DNA of 64,000 nt from Monodelphis domestica (taxonomy: Eukaryota > Chordata > Mammalia > Didelphimorphia > Didelphidae). Position numbers and translations under genes: made by a program. The notes beneath the pieces were generated by a model. It was not told the DNA's origin, ran no database searches, and was given only the letters and a program-made list of their open reading frames with translations. Location of the stretch: NCBI RefSeq assembly GCF_027887165.1, contig NC_077230.1, positions 342,544,959-342,608,958 on the forward strand. The letters are read 5' to 3'. Shown here piece after piece: positions 1 through 64,000 of this stretch (the stretch's first letter is position 1; every line of letters starts with the position of its first letter).

Positions 1-30
1 AAGAAATTGGATTGATCCTGGAATACCTAT

Positions 31-232
31 TTTTTTTAAATTCCTTACCTTCCATATTAAAATCTATAGTCAATATTGGTTCCAAGCAGAAGAGCAGTAA
101 GGGCCAGGCAATTGGGGTTAAGTGATTTGCCCTGAGTCACAAAGCTAAGAAATGTCTGAGGTCACATTTGAACCCAGGACCTCTTCTCTCTAGGCCTGGC
201 TCTCAATCCTCTGAGCCACCTAGGTGCTCCCC
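31..232 (-). mobile_element. Marsupial tRNA-derived SINE (WSINE-like), antisense
   Basis: Reverse-complement copy: it opens with the T-rich complement of the A tail and 'ccttacctt', runs through the 'gttaagtgatttgccc' box-B-side segment and ends with 'gagccacctaggtgctcccc', the complement of the SINE head. It is diverged but nearly full length. Confidence 0.85.
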
Positions 233-842
233 ATCTCCCCCCAAATCTATTTTTGATGAAGCCATCCATGGCTCTTTGTAGTTCGTAGTTAGGGCCCTGG
301 GCAGGGCTATGAAAAAAAAGGAAAAGACAAAATCCGTCAGAGCTGATTCTATACAAAAAAGAAACATTAAAAAACTAGAGCTTTCCCCACAACGGAATGG
401 GTAGCTTGCAGTGGCAGTGAGTTCCCCACCACCGGAGGTGTCTCAGTGGAGGTTGGCTGACCCCCTGTGAGGGATCTTGCCTTGTAGAGAAAATTTCTGC
501 ATTGGATGGGATGCTTTCTAAAGCACCCTCCAGTTTAGAGACACTGTATTCCAAATATTACCCTATGCCACCAGACGTAGGGATTTCACTGCCTAGGTAC
601 AAGTCAGAATGTGATCTCCGCATTGTTGTCTTAATGGGATTTGGCCCATGCCCAGGATGTACATTAGCATCCTTCTCATCCTTAAGGCTGAGCTCTTCCT
701 CATCTCCTCTCCCCCATAAGCCATCTCTCCCTCTTATGATCTCATCTTATCATCTTTGTCTAATCCATGTTGGCCTTTATCACAGCCCATTATGTACAGG
801 GTATATTGTAGTTACAATAATGCACTCCATATCCCCCAGATC

Positions 843-1040
843 AAGGGCTCTTACTCTTCTTTGTATCATAGACCTCTTTAGTAAGTCTGGTGAAACCTAC
901 GAGCTCCTTCTCAAAATAGTGTTTTTAAATGCAAAAAATAAAATACACAGGATTAGGAAGAAAACCAATCATAATGAAATATAATTATCCAACTATATAA
1001 AAAAACAAATTCACGGACCCCAGGTTGAGAACTCCTAGAC
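843..1040 (+). mobile_element. hAT-Charlie MITE, MER5-like
   Basis: About 190 bp with the typical order 'cttactcttctttgtatcatagacc', 'tttttaaatgcaaaaaataaaa' and the closing 'ggaccccaggttgagaactcc'. The ends are roughly complementary (CTTAC/GTTGAGAA). Related copies lie at 3.18 kb (reverse) and 27.5 kb. The family name is from memory of MER5-type elements. Confidence 0.6.
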
Positions 1041-1164
1041 AAGAGAGACGCTGAGAACAGACAATGGGCCTTATCCATCTGTTTCCCCAACCCAGTAGGC
1101 ATTACAAACAGAGAAACATTTGTTGAGTGATTGAGTAAACAAATTATGAGAGTGCATCTTGGTT

Positions 1165-1250
1165 CAGGCTGGGCCTCAGTTTCCCCATCTATCAGATGAT
1201 GAGATTGGCCTAGATGACCTCTAATCTCCTTCTATTCTTCTGTGTTCTTA
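1165..1250 (+). mobile_element. MIR/THER-type SINE, 3' part
   Basis: The fragment 'gcctcagtttccccatctatc' followed by 'ggcctagatgacctctaatctcc' is the 3' half of a THER/MIR CORE-SINE. The head is not recognisable. Confidence 0.6.
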
Positions 1251-1687
1251 CTAGCCCCATTCAGGGGCCTCCTGAGGGTCCCTTCCTCCCTCTGAGATCC
1301 CTGAAAACTTAAACAGTGTGGGATTTAGCCAGGCGCGCCCTGGCTGGTGTTTCCTTGGTGGTCAGGCCTCATCCAGCCAAACCCAGCCCTGCCCAGGACA
1401 TGGGATGAACTCACAGTCTGATGTGGCTTGGCCCTGCCAAGAATTTTCCTTTGAACCCAATTAAAGCCAAACGACATGTTCCTCCTCATCCTTGGAATAG
1501 AAGCTGGAGAGGAAAAGCTGCATCTTAATTCCCATGCCCACAAGATTGCCACCCTATTCATAGCTGGGACAGATGGAACAGTATCAGACCTAGAAAGGAT
1601 TTTAGAAGACAGGACAAAGAATAGGGTTCAAATGAGATAATCTATACAATGTGCAACATATTGAAAAAATCTTAATGCACCATATAA

Positions 1688-1965
1688 ATGTTATTTATTA
1701 AGACGGGCAGCTAAATGGTGCAGTGGATAGATCACTGGGCTTGGAATCAGGAAGACTCATCTTCATGAGTTCAAATCTGGCTTCAAATACTTCCTAGATG
1801 TGTGACCCTAGACAAGTCACTTAACTCTATTTGCCTTCACTTCCTCATCTGTAAAATGAGCTGGACAAGGAAATGGCAAACCACTCCAGTATCTTTGCCA
1901 AGAAAACCCCAAGTGGGGTCATGAATTGTCAAACAAGACTGAAATGACTTAACAACAACATTTAT
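1688..1965 (+). mobile_element. MAR1-like CORE-SINE with RTE tail
   Basis: A tRNA-like head ('gggcagctaaatggtgcagtgg') is followed by a CORE segment ('gtgtgaccctagacaagtcac'). The 3' end is 'ggcaaaccactccagtatc', 'ccaagaaaacccc' and 'gactgaaatgacttaacaaca', which is the RTE/BovB-type tail. This architecture fits a SINE mobilised by a marsupial RTE. A short ATC run follows. Confidence 0.85.
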
Positions 1966-2012
1966 CATCATCATCATCATCAACATTATTGTAAATATTT
2001 AATATTGTAATG

Positions 2013-2190
2013 TGGAACATAGAATATCGATTGCCAGCTGGAAGGGACCTTAGAGACCATTTGGTCCAACTTCTTCAATATACAGAAGAGAAAATTGAGA
2101 CACTTAGGTGAAGTTACAAAGCCAGTTAGTAAAAGAACCAGGGATCTTGGAATTTCTGTCCCCTGGCCGTAGATCCACAAGAAGTTGGCT
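2013..2190 (-). mobile_element. THER/MIR SINE, antisense
   Basis: Begins with the complement of the THER tail ('ctggaagggaccttagagacc') and continues through 'agagaaaattgagacacttaggtg' and 'gttacaaagccagttagt', the reverse complement of the MIR/THER core. Heavily diverged. Confidence 0.6.
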
Positions 2191-2584
2191 CTTGGCAAAT
2201 AGTCATCCTCCTAACTTGATTTTGAGCTCAAGTTCAGAAAAAATCATGTTCCTGGGCAGAGATCGACCACAACAGATGGGAGGAGTTGTCCCTCCAGTGG
2301 CAGGGGTTGGGGACAGTGAAGGGTAGAATGAAGTTCCCTCATTTAGTCCCCAATCACCTGCTCCTTTTAAAAATCTCCCCCCTATTTCCTACCCATTTCA
2401 ACCCTCATCTATACTCTTCCCTAATACAGGATCCTTGGGTATTTGTATAAGCTCAGGTTTCAAGCATCTTTCAGTCACAGAATCTTAACATTAGATCATT
2501 TAATAATTATAGAATCATCGTCTAGAATCATAGACTAGAGCAATCGCTTCTTAGACCAAGAAGGGACCTTAAGACCATCATGTT

Positions 2585-2795
2585 CATGGCATAATGCTTA
2601 GAGGACTGGTCTTGGAGCCAGGAAGATCTGAGTCCATGTCCTGCTTCAGAAACTTATTAGCTGTGTGACTCTGGGGAAGTAGATAATAACGGCACCTATT
2701 TCCCAGGGTGGTTGTTAGGATCAAATGAAATTTTTTTTACAAGCCCTTTGTCAACTCTAAGTACTACATAACTGCTAGTTATTATTAATCATTTG
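2585..2795 (+). mobile_element. MIR SINE
   Basis: Ordered MIR hallmarks: 'ttggagccaggaagatctgagt', 'attagctgtgtgactctggg', 'cacctatttcccagggtggttg' and the 3' 'gctagttattatta'. Confidence 0.75.
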
Positions 2796-2814
2796 TATTC
2801 TTATTGTCTCATCT

Positions 2815-3175
2815 GGTATTGTTCCCACAAACTGGGAAAAGAAACATTGTCATCATTTATGTAGAGGAGGAAACTGAGGTCCAGAGCTATGAACTGAAAT
2901 GTTCAAGATTATCAAGGAAATAAGCGGTTGATATCCTGGAACTTCAGAGCTACTATTCCACCCGGGCCTCTTTCCCCCCATCATCTCTTCAGCATTTCAT
3001 AACTCTCTTCCCTAATTAGGATCACAGGTTCAGAGATGAAAGGTTGTTGGGGAACTTAGAGATCTGATTTCTTCATTTCACAAAGGAGGAAACTGAGGCC
3101 TGGAGAATGAAGTGAGCCCTCAAAATCACAGCCGAATCAGTGATTGCATTAAACTCTAGTCTCTTGTCCCATTAA
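2815..3175 (-). mobile_element. Two antisense MIR/THER fragments
   Basis: Two consecutive reverse-orientation copies. One carries 'gaggaggaaactgaggtccag' (2,865-2,885). The second carries 'caaaggaggaaactgaggcc' (3,080-3,100), preceded by the reversed THER tail 'aaaggttgttggggaacttagag'. Confidence 0.6.
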
Positions 3176-3177
3176 TC

Positions 3178-3360
3178 TAGAGGTTCTTAATCTGAGGTCC
3201 AGGAACCTTTCATAATATTTTAATAATAACCATTTCAATCCACTTGGCTCCCTTTGTAATCCTGTGTATCTTGTGGTATGCATTTAAATGCATTGCTCTG
3301 GGAAGGGCTTCCTAGGTATCACCAAACTGCCCAGGGGTGCCTGAAAGAAAAATGTTAAGA
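3178..3360 (-). mobile_element. hAT-Charlie MITE, MER5-like, antisense
   Basis: Starts 'aggttcttaatctgaggtcc' and contains 'tgcatttaaatgcattgctctggg', the reverse complement of the family seen at 843-1,040. The distal end is degraded. Confidence 0.5.
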
Positions 3361-3954
3361 AGGCAGCACTTAAGGCTTCCCTCTTCCCAATATCCCTTTC
3401 TCAGCTTGTTTCCATGTCATTGAGTAGGGGTCAAGGGTGAGAAGAGGAAGCTCTTTCTGGAACATCAAAGCCCCAAAGTCTCAAGCAAACTTTCTAGTCC
3501 TTGCCACAGTGGGTGGTCCCCTAGAGAATGCCATTGCAGTGGGAGGGGGAAGCAGAGCCCAGGGACAAGGAGGGAGCTTGGATCAGATTGCCCAGAATGG
3601 AAACAAATTCCAACCCCAAACTCCAAACCCAAACACAGGGGGAAAATGAGCTAACCAAGTGTGCCTAGGAATGAGTCCTTGGATTTCTGGGGGAATTAAG
3701 GATACTGGTGGAGGAAGGAGAAGCAGGACAGTTTAACTCAGTATCCTGGGGACTAGCTGGGGAGGGAGAGCATTCTTTATACTGGGTCCACATGCTACAG
3801 AATAAGTTTCATTCTGAGACTGCTGGGGAGACTAGGCTTCTATTCCCAGGACTAAGGCCCCTGGCAGGATCAGAGTAGAGGTTCTGTGGTTCTAGGATTC
3901 TAAGATCCCATGGTTCTGGATGATGTCTTGTCAGGTAGTAGGCGAAATTAGCCT

Positions 3955-4140
3955 GAGAGGCAATATAGTAGAATGGACTGATCAGGGAGGGAGGAGTTCT
4001 GTCTGGGTTCTAATCCCAGCACTACCACTGATTTGGGGTAAGCCTCTTCCCTTCTCTCCCTCATCTGTTAAATGAGGAGTTTGAACCAGATGGTCTCCAA
4101 GGCCCCATTTGGTCTTATGAACACTGGGGTTCTATGAGTC
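3955..4140 (+). mobile_element. THER/MIR SINE
   Basis: 'gggttctaatcccagcactacc', 'cctcatctgttaaatgagg' and 'accagatggtctccaaggcccc' occur in order, ending in the 'gggttctatgagtcc' tail. Confidence 0.65.
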
Positions 4141-4684
4141 CAAGGGGCTTTCAATGGAATCTGAAGCTCCAGGCAGGCTCCTCAGAAACCATTACCTTCT
4201 CCAGGAGTTTAAGGCTTGGCTTTCCAGCTGCCCCAAGCCTTAGAATTACAAATTGCATCCTAACAAGGAGTGAAATCAAAATTTGAGCCAAATACTTTTC
4301 CGAGACAATTTCATGCAAAATAATTCCAAGGCATCCATCCTCCCTGAGACACGGGAAGGACAGAGGGGCCAGAAATCAAATCCATCTCAAAATAAGGAAG
4401 GGAAGATAATGCATGCAGTGGACGACTGGAAATATAAATCAGGGCTTTTATAGGAATGGGAGGCAAGCCAGGAGGCTGAGAGGTGTCTGCATCTCCCCAG
4501 GCACAATCCAAGGGGATTACCTCTGTGATTGAATCCAGGTCCTCTCACCTTCTTAGGCACCGACTGAGGGGAGTCTGAGCATCATTCACAGCAGGCCCCA
4601 CCTGGCCTACTCTCTGCTGGCCAATGTTCCTTTGGCTGAACTTGGGCCAGTGGAAGTGCTGACAGGGAGTTGGTATACGTGATA

Positions 4685-5600
4685 CCGATCATCACAGAAT
4701 CTTGGAATCAGAGAATCCTAAGGTTATAGAGGCAAAGAAGCTTAGAACTGTGGAATCTTTGAGGAACAGAACCTTTGGATCTTAGAATCTCAGAATTCTA
4801 GAACCACTAACTCTCAGGCTCAGGCATTTATGAACCCTCAGAGAGATGGAATCTTAGAATCACAGAACCAAGAAGTTTTAGAATGATGGAATCATATAGC
4901 TAAAGAATCTTAGAATCATAAAACTATAGAACCACAAAACTATGGAATCTTAGAATCACAGAAATACAGAACTAAGGAATCTTAGCATCATGGACCACAG
5001 ATAAATGGAATCTTAGGATCACAGAACCAAGAAGTTTTAAAATCACGGCTCATATAACCAAGGTATCTTAGAATATTAGTGCCACATATCTATGGAATCT
5101 TAAAACTGTACAGCCACAAATTCATGAAATCTTTAGAATCATGGATTACAGATGAATGACATCTTAGAATCATAGAACTTCAAATCCAAGAAATATTGGA
5201 ATCAGAGACACAAAAACCATGAAATCTTAGAATCACAGACCCACAGAACTATGGAATTTTAGAATCACAGAATCATAGAACCTAGCCATGGAATCTCAAA
5301 GAACTATGGAAATTCATAGAATCAGGGAATCTCATGAATTCATATTTACCCAGGACCATAGAATCAAAGAATTGTGGAATCTTACCATAACAGAATCATA
5401 GAATCATGGGATCTTAGAATCATAGTACCATAAAACCACAGAATCTTAGAATCACAGAACCATGAAATCTTAGAATCACAGAATCAGAGAACCACAAAAC
5501 CATGGAATTTCACAGAAGTATGTAAACTCAGAGAACTGTGGAACTTCATGGATTTGTATACTCTCAGAATCCTAGAATCTTAGAATCACAGTGTAGCATA
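4685..5600. repeat. Degenerate minisatellite of GAATCTTAGAATCACAGAACC type
   Basis: About 0.9 kb built of irregular 20-30-bp units around 'gaatcttagaatca', 'cagaacca' and 'tatggaatcttag'. Unit length and order drift, so this is an old tandem expansion. The motif resembles the reverse complement of the THER/CR1-type tail (ATTCTATGATTCT), the probable seed. No coding potential is seen. Confidence 0.85.
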
Positions 5601-5744
5601 ACCCATCCTTTTCCCCTAAGGAGTTGGAGTATACCTGAGATGGATATCTTTAAGATGAAACAAATCATTAGCATATTCTGATCCAAAGACCACTTGAAGT
5701 TGTGACTTCTTCAGGGAAAGACAGTCCCCTTTTCCCCCCATTCT

Positions 5745-5935
5745 AAAGTCAATCACACTCATTTATTAAACACTTAACTATATGCCAGGTACTGTAGAAA
5801 GTGTTAGGAATACCAAGAAAGGCAAAAACAGCTCTCAAGGAGCTCATGATCTAATGGGAAAGACAATGTTCAAATAGTTATGTGCGAATGAGATAGATAT
5901 AGGTTCAACTGGAAGTCATTGCATTGGGAAGACAC
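5745..5935 (+). mobile_element. Mammalian interspersed repeat, class not identified
   Basis: Contains 'tttattaaacacttaactatatgccaggtact', then a diverged 'gctctcaaggagctcatgatctaatggg'. The same family recurs at 7.8, 12.6, 17.7, 30.5, 48.0 and 58.8 kb. I recognise it as a widespread old mammalian repeat but cannot name the class with certainty. Confidence 0.5.
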
Positions 5936-6697
5936 TAGCATGAAGCAAAGGGAGTATTGGAATCTCCTAAAACATGATCCATCAGATGGAGTACTGAGAT
6001 TCTCTCAAGAGACAAACTGGAGGAACTTCTAGTGCTAATAGGAAGAGGTTCACTTCCTCTAATCTCCACTGATGTTGCTGTTACTACCACAGCCACTGTC
6101 CCTGAATGGAGGTAAGATGCTGGGGAAAGACTGCAGCTGAGAGATGCAGGTCCATCTAGAACCATGACAGAACATCTGGAGTTGTCTTTGTGAAGAACAA
6201 TGAAGATAGCAGTGGTGGAGACTCCACCAGTCTCTGTCTTTCTCTCTCTTTTCTCCTGCTCCTCCTCCTTCCCTCCAAGCATCTCTTCCAAAATATGTCT
6301 CCGAAGGCTAGCTGTCATTTCTGTCCCACTTGTCTCTAAAAGTTGGCATTAAGAAAAAGCCATGACTAACCCAATGTATAGTACTGGACCATAAATATTT
6401 CATTTGCTCAAAAGCAGCTAAAATAGGTTATGGCCCGCTATACAGACTGAGAGAAGGGAATTCTCTTGCTAAATTTGCTAGAATTTTTCACCATGTGGGC
6501 TCAGGATGAACCAAAGACATTCTTATGTATATAGGTTATTGTTCTTCCAAAACAGGGAAAGGGTTAAGTGAATCTGGTCCAGAAGAGCACATGGATTCAG
6601 GATGCATCAGTAATGTTCTGGTGAGTCAACTCCCCTCACCATGATTCTTTTCTCAAACAGGTTAACAACATTTATTTTTATTTATTTTTTATATTCT
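5936..6697. other. No gene or clear repeat recognised
   Basis: Reading frames here are short and lack recognisable domains; the longest antisense one (about 127 codons) is low-complexity Ser/Glu-rich sequence. Nothing that looks like a conserved exon is seen. Confidence 0.5.
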
Positions 6698-6860
6698 TAT
6701 CTTTTACCTTAGAATTGATCCTAAGTATTGGTTCTAGGGCAGAAGAGCAGTAAGGGCTACTTGCCCAGCGTCACACAGGAAATATTTGAGGTCAGATTTA
6801 AACCCAGGACCTCCCATCTCTAGAATAGTTCTCTATTCACTGAGCCACCTAGCAGCCCCA
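6698..6860 (-). mobile_element. Marsupial tRNA-derived SINE, antisense
   Basis: 'cttttaccttagaattgatcc', 'cagaagagcagtaaggg' and 'gagccacctagcagcccc' give the reversed SINE. A central piece before 'cttgcccagcgtcac' is missing. Confidence 0.8.
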
Positions 6861-7064
6861 ACAAGCACTTATTACACACCTGCTATGTGGTGCTACTAGG
6901 CACAATGTTAAATGCAATGGATTAAATAAAAAAGTTAAACAATAGTCCCTGATCTCCTACCACCTCACAGTGGAACCACAGGATCTTTGACTATCAGACT
7001 CATAAAAATTGAGACTCTTAAATACAATGGTAGTATTCTAGAATCTTAAAGCCAATGTATATTA

Positions 7065-7335
7065 GAAAAGATGGAATCTAAGAATTTTGGAGTTGGAAGG
7101 GACCTTAGAGGTTAGAAGTTATCTAGATGAATCTCCCTCAGCACAAGGGCCCCTTTCAAAGCCTCTCCTTGATGGCCAAATTTGAAGCCTTTGTTGAATA
7201 CATCCAGTGACAAGGAACTCCCTCCCTCAAGGGGCAGCTAGTTGTATTGTGGGACACCTCTGACTCTTAAGTTAGGTTGTTTGTTTTTTTTCCATTTATG
7301 AGTCCAACATCCACCTACTTGTTTGACTCCTTTGC
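7065..7335 (-). mobile_element. L3/CR1-type LINE 3' end, antisense
   Basis: Opens with the complement of a CR1-type tail ('ttggagttggaagggacctta') and continues with 'tttgaagcctttgttgaatac', 'ccagtgacaaggaactccc' and 'cctcaaggggcagctag', the conserved 3' region of L3/CR1 elements read backwards. Confidence 0.6.
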
Positions 7336-7479
7336 AGATCAAGTCCTAATCCTCATCTGCATCTCCTCTTAGGCGCAATGATCGCCAAAGGATTTCTATT
7401 CTGTATCCCAAACCGAGTCTCCTCACATTCTGAGCATGTTCGGGGATTCTGACTCTCCACATGTCCTCACCAGGACACA

Positions 7480-7695
7480 GATGTTATCTCATCCAACAAT
7501 CCTCCCCATTCTGGTTCTCCTGCCCCATTGGTGATTTCTTTCTGAGATTCTTGAATATTGTCTTCACCCATTAGAATTTAATGCTCTGTGAAGGCAGAGA
7601 TGGCCTTCTTTTGTTTGTATTTGTATCCTCAGAGTTTAGCACAGTGCCTAGCACATAGTAAGTACTCGTTAAGATTGGCTACTTGTTTCCTGGAA
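7480..7695 (+). mobile_element. L2 LINE 3' end
   Basis: 'ttagaatttaatgctctgtgaaggcag' is followed by 'agtttagcacagtgcctagcac' and 'atagtaagtactcgtt', the characteristic L2 3' end. Confidence 0.75.
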
Positions 7696-7804
7696 GAGGC
7701 ATTCTCATTATTTGGGGAGTTCCCAGTGGCTTTGCCAAGCACCAGCCGGCCTCTATCAATAAGAACCATCCTACCTCACCCAAAAGGCATGTGCTAATCA
7801 ATTT

Positions 7805-8147
7805 AATTTAATCAATTTAATTCAATAAATAGACACTATAATCTGCTGACATGTACTATAACCCATGTTCTAGTTACTGTGGGGAGACACAAAGAAACTA
7901 ATAAGGCATTGATAAAAGTAGCTCATAATCTGGTGATGATGGGGATAGGCAAGACTTTAGCATGTAAGGCAATAAGGAGTATACAAACAAGGGAGAAATA
8001 AAGTAATAAAGCAATAAAGTGGGAGCTGCAGGAACTCAGAAGATGAAGTGATCTCTCTTAGTTTGGGGGAAGAGGATATGAGGGAAGGATTTCTAGAGGA
8101 GAAAGCACCTGAGCAAGGCCTGGAGAGATGAGTAGAATTTTGATAAT
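7805..8147 (+). mobile_element. Mammalian interspersed repeat (same family as 30.5 kb)
   Basis: Ordered matches to the family at 30.5 kb: 'gtagctcataatctggtgatg', 'gaaggatttctagaggag' and 'ctgagcaaggcctggag'. It runs straight into the purine satellite, which may have expanded from its own A/G-rich stretch. Confidence 0.45.
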
Positions 8148-8548
8148 AGGCAAGGGGGGTAAGGGAAAAGGGGAGGGAAGGGGAGGGGAGGGGAGGGAAG
8201 GGGAGGGGAGGGAAGGGAAGGGAAGGGGAGGGAAGGGAAGGGAAGGGGAGGGAAGGGAAGGGAAGGGAAGGGAAGGGAAGGGGAGGGAAGGGAAGGGAAG
8301 GGGAGGGGAGGGAAGGGAAGGGGAGGGAAGGGGAGGGGAGGGGAGGGGAGGGGAGGGGAGGGGAGGGGAGGGGAGGGAAGGGAAGGGGAGGGGAGGGGAG
8401 GGAAGGGGAGGGGAGGGAAGGGAAGGGGAGGGGAGGGGAGGGGAGGGGAGGGGAGGGGAGGGGAGGGGAGGGGGAGGGGAGGGGAGGGAAGGGAAGGGAA
8501 GGGAGGGGAGGGAAGGGAAGGGAAGGGAAGGGAAGGGAAGGGAAGAAA
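8148..8548. repeat. (GGGGA)n/(GGGAA)n purine satellite
   Basis: About 400 bp of virtually pure G/A on the plus strand in two interleaved pentamers, GGGGA and GGGAA. G-runs of four at five-base spacing allow G-quadruplex or triplex structure. Both strands read open only because the pentamers lack stop codons; this is not a gene. Confidence 0.95.
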
Positions 8549-8664
8549 ATGGGTAGGTGGGCTGTCTTTGTGGCTAAGTATGTTTTATTCACACCCACTC
8601 CAACTTTAAACTAAACCCTGTGACCAGGAGCCCTTGGACAGATAATCTTTTACCTCTATCAAGG

Positions 8665-8928
8665 GAATATCAACCGAGCCTAAAGTCAGGAAAACTTGAA
8701 TTCAAATCTGGCTTCAGACACTTATAAACTGAATGGACCATGGACAAGTCACTTATTCTCTTATCTGCCTCAGTCTCCTCAACTATAAAATGGGGATAAT
8801 AGCATCTGTCTCCCAGGGTTGCTGTGAGGATTAGATGAGTTAAGTTAATTTGTAAAATACTTAGCACAGTTCCTGGAACATAATAGGCACATGACAAATA
8901 CAAGGGATTAAATAATAATCTCAATAAA
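8665..8928 (+). mobile_element. MIR SINE, near full length
   Basis: 'gaattcaaatctggcttcagac', 'gacaagtcacttattctctta', 'ctataaaatggggataatagc', 'gggttgctgtgaggattag' and the 3' 'gcacagttcctggaacataatagg' are all in MIR order. Confidence 0.85.
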
Positions 8929-9066
8929 GGCTACACTGAGAGAACCATAAAGTCCCTAACTCTCTACAAATGGTGAATTCCCTTCCTGCTTTCCTCCCAC
9001 CTTTCCTCTCTGCTTTTCTTCCATTCCTGCAACTTTCAGACCCATTCCTAAGAGGCCAGGCCACCG

Positions 9067-9205
9067 TCATGGTACAAAAGAAAAGGCACTAGATTTGGAG
9101 TCAGATAATACGAGTTAAAACTCTGGCTTCATTACTTATTAGCTAAACAAATCGCTTCTTCTTCCTGGCCTTTGGTTTCATTACCAATAAAATAAAGTTA
9201 TTTGG
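9067..9205 (+). mobile_element. MIR SINE, 5' half
   Basis: 'gcactagatttggagtcag', 'attacttattagct' and 'tttggtttcattaccaataaa' match the first half of MIR in order. Confidence 0.6.
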
Positions 9206-9472
9206 AGCTGTAGCTCAGGTGTGGCATGACAGAATTAGGATCTAACCTTGCATAAGTTTTATTTTCCTTTGCTACAGATGGCAATGCAATGCCCTGGGAT
9301 TTGGGGGGATTTGTTACAAAGCTTCAGGTCTCTCCCTCTGTGGACTAAGAACTGTATGATGTAAGCCCCTCACTATTAGTGATGGTGATGTGCTCCCCCA
9401 GGTGTACTGGAACCAAAGTGAATCTGCTTTCAGGAAGTTAAATTTTCAGTATAAGCCTGAAAATTTACACCT

Positions 9473-9510
9473 CAAAAACAAAACAAAACAAAACAAAACA
9501 AAACAAAACC
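9473..9510. repeat. (CAAAA)n microsatellite
   Basis: Seven or so consecutive CAAAA units. No poly-A-bearing element is clearly attached. Confidence 0.9.
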
Positions 9511-9813
9511 CAACAAATCCAGGCCTGATTATTGTTTTGTTGATTGTCTAGACTTAAGAAAGTGATGGAGAAGATGTTGATAATATAGATTAAACTTAAA
9601 AGGATGTCCTAGATACATCATTATTATAAATCTGATTGTTAAACATTTAATAGTATACTCCTAAGCATCCTTTATCTCTTGTCAGATGTAGATATCATGG
9701 ATATAACCTAGGGCCTGTCTTGATATCTCTATAGTCTACCATTACTAATTTTCCTCCACTCCCATCTCAGATTATTATTAGGGAAAAATAGACGTAGATA
9801 TATAGAAAGTATA

Positions 9814-10000
9814 TATAGGGGGCAGCTAGGTTGCTCAGTGGATTGAGAACCAGGTCTAGAGATAAGATGTCCTGGGTTCAAATATGGCCTCAGATGTTTC
9901 CTAGCTGTGTGAACCTGAGTAAGTCACTTAACCCCCATTACTTAACTCTCACCACTCTTCTGTTATTGATTCTAAAATGGAAAGTAAGGATTTTTTAAAA
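9814..10000 (+). mobile_element. Marsupial tRNA-derived SINE with target-site duplication
   Basis: SINE from 'agggggcagctaggttgc' to an A-rich tail. It is bracketed by direct repeats AGAAAGTATA at 9,804-9,813 and 10,001-10,010, so it is a retroposed L1-type insertion with recognisable ends. Confidence 0.9.
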
Positions 10001-10010
10001 AGAAAGTATA

Positions 10011-10165
10011 AATATATATACACACACATATATCTGTGTATATATACACATATATAGCCCTATTAATATATACTTATATTATAATACAATATAGTATATA
10101 TTATTATATTATAATATATAATATAATAATATATCATAATACTTCTATTAATAGAACTATTAATA
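10011..10165. repeat. TA-rich simple sequence
   Basis: Alternating TA, CATA and TATAA motifs including 'tatattataatacaatatag'. Strong self-complementarity is visible. It adjoins the SINE target duplication at 10,001-10,010. Confidence 0.85.
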
Positions 10166-10216
10166 GGGAGATATATGTATCTAGGTAGATAAAAGATATC
10201 TATTAAGTCCTGTGTT

Positions 10217-10442
10217 TTTCAGTTGTTTAGTCATGTCTGATTCTTCATGATCCCACAGACCATACCGTGCTAGGCTCTTCTATTCTTCACTATCTCTCAA
10301 AGTCTGTCCAAGTTGATGTTCATTGTTTCTATGACATTCTCTAGGTATCTCACCCTCTGCTGTCCCCTTTTTCTTTTGCCTTCAATCTTTCCCAACATCA
10401 GGATCTTTTCCAAATGAATCTCATCTTCTCATTTTATGGCTT
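10217..10442 (-). mobile_element. RTE (BovB-related) LINE 3' end, antisense
   Basis: 'gttgtttagtcatgtctgattc', 'atgatcccacagacc', 'tatctcaccctctgctgtcccc' and 'ttcaatctttcccaacatcagg' are the ordered reverse complement of the conserved RTE/BovB 3' region. Confidence 0.85.
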
Positions 10443-10639
10443 TAGTTAAAAAAAAAAAAAGCCTGGTTACTCAAGAGTTTAACTGAAAAAGACTTGGGGC
10501 CTTTTGGTGGACTGCAAGCTCAAGATGGGAGAATAGCATAATATGACAGACAAAAAACCAATATTATTGAAAGCTACACTGAGAGAACCACAGAGTCCCT
10601 AACTCTGCACAAGAGGTGAATTCCATTCTGGGAACATTT

Positions 10640-11105
10640 TAGAAAGAACATTTATGGACTAGAAAGCTTCCGAAGGAAGGCAATCAAGATGGTGGAGGGA
10701 TCTGGGACAATAAGAGAATTGGTTGAAAGAACTGGCACCAGAAGACTTATAGGGGATGCGAGAAGTGTTTTCAAATATTTTAAAGAGCTATCCCATGGAA
10801 AGGGAATTAGACTTGTTCTTCTTGGCCTTAGAGTCAGTCAATCAACAAGCATTTATTAAGTACTTACTATGTGCTAGAACCTATATTAAGTAGGAGTAAT
10901 GGGTAGATATAAGAAAGGTTTAGGTCTGGTGTAAAGAAAAATTTCTTAATATTGAAAGATATTCCAACGTGAAATGGGCTAGGCTACTTATAAAATAGTG
11001 GGTTCCCCTTCACTAGATGGCCCATTGTCAAAAGTATTTTAGACAAGATTAATGATTTAAGTAGGTTTGGACTAAAGTCCCTTCCATCACTAGGATTTTA
11101 CAAAA
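10640..11105 (+). mobile_element. L3/CR1-type LINE 3' region
   Basis: 'agagctatcccatggaaaggg', 'aaagaaaaatttcttaatattg', 'gtgggttccccttcactagatgg' and 'ggactaaagtcccttccatc' follow CR1/L3 order in sense. A short block with 'caacaagcatttattaagtac' (about 10,838-10,905) belongs to another repeat inserted in it. Confidence 0.6.
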
Positions 11106-11109
11106 GAAC

Positions 11110-11272
11110 AATACTACTCCACATAAGGAAATACAGAATCTGATGCTGACTTTATGCTTGGACTTAATCACATATCTTTCTCCCTGGGTCTCAGTTTCCT
11201 CTTCTGTAAAATAAAAGGGTTGGATAAAATGATCTTTAGAAGTGCTCCAAGCGCTAACATTTTGGGTTGGGG
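11110..11272 (+). mobile_element. MIR/THER SINE, 3' half
   Basis: 'ctgggtctcagtttcctcttc', 'tgtaaaataaaagggttgg' and 'agtgctccaagcgctaac' are the 3' half of the THER/MIR family. Confidence 0.55.
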
Positions 11273-11874
11273 GGAGGCCATGTGAATGTGGTATTTCAAA
11301 GCCAAAGGACTGAGGAGAAAGGGAATGGACTGGAGAAGGGTGTTAAGGGAGGGGGCCTAACAAAATATGTTTTGGGTTTGGCCAAACTAAAAACACTTGC
11401 AGCTTAATTTGAGCCATTCAGCAACCCTCAGCCCCATGGCTGAGGTCACTTGTCCCCAGCTAGTGGATCTCGTTTCCAGATGTTGGCTGGGAAGTCTTCC
11501 TCCCTGGAGAATTCTCAGCAGCAAGAGGGAGTCCTTAAAAATCCAGCACCCCCACTCCTTTTTCCACAAGCCCTGCCCATAGGTTTCCCTGTGTCTTCAT
11601 CTGAGCCAGAGCCAGTCGACGTTTCTGTTACAGAGCCCAATGGAAGATGGCCATGCCTAGTTCCTGCTTGAAAAGTCTTATAAACAACCTGCCTTCCAAG
11701 CATAAACAGGAACAGGGTAGGGCTGGAAGGAGGCCCTTTTCTCACCACACCGCCCCCCTTCCTTCTTAACTTCCCCCTCTTTCACTTGTAGATCCTGCCC
11801 CTCTTCCTGTCATTGAGACCCTCTGATCTGACAACAAAGACTACATGGAATGCTGGGGAGAAAAAAAGCCTACT
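11273..11874. other. Non-repetitive stretch, no gene recognised
   Basis: Unremarkable mixed-composition DNA. Overlapping short reading frames of 60-77 codons occur in several frames, but none has a domain, signal peptide or repeated pattern that would support a gene. Confidence 0.5.
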
Positions 11875-12150
11875 ACAGGGTTGGAAGCCAAGGCTCAAGT
11901 CCTCAGCTCTACTATGTTGACTTGCTGTGTGGCCCTAGAGAAGTCCCCTTCCTTCTCTGGACCTCCATTTCCCTCTGGGTGAAATGATAGGGGCTGGACT
12001 AGATGATCTCTAAGGTTCTTTCTCTTATATTTTAACATTGTAGGTCCCTTCCCAACTCCAGGAATCAGTAATATCTGTAAAATGTAAGCATTGGTCTAGA
12101 ATTTGAATGATCTCTAAGGACCCACTCAGCTCTAAGTATACTTTCTTCTA
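11875..12150 (+). mobile_element. THER/MIR SINE with extended tail
   Basis: 'ggctcaagtcctcagctctac', 'gtgtggccctagagaagtc' and 'ggactagatgatctctaagg' form the SINE. A second tail-like piece ('gaatgatctctaaggacccac') follows at 12,105-12,150 and leads directly into the microsatellite. Confidence 0.65.
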
Positions 12151-12154
12151 TCTT

Positions 12155-12545
<391 letters not shown>

Positions 12546-12547
12546 TC

Positions 12548-12780
12548 AGTTATTCATACCAAGGAGAGATGATGGAGGCAGAAAGGCTAGTTAGGAGACT
12601 AGTAGAAAAGTGATGAGGGCTGAACTAGAGTGACAACCATGGAAAGGAAGAAGAGGAGTCTGATGTAAGAGATGTTCTGGTGGTAGGAAGATAGGTGACC
12701 AGAGAGATGGTAGTGCCCTCAGTGGGAATAGGGAATTTGGTATGAAAAAGAGGCTGGTGAGTTCTGCTTTGGTGATTTTG
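12548..12780 (+). mobile_element. Mammalian interspersed repeat, internal fragment
   Basis: 'aggagactagtagaaaag', 'gagagatggtagtgccctc', 'aatagggaatttgg' and 'gtgagttctgctttgg' occur in the same order as in the longer copy at 30.5-31.3 kb. Confidence 0.5.
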
Positions 12781-12964
12781 AAATACTCAGGATAAAATCA
12801 TATTTATAAAATTTATGTGATTTATAAAATCATGTCAAAATTAGAAATACATAGAACACTGAAGTGAGAAACTCCTAATTCAAGCTCTCTAGAATCTGCT
12901 TCCAACCTTTTCCAGTTATATTTCATATATTTTTCCCTTTATATGTTCTGTTTCAGACAAACGG

Positions 12965-13595
12965 GACTACTTTTCACTCTGGTCTCAATTTGTACAGTCC
13001 CACCTCGAAGCCCGTTCACTCTGCTCTTCCATCCCTTACCTGATGAGATTCCTTTCTTCCTTTAAGCCCGGGTCAAGGGCCCTTTACATCAGGAAGCCTT
13101 TCTCTGATTCTTCCCTCACTTCTTCCTTCCCCTCCCCACCCCAAGCCTTTCCCATCACCAGGTGAAAGTAATCCTCAATTTCTCTAATCTTCCATAGAAT
13201 TTGCCTGGATCCCTCCTTCACATTGATTTCTCTCCCTTGTGTCACAGTTATTTTTTAACTTGTCCCTTCCTCCCCACATCCCATTAAAGAGTTCCTTTCA
13301 GAAATTCCACTTTGAGGAAGGGCCCAGACCTTCATTCTCCAGACTGTAGGCTGGCCATGTTGGTACCTCCCTTCTTCTTCAGGCTCTGCTCCCGACTCTC
13401 AGGACTTCTTTCTCCACTCAGGCTGATGTCTCCTCCTTCTCCCTCTTCATCCATTTTCAACTTTCTATGTGTAGTCTTTTTCCTGTTAGAATGCAAATTC
13501 CTTGAGGGCATCGACTGTCTTTCTTTTTGCTTGGATTTGGCCCCTGGGACCAACCAAAAATGCTTTTTGACTTGTTAACTTGTCCACTCCTATCC
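12965..13595 (+). mobile_element. L2 LINE 3' region
   Basis: 'tttaagcccgggtcaagggccc', 'caggaagcctttctctgattc' and, further on, 'ttagaatgcaaattccttgagggcatcgact' are L2 3' signatures. Two overlapping or duplicated L2 pieces may be present. Confidence 0.6.
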
Positions 13596-13636
13596 TCCGA
13601 TGAGATCATAAGGGTCTGTGTTAGAGGAAATATGTG

Positions 13637-13834
13637 AGGGTAGCTGGGTGTCCCAGTGGATAGAGAGCCAGACCTGGAAGTGGGAGGTCCTGGGATCAAA
13701 TCTGGCCTCAGACACTTCCTAGCTGGGTCACCCTAGGCAAATCACTCAACCGCTAATGCCTAATTCTTACCACTCTTTTGCTTTGGAACCAATATTTAAT
13801 ATTGATTCTAAGAAGGTAAAGGTTTAAAAAAAAA
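13637..13834 (+). mobile_element. Marsupial tRNA-derived SINE with target-site duplication
   Basis: SINE head 'agggtagctgggtgtcccagtgg' to the tail 'aggtaaaggtttaaaaaaa'. Direct repeats GAAATATGTG flank it at 13,627-13,636 and 13,835-13,844. Confidence 0.92.
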
Positions 13835-13844
13835 GAAATATGTG

Positions 13845-14165
13845 CTCCCAGTGCTTCATAGACCACCTTACATGCTCTGGATTAATTTCCTCCACATCTT
13901 TGCTTGTGGAAATCCAGTCCCAACTAAGATACCATATCCTCCATGAATTCTTCTCTAGTCTAATATTTTCTCTCCTTTTTCATATTCTTCCAGCAAATGT
14001 CATCTGGTTCTCTCCTTTGTTCTCATCATATTCTACCTTGTTTCTTAAATATTTATTCATATGCTTTATTTTCCTCATGTTTTCTAAGATCCTCAAGGGC
14101 AATGATTATATAATTACTCACTTTGGTATCTGCAAAGTGGGTATTTAAGCAATGTTTCCTGAATG
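13845..14165 (+). mobile_element. L2 LINE 3' end
   Basis: 'ctccatgaattcttctctag' and 'gatcctcaagggcaatgatt', with the 3' 'aatgtttcctgaatg', follow L2 order. The SINE above inserted close to its left end. Confidence 0.5.
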
Positions 14166-14425
14166 TTTTGTAGCAACAAAGAACTGGAAAGAAAGTGATG
14201 CCCATCAACAGGGGAATGGTTAAATATGAATGTCATAGAATGTTACATAAGGAATAATGAATATGAAGAATACAGAAAGGTATAGGAAGATGTGTATGAA
14301 CTGTTGCAAAGTGATGTAAGCTAGAACCAGGAACACAATATAAACAAGAATTACAACAATGTAAATAGAAAGAGCAAAAGCAACTGAACACTATGTAATT
14401 ATTTATAATTAAAATTTTTTTCAAT
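14166..14425 (+). mobile_element. L1 3' fragment, old subfamily
   Basis: 'agcaacaaagaactggaaag', 'ggggaatggttaaat', 'gatgtgtatgaactgttgcaaagtgatg' and 'agaaccaggaacacaatataa' form a decayed version of the L1 ORF2 terminus and 3' UTR. Confidence 0.7.
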
Positions 14426-14429
14426 CTGC

Positions 14430-14935
14430 CCTTCCATGTAAGCCCTCCCTCCACTTGAGAACTAAAAAATAAACCCAATTGTAAACATGAATAGTCAAAT
14501 AAGACAAATATCTATGTTGGCCAGGCCCAGAAATATATATATTTCCCTCTTCAATTTTCCCTTCCTTCACCTCTCTATAAAGAAGTAGGTGGCACATTTC
14601 ATCCTTAGTTCTTTGGAATTGTGGTTGGTCATTACACTGATAAGGGTGCCTAATTCTTTCAAAGTTGTTTACCTTTACCATATTGATGTCATTGTATATT
14701 AATTATTTTCTTAGCTTTGTTCACTTCACTCTGCATCAGTTCATACTAATCTCAGGTTTTTCTGAAAGCATTCCTTTATAATTTTTCACAATATAAAAAT
14801 ATTTCATCACATTTGTGCAACTACAACTTGTGCATCCATTCCCAAATATATGGTTACATCCTCAGATTCTCATTCTTTGCCACTTTAAAAGAGTTATAAA
14901 TATTTTTGCACATCCTTAGAGTTTATTTTGCTCAA
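14430..14935 (-). mobile_element. L1 3' fragment, antisense
   Basis: 'gaatagtcaaataagacaaat', 'ggaattgtggttggtcatta', 'ctcacttcactctgcatcagttc' and 'cattcccaaatatatggttac' are the reverse complement of a marsupial L1 3' UTR/ORF2 end. Confidence 0.7.
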
Positions 14936-17412
14936 GACTAGTCCCTTCTTTAATTTATCCTTCTTCTAATTCCCCTTTCCCTTTTCTCCATTCCTTATTT
15001 TCCTGTTGAGTGAAATGTATTTCTGTACTCAACTGTGTATATGTTTGTATTTTTTCTTCTTTTAATTGGTTTGGATGACAGTGAGGTTGCAGTGTCAGAT
15101 GTACCCACTATAGATGCATAATTGGACACTCTAATTATATAATAACTTTCCCCCCAACCTTCCTTTCCCTCTTTCTCTCTTCTATCTCTAATGTGTCTCT
15201 CTCTTTCCATTATTCTCTTAAGATCATCAAGACATTAAACAGAACTACTTTCAGGCTTTGTCTAATTAGACTCTCTCCACCATCTCTGATGATGCTACGG
15301 TCGCATGTGTAATCTCCCCATACTTGTATGTAAGTAGTTTATTTCATTTAGTCCTTTATAACTGTTCATTCATGTTTACCTTTTTTGAAATTTCAACTTT
15401 TGTGTTTGAACTTCAAAGTTTCTACATAGCTCTGGTTTTTTCATCTGGAATGCCTGGAAATCCTCTCTTTCATTAAAGGTTCATTCTCTCCCTCCCCTCC
15501 TTAGTAGCATTTTCCTCAGTGTTTGTGGGTAAGTTATTCTTGGCGGTAAGCCTATAATCTCTGCCTCTTGGGTAACTATTCCAAGCTCTTTGCTTCTTTA
15601 TAGTGGTGGTTGCTAAATTGTGTGTGATACTGACTGTGGCTCCGAAGTATTTGAATTCTTTCTTTCTAGTGCTTGTGAAATTATTTTTTTTGACCTGGGA
15701 GTTTTGGATTTTGGCTTTGATGTTCCTGGAAGTTTTCATTTGGAGGTTTCTTTCAGGAAATGGCAAGTGTATTTTTTTCCATTTCCACTTTTCTCTCTGG
15801 TTCTAAGAGATCTGGGCAATTTTCTTTTAAGATTTTTTAAAAATTTTATTTAATTAGATGATTTAGAATAATTTTCCATGGTTACAAGACTCATGTTCCT
15901 TTCCTCCCCTTCCCCCTCTCCCTCCCATATATGACACACAATTCTGCTGGGTTTAACATGTGCCAAGATTTCTTGAAATATATTATATTCTTTTTTTTTT
16001 GTCATAGGTTTCAGATAACCCAATGATGCTTACATTTTTTCCTCCTCAATCCATTTTCCAAATGAATTGTTTTTGCTAAGAAATGCCTAATATTCTATTT
16101 TTTGTCTCTGACTTTTTAAAGTTTATTATTTATTTGTTGTTTATTATTTGTTGTTTCCTCTTGGGATCATTGGTTTCTCTTTGGCTCATTCTGATTTTTA
16201 GGGAATTTGTCCTTTGTGCAAAGGTTTGTACCTCTTGTATCAAGCTGTTTATCTCCTTTCCAATTCTTTCTTCCTTGGCTCTCATTTCTTTTCCATTTTT
16301 CCTTTAAGTACTTTCATTTATATTTGTAAAATCGTTTTGAACCATTTAAAAAATTCTTGTTTAGTCTCTCTGGGGAGTTCTAGTTGAATCTTTTCCTACT
16401 CTATGTTTATCTTTGAGACTTTGCTTGTAGTTGCTTTAAGGTCATTCTCTTCTTCTGTTTTTGTGACTTGAGCATCTATGCCACCATTATAACTCTTTAT
16501 GATGAGATTCTCTTCCTTTGCACATTCTTCCATCCTACTTCATGACTTTGGACTTAATGTTAGGGCTGGGCTATGCCACAATTCTAGAGAGAATATATGA
16601 GCTGGTTCTGTTGCTGCTTTCTTGGCATCCTAAGTGTTGTTTTTGTTCCAGGAACTCAGGGAAAGGCTGGGTACCTGTGATCTGTCAGAGCTCCAAACTG
16701 GACTGATCCAAGGCAAAATTTGCTTGTTGCTCCCCTAGTCTGAGCTCTGTAAGTTCCTGAGTTGGATTTCAGTGAGAGCAACAATAGCCCCTATCAACTA
16801 TCTAGGACATTGGCTGATTCAAAGGGAGAGAACTACAGACTTCTCTTTGATCTGGGATTTCTGCCCTAGTTATTCCTCTGCAGGCAGTACTAGATGCTGG
16901 AACTGAGATCCCATTCTGATCCTGAGGTCTGAGCCAAGCCAATGCTACTTGCTTCTCAATTTCCTTCTTTTCTCTGACCTGGAATACCATCCCCAGTGCA
17001 GGTCCTCTTCCCTTCCACCCTAGATCTGTGACCTGGAACTGGGGTAGTGAGTGACAAAGCTGCCTGTTAGCACCTCTCTCCATCGCGGTTTCCTGGTATA
17101 AGTGTAGGGGTGCCTCAGTATGGGTCTGGGATCTCCTCTTATCCTGGTGCACAGCAATCTCCTTGGATGCTGGAGGGCTGCAACCACAGTGTGCTTCTGC
17201 CCCAACCCCATTCTCAGTGTTAGAATTGCTCTCCATCTTTCTCCCTATACCAATTTGGGCCGGACAATGGACTCACCATGACTTTTTCTGGATTTCACCT
17301 TCAGGTAATTGTCTGATACATTTTCTAAGTGTATCTGAAGGAGTCTTATGTTCAGGAGCTCAGCAGCATTGCATACTGTTAGGCCATCATCTTGGCTCAG
17401 GCCTTTGCAATT
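14936..17412 (-). mobile_element. L1/HAL1-like ORF1 and 5' UTR, antisense, decayed
   Basis: Read backwards, the segment runs from a 'gagccaagatgatggcctaac' 5' end (about 17,380-17,400), through a GC-richer 5' UTR (17.4-16.6 kb), into ORF1-like sequence near 15.75-15.45 kb (a fragment resembling the ORF1 C-terminus, with repeated N/K/T codons), and then a T-rich spacer. Stops and frameshifts break every long frame. It is interrupted by a short L1 3' tail. Confidence 0.5.
15835..15995 (-). mobile_element. Very short L1 3' tail insertion, antisense
   Basis: 'aaattttatttaattagatg', 'tccatggttacaagactcatg' and 'tgctgggtttaacatg' are the reverse complement of the young L1 3' terminus seen at 36.3 and 54.1 kb. 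Extreme 5' truncation leaves about 150 bp. Confidence 0.7.
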
Positions 17413-17414
17413 AG

Positions 17415-17650
17415 TGATCAAACCTTGTCTGAAAAGAGAGAAGAAAATATATAACCTCCTCTTAATTTACAGTGTTGGAAATAATATAGGTATAAAATAT
17501 TACATGTACAGTCAGACTCAGCTGAAGTATTGACTTGCTTTTTTTCTTGATTTTTGTTCTTTGTCAAAGGGAAAAGCTCTCTGGAGAGAAAGGAGAAATT
17601 GGAGATAGTTGCAAAGGAAAGTGACAAAACAATGTCAATAAATTTTTAAA
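17415..17650 (+). mobile_element. L1 3' terminus
   Basis: 'tacatgtacagtcagactc', 'gaaggagaaattggag' style sequence and the final 'aatgtcaataaatttttaaattg' resemble an L1 3' UTR end. The subfamily is unclear. Confidence 0.45.
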
Positions 17651-17689
17651 TTGTACAAATGTTTCTGAGTTGAATAGAATTGAACAGAT

Positions 17690-17830
17690 GAATGAATGAA
17701 TGATTGAACAAAAAAATGACTAAGCACTTATTATGGGCCAAGTTCTGAAGATATAAATAGAAAGGGAATAGTCCCTGCTCTGAAAGAATTCATTGTCTTA
17801 AGTCTTAAGGGTGCATTGGAGGGGAACAGC
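17690..17830 (+). mobile_element. Mammalian interspersed repeat, 5' fragment
   Basis: 'gactaagcacttattatggg' and 'agtccctgctctgaaagaattcattg' are the head of the family at 30.5 kb. Confidence 0.45.
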
Positions 17831-19299
17831 AGGGAGGATGGAGATGGAACATCTTAGGGGTCTTTAGGTTGTATCAGTAGATGTGATGGCAGTGCTGGGG
17901 GTCTGGAAGGCAGATAGTAAAGCCTCAAGAATCTTAGGATGCAAAGTTGGGCAAGATGGTAAGGTCTGCCTAGAAGTGGTAACTCCTATCTCCTTCAAGC
18001 TGTGTAAGCAGTCAGGAAGCCTGGATGGGTCTTGGATCCTAGCCAGGGGAGGCGCTGAATGAAGAGGTCAGAGAAGGAAGCATGCCCCCAGGGGTGGTGA
18101 GAGCTAGCTAGGTTCTAGGAAGGCTAATGTTGGAGGAAGAAGAAGGGAGGAAAATAGAATATTAAATCTAGAAGGGATTCTGGAACACAAAAAGTCACCA
18201 TGAGATTTGGAAAGGACCTTAACACAAAAAACTTAAAACGTTTGAGCTTTCAGGATATCTTATGACAGAATAAGGACCCTCCTCACATGAGGGCTCCCAA
18301 AGAATTACCTTGGCTTTGAAGCATTCTGTGGGCCAGCAGCCACTTCACCCCATAGCTCATGAGCCCCAACCAGCTGGGTTTACTTCCATCAGTCATAGGG
18401 CCCAGTTTAAAAGTTTTAATGAAAGTATCATTGCAAATAAAGTGACAAAAAAAAAATCCTTCCATGTGTATATGTAGAAAAGACCTGGCACCAGAGAACA
18501 CACATGGAAATCCATGTATGTAGGAACATTTGTGGCCAGGGCATACACATGGCTGGGATAACTTGTGTTTCTGATGGTACAGCAGGTGATAAAGTTGGGC
18601 TTCATTCAGCTGTCTATTGAGCACATATCATCTCTGCTGGGTATTGCAGGTCATCTTCCCAATGGGCATTGAACTGCTTCTGCCAGCCCTCTCCTTTGGT
18701 TTCATATCTGCTAAGCTGTTCTCTACTACTATTTATTGGGCCTCAGTTTGGAGTACCATCAGGTGCATCCACTAAGATGCAATGGCCAGAAAGCCCCTTC
18801 TTGCACCGGGGCAGAATTTTTTTACTCCATTATGGTTAGAGGCTATAACCCATCATATCTAATCAAACAACCAAAGTGAGTAGAATATGCCCCAGTCAAG
18901 ATTATTCCTCATTTTTTAAATTCTTTTATTCCCAGTGCAAATTCCTAGCCCTTGGTATCAGACCACTATCCAACTTGGGGTTAGAAACTTCCTTCTAACT
19001 CTTGCTATAGTTTTGGTTAGGATCTTTTGTCCCCCAGACTCATCTTGAAGTTCATCCTCAAAAATTCTATTGAATTGTGTAAGCTCGGGAAATACAAAGA
19101 CCAGCTCTGTTCCAAGATCTTTAACTAGCATGAAAATGAAATTGAGGCAAAACAGAAACCAGGACCAAACTGCCTTTGTGTTGTGAATGTCTGCCAGGAA
19201 CAAAAAACTTGACCCTCTTTTGTTTCCCTCTGACTACTGATAGCAGAAGGAGAAGGGGAAGGCAGGGGTTGAGATGGATATAGTGTCATAGAAACAATG
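17831..19299. other. Gene-poor stretch, no confident feature
   Basis: Mostly unassigned sequence. Two antisense frames at 18.28-18.62 kb overlap each other and show no domain or repeat. I see no splice-bounded exon and no clear repeat boundary. Confidence 0.45.
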
Positions 19300-19410
19300 A
19301 GCATGAACTTGGACGGACAGACTTTGATGGAGGACCAGAAGGGCCTGGTGTGCTATGAGCCATGGGGGTCATGAAGAGTTAGACATGACTGAATGACTGA
19401 ACAACAAAAG
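19300..19410 (+). mobile_element. RTE (BovB-related) 3' tail
   Basis: 'ggacggacagactttgatgg', 'agggcctggtgtgctatgag', 'catgggggtcatgaagagttagacatgactg' and 'actgaacaacaaaag' are the sense RTE/BovB 3' end. Confidence 0.85.
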
Positions 19411-20279
19411 CACGGAAATGTTCTTTATTAATAATTAAAGCACAAGACATTGGTACTTTCAGTGGTCATTAGTTTGTCAGTCTCCTAGCTGGTTTTGAGG
19501 GGAAATGGTATATACTGGGATTAGTTTTGCTAGGAGAAAGAGGAAGGGAAAGGTCTAGAGCCTGGAGAGATGCTCTGGATAGATAGATCCAAGCAATGCT
19601 GATGGGGAATTGGGGTGAAATCCTGGGCAGCTACCTAGGAAAGGGTAGCCAACCTGAGGGCACAGAGCAAAGAAAAATAGAGGAGGGAAGCCGAAGAAAT
19701 ATAGATATTCCAGGCTTCTGTTTGAACTCTCCTTCTTTAGTGTAGGAGATATCCCTTCCTGGGAGAACTACTCCCTCCTTAGGCTTCCTACAACCTCCGA
19801 ACATCCTTATAAAAAGGTGGAACATGTTTCTGTTCATCACCAAGCAGGGGTGAAGTTTAGGTCTTCAGTCTTTAGGGGACTGATGGGTGGGGTCCCATTT
19901 GCACCCAAACCCTTAGCTTGGGCTCTGTGCCCAGAGGACATCCTAGCAATTGGTCCTGAGATGACCCAAATTGCATGAAACACCTGTTGGGGGAGATGAG
20001 ATGATCAGTGCAGAGACACACCTGGGAAACCTAAACTATTCCCTCCCAAGGGCCACTCACCCCTTATTAAGATTTCACTATCTTGTACAGTCTCCCTTAG
20101 GGGGAGTCCATTATGGTGGATTTGTTGGGGGCAGAGGGCCGGGGGCTGGAAATCATTACTGGGGAATCCAGAATCCTGGGAAGACAAAGACAGATGGAGA
20201 CAAGGAATATGGAGAGTACCGTTCAACAGAGAGACAAAGAGGGAAGAACGACAGCAGAGACAGAGACAGAGATGGAGAG
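19411..20279. other. Non-repetitive stretch, no gene recognised
   Basis: Mixed-composition DNA with opposed, overlapping frames of 60-120 codons at 20.0-20.37 kb, none with domain features. A purine-rich patch with GAGACA/GACAGA repeats lies at 20,220-20,280. Confidence 0.45.
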
Positions 20280-20402
20280 GTATAGTTGAAAGAGTGCTCG
20301 ATGTAGAATTGAGAAGGTTTGGAGTCAAATCCCTTTGGCACTTGCTAGCTGTATAACCTTGGGCCAATCACTTCACCTATGTAAACCTGTCAACTCTTTA
20401 AG
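20280..20402 (+). mobile_element. MIR SINE, 5' half
   Basis: 'gtagaattgagaaggtttgg', 'cttgctagctgtataaccttggg' and 'caatcacttcacc' follow MIR order. Confidence 0.65.
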
Positions 20403-20537
20403 ACTTAACTGTTACTAACTGATAGACTGGTTGGGACACTGCGTGGATGAAATGCCTATTCTGATGAAATACATTCATTTAATTTTTTTAAACTTTTAGC
20501 TTTTGATATGTTATCATATTCATCTCTCTTTCCATCT

Positions 20538-20740
20538 GTTCATAGGTTTGGAACTAGAAAGGACCTAAATCTATCTAGTCTAATCCCCTCATTTTAAATA
20601 TGAAGAAAATGAGGCCCATGGAGTTGAAGTCACTTGCCCAAAGTCACAGAGGAAATAAGTACAAAATAATGAATAGTAGTAGAACCCAGGTCTTATGACT
20701 CCAGAACCTGTGCTCTTTTCCCTGTGCCATAGACTCTATC
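20538..20740 (-). mobile_element. THER/MIR SINE, antisense
   Basis: 'ggaactagaaaggacctaaatc', 'agaaaatgaggcccatgg', 'gtcacttgcccaaagtcac' and 'acccaggtcttatgactcc' are the reversed SINE. Confidence 0.8.
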
Positions 20741-20816
20741 TGACAGTTTGCTAAACTGACAATACCATAGGGACTCTCTAAATGTAGAAAATAAATTAAT
20801 TTAAAAGCATTACTGA

Positions 20817-21014
20817 GGGGGCAGCTGGGTGGCTCAGTGGATTGAGAGTCAGGCCTAGAGATGGGAGGTCCTAGGTTCAAATCTGACCTCAGACACTTCC
20901 CAGCTGTGTGACCCTGGGCAAGTCACTTGACCCCCATTGCCTAGCCCTTACCACTCTTCTGCCTTGGAGCCAATAAACAGTATTGACTCCAAGACAGAAG
21001 GTAAGGGTTAAAAA
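20817..21014 (+). mobile_element. Marsupial tRNA-derived SINE, young, with target-site duplication
   Basis: An intact copy from 'ggggcagctgggtggctcag' to 'agaaggtaagggttaaaa'. The 14-bp direct repeat AAAAGCATTACTGA flanks it at 20,803-20,816 and 21,015-21,028, with no mismatch. It is among the best-preserved SINEs in the window. Confidence 0.95.
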
Positions 21015-21039
21015 AAAAGCATTACTGAATTCATAGTAG

Positions 21040-21800
21040 CTGTCATTGTGTATTTTGAAAAAGTTTTATTGATAATGTATTGCATGAAAGTACTGGCAAA
21101 ATCTATAACAGAACATTTATTGCCTTTGGGAGGGGAGAGGGAGAGAATCTGAATCACCAAATGTCAGAAAACACTTTTTAAAAATTGTTCTTAAGTGTAA
21201 TTGGAAACAAATAAAAGAAATATAAAAAAAGAAAAAGAAAAAAGTTCATTTTGCTATCTTATATTTTTACATTATTATGACTTCTGGAAATGCCCCAATC
21301 CCTAACCACTGAGTATTCCTTTATGAAGAAGATAAACTACTAAGCAAAACCAACTCTATAGTGACCTTGTTTGATACAACAAGCTCCATTCTATACCTAT
21401 CACCTCCCATGTCATTTCCAGGGCCAACATCAGGCCTTATAATTGCACAGTTTATATTAGTGGAATCATAAATTGTTTTCTAGGTTCTACTTGCTTTATC
21501 TTGCATCCATTCACAAGAATCTTCCCATGTTTACATAAATTCCCCATATTTGTTCTTTCTAATGGTGCAATAGAATCCCATTCCAGTCACACACAACAAT
21601 TTGTACAACCCATTATGCATTTTCTCATCCAATATATATTAATAGTATACCTACCCTTGTGTGGCCATATTTTTTTTATCTTTATAAAGGGGTCCTCATA
21701 CTTAGACTACTATGTGGCTCCTTTTGCCCATGTAAAATGATGGGATCCACTTACATGAATTATAAAGTCCTTTCTGCCTCAAACATTCTGTATTATAAAG
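21040..21800. mobile_element. L1 3' remnants in both orientations
   Basis: 21,040-21,235 resembles a sense L1 tail ('gaaaacactttttaaaaattg', 'gtaattggaaacaaataaaag'). About 21,420-21,740 resembles an antisense ORF2 end ('tggtgcaatagaatcccattc', 'caacaatttgtacaaccc'). Boundaries are uncertain. Confidence 0.5.
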
Positions 21801-21849
21801 TTCCTTTTACCTCTGCCACCCTTTTTATTAAAAAATAAAATTTAAAAAC

Positions 21850-22105
21850 ATTATTGATATCAATAGCTAGTATTTACATGGCATTTTAATGTTTGCAAAG
21901 TACTTTTCATACCTTTTGATACTAAAGCAGATACTATTTTTATATCTATTTTACTGATGAGGATACTGAGGCTGAGAGAGGTTAAAATGACTTCTGTGCT
22001 GAGCCACAGGGCTAGTACTTAGCTGAGGCAAGATTTGAACTCAGATCTTCCTAACTCCAAGTCTAACAGTATCCATTTATTGTACTACCTAATTTCCTCT
22101 TATCT
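21850..22105 (-). mobile_element. MIR SINE, antisense
   Basis: 'tcaatagctagtatttacatgg', 'gtttgcaaagtacttttc', 'gatgaggatactgaggctg' and 'atttgaactcagatcttcc' are in reversed MIR order. Confidence 0.85.
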
Positions 22106-22254
22106 CTGTCATTCTACATTCTTTTTTCTCTAAGGTTTGTTCTAGTTTGAATTCAACGATAACAGCAATAAGGAGAAACATTTGTTAAATGTCTTGGTTA
22201 TCCTAGGACCTGGGAATACAAAACCAAAAAATAAAGCCCTCAAGGAGCTTACAT

Positions 22255-22425
22255 TCCACTCTGAACATTCTCCATATTTTAAGGCCCCTTCCAATTCTAC
22301 CACTGTTGTTCCACCATCTGTTCCAGCTCTAATATTTTATGTCCTGAGCTCCCTTCCCACTCTGATTTTCTGCATTCTGGATTTTGAGGTCCCTCTGGCC
22401 TTCTAGGATTCTATGTGGGATCGCG
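22255..22425. repeat. Short degenerate tail-derived tandem repeat
   Basis: Irregular 25-35-bp units of 'aaggccccttccaattctacc', 'ccagctctaatattttatg' and 'ttcccactctgattttctgc'. These are the same motif family as the 37.2-37.7 kb minisatellite and the tail of THER-type SINEs. Confidence 0.6.
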
Positions 22426-23788
22426 GGTTTCTTACCAAGCATTACCACAGAATACCTGTATATGTTCACCAGAGAATTAGGAGTGTTTGAATCTATAGGG
22501 TCGAGTCTTTGGGTTGAATTACCTTAATTCCTCTCACACCCAGGTCTCTTGCTAATATACCAAGACCTCTATTTAAAAGGGGTTCTCTCAGGAGACAGAG
22601 AGATGTGGGTACCCATTGGGTGTGGTCCCAAAGTACACTGTCTGCTGCTGACTAACAGGACAATGAGATGTCTAAAAGGAGAGAGACCTTCGTGAACCTC
22701 ATTGAAGGCTTCTTGAAGGAGGTAAGACTGGAACGGAGTCCTAAGGGAAATTGAGGCTAAAGAGCCAGTGAGGACTCCAGCAGCCCCAAGAGAGGACCAC
22801 AGCATCTGGGCCTGTCTGGTTCTGGAATGGACACAACAGGGATTTTAAATGGAAAAAAAATTAAAAGCCCAAGACCCCCACAAGGTAAAAATCAGAAGCA
22901 GATGATGCATAATTACATTCAGGCACCAGGCCAAGGATCCATCCTGTCCCACCTCCAGTCCTGTCTGCTTCTGCCCGGAGGCCGCTTGCCTGCCTCCTGC
23001 TTTGTCTCCCCACCTGAAGACTAGCTCCCTTATTTGTGCACATCCTCTGAGTTCCCATGGCAACAGGCCATCCACTCATTGGAAGACTTGTGGCTCCATC
23101 AGGGAGCTCTTTCCCAAGCCAGTTTAGGGCCAGGCTTGCCTCCTTGTCTCTCCAGGCCAGGAGAGTTTGGCTCCCCAAAGCACTCTTACGGAGACTTGGG
23201 ATGATCAGAGCTGGGGCCAAGGCCATGGCGTTGGCTGGGATTGGCATTGGGGTTCAGTCCCGCTGGTGCCTCCAGGTCAAGTTCATTGTCTTTTCCCCTA
23301 AACCTGTTCACGCTCCTGTCGGTGGCGACATTATCCACCCTGTCTCCTAGGTTTGAAGCCTTCCTTGGGGGACAGAAGGGGAATGAGGGACTCATTTATC
23401 AGTACCATACCAAGGATCACTGGCCACAAAAAGAACCCCAAAACTGCTTTTGCCTATGTGGCTTGGTTCTGGGTAGGAGAAATGATTTCTCATCTCAATA
23501 AATTGATTTATTTGTGATAGGAGTGATAGGAAATTCGCTCTGTGGGCCAAAGTTCAAATGAGTAAAGTGATTGTTGTATTCAGAGGAGAACATGTGAGGC
23601 TGAATTCCATTTCCATCATGTACCAGATGAACAACCTCAGGAGAAAGACCATAAAGGGCTAATGGAATATAGACTTGGGTTATTTGCTGTTGTTATGATT
23701 TGGGAGATCAGGGGGTTCTAGTGGACCACAAACTCAACAAGAGTCCTTGTTTTTGTGCCATGAAAGACAACAAAGTAAATGTTACCTT
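22426..23788. other. Non-repetitive stretch, no gene recognised
   Basis: One of the longer repeat-poor intervals. GC content is higher around 22.9-23.35 kb, where overlapping frames of 65-128 codons are open on both strands. None shows a recognisable domain or codon-level periodicity, so none is called. It is a candidate for conserved non-coding sequence. Confidence 0.45.
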
Positions 23789-23802
23789 AAATAGCTATGA
23801 TA

Positions 23803-24052
23803 GGGGCAGCTGGGTGGCTCAGTGGATTGAGAGTCAGGCCTAGAGATGGGAGGTCCTAGGTTCAAATCTGGCCTCAGACACTTCCCAGCTGTGTGACCCT
23901 GGGCAAGTCACTTAACCCCCATTGCCTAGCCCTTACCACTCTTCTGCCTTGGAACCAATACAAAGTATTGACTCTAAGACGGAAGGTGAGGATTACTAAA
24001 ATAAATAAACAAATAGATAAATGAATAAATAAATAAATAGAAATAAATAAAT
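23803..24052 (+). mobile_element. Marsupial tRNA-derived SINE with (AAAT)n tail and target-site duplication
   Basis: A complete SINE followed by an expanded (AAATA)n tail (24,000-24,055). The direct repeat AAATAGCTATGATA at 23,789-23,802 matches AAATAGCTGTGATA at 24,053-24,066 with one difference. Confidence 0.93.
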
Positions 24053-24479
24053 AAATAGCTGTGATACCAGCCTACTGCCTAGAATGAGAGTCAAGGATTC
24101 TGTTCTCCTCTGCTTTGTTCAAACATCATGTAGAAGATTTCCCCCAGTTCTGGAGCAACATTTTAGGAAGGACTTAATCTTCCAGGAGTGGAAGGGAAAA
24201 ATCATTATCTTCAAATATCACAAAGGATGACATGGAGTAGACAGAGCAGGTCCTCAGAGAATAAAATTAGGACCAATGGGAAGAAATTACAGGAAAGTAG
24301 ATTGTGTCCCAATGTAAGGATGCATACAACTACCAAATAATTGGAAATTCCAAATATATTGATTGGGCTGCCCTCTGATGCAATGACTCTCTTCCAGGGA
24401 GGCTCCTGAGAAGATTTAATTTCTCTCCAGAGGGCCAGTCCCACCTACCTACTCCTGGGACCTTTAGTCATCACTTCCT

Positions 24480-25235
24480 GGCTATGAAAGAAATATTTTA
24501 AACTTACTGTGCCTGAAGCAAAGCCCATTATCTTTCTACCTAAATCTGCCCTACCTCCTAATTCCCTTATTTCTATCAAGGGCACCACTATCCTTCTGGT
24601 CACCTGTGGTTGCAACCTCAATTAATCTCGACTCTTCACTCTCCATCACCTACCATACCTAATCAATAACCAAGCCTTGTGGATTCTATCTTTGTAACAT
24701 TCTTAAATATGTCCCCTTCTCTCAATACAAATGTCCATTAGCCAAGTTCAAAGCTCTTATTACCTCTTGACTGAACTAACTCAGCTAGAGCCTCCAAATT
24801 AGTCTTCCCTCCAGTCCTACAACTTATTTTCTAAATTGCCTTAAAAATAATCTTCCTAAGGGAAGATCTGGCCAAATCCCTCCTTTGCTCAGAAAATGTC
24901 AGTGTCATATCATTCCTAGAATAAAATACAAGCTCCTTTGCTGGACATTTAAAGACTTACATAATTAAATTCCAACCTTCCTTTCTATATTGATTTCATA
25001 TCTTTCCTCCCAGGACACACCATGTTCCAGTCACAGTGGCTTCTTTGCTGTTCCCCATACATTTTCTGTCTCTGTCCTTTTACCTGGGCTATCCCCTATG
25101 CCTGGAATGTTTTCTCTCCTCACCTCTGCATCTTGGAATTGTAGTTTCCTTTAAGGTCAAGTTCAGGCATCACCTCTTATAAGAAGACTTTCCTGAGGCC
25201 TCGATTTGTTAATACCCCCCCCCACTAAAATTACT
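24480..25235 (+). mobile_element. L2 LINE, long 3' portion
   Basis: About 750 bp in L2 order: 'gtccattagccaagttcaaag', 'ctcagctagagcctccaaatt', 'ccagtcacagtggcttc', 'tatgcctggaatgttttctc' and 'aaggtcaagttcaggcatcacc'. It is the most complete L2 in the window. No open frame survives. Confidence 0.75.
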
Positions 25236-25559
25236 TTTTATATATGTAGAAGGGAGGGATTTCCCCTAACCTTATCCCATAGTCCAATTGGTGTTACACT
25301 GAGTAGGGTGGAGAATGTAGTTTCCAAGACCTGATTCTGTTATTCCAAGTATCTCTATTGTTATTTGATCAGGAAAGAGCTAAATCCAATCTTCTAAAGA
25401 ATGGTCTAAATAGGGTGGAGTAGTTTTGAAATTCACAGTACTTTGTAGTGTTCCTTAACATATACTAGTTGAATTTAAGTAAATTTGTTATAAACATGAT
25501 AACATGTCTTTTTCATTCTTCTTCTACTAATTAATGTCTAGATGCTTTGGATTAATTAA

Positions 25560-25680
25560 CTAATCTGGGCTAATTAATGAAATGAATACATAATATTATT
25601 TATTTATTATTTATTAATAAATTTAATTAATAAATAATGTTTATTACTAAATAATAAAATTAATAAAAATCCATTTTTCC
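25560..25680. repeat. AT-rich (TTAATAAA) self-complementary tract
   Basis: Dense TTATTTATTA, TTAATTAATAAAT and ATAATAAAATTAAT motifs give several short palindromes. No mobile-element ends are seen. Confidence 0.7.
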
Positions 25681-26099
25681 TTCCATTGCTCCTTAATATT
25701 TTATGATGTGTTATTGCTCCTAATCTTCCATCATAAGCCAATGTGGTTCTTTTCTGCCTTGCTTCTCTGTTTGCCAAGGACATGTAAGTGTTTGCTTGCT
25801 GAAGTAGTTATGGGTCTCTTTTGGGCTCCTTATTATGGTGACTGATTTATATCAATTAAACTAATAAAAGAAATGGTGATGAATATCTTTCAAAGTCTGT
25901 TCCTTTAACCATTTCCCATTCTTACACATCAATAGCTAGTTTTCAGAGTAAAGTTAGAGCTGTAATTGCAGGTTGTACCTTCTCAACTTTATCCTTTTCT
26001 ATGGTTTTCTGCTGATTTTGGTACTTTTATTTGCTCTAACAAGTAGATAATTTGACTGTTCAAAGATAGCTTGTTAAGAAAAGACTCCCATATTAGCAA

Positions 26100-26690
26100 C
26101 CAGCCATTTATTATTTGATAAGGTATAATCAATTACTCTCAAAATATTTCAAAGAAGTGCTTTTTGTAGTAGCAAAGAACTACTTAAAAAGTAGATGCTC
26201 ATAGGTTAGGGAATGGCTAAATAAGCCTTGGTATATTAATATAATAAGATATTATTACTATGTTGTAAGAAACCATAATTGAGAAGAATACACAGAAACA
26301 CAGGAGGACATATGAATTGATACAGAATGAAGTAAGAAGAACCAAGAAGATAGTATACACAGTAAGAACAACATAAATGCCAAGAATAAAAAATGAAAAC
26401 TGAAGCATATGTAATTATAATGACCAAGTTTAACCTTGGAAGAAAGGTCAGAAAACATACTTCCCTCCCCTCTTTGCAGAGGTGTGGACCCAAGGACATG
26501 GAATATCATATATATTATCAAACATGGTTGATGTGTTAATCAGTTTTTCTGTAGTGCTTTTTAAAAAAAAAGTCTTTATCACAAGAGATGGCTTATAAAG
26601 TCAGATAATATATTTGGAAATCATGATGCTATAAAAATAAATGTATCAAAGATTTAATTTCTTTTAAAAATATAATCAATTTCTTTCTTT
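26100..26690 (+). mobile_element. L1 3' fragment, old subfamily
   Basis: 'gtagcaaagaactacttaaaa', 'tagggaatggctaaataag', 'tgaattgatacagaatgaag' and 'agaagaaccaagaagatag' are a diverged L1 ORF2 terminus/3' UTR. Confidence 0.7.
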
Positions 26691-26764
26691 TTTGGTGTCT
26701 ACCATATCTAGCCTCTCCTGATTCTTTCTAAGGATGCAATTAATGACATGTTAAAAAACTCTCA

Positions 26765-26940
26765 TCTTCCATCTTAGAATCAATACTAAGTATTAATTTC
26801 AAGGCAGAAGAGTGGTCAATGGGGGTTAAGAGATTTGCCCGGGGTCACTCAGTTAGGAAGTGTCTGAGGCCACATTTGAACCTAGGACCTCCTGTCTATA
26901 GTCTTGGCTCTCAATCCATTTAGCCACTTAGCTATCCCCT
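26765..26940 (-). mobile_element. Marsupial tRNA-derived SINE, antisense
   Basis: 'ccatcttagaatcaatactaag', 'tcaatgggggttaagag', 'gtgtctgaggccacatttgaacc' and 'gccacttagctatcccc' are the reversed SINE. Confidence 0.85.
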
Positions 26941-27094
26941 GAAGAATGGTACTTTAATTTGAGATTTCTGAGTAATTCATAAGAACTTTTGGTTTCTTTC
27001 ACATCATCCTGAACTCTATTTTCATGTATATAATACATATACATATATATTTCATATATGTATAATACATATACTATATACATATATATATTTG

Positions 27095-27490
27095 ACTTTT
27101 CTCCCCAATGCCCACCTTTGTATTGAAGTTACCAAGTATTAGGGAACATGTTGACTTAGTTTGGAGGATCTCATCCAGTTCTCTGTAGAATTTCTCTCCC
27201 TCCTAATCTCCTACAACAGATGTTGGCTCATGAGTTCCAATTATCTTCATGGTGGTCTTTTTGCTTAAGCTCATCATGAGAACTACAAAGCTACACAGTA
27301 AGATGACTAAGTGTCCCATGAAATGATGTTTCTGGTTACCTTCATGTGCAAAATGAAACCAGCTCTACCAACTCCCTCATTTGCTTCTTCAGGGAAAACC
27401 TGTGAGCCATCCTTCAATTTAGCTGCAACTTCCTTCTCTCTTCTGGTTTCATTTATCAGAAGAAGGTCAATATTAACATGTTTCAGTTTC
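27095..27490 (-). mobile_element. RTE LINE endonuclease-region fragment, antisense
   Basis: Reverse-translated, the stretch at about 27,107-27,140 reads L-G-N-F-N-T-K-V-G. This matches the G-D-F-N-A-K-V-G-type motif of RTE apurinic endonuclease domains with D changed to N. The flanking sequence to 27,490 is compatible with the same domain but is broken. AT-rich sequence back to about 25.7 kb may belong to the same element, split by the L1 and SINE. Confidence 0.55.
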
Positions 27491-27499
27491 TCTAGAGCT

Positions 27500-27710
27500 G
27501 GGTTTCTTAACCTTCTTTCATGTCTTGGATCCCTATGGCAGTCAATCGAGTGAAGTCTATGGATCCATTCTCAGAATGTTTTTAAATGCATAAAATAAAA
27601 CCATAAGATTACAGAGAAAATCAATTACATTGAAATATAATTATTGAAAATTTTCAAAAAAGGAAATTCATGGACCTCATGTTAAGAACCATTGCTCTAA
27701 AAGCTTATTG
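27500..27710 (+). mobile_element. hAT-Charlie MITE, MER5-like
   Basis: 'gggtttcttaaccttctttc' head, 'tttttaaatgcataaaataaaa' centre and 'catggacctcatgttaagaacc' end. The ends form a rough terminal inverted repeat (TTCTTAACC/GTTAAGAA). This is the best-preserved of the three copies here. Confidence 0.7.
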
Positions 27711-28479
27711 AATTATAAGATTTACAGATATAAATCTAACATTTGGAATACTAGCAGTAATATATACTAACATTCATCAATATTCAGAATCAGTGACTCA
27801 CAAAATATAATTTAGCAGTTATTTTATTTAATTCAAATTTATTTACTGAGCATACAGAGTATGGTAGGCATTGTATTTGTAAGAGAAATAGAACTTGCCC
27901 ATCCATGTATTCACTAACTTCAAAACACATCAAACCTTGAACTTGCAAAGAACTCAACAAAATGGTGACCCTTATTGTTGCCAACTTAAACATTTAGTGG
28001 CCATGATTTCTCGGGGGAAAAAAAGAATACTGCATATAATGACACAAAAGAAAAGAAAAAACGTGTGCAATTAGTCTAAACATCCTCTGCCCCTTTCCCA
28101 CCATTCTACTGTATCACTGAAGAGGCCAAAGTGAGGCTCCACACACTGAAGGACATTTAAAATTTTTAATTTTCCAGACCAAAGAATTCATCATTTAGTG
28201 ACCTCATCACTTAGTGGTGAGACTCTGTGTACTTAATGAGGCTGGTCCTCAGACTGTGGTCACAAATTATTACTCATACTCATCTTAGTAGGACCAGCTA
28301 GAGTACACTTTCTCAATGCCATAATGAATTACTTTCATCACAAAACTGTTTCCAACTCTGTTTTAAGGAGTTGGTTTTGCCCGGACCAGCACTAGAACAG
28401 TCTGGAGAACCCATTCTAGCCACTTTGAAGATGAATCATGAGTCAGTGAGGGAAAAATGAGACAGATGTTGAGGGACCA

Positions 28480-28532
28480 GAGAATCCTATGGATCAGAGC
28501 TAGAAGAGATTTCAGTGATCATCTGGTCCAAC

Positions 28533-28577
<45 letters not shown>

Positions 28578-28955
28578 CCTCCCTTGAGAGCATGTATAGA
28601 GCATTTTAAGGTTTGCAAAATAATTTACATATATTATCTCATTTGATCCTCCAGTAATGTAGGTGTTATTGTTATTCCCATTTAATAGATTAGGAAACAA
28701 AGTCTGAGAGAGTTTATGGGACTAGGCCAGCATAACATAGCTAATAAATGTCCGATGCAATATTTGAATTGGGTCTTTCTAATTCCAAGTTCAATAGTCC
28801 ATCTACTGCCCCTTATTTTACAAAAACAAACAAACAGATAAAGGAATCAAGGTTCGGAGAGGGAAAATAACTTGCCCAAAGTCACACAGCTAAGTGGCAA
28901 AGCTAGAAGTGTACCCTTGGGTCTTTAGACTACAAATTTATTGCTGAACAGATAC
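28480..28955 (-). mobile_element. THER SINE split by a second MIR, antisense
   Basis: A reversed THER tail ('agctagaagagatttcagtgatc') stops at an ATC microsatellite. A reversed MIR follows ('gtttgcaaaataatttacat', 'cctccagtaatgtaggtg'). At about 28,810-28,955 the outer element resumes with 'cttgcccaaagtcacacagct'. This implies insertion of one SINE into another. Confidence 0.6.
28532..28577. repeat. (ATC)n microsatellite
   Basis: About 15 uninterrupted CAT/ATC triplets. Confidence 0.95.
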
Positions 28956-29204
28956 GCCATGCTCTTCTCCCTAGGAGACTTGAGAACCTGACAGAGGATC
29001 CCAGCCATAGAGAGGGAGGGAGCTGATTTAGAGGAAGGTTCTTAATGAGTTCTAGGAACTCAGAACCTTAATGAAAATAACTTCTGGGTTTGATGCTAAT
29101 AGAACCCTGATTCTTCTACTTACTTTTTTCTCTGATTCAGGAGAAAACTAGCAGATGGAGTAGAAGATGGTGGCATGGGTTGGGACTGGAAGACCCAGAT
29201 TAAT

Positions 29205-29418
29205 GTGGCATAATTTCATAGAATGGCAGAGTTTGAGAGCTGGAAGGGACTTAGAAGGTACTCAGGCCAATCCATACTTGAAAAGAAGTCTTCATTATAA
29301 AATTACTGACAAGTGGTCAGGGTTCATGCCTAAAAAATATCCAAATAGGGGAAGAACAACTCCAAAGGTAGTCCATTCTACCTCTAGACTATTCACATTG
29401 TTTAAAAGTTTATCTTCT
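29205..29418 (-). mobile_element. L3/CR1-type LINE, antisense, left part
   Basis: 'catagaatggcagagtttgag', 'gctggaagggacttagaagg' and 'actgacaagtggtcagg' are the reversed CR1/L3 3' region. The element breaks at 'gtttatcttct' and resumes at 30,231 ('atcagacctaagtgtcc'), so it is the host of the nested SINE and L1. Confidence 0.65.
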
Positions 29419-29420
29419 CA

Positions 29421-29614
29421 GGGCAGCTGGGTAGCTCAGTGGATTGAGAGCCAGGCCTAGAGATGGAAGGTCCTAGGTTCAAATGTGACCTCAGACACTT
29501 CCCAGCTGTGTGACCCTGGGCAAGTCACTTGACCCCCATTGCCTAGCCCTTACCACTCTTCTGCCTTGGAACCAATACACAGTATTGATTCCAAGACAGA
29601 AGGGAAGGGTTTAA
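29421..29614 (+). mobile_element. Marsupial tRNA-derived SINE nested in L1 target site
   Basis: A well-preserved SINE. GTTTATCTTCT lies just before it (29,408-29,418) and TTTATCTTCT just after its tail (29,622-29,631), giving a short target duplication. Confidence 0.9.
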
Positions 29615-29640
29615 AAATTTTTTTATCTTCTTATATTCAG

Positions 29641-30226
29641 AGCTGCACTCTTTGGGGTGGCAAAAAATTAGAAAATGAGGGGATGCCCTTTAGTTGGGAA
29701 ATGGCTGAACAAATTGTGGTATATGTTGGTGATGGAATACTATTGTGCTCAAAGGAATAATAAAGTGGAGGAATTCCATGAAGACTGGAACAACCTCCAG
29801 GAAGTGATGCAGAGCGAAAGGAGCAGAACCAGGAAATCATTATACACAGAGACTGATACACTGTGGTACAATCGAATGTAATGGACTTTAGTGGCAATGC
29901 AGTGATCCTGAACAACCCGGAGGGGTCTATGTGAAAAAAACACTATCCACATCCAGAGGAAAAACTGTGGGAGTAAAAACACCAAAGGAAAACAACTGCT
30001 TGATTACATGGGTCAAGGGGGATACAGTTGGGGATGTAGACTCTGAATGATCATCCTAGTGCAAACATCAACAACATGGAAATAGGTTCTGATCAAGGAC
30101 ACATGTAAAACCCGGTGGAATTGCGCATCAGCTACAGGAAGAAGTGGGGAGGGAAAGAATATGATTCTTGTAACCAAGGAATAATGTCCTAAATTGACAA
30201 AATAAAATTTTAAAAAAAGAGAAAAA
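29641..30226 (+). mobile_element. L1 3' end, young subfamily, 5'-truncated
   Basis: 'gcactctttggggtggcaaaa', 'gttgggaaatggctgaac', 'ctccaggaagtgatgcagagcg', 'ggaattgcgcatcagc' and the final 'caaaataaaattttaaaaaa' give an almost undamaged L1 3' end. TTTATCTTCTTATATTCAG before it and TTTATCTTCTTAATATCAG after it are the target duplication. It is truncated within the ORF2 C-terminus. Confidence 0.93.
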
Positions 30227-30230
30227 AGTT

Positions 30231-30455
30231 TATCTTCTTAATATCAGACCTAAGTGTCCTCTTTGCCCTTCCACCCTAAACTCCTAATTCTGGCTATTGG
30301 AGCCAAACAGAACACATTTAAACTTTCCTCCACATGACAGCCCATTAAATGTGTGGAAGCTGCCAGCATGTCCTCCCAAGTCTTCCCCAAACCACTTTCT
30401 TCAAACTTGCACTCAAGGCTCTTTGCCACCCCCGTTCTCTTTATCTGTATACTTT
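30231..30455 (-). mobile_element. L3/CR1-type LINE, antisense, right part
   Basis: 'atcagacctaagtgtcctc', 'gagccaaacagaacacattt', 'cacatgacagcccattaaatg' and 'agcatgtcctcccaagtc' continue the element broken at 29,418. Confidence 0.65.
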
Positions 30456-30461
30456 CCAGAT

Positions 30462-31315
30462 TATCACTCAGTCAGTCAATAAGCCGGCAATGGGAAAATG
30501 AAGAAAGGCAAATACCAGTCCCTGCTCTCAAGTGGTTCACAATCTAATGATGGATAAAACATGCAAAGAATGAACACATATACAGGTATATCCAGAGCTG
30601 ATGGGAGATCATTTCAAATGAAAGGCATTAGAAGTCAGGGGGAAGGGATGGGGACCAGGAAAGACCTCTTGCAGAAGGTAGGATTTGAGCTGAATCTGGA
30701 AAAAGACAGGGAAGCTAAAGAGGATGAAATGAGACAGAGTGTTATGTGCAAGGAACAAGGAGGCCAGTGTCAATGGACTGCAGAATACATGGAGGGAGAG
30801 TGACGTGTAAGAATAGAAAGGCAAGAAAGGGCCAGATGGTGAAGCCAAATAGAAGGTTTTATATTTTATCCCAGAGACAATCAGAAGCCATTGGGGATTA
30901 TTGTATTTGAGGGGGAACATGAAATGATCAGACCACTTTAGGAAAATCATTTTGGTAGCTCAGTGGAAGATGGAATGGAATGAGGAGAGATTTGTATTGG
31001 GAAGACCAACAAGAAGACTACTGCAATAATCCAGCTGTGTTGCTGAGGGTCTGAACCTTGGTGGTAGCTGAGTAGAGAGGAGGGTATATAAGGGATATTA
31101 TAAAGGCAGAAATGATAAGACTCAGCAACAGATTAGTTGTGTGGGGTAAAAGCAAGAGAAGAGTTGAGGATGATACTGATTCTGTGAGCTTTAATTGATG
31201 GAAAGATGGGAGGTATCCTCAAAAACCATAAGGAAGTTTGGAAGGAGTTGGGGAGGAGAGATAATGAGTTCTGCTTTGGACATGTTGAGTTTGAGATAAC
31301 TACAAGACTTCCTAA
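30462..31315 (+). mobile_element. Mammalian interspersed repeat, longest copy
   Basis: About 850 bp in family order: 'gtccctgctctcaagtggttc', 'caaggaggccagtgtcaatgg', 'ttatcccagagacaatcagaagcc', 'atgatcagaccactttagg', 'gactactgcaataatccagc' and 'gttctgctttggacatgttgag'. I recognise the family but not its class. It has no usable reading frame. Confidence 0.6.
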
Positions 31316-31349
31316 TTATCAGTTACCTTTTTTGTGTATGTTTGACTTT

Positions 31350-31545
31350 TTTAAAAAATCCCTACCTTCTATCTTAGAATCAATATTATGAATTGGGTCT
31401 AAAATAGAAGAATGGTAAAGGCTAGGAAGTAGGGTTTAAGTAACTTGTCCAGGGAAGGTAGGAAGGGGCTGAGGCCAGATCTGAAGCCATGATCTCCCAT
31501 CTCCAAGCCTGGATCTCTATCCACTGAGATATCTAGCTCTATCTA
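31350..31545 (-). mobile_element. Marsupial tRNA-derived SINE, antisense, diverged
   Basis: 'ctaccttctatcttagaatc', 'gtttaagtaacttgtccagg' and 'ctgaggccagatctgaagcc', then 'ctatccactgagatatctagc'. This is the reversed SINE with several substitutions. Confidence 0.75.
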
Positions 31546-31561
31546 GCTGCCTTCCTATAGT

Positions 31562-32820
31562 TGACTTTTAAAATTTTAATGGTTTTTTTTTTCAACTAAC
31601 AAAAATATTTTTCTCTATTTCCCACTTCTCCCTAATGAAAAAAAGGAAAACAAAAAAATTTATAACAAATATGTAGAGTCAAACAAAACAAATTCCTCCT
31701 TTGGCTATGAACATTGTGTACCCTGAGTCTGTTACTTCTCTGTCAGGAGATGAATAGGTAGAAAGCTTCATCATTGGTACTCTGGAATCATAATTGACAC
31801 TGTATTAATCAGAATTATTAAGCCTTTCAAAGATGTTTATCTTAATAATGTTACTGTTGTATAAGCTGTTCTCCTGGTTCTCATTTTTCCCTAGTTTCCT
31901 CTGAAACTATCCTTTTTATCATGTCTTTTTTTCCCCCTAAACCCTTACCTTCAGTTTATTATCAATTCTAAGACATAAGAGTGGCAAGGTTGAGGCAATT
32001 AGGGTTAAATGACTTGCCCAAAGGCACATAGTTAGGATTTATCATGTCTTATAGCACAAAAGAATTCTATTATATCCATATACCATTGTATTCCAACAAT
32101 ATTCATATACCTCAATTATTTCCCTCCTTCCATTTCCCAAGTGATATCTCCCCCATCCTCTTAGTTTCTAGTTTTTAGCTATAATAAAAAGAGCTATTAT
32201 AAATATCTGTATATATTGGTCCTTTTTCTCTTTCTTAGATCTTTTTGATTATCAGCTAAGGAGTGGTATTGCTGAGTCAAAGGGTAAGCACAATTTAGTA
32301 ACTTTGGGGGCATGATTCCAAATTGCTTTACAGAATGACTAGACCAATTCACAGTTCCACTAATAGAGTATTAATGTGTCTCTTTTCCTGAGGTCCTTCT
32401 AACATTTGTCATTTTCTATGTTTGTCAATTTTGTCAACCTTTTGGGTATAAGGTAGAACCTCCAAGTTGATTTAATATGCATTGGTCAAATTATGGGTGA
32501 TCCAAAACATCTTTCATATGGCCACTGATAGTTTGGATTTCTTTCTTTAAAAAAAGGTCTGTTTGTATTATTTGACCATTTATCAATTAGGAAATGGCTC
32601 TTGTTTTTATTCATTTGAATCAGTTCCTTCTATATCTTGGAAATGAGAGCCTTAGCAAAGAAACTTGCTGCAAAAGTTATTCCCCCAGATTCCTCTTTCT
32701 CTTCTAACGGCAATTACATTGTTTTCATTTGTGCAACCCTTTTTAATTTTATGTAATCGAAATTGTCCATTTTGTCTTATGAGATCTCCTTTGTCCTTTA
32801 TTTAGCCAAAGTTCTACTCA
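31562..32820 (-). mobile_element. L1 3' part, antisense, interrupted by a SINE
   Basis: 'ctctgtcaggagatgaatagg', 'aaatcagaattattaagcc', 'agctaaggagtggtattgctgag' and 'ttgtgcaaccctttttaattt' are the reverse complement of a marsupial L1 ORF2 end and 3' UTR. The 31,928-32,037 SINE splits it and left a clear target duplication. Confidence 0.8.
31928..32037 (-). mobile_element. Truncated SINE inserted in antisense L1
   Basis: A 110-bp reversed SINE 3' half ('cccttaccttcagtttattatc', 'gttaaatgacttgccc'). It is bounded by TTTATCATGTCTT at 31,915-31,927 and 32,038-32,050, a 13-bp duplication of L1 sequence. Confidence 0.9.
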
Positions 32821-33019
32821 GGTGCCTGAGCTCTCTATGGGACTCTTGGTAACTCCCTACTCCTAAGGGCTCACCATACTGATGCCAGATCAGCCTTAGG
32901 CCTTCTACAGTTCAGAGCTCCCATAGCAAGAGATCCAGCAGCTTCACCTTCTCAGCAGCAAGGAATACAGGTATGTAGAACCACCAGGCCTGGCATTTTT
33001 TTCATTTTTAAAATTAGGA

Positions 33020-33885
33020 GCTTGCATTCCCCAAATGACAAATGGACAAGGGACATGAATAGGCAATTTTCAGATAAAGAAATAAAAACTATCAATAATC
33101 ACATGAAAAAGTCTTCTAAATCTCTTATAATCAGAGAAATGCAAATAAAAACAACTCTGAGGTATCACCTCACACCTGCTGGAATGCTGGAGGGGATGTG
33201 GCAAAGTCAGGACATTAATGCATTACTGGTGGAGTTGTGAATTGATCCAGCCATTCTGGATGGCAATTTGAGACTAAGGCCAAAGGACGCTAAAAGACTG
33301 CCCTTTGAACCAGCCATAGCACTGCTGGGTTTGTACCCCAAAGAGATAATAAGGAAAAAGACTTGTACAAGCATATGCATAGCCGTGCTATTTGTGGTGG
33401 CAAAAAATTGGAAAATGAGGGAATGGCTGAATAAATTGCGGTGTCTGTTGGTGATGGAATACTATTGTGACCTGGAAAGACCTCTAGGAATTGATGCAGA
33501 GTGAGAGAAGCAGAACCAGGAGAACATTGTACGCAGAGACTGATACACTGTGACACAATTGAATGTAATGGACTTATCTACTAGCAGCAATGCAATGATC
33601 CAGGACAATTCTGAGGGACTTATGAGAAAAGAATGTTATCCTACATCCAGAGAAAGAACTGTGGGAGTAGAAACACAGAAGAAAAACAACTGCCTGGTCA
33701 CATGGGTTGAGAGGATATGATTAGGGATGCAGACTCTAAACCATCACCCTAGTGCAAATATCAATAATATGGAAATGGGTCTTGATCAATGACACATGTA
33801 AAACCCAGTGGAATTGCTTATTGGCTATAGGAGGGAAGAAGGGAGAGAGGGAGGGAAAGAACATGGATCATGTAACAATGGAAAA
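33020..33885 (+). mobile_element. L1 3' end with internal deletions
   Basis: ORF2 C-terminal region ('agagaaatgcaaataaaaac', 'ttgaaccagccatagcactgctggg', 'gtaccccaaagagataataagg') through the 3' UTR. Compared with 53.4-54.2 kb it lacks short internal pieces near 33,185, 33,419 and 33,470, so its reading frame is broken. Confidence 0.85.
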
Positions 33886-34374
33886 ATTTTTTCAATTTCC
33901 TTCTCTGAGGGCTGGACCCACTGGTTTCTGAGGTTCCTTTTAGCTCTGAATCCTGGGATGCTAACTAATAAGAACCCACTTCAAATACAGAGCATAAGGC
34001 ATAGCTTGCTGAGGTGCATTGACAATGAATATGTTATTCCCCCAACCAAAATATCAATGCAGCCACATAGATACATTAATGTAAAATCAGGAAATATCCT
34101 TCTGACACTAATTCCCCCAGGGTTCATAGAAGAGGGAATGAGAGAAATCCAGATATTTGTGTATGATTTACATGCAATTTACATATAAAGACTTGATTTT
34201 TAAGGTCTTTCCTAATTCAAAGTCCTATGACATTATGATCTCTAATATTTCTGCCACTAGATTGTCATCCCATTCAAGGAAACATTATTTTGTCCCCAAA
34301 TCTCAGTTCCTATTGCCCTTGCCCTAGACCAGATTCCCACTAGTCATTCTTGGAAAGAATCACGAAATTAGGAT

Positions 34375-34442
34375 TTCTGAGCAGAAAGACAGACAGACCA
34401 AGAGAAAGAGAGAAAGAGACAGACAGAGAGACAGAAAGAGTT
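34375..34442. repeat. GACA/GAGA purine-rich simple repeat
   Basis: Irregular AGACAGAC, AGAGAAAG and GAGACAGA units over about 65 bp. Confidence 0.7.
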
Positions 34443-34634
34443 AATTTAGAACTTAGAATGTCAGAGTTGGGAGGGTCTTACAACACAGCATGTTAGCACT
34501 AGAAAAAAGATGACTTTGTTCAACCCTTTGATTTTAAAAAAGAATGACGAAAAGCCAAGAGAGATTAAATCCAGCTAAAATATGGCTTTGTCATTTCACT
34601 CTCTTTCATGACTCCTCAATAAATCTGTAACTTT

Positions 34635-35605
34635 TTAAAACTGTATTTTATTTTTCCCCAATTACATGTAAAACCAATTTTAATATATTTTTAAAAGTTT
34701 TGAGCTCCAAATTATCTACCTTCTTCCTACTCTCCGTCCCTTACTCCCTCCCACTCTTCTTCTCCCTGAGACAGTAAGCAATCTGATATAAATTTTACAT
34801 GTGCAATCATGCAAAACATTTTTCCATATTAGTCATTTTGTGGAAGAGCTCCCAAAAGGGAAAAAAGAAGAAAAAGTAGAAAGTGAAATATAGTATATTT
34901 CAATCTGCATTCAGATCCCATCAGTTCTTTCTCAGAAGGCAGATAGTATTTTTCATTTTGAGTCCCTGGTATTGTCCTAGGTATTGCTGAGAATAACTAG
35001 GTCATTCACAGTTGTTTGTCAAAAAATTATTGCTGTCCCTGTGGTTCTTCTGGTTCTGCTCACTTCACTTTGTATCAGTTCTTATAAGGCTTTCCAGACT
35101 TTTTCAAAATCATCCTGCTTGTCATTTCTTGTTGCATGATAGTATTCTATCACAATCATATACTACAACTTATTCAGTCATTCCCCAATTGATGGGTATC
35201 CCCTCAATTTCTAAGTCTTTGCTACCACACAAAAAAATGCAATAAATATCTTGTACAAATAAGTTCTTTTCCCCTTTTAAAAAATATAAAAATTGGGGAT
35301 AAAGACTTATTAGTGATATTGATGGATCAAAGGGTATGTACAGTTTTAGAGCCCTTTGAGCATAGTTCCAAACTGCTCTCCAGAATGGTTGGATCAGATC
35401 GAAACTCTACCAACAAACAGCACATTAATGCCCCAATTTTTCTGCATCCCCTCCAACATTTATCATTTTCTTCTTCTGTCATATCTAATTTTTTCTGCCA
35501 ATCTAATAAGTGTGAGGTGGTACCTCAGAGTTGTTTTAATTTGCATTTCTCTAATCAAGAGTGATTTAGAACATTTTGTCACATGAGCATAGATGGCTTT
35601 GTAAA
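34635..35605 (-). mobile_element. L1 3' end, antisense, older subfamily
   Basis: 'cccaattacatgtaaaacc', 'catgcaaaacatttttcc', 'cattccccaattgatgggtatcccc', 'gatggatcaaagggtatg' and 'gtgaggtggtacctcagag' run in reversed order from poly-A end to the ORF2 C-terminus. Confidence 0.85.
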
Positions 35606-35689
35606 TCTGTTACCTCTTTAACTTGACATTCAAGTTGAAAATTGGCCACTTCACTATTTATATAAACAGACCACACACATGGATACTTT

Positions 35690-36062
35690 CTAATTTTTGT
35701 TCACACCATTCCCCATTACTTCCAAAAAATGCCCTTCCTCCTCATTTCTACGTCTCCAAATCTCACTCCTCTTTCATCGCCTAACTTGAGTCCCACCTCC
35801 TCCAGGAAGTATCTCTTGGACCAGGATGATTCCTGCCCACTTCAGATTCTTAGAATTTCACACTCTTCCAGGTACCTCTGGTACTTGAAGTCAGAACCAA
35901 GAAATTTTATGCTTAATTCCATTCTCATTTGCATTATTTGAAATTGTTCCCTGGGTGTGATTCTCATTACCCCCACCAAAATATGAGCTCTTTCAGGGTC
36001 AGGGCCCCCTGACTGCCTCTCTTTCTCCCCCATCACTGTGTAGATCAGTATAGGACTGGGTA
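35690..36062 (+). mobile_element. L2 LINE 3' end
   Basis: 'ctccaggaagtatctcttgg', 'ttcccttcctcctcatttc' style sequence and 'aatatgagctctttcagggtcagggcc' fit the L2 3' region. Confidence 0.55.
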
Positions 36063-36094
36063 CTTTAAAGTTAAGGACCTATTCCATCTAAAAA

Positions 36095-36408
36095 ACTCCC
36101 ATAGGCTTATGAGAAAGAACACTATCCACATTCAGAGAAAGAACTGTGAGAATAGAAACATAAAAGAAAAACATATGATTGAACATGTGGTTCGATAGGG
36201 ATATGATTGGCGATATAGACTCTAAATGATCACTCAATTACAAATAATAATATGGAAATAGGTCTTGATCAATGATGCATGTAAAACCCAGTGGAATTGT
36301 GTAATGGCTATGGGAGCAGGGAGGGAGGAGGAGAGGGAAAGAACATGATTCATGTAACCATGGAAAAAAATAGTCTAAATTAATTAATTAAATAAAATCT
36401 TTTAAGTA
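36095..36408 (+). mobile_element. L1 3' UTR, young subfamily, 5'-truncated
   Basis: 'agagaaagaactgtgagaatag', 'cccagtggaattgtgtaatgg' and the terminal 'aattaattaattaaataaaatc' match the L1 end at 53.9-54.19 kb. Confidence 0.88.
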
Positions 36409-36898
36409 AAAAATAAAATTAATTACTTAATTAAATTTAAAAAACCCAATAACCCAGGGCTTAGATCATAACCTGAAAATTCGCTGTGAAATAAGCTTGT
36501 GAGTGAGGGTGTGTTCCATGTGTCTGCATGCTCCATCCTGTCTTCCCCATATATCTGACCTCTGTATGTGTTATAAGGCCACTGACATCTCTAAAAGGCA
36601 TATGTCCCCTTTTTGTTTCTGTGTTCTTTTCCTTACATGGAGAGCATTTTTACAAATAGGGCTTTCTGAATATGCAATGGCTTGCTTTAATAGATAATGA
36701 GTTTTCATTTACTCGAGATCTTAAACAGAACCTGGAAGATCCTTTGTTAGAGAGTATATAGAAGAATATCCTAGATGGGCAGGGAAGAAGGAGGTTAAAA
36801 GACTGTCAGCCCCCAAGTCTTATAATTATTTGGATCCTCAATTTACCCTTCTCTTCTAGCTCTGAGACTCTGGACTATCTTCATGTGCATATCTACCT

Positions 36899-36926
36899 CC
36901 TGTGTGTTACAACAGTAACACACAGG
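36899..36926. repeat. Perfect 12-bp inverted repeat
   Basis: CCTGTGTGTTAC (36,899-36,910), a four-base AACA loop, then GTAACACACAGG (36,915-36,926). The stem has no mismatch. No element or gene is attached to it by eye. Confidence 0.85.
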
Positions 36927-37039
36927 GCTATTCAGGCCCCTCAATAATACTAACATTCCTTCAAAAGGTATTTTCCATGGATTTTCACAGATGTGGAATA
37001 GTGGAGACAGGACTAGCTGGCTTAGAAAAAGGAAGGAAA

Positions 37040-37215
37040 TGAAACAGTGTGGTATTATGGAAAGAACCCTGAACTGAACATCAGGAAGCCTGAGTGGGAG
37101 TATCAGACCCTGCCTTGCTTTTCACCTTAGTTTTCTCACCTGTAAAATGAAGAGATTGAACTGGATGCTGTAAAAGGCACCTGATAGTTATACCATTTGA
37201 TATTCTAGCATTCTA
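37040..37215 (+). mobile_element. THER/MIR SINE leading into minisatellite
   Basis: 'gtggtattatggaaagaaccc', 'gttttctcacctgtaaaatg' and 'agattgaactggatgctgtaa' form the SINE. Its 3' tail runs without a break into the array at 37,215-37,700. Confidence 0.7.
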
Positions 37216-37700
37216 CTCTCTTTGTTTTAGGTTTAAATGGCTCTTTTTTTATATCATTCTATGCTTTCTAAGTTTTTCCCAGATCTAACATTCTATGTTC
37301 TAAAATTCTACTTTCAATATAATATTCTACTATAATATTATTCCTAATATAGTATTCATTGTTCTAAGGCACCAGCCAGTTCTGACATTGTATTCTAAAT
37401 CCCTTCCTATCTCTGACATTTTGTGTTTAAGGTCTCTCCCAGCTCTGGCATTTTCTGTTCTAAGATCCCTCCCAGCTCTGATATTCTCTATTCTAAGATC
37501 TCTCCCAACTCTGACATTTTCTGTTCTAAGGTCTCTCCCAGCTCTGGCATTTTCTGTTCTAAGATGTCTCCCAGCTCTGACATTTTGTGTTCTAAGGTCC
37601 CTCCCAGCTCTGGCATTTTCTGTTCTAAGATCCCTCCCAGCTCTGGCATTTTCTGTTCTAAGGTCTTTCCCAGCTCTGACATCCTGTGTCCTCAGGTTCC
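37215..37700. repeat. 33-bp minisatellite of SINE-tail type
   Basis: The left part (to about 37,385) is degenerate. From 37,420 to 37,690 there are about eight regular 33-bp units, each with 'gttctaaggtctctcccag' then 'ctctggcattttct'. Because 33 is divisible by three, three frames read open as 11-residue repeats. The motif matches the THER-type tail, so I infer a tail expansion. Not called as a gene. Confidence 0.9.
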
Positions 37701-37889
37701 TGTGTCCCTGCTAGTTCTAACCCTGCACAGTGGCCCCATGACTCCCAGTGCCTGTTCTATCATGTGACCTCCCCCCCACCCCCCTTCCTCCCCAGGATTC
37801 TCTGCCTCCTGCTCTGTGGGAGGAAAGGAGGGGCAGGAGGAGGTGGTCTCTCAGCTCTCTCTGGCTCAGCTCCTCTGTTCCCTGTTCTA

Positions 37890-38206
37890 AAGGCCTTTGG
37901 GCTCTGAGATTCTGAGATTTTCTCCTTAGGCTTCTTCCTGTCTCCCCCACCCCTAACCCAGCCTGCCTTCCACCTAGGCCGGCTTCTGGAATTAATGACC
38001 CCGTAGTCCTCATTTCCTGTCACTGGGGACTGGGGACCGGGACAGGAGGTGGCTCTGAGACAGAGGGGAGGCTGGGACCAGCCACACAGCCTCCCATTGT
38101 TTCAAGGCCCTTATCTTCGGAAGTCTCATCTGTATCTACCTGCCAGGCCCCGGAGCTAGGACCCTGGACCTAAGGCCACGGGTCCCCTTCCTGTTCCTAA
38201 ACTTAG
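37890..38206 (+). promoter_or_regulatory. Candidate promoter/5' region of the repeat-protein gene
   Basis: Repeat-free and GC-richer than its surroundings. Four ETS-type cores lie within about 260 bp: CTTCCTGT at 37,934-37,941, TTTCCTGT within 38,011-38,020, CGGAAGT at 38,118-38,124 and CTTCCTGT at 38,187-38,194. No TATA box is placed. The last 20 bases (ending CTTAG at 38,206) also resemble a 3' splice site, so this may instead be the end of an intron. Inference only. Confidence 0.35.
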
Positions 38207-38213
38207 AAACAGA

Positions 38214-41200
38214 ATGAACACGGGACAGAGGCTGACTGGGGTTCAGTCTGGGGCTAAGGACAAGGAGATGTCTGGCGTTGGGGTCCAGGCTCAGTCTGGG
38301 GGTGACCAGCAGCCTGAGTTTGTGACAGAGGCCTCAGCTCAGGCTGGGGATGGGATTGAGGCTCAGTCTGTGTCCCTCACTGGGGCTAGGGCTGGGGTAA
38401 GAGCTCAGGCTCCAGCTAAGGCCAGTGGTCAGTTTAAGACTGGGACCAGGCCTCAGGCTTTGACTAGAGCCAGTCCTAAGCCCACAGTTAGGGTTAGGGC
38501 TCCGTCTGGGGATAATACAGTGAGGGTTCCTGGAGCCAACATCCAGGGTCAGTCTGAAACCAGACTCAGGTCTCATTCTGGGGCTGAGCTTAGATCTCAG
38601 TCTGGGGATGAGGCCACAGCCCAGGTTTTGGTTGGGGTCAGAGGTCAGTCTGGGGTCGAGGGCGGGTCTCAGGCCATAGCCAATTTCAGGCCTCAGTTTG
38701 AGAATGGAGTCAGGGATCTGTCTAGGCTCAGGGTCAAGCCTCAGTCTGGGATCCACATCAGTTATAAGGATGAGGCTAGGGACAAGAATCATTCTGGGCC
38801 TTGTGTCAAAGATCAATATGGAGTCAAGGTTCAGCCCACAGACAGGGTCAGGGCTCAGTCTCTAACTGGAATCAGGCCTCACTCTGTGGTACAGGCTCAG
38901 CCTAAAGTCGGAGTTAAGGCCCAATCTGGAGTCAAGGCTCAGTCTGGGGATAAAGCTCACTCCGGGGACAGGGCTCAGCCTGAGGTCAGGGCCCAATCTA
39001 GGGCCAAGGCCCAATCTTGTGTTGGGGCCTCATCTGGGGAAAGGACTCCGTTTGGAAGCAAGATTCAGTCCAATGTTGGGGCCAGGGCTCAATCTGGGGT
39101 CAGGGCTCATTCTGGGGCTGGGGCTCAGGCTGCAGTCAGGGCTCAATCTGAAGGCAAGATTCAGTCTAGTTATAGAGTTTTGGTTCAGTCTGGGAGCAAA
39201 ACTCCATCTTATGCTGAGATAAAGCCCGAGTCTACGAATAAGATTCAGTCTAAAGTTGGGATCAAATGTCCTTCTGGGGTCAAGGTTCATTCTGATGTCA
39301 GAGTCAGGATTCAGTCTAATGTTGGGATTGAGTCCCGTTCTGGGGTTAGAGCTCATTCTGAAGTTAAAGCTCAGTCTAATGTGGGTGTCAGTCCTCAGGC
39401 TGAAGTCAGTGCTCAATCTGGGGCTCCCTCTGTGCCCAGAGATAGATCTCCCTCTGAAATCAGGGCTCAGTCTCTGGCTGGAGTCAGTGTTCAATCTGGG
39501 GCTCCCTCTGTGCCCAGAGATAGATCTCCCTCTGAAGTCAGGGCTCAGTCTCTGGCTGGAGTCAGTGTTCAATCTGGGGCTCCCTCTGTGCCCAGAGATA
39601 GATCTCCCTCTGAAGTCAGGGCTCAGTCTCCGGCTGGAGTCAGTGTTCAATCTGGGGCTCCCTCTGTGCCCAGAGATAGATCTCCCTCTGAAGTCAGGGC
39701 TCAGTCTCTGGCTGGAGTCAGTGTTCAATCTGGGGCTCCCTCTGTGCCCAGAGATAGATCTCCCTCTGAAGTCAGGGCTCAGTCTCGGGCTGGAGTCAGT
39801 GTTCAATCTGGGGCTCCCTCTGTGCCCAGAGATAGATCTCCCTCTGAGGTCAGGGCTCAGTCTCTGGCTGGAATCAGTGTTCAGTCTGGGGCTCCCTATG
39901 TGCCCAGAATTAGGTCTCGTTCTGAGGTCAGGGCTCAGTCTCTGGCTGGAGTCAGCATTCAACCTGGGGCTCCCTCTGGGCCCAGAGTTAGATCTCATTC
40001 TGAAGTCAGGGCTCAGTCTCTGGCTGGAGTCAGCATTCAATCTGGGGTTCCCTCTGTGCCTAAAGATAGATCTCGCTCTGAAGTCAGGGCTCAGTCTCTG
40101 ACTAGAGTAGATGTTCAATCAGGGGTTCCCTCTGTGCCAAGAGTTAGGTCTCACTCTGAAGTCAGGGCTCTGTCTCTTATTGGAGTCAATGCTCAATCTG
40201 GGGCTCCCTCTGTGCCCAGAATTAGGTCTCGCTCTGAAGTCAGGGCTCAGTCTCTGTCTAGAGTCGATGTTCAATCTGAGGTACCCTCTGTGCCCAGAAT
40301 TAGGTCTCAGTCTCTGACTGGAGTCAGTGTTCAATCTGGGGCTCCTTCAGTGCCAAGAGTTAGATCTCACTCTGAGGTCAGGACTTCGTCTCTTATTGGA
40401 GTCAATGCTCAATCTGGGGTTCCCTCTGTACCCAGAATTAGGTCTCGGTCTCTGACTGGGGTCAGTGTTCAATCTGGGGTTCCCTCTGTGCCAAGAGTTA
40501 GGTCCCACTCTGAGGTCAGGGCTCCGTCTCTTATTGGAGTCAATGCTCAATCTGGGGCTCCCTCTGTACCCAGAATTAGGTCTCAGTCTCTGACTGGAGT
40601 CAGTGTTCAATCTGTGCCTAGAGTTAGGTCTTACTCTGAGATCAGGGCTCAGTCTCTGACTAGAGTCAATGTTCAAACTGGGGTTCCCTCTGTGCCCAGA
40701 ATTAGGTCTCAGTCTCTGACTGGAGTCAGTGTTCAATCTGGGGTTCCCTCGGTGCCCAGAGTTAGGTCGCACTCTGAGATCAGGGCTCAGTCTCTGACTG
40801 GAGTCAATGTTCAAACTGGGGTTCCCTCTGTGCCCAGAATTAGGTCTCAGTCTCTGACTGGAGTCAGTGTTCAATCTGGGGTTCCCTCGGTGCCCAGAGT
40901 TAGGTCGCACTCTGAGATCAGGGCTCAGTCTCTGACTGGAGTCAATGTTCAATCTGGGGTTTCCTCTGTGCCAAGAGTTAGGTCTCACTCTAAGATCAGG
41001 GCTCAGTCTCTGACTGGAATCAATGTTCAATCTGGGGTTCCCTCGGTGCCAAGAGTTAGGTCTCACTCTGAAGTCAGGGCTCAGTCTCTGACTAGAACCA
41101 GTGTTCAATCTGGGGCTCCCTCTGTGCCCAGAATTAGGTCTCGCTCTGAAGTCAGGGCTCAGTCTCTGTCTAGAGTCGATGTTCAATCTGAGGCACCCTC

Positions 41201-44200
41201 TGTGCCCAGAATTAGGCCTCGGTCTCTGGCTGGAATCAGTGTTCAATCTGGGGTTCCCTCTGGGCCCAGAGATAGATCTCCCTCTGAGGTCAGAGCTCAG
41301 TCTCTGACTGGAGTCAGTGTTCAATCTGAGGCACCCTCTGTGCCCAGAATTAGGCCTCGGTCTCTGGCTGGAATCAGTGTTCAATCTGGGGTTCCCTCTG
41401 GGCCCAGAATTAGATCCCGCTCTGAGGTCAGAGCTCAGTCTCTGACTGGAGTCAGTGTTCAATCTGGGGCTCCCTCTGTGGCCAGAATTAGGTCTCGTTC
41501 TGAAGTTAGGGCTCAGTCTCCCACTGGAGTCAGTGTTCAATCTGGGGTTCCCTCTGTGCCCAGAATTAGATCTCGCTCTGAGGTCAGAGCTCCATCTCTG
41601 ACTAGAGTCAGTGTTCAATCTGGGGCTCCCTCTGGGCCTAGAGTTAGGTCTCGCTCTGAAGTCAGGGCTCAATCTCTGACTGGAGTCAGTGTTCAATCTG
41701 GGGTTCCCTCTGTACCCAGAATTAGGTCTCCCTCTGCAGTCAGGGCTCAGTCTCTGGCTCGAGTTAATGTTCAATCTGGGATTCCCTCTGGGCCCAGAAT
41801 TAGATCTCGCTCTGAGGTCAGAGCTCAGTCTCTGACTAGAACCAGTGTTCAATCTGGGGTTCCCTCTGTGCCCAGAATTAGGTCTCGCTCTGAAGTCAGG
41901 GCTCAGTCTCTGACAAGGGTCAGTGTTCCATCTGGGGCTCCCTCTATGCCTAGAATTAGGTCTTGCTTTGAAGTCAGGGCTCAGTCTCTGGCTGGAGTCA
42001 GTGTTCAATCTGGGGTTCCCTCTGTGCCTAGATTTAGATCTCACTCTGAGGGGGCTCCATGTCTGACTAGAGTCAGTGTTCGGTCTGGGCTTCCCTCTGT
42101 GCCTAGATTTAGATCTCACTCTGAGGGGGCTCCATCTCTTGCTGGAGTCAGTGTTTGGTCTGGGGTTCCCTTTGTGCCTAGAGTTAGGTCTCACTCTGAG
42201 GGGGCTCCATCTCTTGCTGGAGTCAGTGTTCGGTCTGGGCTTCCCTCTGTGCCTAGAGTTAGGTCTCACTCTGAGGGGGCTCCATCTCTTGCTGGAGTCA
42301 GTGTTTGGTCTGGGGTTCCCTTTGTGCCTAGAGTTAGGTCTCACTCTGAGGGGGCTCCGTCTCTGGCTGGAGTCAATATTCAATCTAGGGCTCCCTCTAT
42401 GCCTAGAATTAGGTCTCACTCTGCGGTCAGGGCTTCATCTCTTGCTGGAGTCAGTATTCAATCTGGGGCTCCCTCTGTGCCTAGAATTAGGTCTTACTCT
42501 GAGGTCAGAGGTCATTCTATGATGAAAGTCAATGCCCAATCTGGTGTTCATGTTGGGGCTCCTTCTGTACTTGGAGTCAGGCCTCGGACCCAGGGCAGGG
42601 CTCATTCTTTGATGGGAGACAGTGCTTGGTCTGGGATTCAGACTAGGGTTCAGTCTGGGCCCAGGGTCCAGTCTCAGGCCCTGACCAGGACCTGTTCTTT
42701 GACTGAAGTCAGTCCTCATTCTGGGATTCATCTTGAGAAGAAGTTTGTGACCAAGGCCAAGGCTCAAACCAATCTCAAAGATCACTCTGGGGCTGAGACT
42801 AAGGAGCAATCTGTGCTGGAGATCCAGGATCAGTCTGGATTGACGGCTTTATCTATGACTGGAACTGGTTCTCAGCCTGAAGCCGGGTTGGGGGTTCCAT
42901 CTATGACTGAGGCCAAGAATCAGCCTGAGAAAGATATCAGAGCTCAATCAGAAGCCAGTTCTAGGGCTCAGTCTGAAGTTAGGACTCAGCCTAGAACCCT
43001 GGCTAATGTTCAGCCTAAAGAAAGGGTCAAGGCTCAGTATGGGCTCAAGGTCCAGGCTCAATCTGAAGTCAGGACTCCGCCTAGAACCCTAGGTAGGACT
43101 CAGTTTAGAAAAGGAGTCAGGGCTCAGTCTGGAGCTAAGGTCAGGACAAAGTCTGGGCCCAGTGTCAAGTCTGGGTTCAGAGTGAAAACTAAACCTGCAG
43201 TTGGCATCAGAGCTCAGCCTGGGAAAGAAGTTAAGGAAAAATCTAAAGACAAATCTAGAGCTCAGTCTGGTTTCAGGGTCAGTAATAAATCTGAGGTAGG
43301 GAACGGGGTTCAGTATGGGGCTAGAGTGAAGGGTCAGTCTGGGGCTGGGGTGAAAACTCCTTCTGGGGCTAGAGTCAGGGCTCAGACTGGAACTGGGGTC
43401 AGAATTCAGTCTGTGGGTGGGGTGAGGGATCAGTCTATGGGTGGGGTGAGGGATCAGTCTATGGGTGGGGTGAGGGGTCAGTCTGTGAGTGGGGTGAAGG
43501 GTCAGTCTGTGGGTAGGGTGAGAGGTCAGTCTGGGGATGGGGTCAGAACTCATTCTGGGACTGGGGTGAGGGGTCAGTCTGTGGGTGGTGTGAGGGGTCA
43601 GTCTGGGGATGGGGTCAGAACTCATTCTGGGGCTGGGGTGAGGGGTCAGTCTGTGGGTGGGGTAAGGGGTCAGTCTGGGGATGGGGTAAGGGATCAGTTT
43701 GTAGGTGGGGTTAGGGGTAAGTCTGTGGGTGGGATGAGGGATCAGTCTGAGGCTGGGATCAGAACTCAGACTGGGGCTCAGTCTGTGGATAGGGTGAGGA
43801 GTCAATCTGGGGCTGGAGTCAGGGCTCAGTCTGGGGCTTGGATGAGGGGTCAGTCTGTGGGTGGAGTGAAGGGTCAGTCTAGGGCTGGAATCAGAACTCA
43901 GACCGGGGCTGGAGTGAGGGGTCAGTTTGTGGGTGGGGTGAGGGGTCAATCTGGGGATAGGGCCAGAATTAAGACTGGGGCTGGGGTGAAAGCTCAGTCT
44001 GGGGCCAGAGTCAGGGCTCAGACTGGCACTGGGGTGAGGGATCAGTCTGTGGGTGGGGTGAGGGGTCATTCTGTGGCTGGAGTGAGGGCTCAGTCTGTGA
44101 CTGGGATGAGGGCTCAGTCTGTGGCTGGGGAGAAGGCTCAGTCTGTGGCTGGGGTGAGGGCTCAGTCTGTGGCTGGGGTGAGGGTTCAGTCTGTGTCTGG

Positions 44201-46361
44201 GGTGAGGGGTCAGTCTGTGGCTAGGGTGAGGGGTCAGTCTGGGGATGGGGTGAGAGGTCAGTCTGTGGCTGGGGTGAGGGGTCAGTCTGTGGCTGGGGTG
44301 AAGAATAAGTCTGTGGCTGGGGTGAGAGCTCAGTTTGGGGCTGGGGAGAAGGCTCATTCTGGGACTGGGGTCAGACCTAAGATTGGGGTTGGGATGAGGG
44401 GTAAATCTGTGGTTGGAGTGAGGTCTCAGTCTGTGGTTGGAGTGAGGTCTCAGTCTGTGGCTGGGGAGAGGGCTCAGTCTGTGGCTGGGGAGAGGGCTCA
44501 GTCTGTGGCTGGGGAGAGGGTTCCGTCTGTGGCTGGGGAGAGGGTTCCGTCTGTGGCTGGGATCAGACCTAAGACTAGGGCTGGGGTGAGGGCTCAGTCT
44601 GGGGCTGGGGTCAGACCTAAAACTGGGGCTGGGGTGAGGGCTCAGTCTGTGGCTGGGGAGAGGGTTCAGTCTGTGGCTGGGATGAAGGGTAAATCTGTGA
44701 CTGGAGTGAGGGCTCAGTCTGTGGCTGGGATGAGGGGTCAGTCTGTGCCTGGGTTGAGGGTTCAGTCTGTGGTTGGGATGAGGGGTCAGTCTGTGACTGG
44801 GGAGAGGGCTCTGTCTGTGGCTGGGGTCAGAGCTAAGACTAGGGCTGGGGTGAAGGCTCAGTCTGTGGCTGGGTTCAGAGCTAAGACTGGGGCTGGGTTG
44901 AGGGCTCAGTCTGTGGCTGGGGAGAGGGCTCAGTCTGGGGCTGAGGAGAGGGTTCCGTCTGTGGCTGGGGAGAGGGTTATGTCTGTGGCTGGGGAGAGGG
45001 CTCAGTCTGTGGCTGGGGAGAGGGCTCAGTCTGGGGCTGAGGAGAAGGTTCCGTCTGTGGCTGGGGAGAGGGTTATGTCTGTGGCTGGGGAGAGGGTTAT
45101 GTCTGTGGCTGGGGAGAGGGCTCAGTCTGTGGCTGGGGAGAGGGCTCAGTCTGGGGCTGAGGAGAAGGTTCCGTCTGTGGCTGAGGAGAAGGTTCCGTCT
45201 GTGGCTGGGGAGAGGGTTATGTCTGTGGCTGGGGAGAGGGCTCAGTCTGTGGCTGGGGAGAGGGCTCAGTCTGTGCCTGGGGAGAGGGCTCAGTCTGTGG
45301 CTGGGGAGAGGGCTCAGTCTGTGGCTGGGGAGAGGGCTCAGTCTGTGGCTGGGGAGAGGGCTCAGTCTGTGCCTGGGGAGAGGGCTCAGTCTGTGGCTGG
45401 GGAGAGGGCTCAGTCTGTGGCTGGGGAGAGGGCTCAGTCTGTGGCTGGGGAGAGGGCTCAGTCTGTGGCTGGGGAGAGGGCTCAGTCTGTGGTTGGAGTG
45501 AGGTCTCAGTCTGTGGCTGGGGAGAGGGCTCAGTCTGTGGCTGGGGAGAGGGCTCAGTCTGTGGCTGGGGAGAGGGCTCAGTCTGTGCCTGGGGAGAGGG
45601 TTATGTCTGTGGCTGGGGAGAGGGCTCAGTCTGTGGCTGGGGAGAGGGCTCAGTCTGTGGCTGGGGAGAGGGCTCAGTCTGTGGCTGGGGAGAGGGCTCA
45701 GTCTGTGGCTGGGGAGAGGGCTCAGTCTGTGGCTGGGGAGAGGGCTCAGTCTGTGCCTGGGGAGAGGGCTCAGTCTGTGGCTGGGGAGAGGGCTCAGTCT
45801 GTGCCTGGGGAGAGGGTTATGTCTGTGGCTGGGGAGAGGGCTCAGTCTGTGGCTGGGGAGAGGGCTCAGTCTGTGGCTGGGGAGAGGGCTCAGTCTGTGG
45901 CTGGGGAGAGGGCTCAGTCTGTGGCTGGGGAGAGGGCTCAGTCTGTGGCTGGGGAGAGGGCTCAGTCTGTGGCTGGGGAGAGGGCTCAGTCTGTGGCTGG
46001 GGAGAGGGCTCAGTCTGTGCCTGGGGAGAGGGTTATGTCTGTGGCTGGGGAGAGGGCTCAGTCTGTGCCTGGGGAGAGGGCTCAGTCTGTGCCTGGGGAG
46101 AGGGTTATGTCTGTGGCTGGGGAGAGGGCTCAGTCTGTGGCTGGGGAGAGGGCTCAGTCTGTGGCTGGGGAGAGGGCTCAGTCTGTGGCTGGGGAGAGGG
46201 CTCAGTCTGTGCCTGGGGAAAGGGCTCAGTCTGTGGCTGAGGAGAGTCATTCTGTGGCTGGGGAGAGCCAATCTGTGGCTAGGGAGAGGGCTCAGTCTGT
46301 GACTGGGGAGAGGGCTCAGTCTGTGGCTGGGGTCAGACCTAAGACTGGGACTGGGGTGTAA
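38214..46361 (+). CDS. Giant tandem-repeat protein, 2,715 residues, unrecognised
   Basis: An uninterrupted 8.1-kb frame. I do not recognise the family. Residues 1-400 are loose 8-10-residue units around R-A-Q-S-G. About 403-1425 are a 26-residue (78-bp) unit, G-A-P-S-V-P-R-x-R-S-x-S-E-V-R-A-Q-S-L-x-G-V-x-V-Q-S, with shortened variants. About 1426-1710 are mixed. From 1710 to the end is an 8-residue (24-bp) unit, A-Q-S-V-A-G-E-R, with V-M and V-P variants. There is no signal peptide, membrane segment or coiled coil; Cys and aromatics are rare; the middle is Arg-rich with RS dipeptides. The protein should be disordered. The ATG has A at -3; the frame is open upstream to a stop at 38,157, and a splice-like TTAG precedes the ATG, so the true start may lie in an earlier exon. 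All unit-length changes I compared are multiples of three, which favours coding; a fortuitously open minisatellite is the alternative. Confidence 0.6.
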   Translation: MNTGQRLTGVQSGAKDKEMSGVGVQAQSGGDQQPEFVTEASAQAGDGIEAQSVSLTGARAGVRAQAPAKASGQFKTGTRPQALTRASPKPTVRVRAPSGDNTVRVPGANIQGQSETRLRSHSGAELRSQSGDEATAQVLVGVRGQSGVEGGSQAIANFRPQFENGVRDLSRLRVKPQSGIHISYKDEARDKNHSGPCVKDQYGVKVQPTDRVRAQSLTGIRPHSVVQAQPKVGVKAQSGVKAQSGDKAHSGDRAQPEVRAQSRAKAQSCVGASSGERTPFGSKIQSNVGARAQSGVRAHSGAGAQAAVRAQSEGKIQSSYRVLVQSGSKTPSYAEIKPESTNKIQSKVGIKCPSGVKVHSDVRVRIQSNVGIESRSGVRAHSEVKAQSNVGVSPQAEVSAQSGAPSVPRDRSPSEIRAQSLAGVSVQSGAPSVPRDRSPSEVRAQSLAGVSVQSGAPSVPRDRSPSEVRAQSPAGVSVQSGAPSVPRDRSPSEVRAQSLAGVSVQSGAPSVPRDRSPSEVRAQSRAGVSVQSGAPSVPRDRSPSEVRAQSLAGISVQSGAPYVPRIRSRSEVRAQSLAGVSIQPGAPSGPRVRSHSEVRAQSLAGVSIQSGVPSVPKDRSRSEVRAQSLTRVDVQSGVPSVPRVRSHSEVRALSLIGVNAQSGAPSVPRIRSRSEVRAQSLSRVDVQSEVPSVPRIRSQSLTGVSVQSGAPSVPRVRSHSEVRTSSLIGVNAQSGVPSVPRIRSRSLTGVSVQSGVPSVPRVRSHSEVRAPSLIGVNAQSGAPSVPRIRSQSLTGVSVQSVPRVRSYSEIRAQSLTRVNVQTGVPSVPRIRSQSLTGVSVQSGVPSVPRVRSHSEIRAQSLTGVNVQTGVPSVPRIRSQSLTGVSVQSGVPSVPRVRSHSEIRAQSLTGVNVQSGVSSVPRVRSHSKIRAQSLTGINVQSGVPSVPRVRSHSEVRAQSLTRTSVQSGAPSVPRIRSRSEVRAQSLSRVDVQSEAPSVPRIRPRSLAGISVQSGVPSGPRDRSPSEVRAQSLTGVSVQSEAPSVPRIRPRSLAGISVQSGVPSGPRIRSRSEVRAQSLTGVSVQSGAPSVARIRSRSEVRAQSPTGVSVQSGVPSVPRIRSRSEVRAPSLTRVSVQSGAPSGPRVRSRSEVRAQSLTGVSVQSGVPSVPRIRSPSAVRAQSLARVNVQSGIPSGPRIRSRSEVRAQSLTRTSVQSGVPSVPRIRSRSEVRAQSLTRVSVPSGAPSMPRIRSCFEVRAQSLAGVSVQSGVPSVPRFRSHSEGAPCLTRVSVRSGLPSVPRFRSHSEGAPSLAGVSVWSGVPFVPRVRSHSEGAPSLAGVSVRSGLPSVPRVRSHSEGAPSLAGVSVWSGVPFVPRVRSHSEGAPSLAGVNIQSRAPSMPRIRSHSAVRASSLAGVSIQSGAPSVPRIRSYSEVRGHSMMKVNAQSGVHVGAPSVLGVRPRTQGRAHSLMGDSAWSGIQTRVQSGPRVQSQALTRTCSLTEVSPHSGIHLEKKFVTKAKAQTNLKDHSGAETKEQSVLEIQDQSGLTALSMTGTGSQPEAGLGVPSMTEAKNQPEKDIRAQSEASSRAQSEVRTQPRTLANVQPKERVKAQYGLKVQAQSEVRTPPRTLGRTQFRKGVRAQSGAKVRTKSGPSVKSGFRVKTKPAVGIRAQPGKEVKEKSKDKSRAQSGFRVSNKSEVGNGVQYGARVKGQSGAGVKTPSGARVRAQTGTGVRIQSVGGVRDQSMGGVRDQSMGGVRGQSVSGVKGQSVGRVRGQSGDGVRTHSGTGVRGQSVGGVRGQSGDGVRTHSGAGVRGQSVGGVRGQSGDGVRDQFVGGVRGKSVGGMRDQSEAGIRTQTGAQSVDRVRSQSGAGVRAQSGAWMRGQSVGGVKGQSRAGIRTQTGAGVRGQFVGGVRGQSGDRARIKTGAGVKAQSGARVRAQTGTGVRDQSVGGVRGHSVAGVRAQSVTGMRAQSVAGEKAQSVAGVRAQSVAGVRVQSVSGVRGQSVARVRGQSGDGVRGQSVAGVRGQSVAGVKNKSVAGVRAQFGAGEKAHSGTGVRPKIGVGMRGKSVVGVRSQSVVGVRSQSVAGERAQSVAGERAQSVAGERVPSVAGERVPSVAGIRPKTRAGVRAQSGAGVRPKTGAGVRAQSVAGERVQSVAGMKGKSVTGVRAQSVAGMRGQSVPGLRVQSVVGMRGQSVTGERALSVAGVRAKTRAGVKAQSVAGFRAKTGAGLRAQSVAGERAQSGAEERVPSVAGERVMSVAGERAQSVAGERAQSGAEEKVPSVAGERVMSVAGERVMSVAGERAQSVAGERAQSGAEEKVPSVAEEKVPSVAGERVMSVAGERAQSVAGERAQSVPGERAQSVAGERAQSVAGERAQSVAGERAQSVPGERAQSVAGERAQSVAGERAQSVAGERAQSVAGERAQSVVGVRSQSVAGERAQSVAGERAQSVAGERAQSVPGERVMSVAGERAQSVAGERAQSVAGERAQSVAGERAQSVAGERAQSVAGERAQSVPGERAQSVAGERAQSVPGERVMSVAGERAQSVAGERAQSVAGERAQSVAGERAQSVAGERAQSVAGERAQSVAGERAQSVAGERAQSVPGERVMSVAGERAQSVPGERAQSVPGERVMSVAGERAQSVAGERAQSVAGERAQSVAGERAQSVPGERAQSVAEESHSVAGESQSVARERAQSVTGERAQSVAGVRPKTGTGV

Positions 46362-46758
46362 GCTTAGTCTGGGGCTGGAGTCAGGGCTCAGATAAGTCAG
46401 GTTTTAACCTGAAGAAACTCACATTGGAGCCAGTTCCACGACTCAGTCTGGGGTCAGGGACAGAACTTGGTTCATGACTGATTTTAGAGCTCAGCCTGGG
46501 GCTGGAGTCAGGGTTCAACCTAGAGAAAAGCTCAGGGCTTATTCTGGGACTGAGGTCAGGGTTCAGCCTGGAGATGGAGCCAGAGTTCACTCTGGCTGCA
46601 GGGCCAGTGGTCAGTCTCATGTTGGGGTCAAGACACAGTTTGGAGTCAGGGCTCAGTCTGAGAATAGATTCAAAGCTTTCTCTGGGTCTAGGGTCAGAGT
46701 TCCATCTGATGTCAGGAGAAATAAACAGATTAGGAACTGGGTAAACATAGGATCATAG
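46362..46758 (+). pseudogene. Repeat-family extension beyond the stop codon
   Basis: The same R-A-Q-S-G-type repeats continue after TAA (46,359-46,361). In the original frame GCT TAG TCT follows (46,362-46,370), a unit whose CAG has become TAG. After a non-repetitive patch (46,391-46,440) the repeats resume one frame over and stay open to TAG at 46,756-46,758, with units such as F-R-A-Q-P-G-A-G-V-R-V-Q-P. The last residues run into sequence that resembles a reversed THER tail. An AATAAA lies at 46,720-46,725. This is either a decayed C-terminus or a further exon joined by a short intron. Confidence 0.6.
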
Positions 46759-47545
46759 AATTAGAACTAGAAGAGACCCTGGGAAAGGGATAAGGGGTAA
46801 CTAATCTAATCTCTTTGTTTTATTGTTATTCTTTACTTATGCATTCATCTGTTTTTGTCTCTTCATTCATTTAACTGATTGATTGACTGATTTCTTCTGA
46901 TCTGGCTATCTGTGGTATAGTCCTATGATCACATCACTGTTGCTTCTCTGACTGTTGACCTTCATTAAAATGCATTCATTTTTTCCCTACCTTTGGTTCT
47001 GTGCTTTTTTTTTAATCTTTTTGGTATACAATACTACCTCATTCTCCCCTTCCCACTTCACCCCAACATCTTTCTTTCTCCCTCCTTTACCCTTTTTCCT
47101 TTTAAATAAGTTATATCCATATAATATGTACATATATACACGTATAGAATGTTTACCACCAGAAAATGTACTAAAAATAGAAAACACAACAGACACAATC
47201 TATATATACATATCTGTTTGCCTGATGATGCTTTCTATGGTGTAGAGGAGGAAAGGGAGGGGCTAAGATCCTAGAAATAAATTCTATTCATTACATTTTT
47301 TAAAAAGCTATATCATTTCAGGGTCCCATTTTAGTTATGAGTCTCATCTCACCTATGAGTCACTCATCTGAGTGACGCTTTATGAGGTCATATTTGCCTC
47401 CTTACAAATCTCTGTTTCACCCTATTTTTTACTCACATTTTAGGAATTTGCATAGACAGCCAAAGCCACAGGTTTTGAGGCTGTCTTTTTTTCTCAGATA
47501 ATAACTCCAGTTCATTATCCATCTTCTTTTCTGCTATTCTTTCAT
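46759..47545. other. 3' flank of the repeat gene, no further gene
   Basis: AT-rich, largely unassigned DNA. The first 40 bases look like a reversed THER tail. A second AATAAA lies at 47,276-47,281 and could serve as a poly(A) signal. A short frame at 46,955-47,245 is T-rich with no supporting features. Confidence 0.4.
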
Positions 47546-47554
47546 CTACTTCAC

Positions 47555-47868
47555 AGGATTGTGACAAGGATGAAATAACATATGTAAAAGCATCTTGTAA
47601 ATCTTAAAATGATATATAAATACTAGCTATCATTTCTATTCCCAGGCAGCAAGATGGCTCAGTGATCAAACTCTGGACCTGAATTCAAATCTAGTCTTAG
47701 ACATTAGCTGTGTGATCCTGAGCAAGCCAATTTTCTCAGCTAAAGAGTGTGAATAATAATAGCATCTCCCAGGGCTGTTGTGAGGATAAAATGAGATTTA
47801 TAAAGTACTTTGCAAACCTCAGAGTGCTATATAATTGCTAGCTATTATTATTGTTCCAGTTATTCCCA
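47555..47868 (+). mobile_element. MIR SINE tail plus a second, fuller MIR
   Basis: A 3' tail ('catcttgtaaatcttaaaatg') is followed by a MIR copy with 'gaattcaaatctagtcttagac', 'agctgtgtgatcctgagcaagcc', 'ctcccagggctgttgtgagg' and 'gctagctattattattg'. Confidence 0.8.
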
Positions 47869-47984
47869 TTAACTGTAAGTAGTTCTCTCCTTCTCTGACC
47901 CTTTTTAATATAAATAAATCTAAATCAGATTTGCAAGACTTAGTCCTTCTTAGTTGTACTTTGTCCTAGATCCAGAGCACATTT

Positions 47985-48165
47985 TGTCACTCATCAAGAA
48001 AGCATTTAAGTTCTTCCTATGTGCCAGTCACTATGCTAAGGGCTGGAACTACAAAGAAGGGGCGGGAGGAAGATCCCTGTCCTCAAGGAGCTAAAATTCT
48101 AATAGAAAATATTGCAAAACTTGTACATATAAGACATAAACAGTATAAAGAAAAGGTAATCTCAT
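47985..48165 (+). mobile_element. Mammalian interspersed repeat, 5' fragment
   Basis: 'agcatttaagttcttcctatgtgccag', 'ctgtcctcaaggagctaaaatt' and 'cataaacagtataaag' form the head of the family at 30.5 kb. Confidence 0.5.
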
Positions 48166-48564
48166 GGAGATAGTACTAATGTGGGAAAGAGGGAAACTAG
48201 ATGGAATTAACTGTCCCCCTCAGACACTATCTTCTTGGCCAGATGCTGACTTCCCAAATCCTCATTCTCTTATGAATCCTCTACCAATAATCAGCAGAAG
48301 TGATGAAAATGCCACCTTTGCCCCTAACATCTTCAGTTTCTTCCCTAGAGCTTCATAATACCTAAGAATGCTTTCCAGGTTCCATCTAGAAGTTATAGGT
48401 CACACATAAATCAACAGTGATGGATAGGTAACAGCTTTTATCTTTACAAGTCTCAAAAGTCTTGTTAAAAAAGTCTCACCTTATCTTGGACACATGCTCT
48501 TGCATTCTCTCAAGTCTTTCCTCTCAACCCAATTTAGAAAGGGAAAAAAAAGTTCCTTTTTTGT

Positions 48565-48755
48565 TGGTTAAGATTTAGAGCCAGGCCTAGAGATAAGAGG
48601 CCCTGGGTTCAAATCTGACCTAAGACACTTTCTAGCTATGTGACAGTGGGCAAGTCACTTAATCCCTTTTGCCTAGTCCTTACCACTCTTCTGCCTTAGA
48701 ACCAATACATGCTATTAATTCTAAGATAGAATGTAAGGGTTAAAAAAAAAACAAA
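48565..48755 (+). mobile_element. Marsupial tRNA-derived SINE, 5'-truncated
   Basis: The head is missing: it starts inside at 'agccaggcctagagataag' and ends 'gaatgtaagggttaaaaaaaa'. Confidence 0.88.
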
Positions 48756-48759
48756 TAAG

Positions 48760-50734
48760 AGCAGAAGAAAAAAATAAGGGTGGAGGAAATGAGAGCTAGG
48801 AAAGCAAGTTATGAAAAAGAATTGATGGTTTAGAACCAGAAGCACAAAAACTTGCTCAATAAAATAATTCCTTAAAAATTAGAATTGGCCAAATAGAAAC
48901 TAATGAATCCTTGAGATATGAAAAAATAATAAAGCAAAGTCAAAAAACTGAAAAAATAGAAGAAAATATAAAGTATCTCATAAGAAAAACAACTGACCCA
49001 GAAAAAAGATTTAGAGAAATCATTTAAGAATCATTTACCTAAAAACCATGAATTAAACAAAAAGCCCACATTTTAAGAAATCATACAAGAACATCGCCCA
49101 GATATCTTCAAATCAGAGAGCAAAGTAGAAATTGGAAAAAATCCATCTTTACTTCCTAGAAGAAACTTCAAATGGAATATATCCAGGGATATTATAAACA
49201 GCTCAAGAAAAAATTCCTCAAGTAGCCAGAAAGAAGAAATTCAGGTACCAAGGAGCTATAGTCAAGATCATACAAGATTTAGCAGCCACAACTATAAAGA
49301 AGCTAAGAGTTTGGAATATGCTAGTCCAGAAGGCAAAGGATCTAGGCTTACAAACAAGAATAATTTACCCAGAAAAACTGAGCATAATCCTTCTGGGGCA
49401 GAAGGAGGATAGAATTTTCAAGAACTTCCAAGCATTCTTGATGAAAAGACTATATCTGAGTAGGAAAATTAACTTATAAATATAATAGCCAAGAGAAGCA
49501 TAAAAAGGTAAACATGAGCAAGCAATCATAAGGGAATAAACAAGGTTAAATTGTTTACATTCTTATTTTGAAAGATGATACATGTGATCTCTCAGAACTC
49601 TACCATCAGAGGGCACAGAGCTTAATTATACTGAGGGACTAAGAGTGATTCTGTTGTTTGGATGATCTTGAAAAAGGAATGGAAAAATTAGGGGAGAAAA
49701 AACATATTTGAAAGGAGGGGGGAAGAAAAGGAAAATGGGGGAAGTGGTCCTTCCAAATGAGGTTTGCAAGTAGAATTCTATTCGGTAAGGAGGGGTAAGT
49801 AGTGTGAGGAGCAGGCGATGCTGAATTTCATTCTAATCAAAGAAGGGAAGAATATACTTACACATAGAATTGGGTACAGAAATACTTCTTAGACAGAGGA
49901 ATAAAAAGGAAAAGGGTTAAGGGAAAGTGGGATAAGAGAGATGGTAATTAAGGGAGGGCTTAGTCAGAAACAAACCTAACTTTCTTAAACCCTTACCTTC
50001 TGTCTTAGAATCAATAGTTTATTGGTTCCAAGAAACAATGGTAAAGTCTAGGCAATGGGGGTTAAATAACTTGCCCTGGAATCACACAGCTTGGAAGTGT
50101 CTGAGGCCATATTTGACCTAGGACTTCCCAATTCTAGGCCTGGCTCTCTGTCTACTGAGCCACCTAGCTGTCCCCAAAACTAACTCTTAAAGATGGGTCT
50201 AAAGGAAAAAGAGAAGAAAACGTGAAAGAGAATAGTATGGAAAGAAATATATAACTAATTATCATAACAGGAAATATGAATGTATTGAAATCATCCATAA
50301 AACAAAAGAGGATAGCAAAATTGATTACAAATAAGAATCCCAAAATAGGTTATAAGCAGCACCCTTGAAACAGAAACACACACAGAGTTCAAATAAGGGG
50401 CTAGAATAGAATCTATTATGTTTCAACTGAAGTAGAAAAAGCAAGAATAACAATCATAATCTTGGACAAAAGCAACAGCAAAAACAAACCTATGAGGGAA
50501 ATTTGCTAAAAGTTTACACAATGAATTAATAACATATATATGGATTTATATCAAATGTCATAGTATTTAAATTATTAAAGGAAAAGTTAAGTGAATTAAA
50601 GGGAGTAAAAGGCAGTAAAACTATAAAGGTGGGGGACTTCAATTCATTACTTCAATTCTCAAATCTCAAATCTCAAAAATCCAGCAAAACAAACAAACAA
50701 ACAACCTGAATAGTATTTTAGAAAAGTTATATAC
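48760..50734 (+). mobile_element. L1 copy A: ORF1, spacer and start of ORF2 (decayed)
   Basis: About 48.8-49.5 kb resembles ORF1: K/E/N-rich coiled-coil-like codons, then the C-terminal block ending near 'acccagaaaaactgagcataatcc' (the P-A-K-L-S-type motif with substitutions). A purine-rich spacer follows. ORF2 endonuclease sequence begins near 50.27 kb, and G-D-F-N is readable at about 50,632-50,645. Many stops and frameshifts. Copy A continues at 51.1, 54.2 and 56.0 kb. Confidence 0.7.
49985..50180 (-). mobile_element. Marsupial tRNA-derived SINE inside L1 copy A
   Basis: A reversed SINE from 'cccttaccttctgtcttag' to 'gccacctagctgtcccc' separates the L1 spacer from ORF2. Confidence 0.88.
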
Positions 50735-51095
50735 TGTCTGAGGGAAATTTATCCTCCCCCCTTTCTGGGGTTGCACAGGTAACATCATCTCCTGTTGACT
50801 ATCTGCATACCTGGCATCAGCCTGAACGTGACCCTGAAAGCTAGGACAGGAGAAGGGGAGCCAGGAGGTCATAAAAAGGGTTAAGCTGGAAGTTGGTACT
50901 CTGTCTCTGGTGCTCTGCCTATAAACTTCTTTGCTGGGATATGCTGGAGGAGCCACATGAAAAAGTTAGATTAGGGCCCCTTTTCTATCTCTCTCTCGTC
51001 TTCTACCTATTCAAATAATCCTAATAAATGTTATTAGAATATAAGGACCTATATGATAGCCCTCTAGCTAATATTGAGTGTCTCAGCCTTCTATA
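50735..51095 (+). mobile_element. Solo-LTR-like insertion in L1 copy A
   Basis: About 360 bp beginning TGTCTGAGGG. It contains a TATA-like CATAAAAAGG at about 50,872, a pyrimidine-rich stretch 'tctatctctctctcgtcttc', then AATAAA at about 51,023 and a short T/A-rich tail. L1 ORF2 sequence stops before and resumes after it, so it is an insertion. I could not find a clean flanking duplication, so the right boundary and the retroviral assignment are tentative. No internal retroviral gene is present. Confidence 0.5.
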
Positions 51096-51582
51096 TCACT
51101 TTCACAAAAATTGTATATGCACAAAACCCTCACAAATGCAGAAAAATTAAATGAATTATTTACCAATTGTAATAACATTACATTTAATATATAACTTGTA
51201 AAGCAAAGATTAAACTAAATTCCATAAACCTAAAAAATGGATGAGACAAAGGACAAATCAGTAAAACAATACATAATTTCATTAAAAGTAATGACAGCAA
51301 TGAGCTAATATACCAAAATTTGTGGGATACAGTCAAAGCAGTACATGGGGAGAAATTTATATTTGTAAATGCTTTCTCACTAAAAGAAAAAAAGAATAGA
51401 ACAATGAATTAAGGCAGGCAACTAAAAAAAACTCCTAGAAAACCAACAAATTAACCTTTCCCTACCAGTTAAATAACAAAATGGAAATTCTAAAAGTTAA
51501 CCAAAAGATTGACAAAATTAGAAACAAAAACTATTTAATTAATAAATAAACCTTGGTGATAGTTCTAAGAAAAAAGACAAAG
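51096..51582 (+). mobile_element. L1 copy A, ORF2 middle
   Basis: 'ttcacaaaaattgtatatgc', 'aacaatgaattaaggc' and 'attgacaaaattagaaacaaaaac' are ORF2 sequence between the endonuclease and reverse-transcriptase regions, with many disruptions. It breaks at about 51,582 and resumes at 54,190. Confidence 0.65.
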
Positions 51583-52661
51583 AGCCAAAATAGCAGAGAA
51601 GAAACAGGGACTCATCTGATTTCTACCAAATTACCCCCTAAAAAGCAATGATATGAAACCTCAAAATGAATTCTGGAGCAGCATAACCCACAAGACAAGG
51701 TGTAGTAGTTTTTCATCCCCAAACAGAAGGCCAGCAAGAGGGATCTAGTGCACCAAGGTGGAAGTAGAGTGAAGCCCAGAACAGGCCCCATCCAGGCATT
51801 AGGCCTTGAGTACAACTGAAGCAACAGCCAAGGCTTCCGGAAGTCTCAGTCACAGATGATAAGGGGGCTTGGACAACTGCTCAGAAGGAGATAACAGGGG
51901 TCCCTTTGCTGGCTCTGGGTGCAAAACTTTTGTCCCATTGCCTATACATAGCACCAGGCAGCAGTGCTGGGGCACAGTCAAAAGATGAGGAGGAGCACCA
52001 GCATATACCAGCACTTGCAGCCACAGGAGAGCAGGGAATTCTGGTCACAGTTCCAAGGGCTAAAAGAATGTTTGGGGTTATTCATAGACCAGAACACAGG
52101 CTGGGAGAGTATTAAACACACCTCTCCTAACATCATACCACCATGGAAGAACTGAGAGCAGTTAGATTCTCAGGGCCAGCTCTGAAGGATGCACAAAGAA
52201 CCTGAAACTTGGAACAGTGCTCCCTTCATTGCAGTTACAGTCTCTCTAATAAGGGCTTCATTTCTCAAATACATAGAGAAATGAGTAGAATATATAAGAA
52301 TATAAGGCATTCCCCAATAGATAAATGGTCAAAGGATATGAACAAGTAGTTCTCAGATAAAGTAAAGCTCTCTATAGTCATGCAAAAACTGCTCTAAATC
52401 ACTATTATTTAGAGAAAAGAAAATCAAACCAACTCTGAAGTGCTACTCCACACCTATCAGATTGGCTATTATGACAGAAAAGGAAAATGATAAAACTTGA
52501 AGGGAGATATTGGAAATCTGGGACACAAATACATTGTTGGGGGAGTTGTGAACTGATTAATCATTCAGGAGAACAATTTGGACCTATGACTCACAGGGCT
52601 ATAAAAAAGTACATACCCTTTGATCCATCAATACCATTACTAGGTTTGTATCCCAAAAAGA

Positions 52662-52740
<79 letters not shown>

Positions 52741-53388
52741 ATATGTGCAAAAATATTTAAAGCAGCTCTTTTTAGGGGGGAAAAGATTTGGAAAGTGAGG
52801 GGATAGCCATCAATTAGGAAATGACTGAGTAGGTTACAGTATATGACTATAATGGAATACTATTGTGCTGTAAAAAATGACAAGCAAGAGGAGCTCAGAA
52901 AAATCTGGAAAATCTTACATGAATTGAAGCAGAGTGAAATAAGTAGAACCAAAAGAACATTGTACAGTGACAGGAATACTTTACAATGAACAACTATAAA
53001 CAATTTAGCTATTCTCAGCAACACAATGATCCAAAACTATCCCAAAGGACTCATGATAAAAAAAAAATGCCATCTGCTTCCAAACAAGATTCTAAATACA
53101 GACCAAACTTTTTTCACTTGCTTAATTTTATTTCTTATTTGAGTTTTCTTCCACAAACAGATTAATATGGAAAAAATATTTTACATGATTGCATATGTAA
53201 AGTCTATATGAGATTGCTTACTATTTCAAGGAGACTAAGGAGTTGAAAGTGAGGGAGAAAGAGAGGGAGAGAATTCAAGACTGAAAATTCTTTGAAAAAT
53301 GTTGGAAACTATTTTTACATGTAATTGGGGAAAATGTTAAATTAAATAAGAAAGATGACATTAGATAATATGATAAGAAAAAGAACAG
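51583..53388 (+). mobile_element. L1 copy B: 5' UTR joined to ORF2 3' end
   Basis: 51,583-52,240 is a full L1 5' region ('gccaaaatagcagagaagaaac', then a GC-richer 5' UTR). At about 52,240 it jumps straight to the ORF2 C-terminus ('aagggcttcatttctcaaat', 'cattccccaatagataaatggtcaaagg') and the 3' UTR. ORF1 and most of ORF2 are absent. Confidence 0.7.
52664..52738. repeat. (AG)n microsatellite within L1 copy B
   Basis: About 35 uninterrupted AG dinucleotides replace the short A-rich lysine-codon patch normally following the 'cccaaaaagattaag' position of L1 ORF2. Confidence 0.95.
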
Positions 53389-53394
53389 CAAAGG

Positions 53395-54188
53395 AAATTA
53401 ATAAATATTGGAGGGGGTGTGGCAAAATTGGGACACTAATGCATTGCTGGTAGAGTTGTGAATTGATTTGACCATTCTGGAAGGCAACTTGGAATTATGT
53501 CCAAAGGGCCTTAAAAGACTGCCTGCCCTTTGATCCAGCCATACCACTGCTGGCTTTGTACCCCAAAGAGATAGTAGGGGAAAATACACGTACAAAAATA
53601 TTCACAGCCATGCTTTTTGTGGTGGCAAAAAAATTGGAAAATGAGAAGGTGTCCATTGATCAGGGAATGGCTGAACAAATTGTGGTATCTGATGGTGATA
53701 GAATACTACTGTACTGAAAGAAATAATGAACTGGAGGAATTCCATGTGAACAGGAAAGACCTCCAGGAATTGATGCAGAGCGAAAAGAGCAGATCCAGGA
53801 GAACATTGTACACAGAAACTGATACACTGTGGCACAATTGAATGTAATGGACTTCTCTACTAGCAGCAATGCAATGATCGAGGACAATTCTAAGGGGCTT
53901 ATAAGAAAGAAAGCTATTCATATCCAGAGAAAGAACTGTGAGAATAGAAACACAGAAGAAAAACATATGATTGATCACATTGTTCAATGGGGATATGATT
54001 GGGGATATTGACTTTAAAGGATTATAAATAATAATATGGAAATAGGTTTAAGCAATGATACATGTAAAACCCAATGGAATTACTCATTGGCTCCAGGAGG
54101 AGGGAAGGAAGAGGGGAGAGAGAAAATGAATCATGTAACCATGGAAAAATTATTCTAAATTAATTAATTAAATAAAATTTTTTTAAAA
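53395..54188 (+). mobile_element. L1 copy C: young 5'-truncated 3' end
   Basis: Starts 'aaatattggagggggtgtggc' and runs without major damage through 'ttgatccagccataccactgctgg', 'aattgatgcagagcg' and 'acccaatggaattactcattgg' to 'aattaattaattaaataaaattttt'. It is clearly less diverged than copies A and B. Confidence 0.9.
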
Positions 54189-54189
54189 A

Positions 54190-55572
54190 TCGAAGTACCA
54201 GTATCAAAAATGAAAAAGGTGAGTTCACAACCAATAAGGAAGAAATGAAAACAATTAATACGATCTCTTTTTCCCAAGTCTATGTCAATAAAATTGGCAA
54301 AATAAATGAAATAGATGGATATTAACAAAATTTACAAAAAATATTTTCCAAAACAATTTTCATGAAAACATAAATTGCTTAGATTAAATGAAAAGGAAAT
54401 AGGGTTAAAGAACCCTATCTTAGAAAAAAATTGAAAAAGTCAAAAATAAGCTCTCAAAATTTAAAAACCTCAAGAATAGATGGATTTACAAATGAATTCT
54501 ACCAAACATTTAAAGAGCAATTCATTATAATACTACATAAAATGTCTGGAAAAAGTAGATAAAAGGGTTCTACCAAATACAGTTTCTGTATGAAACAAAT
54601 ATGGTCTTGATACCTAAGGTAGGGAGAGTCAAAACAAATCACACTATATAGAAGCTAATAGATCTCTAATGAATACTGATGCAAAAGAAATTGTTTAGTT
54701 CAAAGAGGCATTTAATGAAAAAAAAAAAACAAACCAAGGAGATTAGCAATAAAACATTTTCCCCATACACCTAAAGCTTAGTCTTCCACTAATATGCACA
54801 CCATCAGTGAGAAGAATGGACACATGTAGAAAACACATAAAAAGGGACACGTATAAAGAAGGAAAATGGAAAATTGCCAAGGACCACTCATGCCTGATGC
54901 AAAAATTTTAAATAAAATTTAAGATTCCTCAGCAATATATCACATAGAGTCTATACTATGACCAGGCTGGATTTATACCAAGAATGTAGGGCTAGTTCAA
55001 TATTAGGAAAACTATAAATGCAATTGACCATCTTAATAATAAAAACAACGAAATTATATGATTAAGTAGATGCAGAAAAAGCAACTATTCCTGTTTATAA
55101 AAACCAGAAAGAATAGTACTAAGCAGAGTTTTCCTTAAAATAATAATTAATATTTATCTAAAACAAGATCTAATATTATCTATTTTGGGGACAAACAAAG
55201 TTCTCCAATAAGACCAGGAGTAAAGGGAACATCCATTATGACCATTATTATTCAAATTGAAATAGAAATGCTAGCTGTAGCAATAAGACAAGAAAATAAA
55301 TGGAAGAAATAAGCATAGGCAAAGAGGAAACAATTTTTTGTAGACAATATGATGGTTTACTTAAAGAGACTTAGAAAGTTAATTTAAAAAATTAGTTGAA
55401 ATAATGAACAATTTCAGCAAAATCCCAAAAGAAGAAATAGAGAAATTCCATTAAAAATAACTTCAAACAGTATAAAATATTTAGAGGCTTACCTGCCAGA
55501 TATATACAAGAACTATCAGAACACCTTTCCAATAAAGATATGTTCATTGCCCATGGATGGGCTGAATCAAAA
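54190..55572 (+). mobile_element. L1 copy A, ORF2 reverse-transcriptase region
   Basis: Readable fragments include 'gatggatttacaaatgaattctacc', 'ggatttataccaagaatgtagg' (G-F-I-P-R-M) and 'gtagacaatatgatggtttac'. In the last, the polymerase active-site x-D-D reads V-D-N, so the second Asp is lost. Frameshifts and stops are frequent; the copy is dead. Confidence 0.75.
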
Positions 55573-55574
55573 AA

Positions 55575-55992
55575 AAAAAAAATCCTCATTTCCTAACTGG
55601 CTGCATTCTTTTGGAATTCTCCACCAATCTTCCAGGAATATCTTTCTCATGCAAAATCACATCAGTCTTGGGTAGTCATGTTTCTTTACTGACATCTGCC
55701 CTGGAACATCTCTGATTGTGGAGAGAAGAGCAAAGTTCCTTCTACATCCTCTGTCTAAGAAGGGTATCCAAACCAGCCATCTCTTCATGTCTTCATTTCC
55801 CAGTGAGCTATACTCTTTGGACTTCATCATTCTTCCTCCTTACTTCTCAGTTTCTTCTTGTGTGTTATCCTTCCCTACTAGGTTGTAATCTCCTTGAGGA
55901 TAGGGAATTCTTTTTCATTCTGTATCTCTCTAGTGCTTAGAGTTCATGCTTGGTATATATTATTCACTTAATAAATGTTTATTAATTGAAAT
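55575..55992 (+). mobile_element. L2-like 3' end inside L1 copy A
   Basis: 'gttgtaatctccttgaggatag', 'ctctagtgcttagagttcatgc' and 'cttaataaatgtttattaattg' are an L2-type 3' end. A run of A precedes it (55,569-55,581) and L1 ORF2 resumes after 55,995. Confidence 0.65.
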
Positions 55993-55994
55993 GG

Positions 55995-57725
55995 GTTAAT
56001 TAGTGGGATAGATTAGTTACACAGAACAAAAGAACATATTAACCTAGTGTTCGATAAATCCAAAAATCTCAACAACAGTGGCAAGAACTCACTCTTCAGC
56101 AAAAACTGTTGGGAAAACTAGAAAATAGTCTGGTAAAAACTATAAGCCAACATCTCCCACTAAACACCAAGATAAGTTATAAATGAGTACATGATTTAAA
56201 CATATAGAGTGATATCATAAGCAAAATAGAGGAGTGAGAAAGAAATTATTATCAGATCTACGAACAGGAGAAGCATGCAAGATAGAGAGCTTCTTAAGAG
56301 CTAAAACAGACTGTTTTGATTACATAAAACTAAAAAGGTTTTGTATAAACAAAATCATTGTAGCTAAAATTTAGAATGCAAGTAAATAGGGAAGGTTCTC
56401 GGATAAAGCAAGTTTCTCTGATGAAGGGATTGAATAAGAGCCATTACCCAATTGATAAATGGTCAAAGAAGTTCAGATTTTAGAGAATAAAACCAAACTA
56501 TCAATAGACATGAAAAAATTCTCTAAAATTATTAATAATTAAAGAAATGAGAATTGAAACAAATTTGAAGTACCATCTCACAACCATCATATTGGCAAGG
56601 CTGGCAAAAAAAGGAAAATGGCAAATTCTAGAGATTTGGGAAAACATATACTTTAATACACTGGGGAGGGACATTGTTTTTTTTTTATTTAATTTTATTG
56701 TCATGCAAAACACACTTCCATATTGTCATTGTTGTAAGGGCACACACATACATAACCCAAACCCCAAAATAAAACCATAAATACACCGATGTGAAAGATG
56801 ATTCCTATAGTTCTTTCCCTGGAGGTGGATAGCATTCCCAGTCATAAGTCTTTCAGGATTGTCCCAGTTCATTGCGTTGCTGAGAGTAGCCAAGTTTTCA
56901 CAAATAATCATCGTACAATATTGCTGTTATTGTATATAATGTTCTCCCAGGTTTTTTTTTCATTAATGTACTATAGACTAGTCTAGCCAGTCTGGAAAGC
57001 ATTTTGAAACTATTCCCCTAAAGCTATTACACTGTGAATATTTTTTTAACTAGAAATATTGCTACCAGAACTATCCCCAAATGGTATCAAAGAAAGAGAG
57101 AATGACCCATATATTCAAAAAGGTTTATAGTAGCTTTTTTTGTGGTGTTAAAGAACTGGAAACTGAGAAGTTGCTTATCAATTAGAGAATGGCTGAACAA
57201 CTTAAGGTATATGAAGGTGATAGAATATTACTGTACTATACAGAGTAATGAAAGGGACAGTTTCAGAAAACACCTGGTGAAGAACTGATACAAGTTAAAG
57301 TGAGCAAAACCAGAAGAATGATTTATATAATAACTATAATATTATAGATAAACAACTCTGAAAGATTTATGAACTCTGATCAACACATTGACCACTACAG
57401 TTCTAAAGAACTCATGACGAAATAAGCTATCTGTATTCATATTCATTTGTATTGGTATCCATATGTATATAGAGAGCCAATGGATTCAAAGCACAAAACG
57501 ATGCATATTTTCTTTTCTTTCTTTTTTTTTGACACAGCTAATTATTTTTACATGACTTTTGACATAGAATTCATTTTACTCAACTATACATATGTGTAGT
57601 GTGTTATGTTTTTCTTGCCTTCTTGGTTGATGGAAGAGGTAAGAGGGAAAGAATTTAGAACTGAAAGTATATATATAATCGAATTTTTAAAAAGAAAATT
57701 GGAAGGCAAGAAGATGATAATAGGA
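55995..57725 (+). mobile_element. L1 copy A, ORF2 C-terminus and 3' end
   Basis: 'gtgggatagattagttacac', 'tgttgggaaaactagaaaatag', 'gagccattacccaattgataaatgg' and, after the 56.68-56.96 kb insertion, 'gagaatggctgaacaac' and 'acaagttaaagtgagcaaaacc' lead into the 3' UTR. Confidence 0.75.
56676..56960 (-). mobile_element. Short antisense L1 3' end inserted in copy A
   Basis: Begins with T-rich 'tttttttttatttaattttattg', followed by 'catgcaaaacacacttccatattg', 'ttctttccctggaggtgg' and 'gtattgctgttattgtatataatg' type sequence, the reverse complement of an older L1 3' UTR. The plus-strand L1 continues on both sides. Confidence 0.75.
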
Positions 57726-58160
57726 ACAATCAAATTAGAGGAGTCAGGAGGGGGTGGGACTGAAGATAAATATAAAAAGGCTGGATTTGGTGAGGGAAAA
57801 AGCCACCTCTTTTTCAGAGATTAGAGTGATGGAAGCAAGAATAGGGGATTATATCATTGTCGTGTGAGATAAGAAGGGGAGAAGAAGGAGCTCCTAGCAA
57901 ATGGTATTTTGTTGTTGGTAGTGGTGGTGATGTTTGTGAAATTTCAATGCAAAATCCTTAGCTGAGAGGATGAGGAAGAAGCAACTGGGAAGTTTACAGA
58001 GAGAAGAGGCAGATTGGAACAGTGATTCTAATGAGTGGAATACAGAATCAATTAGAGATCACCTTGTGGGCATTTTGGGCACACTTGAAATAAGATAAAT
58101 TTGTAGTGGACTCAGTTCAGAAGAATAAATCAAATGAATATTCTACATGCAAACCCTTTA
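57726..58160. other. No gene or clear repeat recognised
   Basis: Purine-rich mixed sequence with GAAGAAGG and GGTGGTGATG patches. No frame longer than about 70 codons carries any domain feature. Confidence 0.4.
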
Positions 58161-58161
58161 A

Positions 58162-58595
58162 GTACTGGAAGCTGACTTGCATATTCCCTAAAGATTCTCT
58201 TCTCCTGGCTAAACATGCCTTCCTTCATGCACCTTCAACAAGACATAGACTCTAGGTCTTTCCCCAATCTGATTGCTCTCCTTTGGATAATCTCTCATTT
58301 ATCAATGTCTTTCTCAACTGAATACAATACTCCAGATGAGGTTTGGTGAGGGCAGGGCACAGTGGGACTCCAATTCCTAAAAGTTTTGTGTCTCTGAATG
58401 TAGCTCAAGAGGGAATGACCATTTTTGGCTAGCAGGTCACACTACAAACTCATACTGTCCCTGTAATCCACGAAAACCCCAGATCTTTGTTAGAACCATG
58501 CCTCCTCCAACTGGTATTTGGTGGGGTTTTTGGTATCCATATACAAGGCTTTATATTTATCCCAAATTTTATATGATTCGTCCTTAACCCCTAGC
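58162..58595 (-). mobile_element. L3/CR1-type LINE 3' region, antisense
   Basis: 'ttctcctggctaaacatgcc', 'tgctctcctttggataatc', 'gaatacaatactccagatgagg' and 'ccccagatctttgttagaacc' are in reversed CR1/L3 order. Confidence 0.7.
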
Positions 58596-58824
58596 CCCCC
58601 CAAACCATGGCATAATTGAGATTTGAACTCAAATCTCTCATTCCAAATATTGTGTTCTTTCCTCAATGAAAGGGGTCCAAAGTAAAGAGGTCACAAAATG
58701 GGTCTAGAAGAGGCTTTAGATATAAAAACTATCACTGTATCAGAATGAATAAGATTCTTCAATTGATTAGATATGGAAGGAATGAAGGTGATTTGGAAGT
58801 TTCAAGCTTGGTTGACTAAGAGCA

Positions 58825-59160
58825 TCACTGTGTGCCATATAGAATTAGGAATGTGGGGATTAGGTCCAAGGTTAAATCCATGTTTAGAAGGCAGATGGAG
58901 ACTTGGGACTGGAATTCTGGAGAGAGTATGGGGGATGAAGATATAGAATTGGGAGTTATGTGCATCCTGGTGATAACTGATGCCATGGAAATGAATGAGA
59001 TAGCTAAGGGACAACATGGAGAAGGAGAAGAGGGTTCAAACCAGAGCCTTGAGATATACCTGTTCTTAGGAGGTTGCATAAAGATAATAAACAAGTTAAT
59101 AAGACTAAGAAAGAGCAATTGGACAGATGGGACGAAGATCCAAGAGAGGTGAATATTATT
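58825..59160 (+). mobile_element. Mammalian interspersed repeat, 3' part (left)
   Basis: 'gagaattgggagttatgtgc' type sequence, 'gatgccatggaaatgaatgagatagc' and 'agagccttgagatatacc' continue the family whose 5' half is at 30.5 kb. Interrupted by the L2 block and resumed at 59,575. Confidence 0.5.
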
Positions 59161-59239
59161 GAATTCAATGGAGTAGAGATTATCTAAAAGGAACAGTCTA
59201 CCTGATGTTGACCACAATGCATGACATTTCGTCTTGCAT

Positions 59240-59572
59240 CTTCCTTTGCCTTTGTACAGACTGACCCCCATGCCTAGAAAGTACTCCTTTCCTACCTGTT
59301 CTTCATAAAATCCCTAATTTCCATAAGTGCTCCTTTAAGTTCTCTTACAAGAGGACTTCCCATAGTTCTCCAATCTGTTCTTCCTCCACTCCAAATGACT
59401 TTGTATTGATTTTATTAATATCTTGAATTTATTTACTTGTATACATGTTGTTCCCCCAGGAGATCATAAGTTTCTTAAGGGCAAAGATTTGGGGGGCTTA
59501 TTTTTGTCTTTGTTTCCTCAGGACCTAGCACAGGCCCAGCACATAGGTGATGATTAATAAAAGTTAGATACA
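59240..59572 (+). mobile_element. L2 LINE 3' end
   Basis: 'cccccatgcctagaaagtactcc', 'gatcataagtttcttaagggcaaag' and 'ctagcacaggcccagcacatagg' are followed by the tail 'attaataaaagttagatac'. Confidence 0.7.
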
Positions 59573-59574
59573 TT

Positions 59575-59856
59575 GAATTGAATCATTGTGTTAAATGTTG
59601 CAGAGAGGTCAAAGAGAATGAGGACTGAAAAAAATTGGAATGGCCAATTAAGAAGTCATCAGTAATCTCAGAGTTAATAATTTCAATATAGAGTGGTGAA
59701 GAGTGAACCAAGGGAATTGGGGAGGGCGGAGAAACATCGGTGAGGCTGAAGTAAGTGGAGCATCAGGTGTAGACAACTTTTTCCAAGAAGTTTAACAAGA
59801 AGGAAAGGAGAAAGATGGGATGATAACTGGGTGAGCTAGAAGGGAAGGCTTTTTGA
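59575..59856 (+). mobile_element. Mammalian interspersed repeat, 3' part (right)
   Basis: 'gttgcagagaggtcaaagagaatgagg', 'caattaagaagtcatcag' and 'caagaagtttaacaagaaggaaagg' continue the element interrupted at 59,160. Confidence 0.5.
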
Positions 59857-60003
59857 GGATTGGTGTTCATAGGGGTCAGAGATCCTATTGGGATTAGAAT
59901 CCCATCTAGAAGTAGGGTCAATGCTCAGACGGGGACTACGTCCAGAGTTAGGCCTGAGATATATTGTGTAGAAGGTATCTTCCATCCCTTTCCTCTGATT
60001 TAA
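59857..60003 (+). other. Isolated fragment of the giant-repeat family
   Basis: The frame open from 59,857 to TAA (60,001-60,003) reads, at 59,893-59,958, R-I-P-S-R-S-R-V-N-A-Q-T-G-T-T-S-R-V-R-P-E (in two parts by alignment). DNA shares 'gtcaatgctca' and 'ccagagttagg' with the 26-residue units at 40-42 kb, in the same order and near-same spacing. I infer a diverged single unit 13.5 kb beyond the main frame. Whether it is an exon, a relic or a moved copy is unknown. Confidence 0.5.
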
Positions 60004-60600
60004 GACCGAGGGGTATGTTCCAGTTAGAAGCTGGTTTTCTCTCTGTCTCTATCTCTCTCTCCCTCCCTCCCTCCTCCACTCACATCCCATTGCCTGGAGA
60101 AAAAAAAAACTCAGCAAAACCAATTAATACATTTTTAAAAGGCTGAGAATATGTTCACCTATGGACCTCCCCTCTCTGCAGAGAAGTTCTCTTCTTAGGG
60201 GGTCATGATTGCTCTTTCTCATTTAGTTACATTCACTTTTGATTTGGGGGGATGTGGTTGTTCTCACTTACATGGCTGTAGTCACTGTGGACAATGTTTA
60301 CTTGGCTCTGCTTTCCTTCATTCTGTACCAAGCCATGTAGATGGGTCCTGCTGCTGCCCTGTATTCCCCACTTTTGTCATTTCTTACAGCACAATAATAT
60401 TCCATCAAATAAAATGTGTTTGGCTGGTCCCCAACTGATATAGTAAATGGTTTAGAGATCCCTTTCCATCTTGGTTGCATTTTTCTGGTCACACTTCAAT
60501 TAATCAATTTGCTTACTAAAAGGTCAAAACCAGACACAGTATCTCCTTTGTTCTGTAAGAAATCTCCCTATTGATATATCCTGAGCTCATAATGAAAGAA
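60004..60600. other. Pyrimidine-rich patch and possible antisense L1 remnant
   Basis: A TCTC/CCCTCC tract (60,040-60,080) is followed by sequence at about 60,360-60,440 ('gcacaataatattccatcaaat') that resembles the reversed L1 'gaatactattgtgct' region. Boundaries are too weak to call more. Confidence 0.4.
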
Positions 60601-60604
60601 ATCA

Positions 60605-60712
60605 TGTAGTACTGGATAGGAGGGTGGGATCTGGGTTCCAGTCTAGTCTCAGACATGCATGGACTGTGTGACCTTGGCCAAGTAACTTAACCTTCATGTT
60701 CCAGATGACTTC
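60605..60712 (+). mobile_element. MIR SINE, central fragment
   Basis: 'gggatctgggttccagtctag', 'actgtgtgaccttggccaagtaac' and 'ttaaccttcatg' are MIR core. Confidence 0.65.
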
Positions 60713-61254
60713 CTAGGAAAACAAGTTACAGATGAGTTGCTAATCTGCCTTTGTGGAAGACATTCCTGTGATAAGAGGTTCCTCTCCAGAAGGAATGCTT
60801 GCTCAGCCTATGAACAGCCCATAGAACACAGCTGGTGTGCGGACAAAAGTCTCAGTGAGGATTATGAAGATGGATTGGAGGTAGATACCACACCAAGTGT
60901 CGCTGGCAATTGGAGAATGCAGTCGAGGTGAGGATGAAGGGCTCGTCAAGATGCTGCTAGAAGTCAGGGAAAACTCAGACCAAAATTGAAATGCTTTGTA
61001 ATAGAAGACATGGTGACCTAAAATTCCTTGTGTTACCAAAGAAGAGACCTCTGGGGTCTTTCCAAGGTAAAGAGGAAACCCCTTCATTCCCTTCTCTAAA
61101 AAATGACCAGAACCAGCTCTTTATTCAGACAGGTCAGTGGAGTCTCCACCACTGGCAGAAGCTTACAGTCTTCATTACCCAAAAGTGGGCGAATTCCACA
61201 ATTTGTGGATAATCACTGACCTCTAAGAGTCCGGTGCCCAGTTATGGGCCTCCA

Positions 61255-61575
61255 GGTCTCTCACTTCCCCCGGCCCACCAGTAATTCCTTGAACATATCA
61301 TTCCATTCCCTTGCCTTTTCTTTGCCTGTCTCCTGTGCCTCTCTTGAATTTCCCAGGTCCCCAAGGAGAATCCCGCCTTCTGCAGGAGCTCCCTTGGGCT
61401 CCCCAGCTGGCAGTGCCTTTCCCTCCCCTCGGAGATACTGTCATTTATTCTGAATATATCTTGTACATACTGATCATCTGCCTATTGTCTCCCCCCTTAG
61501 GCTGTGAATTGCAGCCCTTAGCACTGTTCCTGAAAAAGCAAACGCTCAATAAATGTTGGGTGGCCAGTTGACACC
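61255..61575 (+). mobile_element. L2 LINE 3' end
   Basis: 'gtgaattgcagcccttagcactgttcc' and 'cgctcaataaatgttgggtgg' close the element. The upstream 200 bp is compatible with L2 but diverged. Confidence 0.6.
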
Positions 61576-62488
61576 TCCTCACGTGATACACCTTCTATAA
61601 GGCAACAACCTACTGGTCCAGAGAGTAACATCCCAACCCTGCTCCCACACAAAGCATCATGGTAGCATTTTTACTCGTCTTGGCATAGTCTATAGCTGCC
61701 ACTAGAATTTTGTGCCCTCTGCTAGCCCGTCCCCCAACAGCAAACCTGTCCCATGTAGGCAGGGGGGGAGCAGGGGAAGAACTCAAGCTGGCCACACAGA
61801 AACTTCCTTTTAAAGAAGTTACTCATCTTAACTAGAGACAAAGTGCTTGAGGTGTTATGAACATTTTCTACATTTGGTACCCCCAAGCAAAGGTTGGGTG
61901 GGAAGCTTCTAGTTAGTACTCTGAATTCTTCTGGCTCACATTGAGCTTATAATCCTCAGAGACCCCCTTATCTTTTTTTCTGGGTCACTGCTTATAGAAA
62001 AAATGTGAGTGTTTATGATGAGTGTTATTAGATGGCTGGGCATGGAGATGGAGGATGAAGGGGTAAAAATGAAGGCCCTATGATCCCTGCTGTCTGGGCT
62101 AATTCTGCTAACTCATTTACCTGTTCTCCCTCCCCCCACCCATCCCAAGTCTCCAAATTACTTCCTCCACTGAAATTACATTTTCTAGCGATGAAATTAT
62201 CATGAGTGTTGAGGTTGGGGCAGATAAATGGCCTAACATGGACCTACCGATTTATCCAGTTCCTTCCTGGCTCTTCTGACCAGAAGGTCACCTATACTAT
62301 CCCTGCCTAATACCCCACCATGGCTCCAGGAAGTCTGGCATTTACTTGGTAGTTTAGGCTCCCAATCAAGCAGCCCAGAACCAGCTCAGGCTTGTGTTTC
62401 TGAGAAGCTTCCATGATACTTATTGTTGTCACTGGGGCTGAACCCAATCTTCCTTATGACCCTTTTTTGCTAGAGCCTGGAAAGAACT
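61576..62488. other. Repeat-poor stretch, no gene recognised
   Basis: About 0.9 kb with no clear repeat and no plausible coding frame. Compositionally even, so it is a candidate for ancestral or conserved non-coding sequence. Confidence 0.45.
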
Positions 62489-62700
62489 CGTGGCTTGAAG
62501 TTGTAGAAAATACTTTGAATTTCAAGTCAGGGAACCTGGGTTTAAATCCTACCTCTAACACCTATGATCTGTGACACCATGGGCAAACACAGTTCTTCCC
62601 TCTTGGCCTCAGTTTCCCATTTATAAAATGAAAGGGTTGGATTTGATGACCTCTATAGACCCTCCTACCACTAAATATGAAGATCTTTTAAATTCACAGA
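62489..62700 (+). mobile_element. THER/MIR SINE
   Basis: 'gggaacctgggtttaaatcc', 'cttggcctcagtttcccattt' and 'ggatttgatgacctctatag' occur in order. A second SINE head ('aaaaaggacactagacccag') starts at 62,717 and is cut at about 62,790. Confidence 0.75.
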
Positions 62701-62790
62701 ACTGAAAACATTCATTGGATGTCGTAGTAAAAAGGACACTAGACCCAGAATTGGGACAGCTGGGTTCAAATTCTGGATTCCACACCAGCG

Positions 62791-63384
62791 CTGGGAAATC
62801 TTCTTGTATTATTTCTTGGATTATAGTATACAGATTTTTTTTTTTACTTCCATGGAGACTTGTTATCTTTAGGTTGTCTCTACAAACCTGCCTCCAAGAT
62901 TAGAGTGATTTTTGTAAGTATAGAAATCCTATTTTCTTTTAATTTTACTGCTTTTTGTTTTTCTTCTGGATTGTCTTTCATTTCTATGTATCTGCATCCT
63001 CAAGCAGTTGTTCTCTCACTTATTTCTCTGATGAGATCCGTTGATGTGGATTCAAGTTTTTGCATTATGAATGATTATTTCTGCTGTACAAGGCATAGAT
63101 TCTTATTTTTCTCTTTATTTATGAACATCCTGTGGTGATTCCATGCTCTCTTTGGAATATGCAGCGCCCTTTACTCATCAGATATTAATTCATTTTCCTT
63201 TATCTTTCAACATTTATTTAGACTTTAAAGTCTATACTACCCTCATGAGCTGCACATTCTTTTGGATTATTTGGAGGGAGGTCAAATTCTCTTCTTCTAT
63301 TAATATCTCCCTTATTGATTGCTTATTCCCAAGGCCTTTAACTGAGTTTTCTTCTTCTTGATATCTTTGAGAATATCAGTCTTT
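62791..63384. other. T-rich stretch, no gene recognised
   Basis: Plus-strand T-rich sequence that could be antisense LINE coding sequence, but no diagnostic motif is readable. No gene is called. Confidence 0.35.
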
Positions 63385-63625
63385 TTCAGTAATGGTAAAC
63401 CTTTGAGTTTGAGTGTCCAGAAGGCACATAAAAGCTGTAGGTGAGCCTCCATATTACCAGAGAGAGCTGAGAAAGTGCTTGCTTTGGGCAGCTGGACAGA
63501 GGGGTGAGTCATGCAAAAAATGTCCTCAGGCTCTAGGAAGAAGGGGAACAGGGCAGCTCCCCAAATGCCATCTCTGCACAGGTGCCATGTCTTTGCCAGA
63601 GGGTCCCAGACCATGGAGATGGTTA
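63385..63625 (+). mobile_element. hAT-Charlie-type non-autonomous DNA transposon
   Basis: 'cagtaatggtaaacctttgag', 'ggcacataaaagctgtagg', 'tgctttgggcagctggacagagggg' and 'tgtcctcaggctctaggaag' match in order a marsupial hAT MITE that I recall. Terminal repeats are too decayed to place exactly. Confidence 0.5.
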
Positions 63626-63819
63626 TAACTACTTTATCTCTGGTGCATAATTCTTATTCTGGAGAGGTTTGAGAGGAAGGTCATAAGGATTGTAGAATGT
63701 GTCTAGTTCTCCATACTATTGGTCACATGCCCTGGAAGTCCTAGGATATGTATTTAATAAAGGCCAGTCCTCCTTGGTTGTGTCTGTTAGATATTAATGA
63801 CAAATATAACAAAATGGAC

Positions 63820-64000
63820 AACTATCAATAGTAGTACAAGGATTATCATTCCCATTTTACAGAGGAAACTGATCTCAGAGAAGGGAAGTGACCTACCTGT
63901 GGTGACATAGCCCTCAAATTGCCTTGCATACACTTAATTTGTGTGCATGGTAATAACAACAGCAGCCCAATAATAACATTTATGTAACATTTTAAGGTTT
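63820..64000 (-). mobile_element. MIR SINE fragments, antisense, cut by window end
   Basis: 'cattcccattttacagagg' and 'cagagaagggaagtgacc' form a reversed MIR. A further reversed MIR 3' end ('aacatttatgtaacattttaagg') runs off the window. Confidence 0.6.

Follow-up and report, generated by a model that had tools for sequence, protein, structure and literature searches.

A very probable gene of Monodelphis domestica: a single 8.1-kb frame of nested tandem repeats

The window, a 64,000-nt stretch of the opossum Monodelphis domestica genome analysed over its whole length, contains an uninterrupted ATG-to-TAA frame of 2,715 codons in one apparent exon (Table 1). The product has a predicted mass of 279.5 kDa, a pI of 11.8 and a net charge of approximately +209 (summed over regions). 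It is rich in serine (15.7%), valine (14.4%), glycine (11.9%), arginine (11.6%), alanine (10.8%) and glutamine (8.2%), with less proline (5.7%), threonine (3.1%) and histidine (1.2%), and almost no cysteine or tryptophan. The first-pass annotation had described this frame as an unbroken single exon, as the only long frame of the window, and as encoding a protein of no recognisable family, all of which held up: its coordinates and length are exact, the longest closed frames elsewhere reach 213, 168 and 160 aa (the first two both overlapping simple arrays), and no family was found for the product. The coding nature it had assumed is likewise upheld as very probable by stop depletion, phase, and the start of the array near the ATG. 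The 8-kb frame is thus very probably a translated gene, and its product is probably a very large basic repeat protein, putatively disordered.

Table 1. Positions in the window of the open frame, its repeat blocks and flanking features
Feature	Position	Strand	Remarks
Purine-rich simple array	8168–8545		AAGGG/20-bp unit
Purine-rich simple array	12215–12544		GAAAGAAA, 41 copies at 99%
33-bp minisatellite	37376–37687		8.3 copies, 87% match; directly upstream of the probable gene; open in several frames
Possible 5′ untranslated exon part	37796–38213	+	best acceptor score within 37.7–38.26 kb, at 37796
3-codon uORF	37995	+	inside the possible 5′ untranslated part
Acceptor-like AG	before 38207	+	inside the possible 5′ untranslated part
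Open frame	38214–46361	+	ATG to TAA
Degenerate block I	38214–39387	+	diverged 6–8-mers of type GVRAQS(GV); best in-phase self-match 0.50–0.76 in 72-nt windows; as computed, aa 1–419, nt 38214–39470
26-mer block	39388–42512	+	at least 41 units of 78 nt, plus shorter in-frame variants; as computed, nt 39471–42512
Degenerate block II	42513–43346	+	aa 1434–1711; best self-match 0.56–0.82
8-mer block	43347–46358	+	~126 units of 24 nt
G-rich sense strand	43301–46361	+	58 overlapping G-quadruplex-like matches (loops 1–12); many GTGAGG donor-like sites
Hypothetical 130-nt intron	46358–46487	+	GTAAGC...TTTTAG; removal would join the frame to the tail frame
Array continuation past the stop	46362–46740	+	degenerate; similarity to ~46735
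Possible poly(A) signal	46720–46725	+	AATAAA; others at 47276 and 47913

The reading frame is open upstream of the ATG as far as 38160, and position −3 of the ATG is an A. A single coding exon would be consistent with the layout of single-coding-exon epidermal (SEDC) genes, the 5′ non-coding exon being a candidate purely by splice score; all such scores were calculated from position frequencies rather than with a trained program.

The window around the frame looks gene-poor. Outside the frame, 367 stop-to-stop pieces of at least 50 residues were scanned for families in groups of 123, 123 and 121, with low-complexity pieces excluded. One group of 123 pieces gave Mucin-like (1.9e-7), Apolipoprotein (5e-5), GAS (2e-4) and ApoC-I (3.3e-4), with one member each. 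The last three, which might have indicated an APOE/APOC locus, were judged to come from the antisense of the 33-bp minisatellite (37491–37691), which probably explains these spurious domain matches of apolipoprotein type, and the Mucin-like match was judged to come from a poly-Ser piece. No neighbour gene was identified in the window, the pieces inspected (the second and third groups in full, the first in part) appearing transposon-like or low-complexity, and there is thus no synteny. Rfam at gathering scores and a tRNA scan of the window were both empty. Open pieces at 29672–29878, 53578–53838 and 27310–27570 are presumably remnants of LINE-1 and RTE/BovB elements, which they resemble by eye, and what we take to be a marsupial-type tRNA-SINE 3′ end occurs at 48695 (+) and at 31367, 6702 and 50 (−); these four copies, including the probe itself, differ at up to 10 of 37 bases.

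Searches with the frame itself were also negative. In the protein database there was no match at E ≤ 10 to residues 1–420 (best 7,997 word-sharing candidates scored), to nt 38214–39467 (8,000 scored) or to degenerate block II (533 candidates), negatives that are weak because the vertebrate and marsupial content of the database was uncontrolled. A PDB search gave no relative, and four pattern matches in viral contigs included none. Peptide strings of the product were not found in papers, and among the matches listed by topic searches of the literature no paper is, going by its entry, about this gene. Pfam returned Gp5_trimer_C (3e-30), Fibrinogen_BP (2.5e-14) and Cornifin (0.0024), each scoring best within the homogenised 8-mer block, and all are treated as low-complexity matches.

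Three repeat regimes had been reported by the first-pass annotation, running from degenerate short units through a 26-mer to a homogenised 8-mer, with the oldest units at the N-terminus. All three regimes are present, but that description left out the second degenerate block, between the 26-mer and the 8-mer, and the array beyond the stop. The proposed age order is contradicted: degenerate units recur at residues 1434–1711 and for ~375 nt past the stop, so that old units both flank and separate the young ones. As read from the units, the growth pattern is one of young blocks nested within an old array, with no one-way gradient. Best-match identities are mostly 0.9–1.0 in the 26-mer block, where the first units (39438–39869) are among the most alike (99–100%). 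Within the 8-mer block they are 0.76–0.97 over the older first half and mostly 0.94–1.0 over the near-identical second half; exact copies of the octamer SVAGERAQ number 39. Units differ from the consensus at up to ~40% of sites. In 48-nt windows, similarity to the array first exceeds background between 38212 and 38236, within ~25 nt of the ATG, and everything upstream is at background.

The 26-mer is a composite of 8+10+8 residues, the outer segments of which match the octamer DNA at 17 and 19 of 24 nt (maxima of 14 and 16 in 5,000 shuffles), and the young 8-mer matches it at 21 of 24 positions. From these matches, a single ancestral unit seems to underlie the whole chain, the 8+10+8 composite and the homogenised octamer being later bursts. 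In the 8-mer block G strongly exceeds C on the sense strand, and the G-quadruplex-like and GTGAGG sites of that region might be a source of instability or cryptic splicing.

Substitutions were examined by aligning units in frame, building a minimum spanning tree for each regime and counting changes on its edges, with units having fewer than ~60% of columns filled omitted. Residue changes are on average about as common as the neutral expectation: 116 nonsynonymous and 61 synonymous changes in the 26-mer (119.9 and 57.1 expected under neutrality), 365 and 108 in the degenerate blocks (340.4 and 132.6), and 94 and 33 in the 8-mer block (88.6 and 38.4). Residue-changing transversions outnumber silent ones in three of the four blocks (N/S 1.93, 0.60, 1.40 and 2.36). 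Constraint on the PRxRSxSExR core of the 26-mer, which has 7 nonsynonymous changes against 31.9 expected and 28 synonymous against 14.0, was considered and rejected: the core was picked post hoc, a window permutation gave P = 0.17, and like column heterogeneity also arises in shifted and antisense frames (G 56.6–72.8 against 86.6). As the core failed these controls, no array of AKT-type or 14-3-3-type sites is claimed.

RS dipeptides, singled out earlier as potential kinase targets, are not supported as a special feature: 62 were counted, whereas 200 shuffles averaged 49.6 and reached 65. SR splicing proteins combine an RNA-recognition motif with a domain rich in such dipeptides; given this count, and with no RNA-recognition motif in the product, membership of that class was rejected. 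The R-x-x-S motif is frequent (232 against 49.8 expected), which is a consequence of the repeat unit itself.

Beyond the TAA the array stays in frame until ~46385 and is afterwards shifted by one, the change falling between ~46386 and 46410; stops in the original frame stand at 46359 and 46365. An open run of 116 codons (46408–46755) follows in the shifted frame. A second forward frame of this tail has 88 open codons and an antisense frame 123, so this openness proves little. The tail is either a cut-off C-terminus or is joined to the main frame by an intron. Of 294 frame-joining donor/acceptor pairs, the hypothetical 130-nt intron ranks seventh. Its removal would lose very little of the tail, yet both sites are weak: among those in the window, the donor is in the top 9% and the acceptor in the top 19%. 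The highest scores go to donor 46358 paired with an exon beginning at 46692 or at 46602, choices that would drop most of the tail.

A possible, if tentative, account built on these features is a lineage-specific giant protein consisting of array only. The 24-nt unit would have expanded from its own start codon, with selection for an open frame, chain length, charge and an 8-residue rhythm and for no individual residue, and the C-terminal part may be joined by an intron that is itself array-derived. It is rather unlikely that the gene, coding until recently, has begun to decay or to lose its C-terminus, with the array beyond the TAA representing its former end. The ~375 nt of array beyond the TAA, the two in-frame stops followed by a frame change, and the freely variable residues would all fit such decay, whereas the preceding 2,715 codons carry neither stop nor shift. 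The damage is also local, the shifted frame remaining open for 116 codons past ~46407, a weak argument given the 88- and 123-codon frames in the same tail.

A long frame comes easily in an array of this kind: 24 and 78 nt are multiples of three, and one stop-free unit therefore suffices. The antisense strand of the array holds frames of 1060, 690 and 362 aa, and just upstream the 33-bp array offers several open frames and largely keeps its phase. Repeats alone are consequently insufficient for calling a gene. These points, together with the near-neutral average N/S, speak for a non-coding minisatellite or repeat lncRNA, in which the long frame would be an accident of a stop-free, multiple-of-three unit. 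What makes this improbable is the fate of stop codons, along with the phase of the degenerate blocks and the beginning of the array near the ATG.

On the trees, no change to a stop occurred in the sense frame against 23.2 expected at the observed substitution rates (Poisson P ~8e-11), with 8.7, 4.3, 7.0 and 3.2 expected in the individual blocks and none seen in any; slightly different rate treatments give totals of 22.2 or 23.2. The remaining five frames gave 38 against 24.6, 106 against 61.2, 8 against 13.4 (an antisense frame with just 9 stops in its 2,715 codons, P 0.08), 94 against 38.8 and 64 against 18.3, so that significant depletion was found in the sense frame and in none of the others; since these observed counts include stop-to-sense changes and the expected ones only gains, they can be read for the lack of depletion alone. 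The tested stretch was selected for being open and ends by choice at its own stop; charging the in-frame stops at 46359 and 46365 against the 23.2 leaves P ~2.5e-8 by our own arithmetic. The estimator did not overestimate stops on simulated neutral arrays (no deletions), for which true values of 24.2, 5.0 and 3.4 were estimated as 18.2, 4.9 and 3.0, and stop-free arrays arose in 0 of 60 simulations in each of the three settings. Because the unit alignments were made on sense-frame translations, every indel in them is necessarily in frame. Sense-frame stops have not accrued as fast as they would in a neutral minisatellite, and the array shares with exon-encoded tandem repeats (exVNTRs) a multiple-of-three unit whose frame is kept beyond neutral expectation.

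Best self-matches lie at a shift divisible by three for all 337 of the 72-nt windows and for 674 of 675 48-nt windows. All 167 of the latter within the degenerate blocks are in phase (101/101 in block I and 66/66 in block II), and it is there that phase supports the frame most, because unit lengths vary. The result is otherwise weaker than it sounds, as a multiple-of-three unit keeps its phase unless an odd indel intervenes: in the fair control, the upstream 33-bp array, 20 of 22 windows are also in phase. Two further control arrays, at 5123–5502 and 8168–8545, scatter over the phases (9/11/8 and 12/9/7), as expected of a unit length not divisible by three; this makes them weak controls.

The closest kind of known protein is the exon-encoded tandem-repeat protein, and the nearest described parallel found is Laidx of the mouse, likened here by architecture and not by homology. 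In the published account, Laidx is an X-linked gene with a one-exon frame of 25,011 nt (8,337 aa), without known motif and predicted to be disordered, whose translation its authors argue from a large frame conserved in mouse and rat (PMC7263670). It is described as amplified on the sex chromosomes, with 1149- and 381-bp repeats, and testis-expressed, and a relative in a liver fluke is ascribed by the authors to horizontal transfer (PMC7263670). As described there, Laidx shares with the opossum frame the giant single exon, the internal repeats and the lack of a known motif; its units are long, whereas the opossum chain is nearly all one 24-nt repeat lineage.

Other proteins of this kind resemble the opossum frame in part. 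Mucins, ACAN and FLG are reviewed as exon-encoded variable tandem repeats (PMC12776774), and as far as that review describes them, they have in common with the opossum array a multiple-of-three unit, a preserved frame and expanding copies. They differ in that threonine and proline are low here and the array is nearly the whole protein. A mucin, with its Pro/Thr/Ser-rich repeats, was rejected on composition (Thr 3.1%, Pro 5.7%, Arg 11.6%).

Filaggrin and hornerin are encoded by a huge, basic repeat exon rich in Ser, Arg, Gln and Gly, as is the opossum product, which differs in lacking an S100 domain, in its unit of 8 or 26 residues, in being rich in Val and Ala, and in having only 1.2% His. Involucrin carries short repeats with nested younger blocks, and like other epidermal genes with a single coding exon it resembles the opossum frame in these respects. 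Involucrin is, however, described as Q/E-rich (PMC10791643), and no epidermal-type neighbours were recognised in the window. In S100-fused proteins the C-terminal part, presumably disordered, is described as reaching up to 4000 residues (PMC10791643); the N-terminal S100 that would define one was not found in the frame or among the open pieces of at least 50 residues around it, the Pfam scan of the frame giving three matches to repetitive models, none of them S100. It is very unlikely that the frame belongs to the epidermal differentiation complex as a cornification gene resembling filaggrin or involucrin. A giant single coding exon with basic S/R/Q/G-rich repeats would suit that complex, and its single-coding-exon genes are stated to have one 5′ non-coding exon (PMC10791643). 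The frame nevertheless has no S100/EF-hand domain, and its composition is, by eye, unlike the classes named in that source (PMC10791643). SEDC genes lie between S100A9 and S100A11 among similar genes, and no S100, cornifin or like family was listed for the 367 surrounding pieces (at least 50 residues).

An assembly product, in which the true array has another length or frameshifts were smoothed over by the assembler, is very unlikely: perfect runs of up to eight 24-nt units and long stretches of 100% best match are hard to assemble, yet both degenerate blocks, far from identical repeats, are equally open.

The reading preferred here, to which we assign a probability of roughly 0.6, is that of a gene whose exon grew from a 24-nt unit, whose frame, length and charge would be selected, and whose product would be a disordered polycation that packs a partner. 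An ancestral unit of 8 residues, approximately GVRAQSGA, would have been tandemly duplicated in frame, time and again, to form a coding exon, and two nested bursts would later have given rise to the 26-residue composite and the homogenised 8-residue unit. Selection would act on bulk charge, length and periodicity over exact sequence, and what is retained would be a long uninterrupted basic chain, rich in Ser, Arg and Gln, with a basophilic R-x-x-S site approximately every 8 residues. The product may be an intracellular, putatively disordered polycation, tunable by phosphorylation, whose partner for packing or cross-linking might be filaments, nucleic acid or membrane. It would act in cells undergoing terminal differentiation, of which spermatids and keratinocytes are examples; both cell type and partner are guesses.

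A review of mammalian coding repeats, in the part concerned with their expansion, states that formal neutrality tests for the absence of frameshifts are lacking (PMC12776774). A related test is offered here within one sequence, in which degenerate units supply the divergence and the other frames the controls. The absence of stop changes where 23.2 were expected, alongside residues that vary almost neutrally, allows ‘the frame is selected’ to be told apart from ‘the sequence is selected’. If the gene is expressed, a mammalian lineage would possess an orphan protein of very large size and without assigned function.
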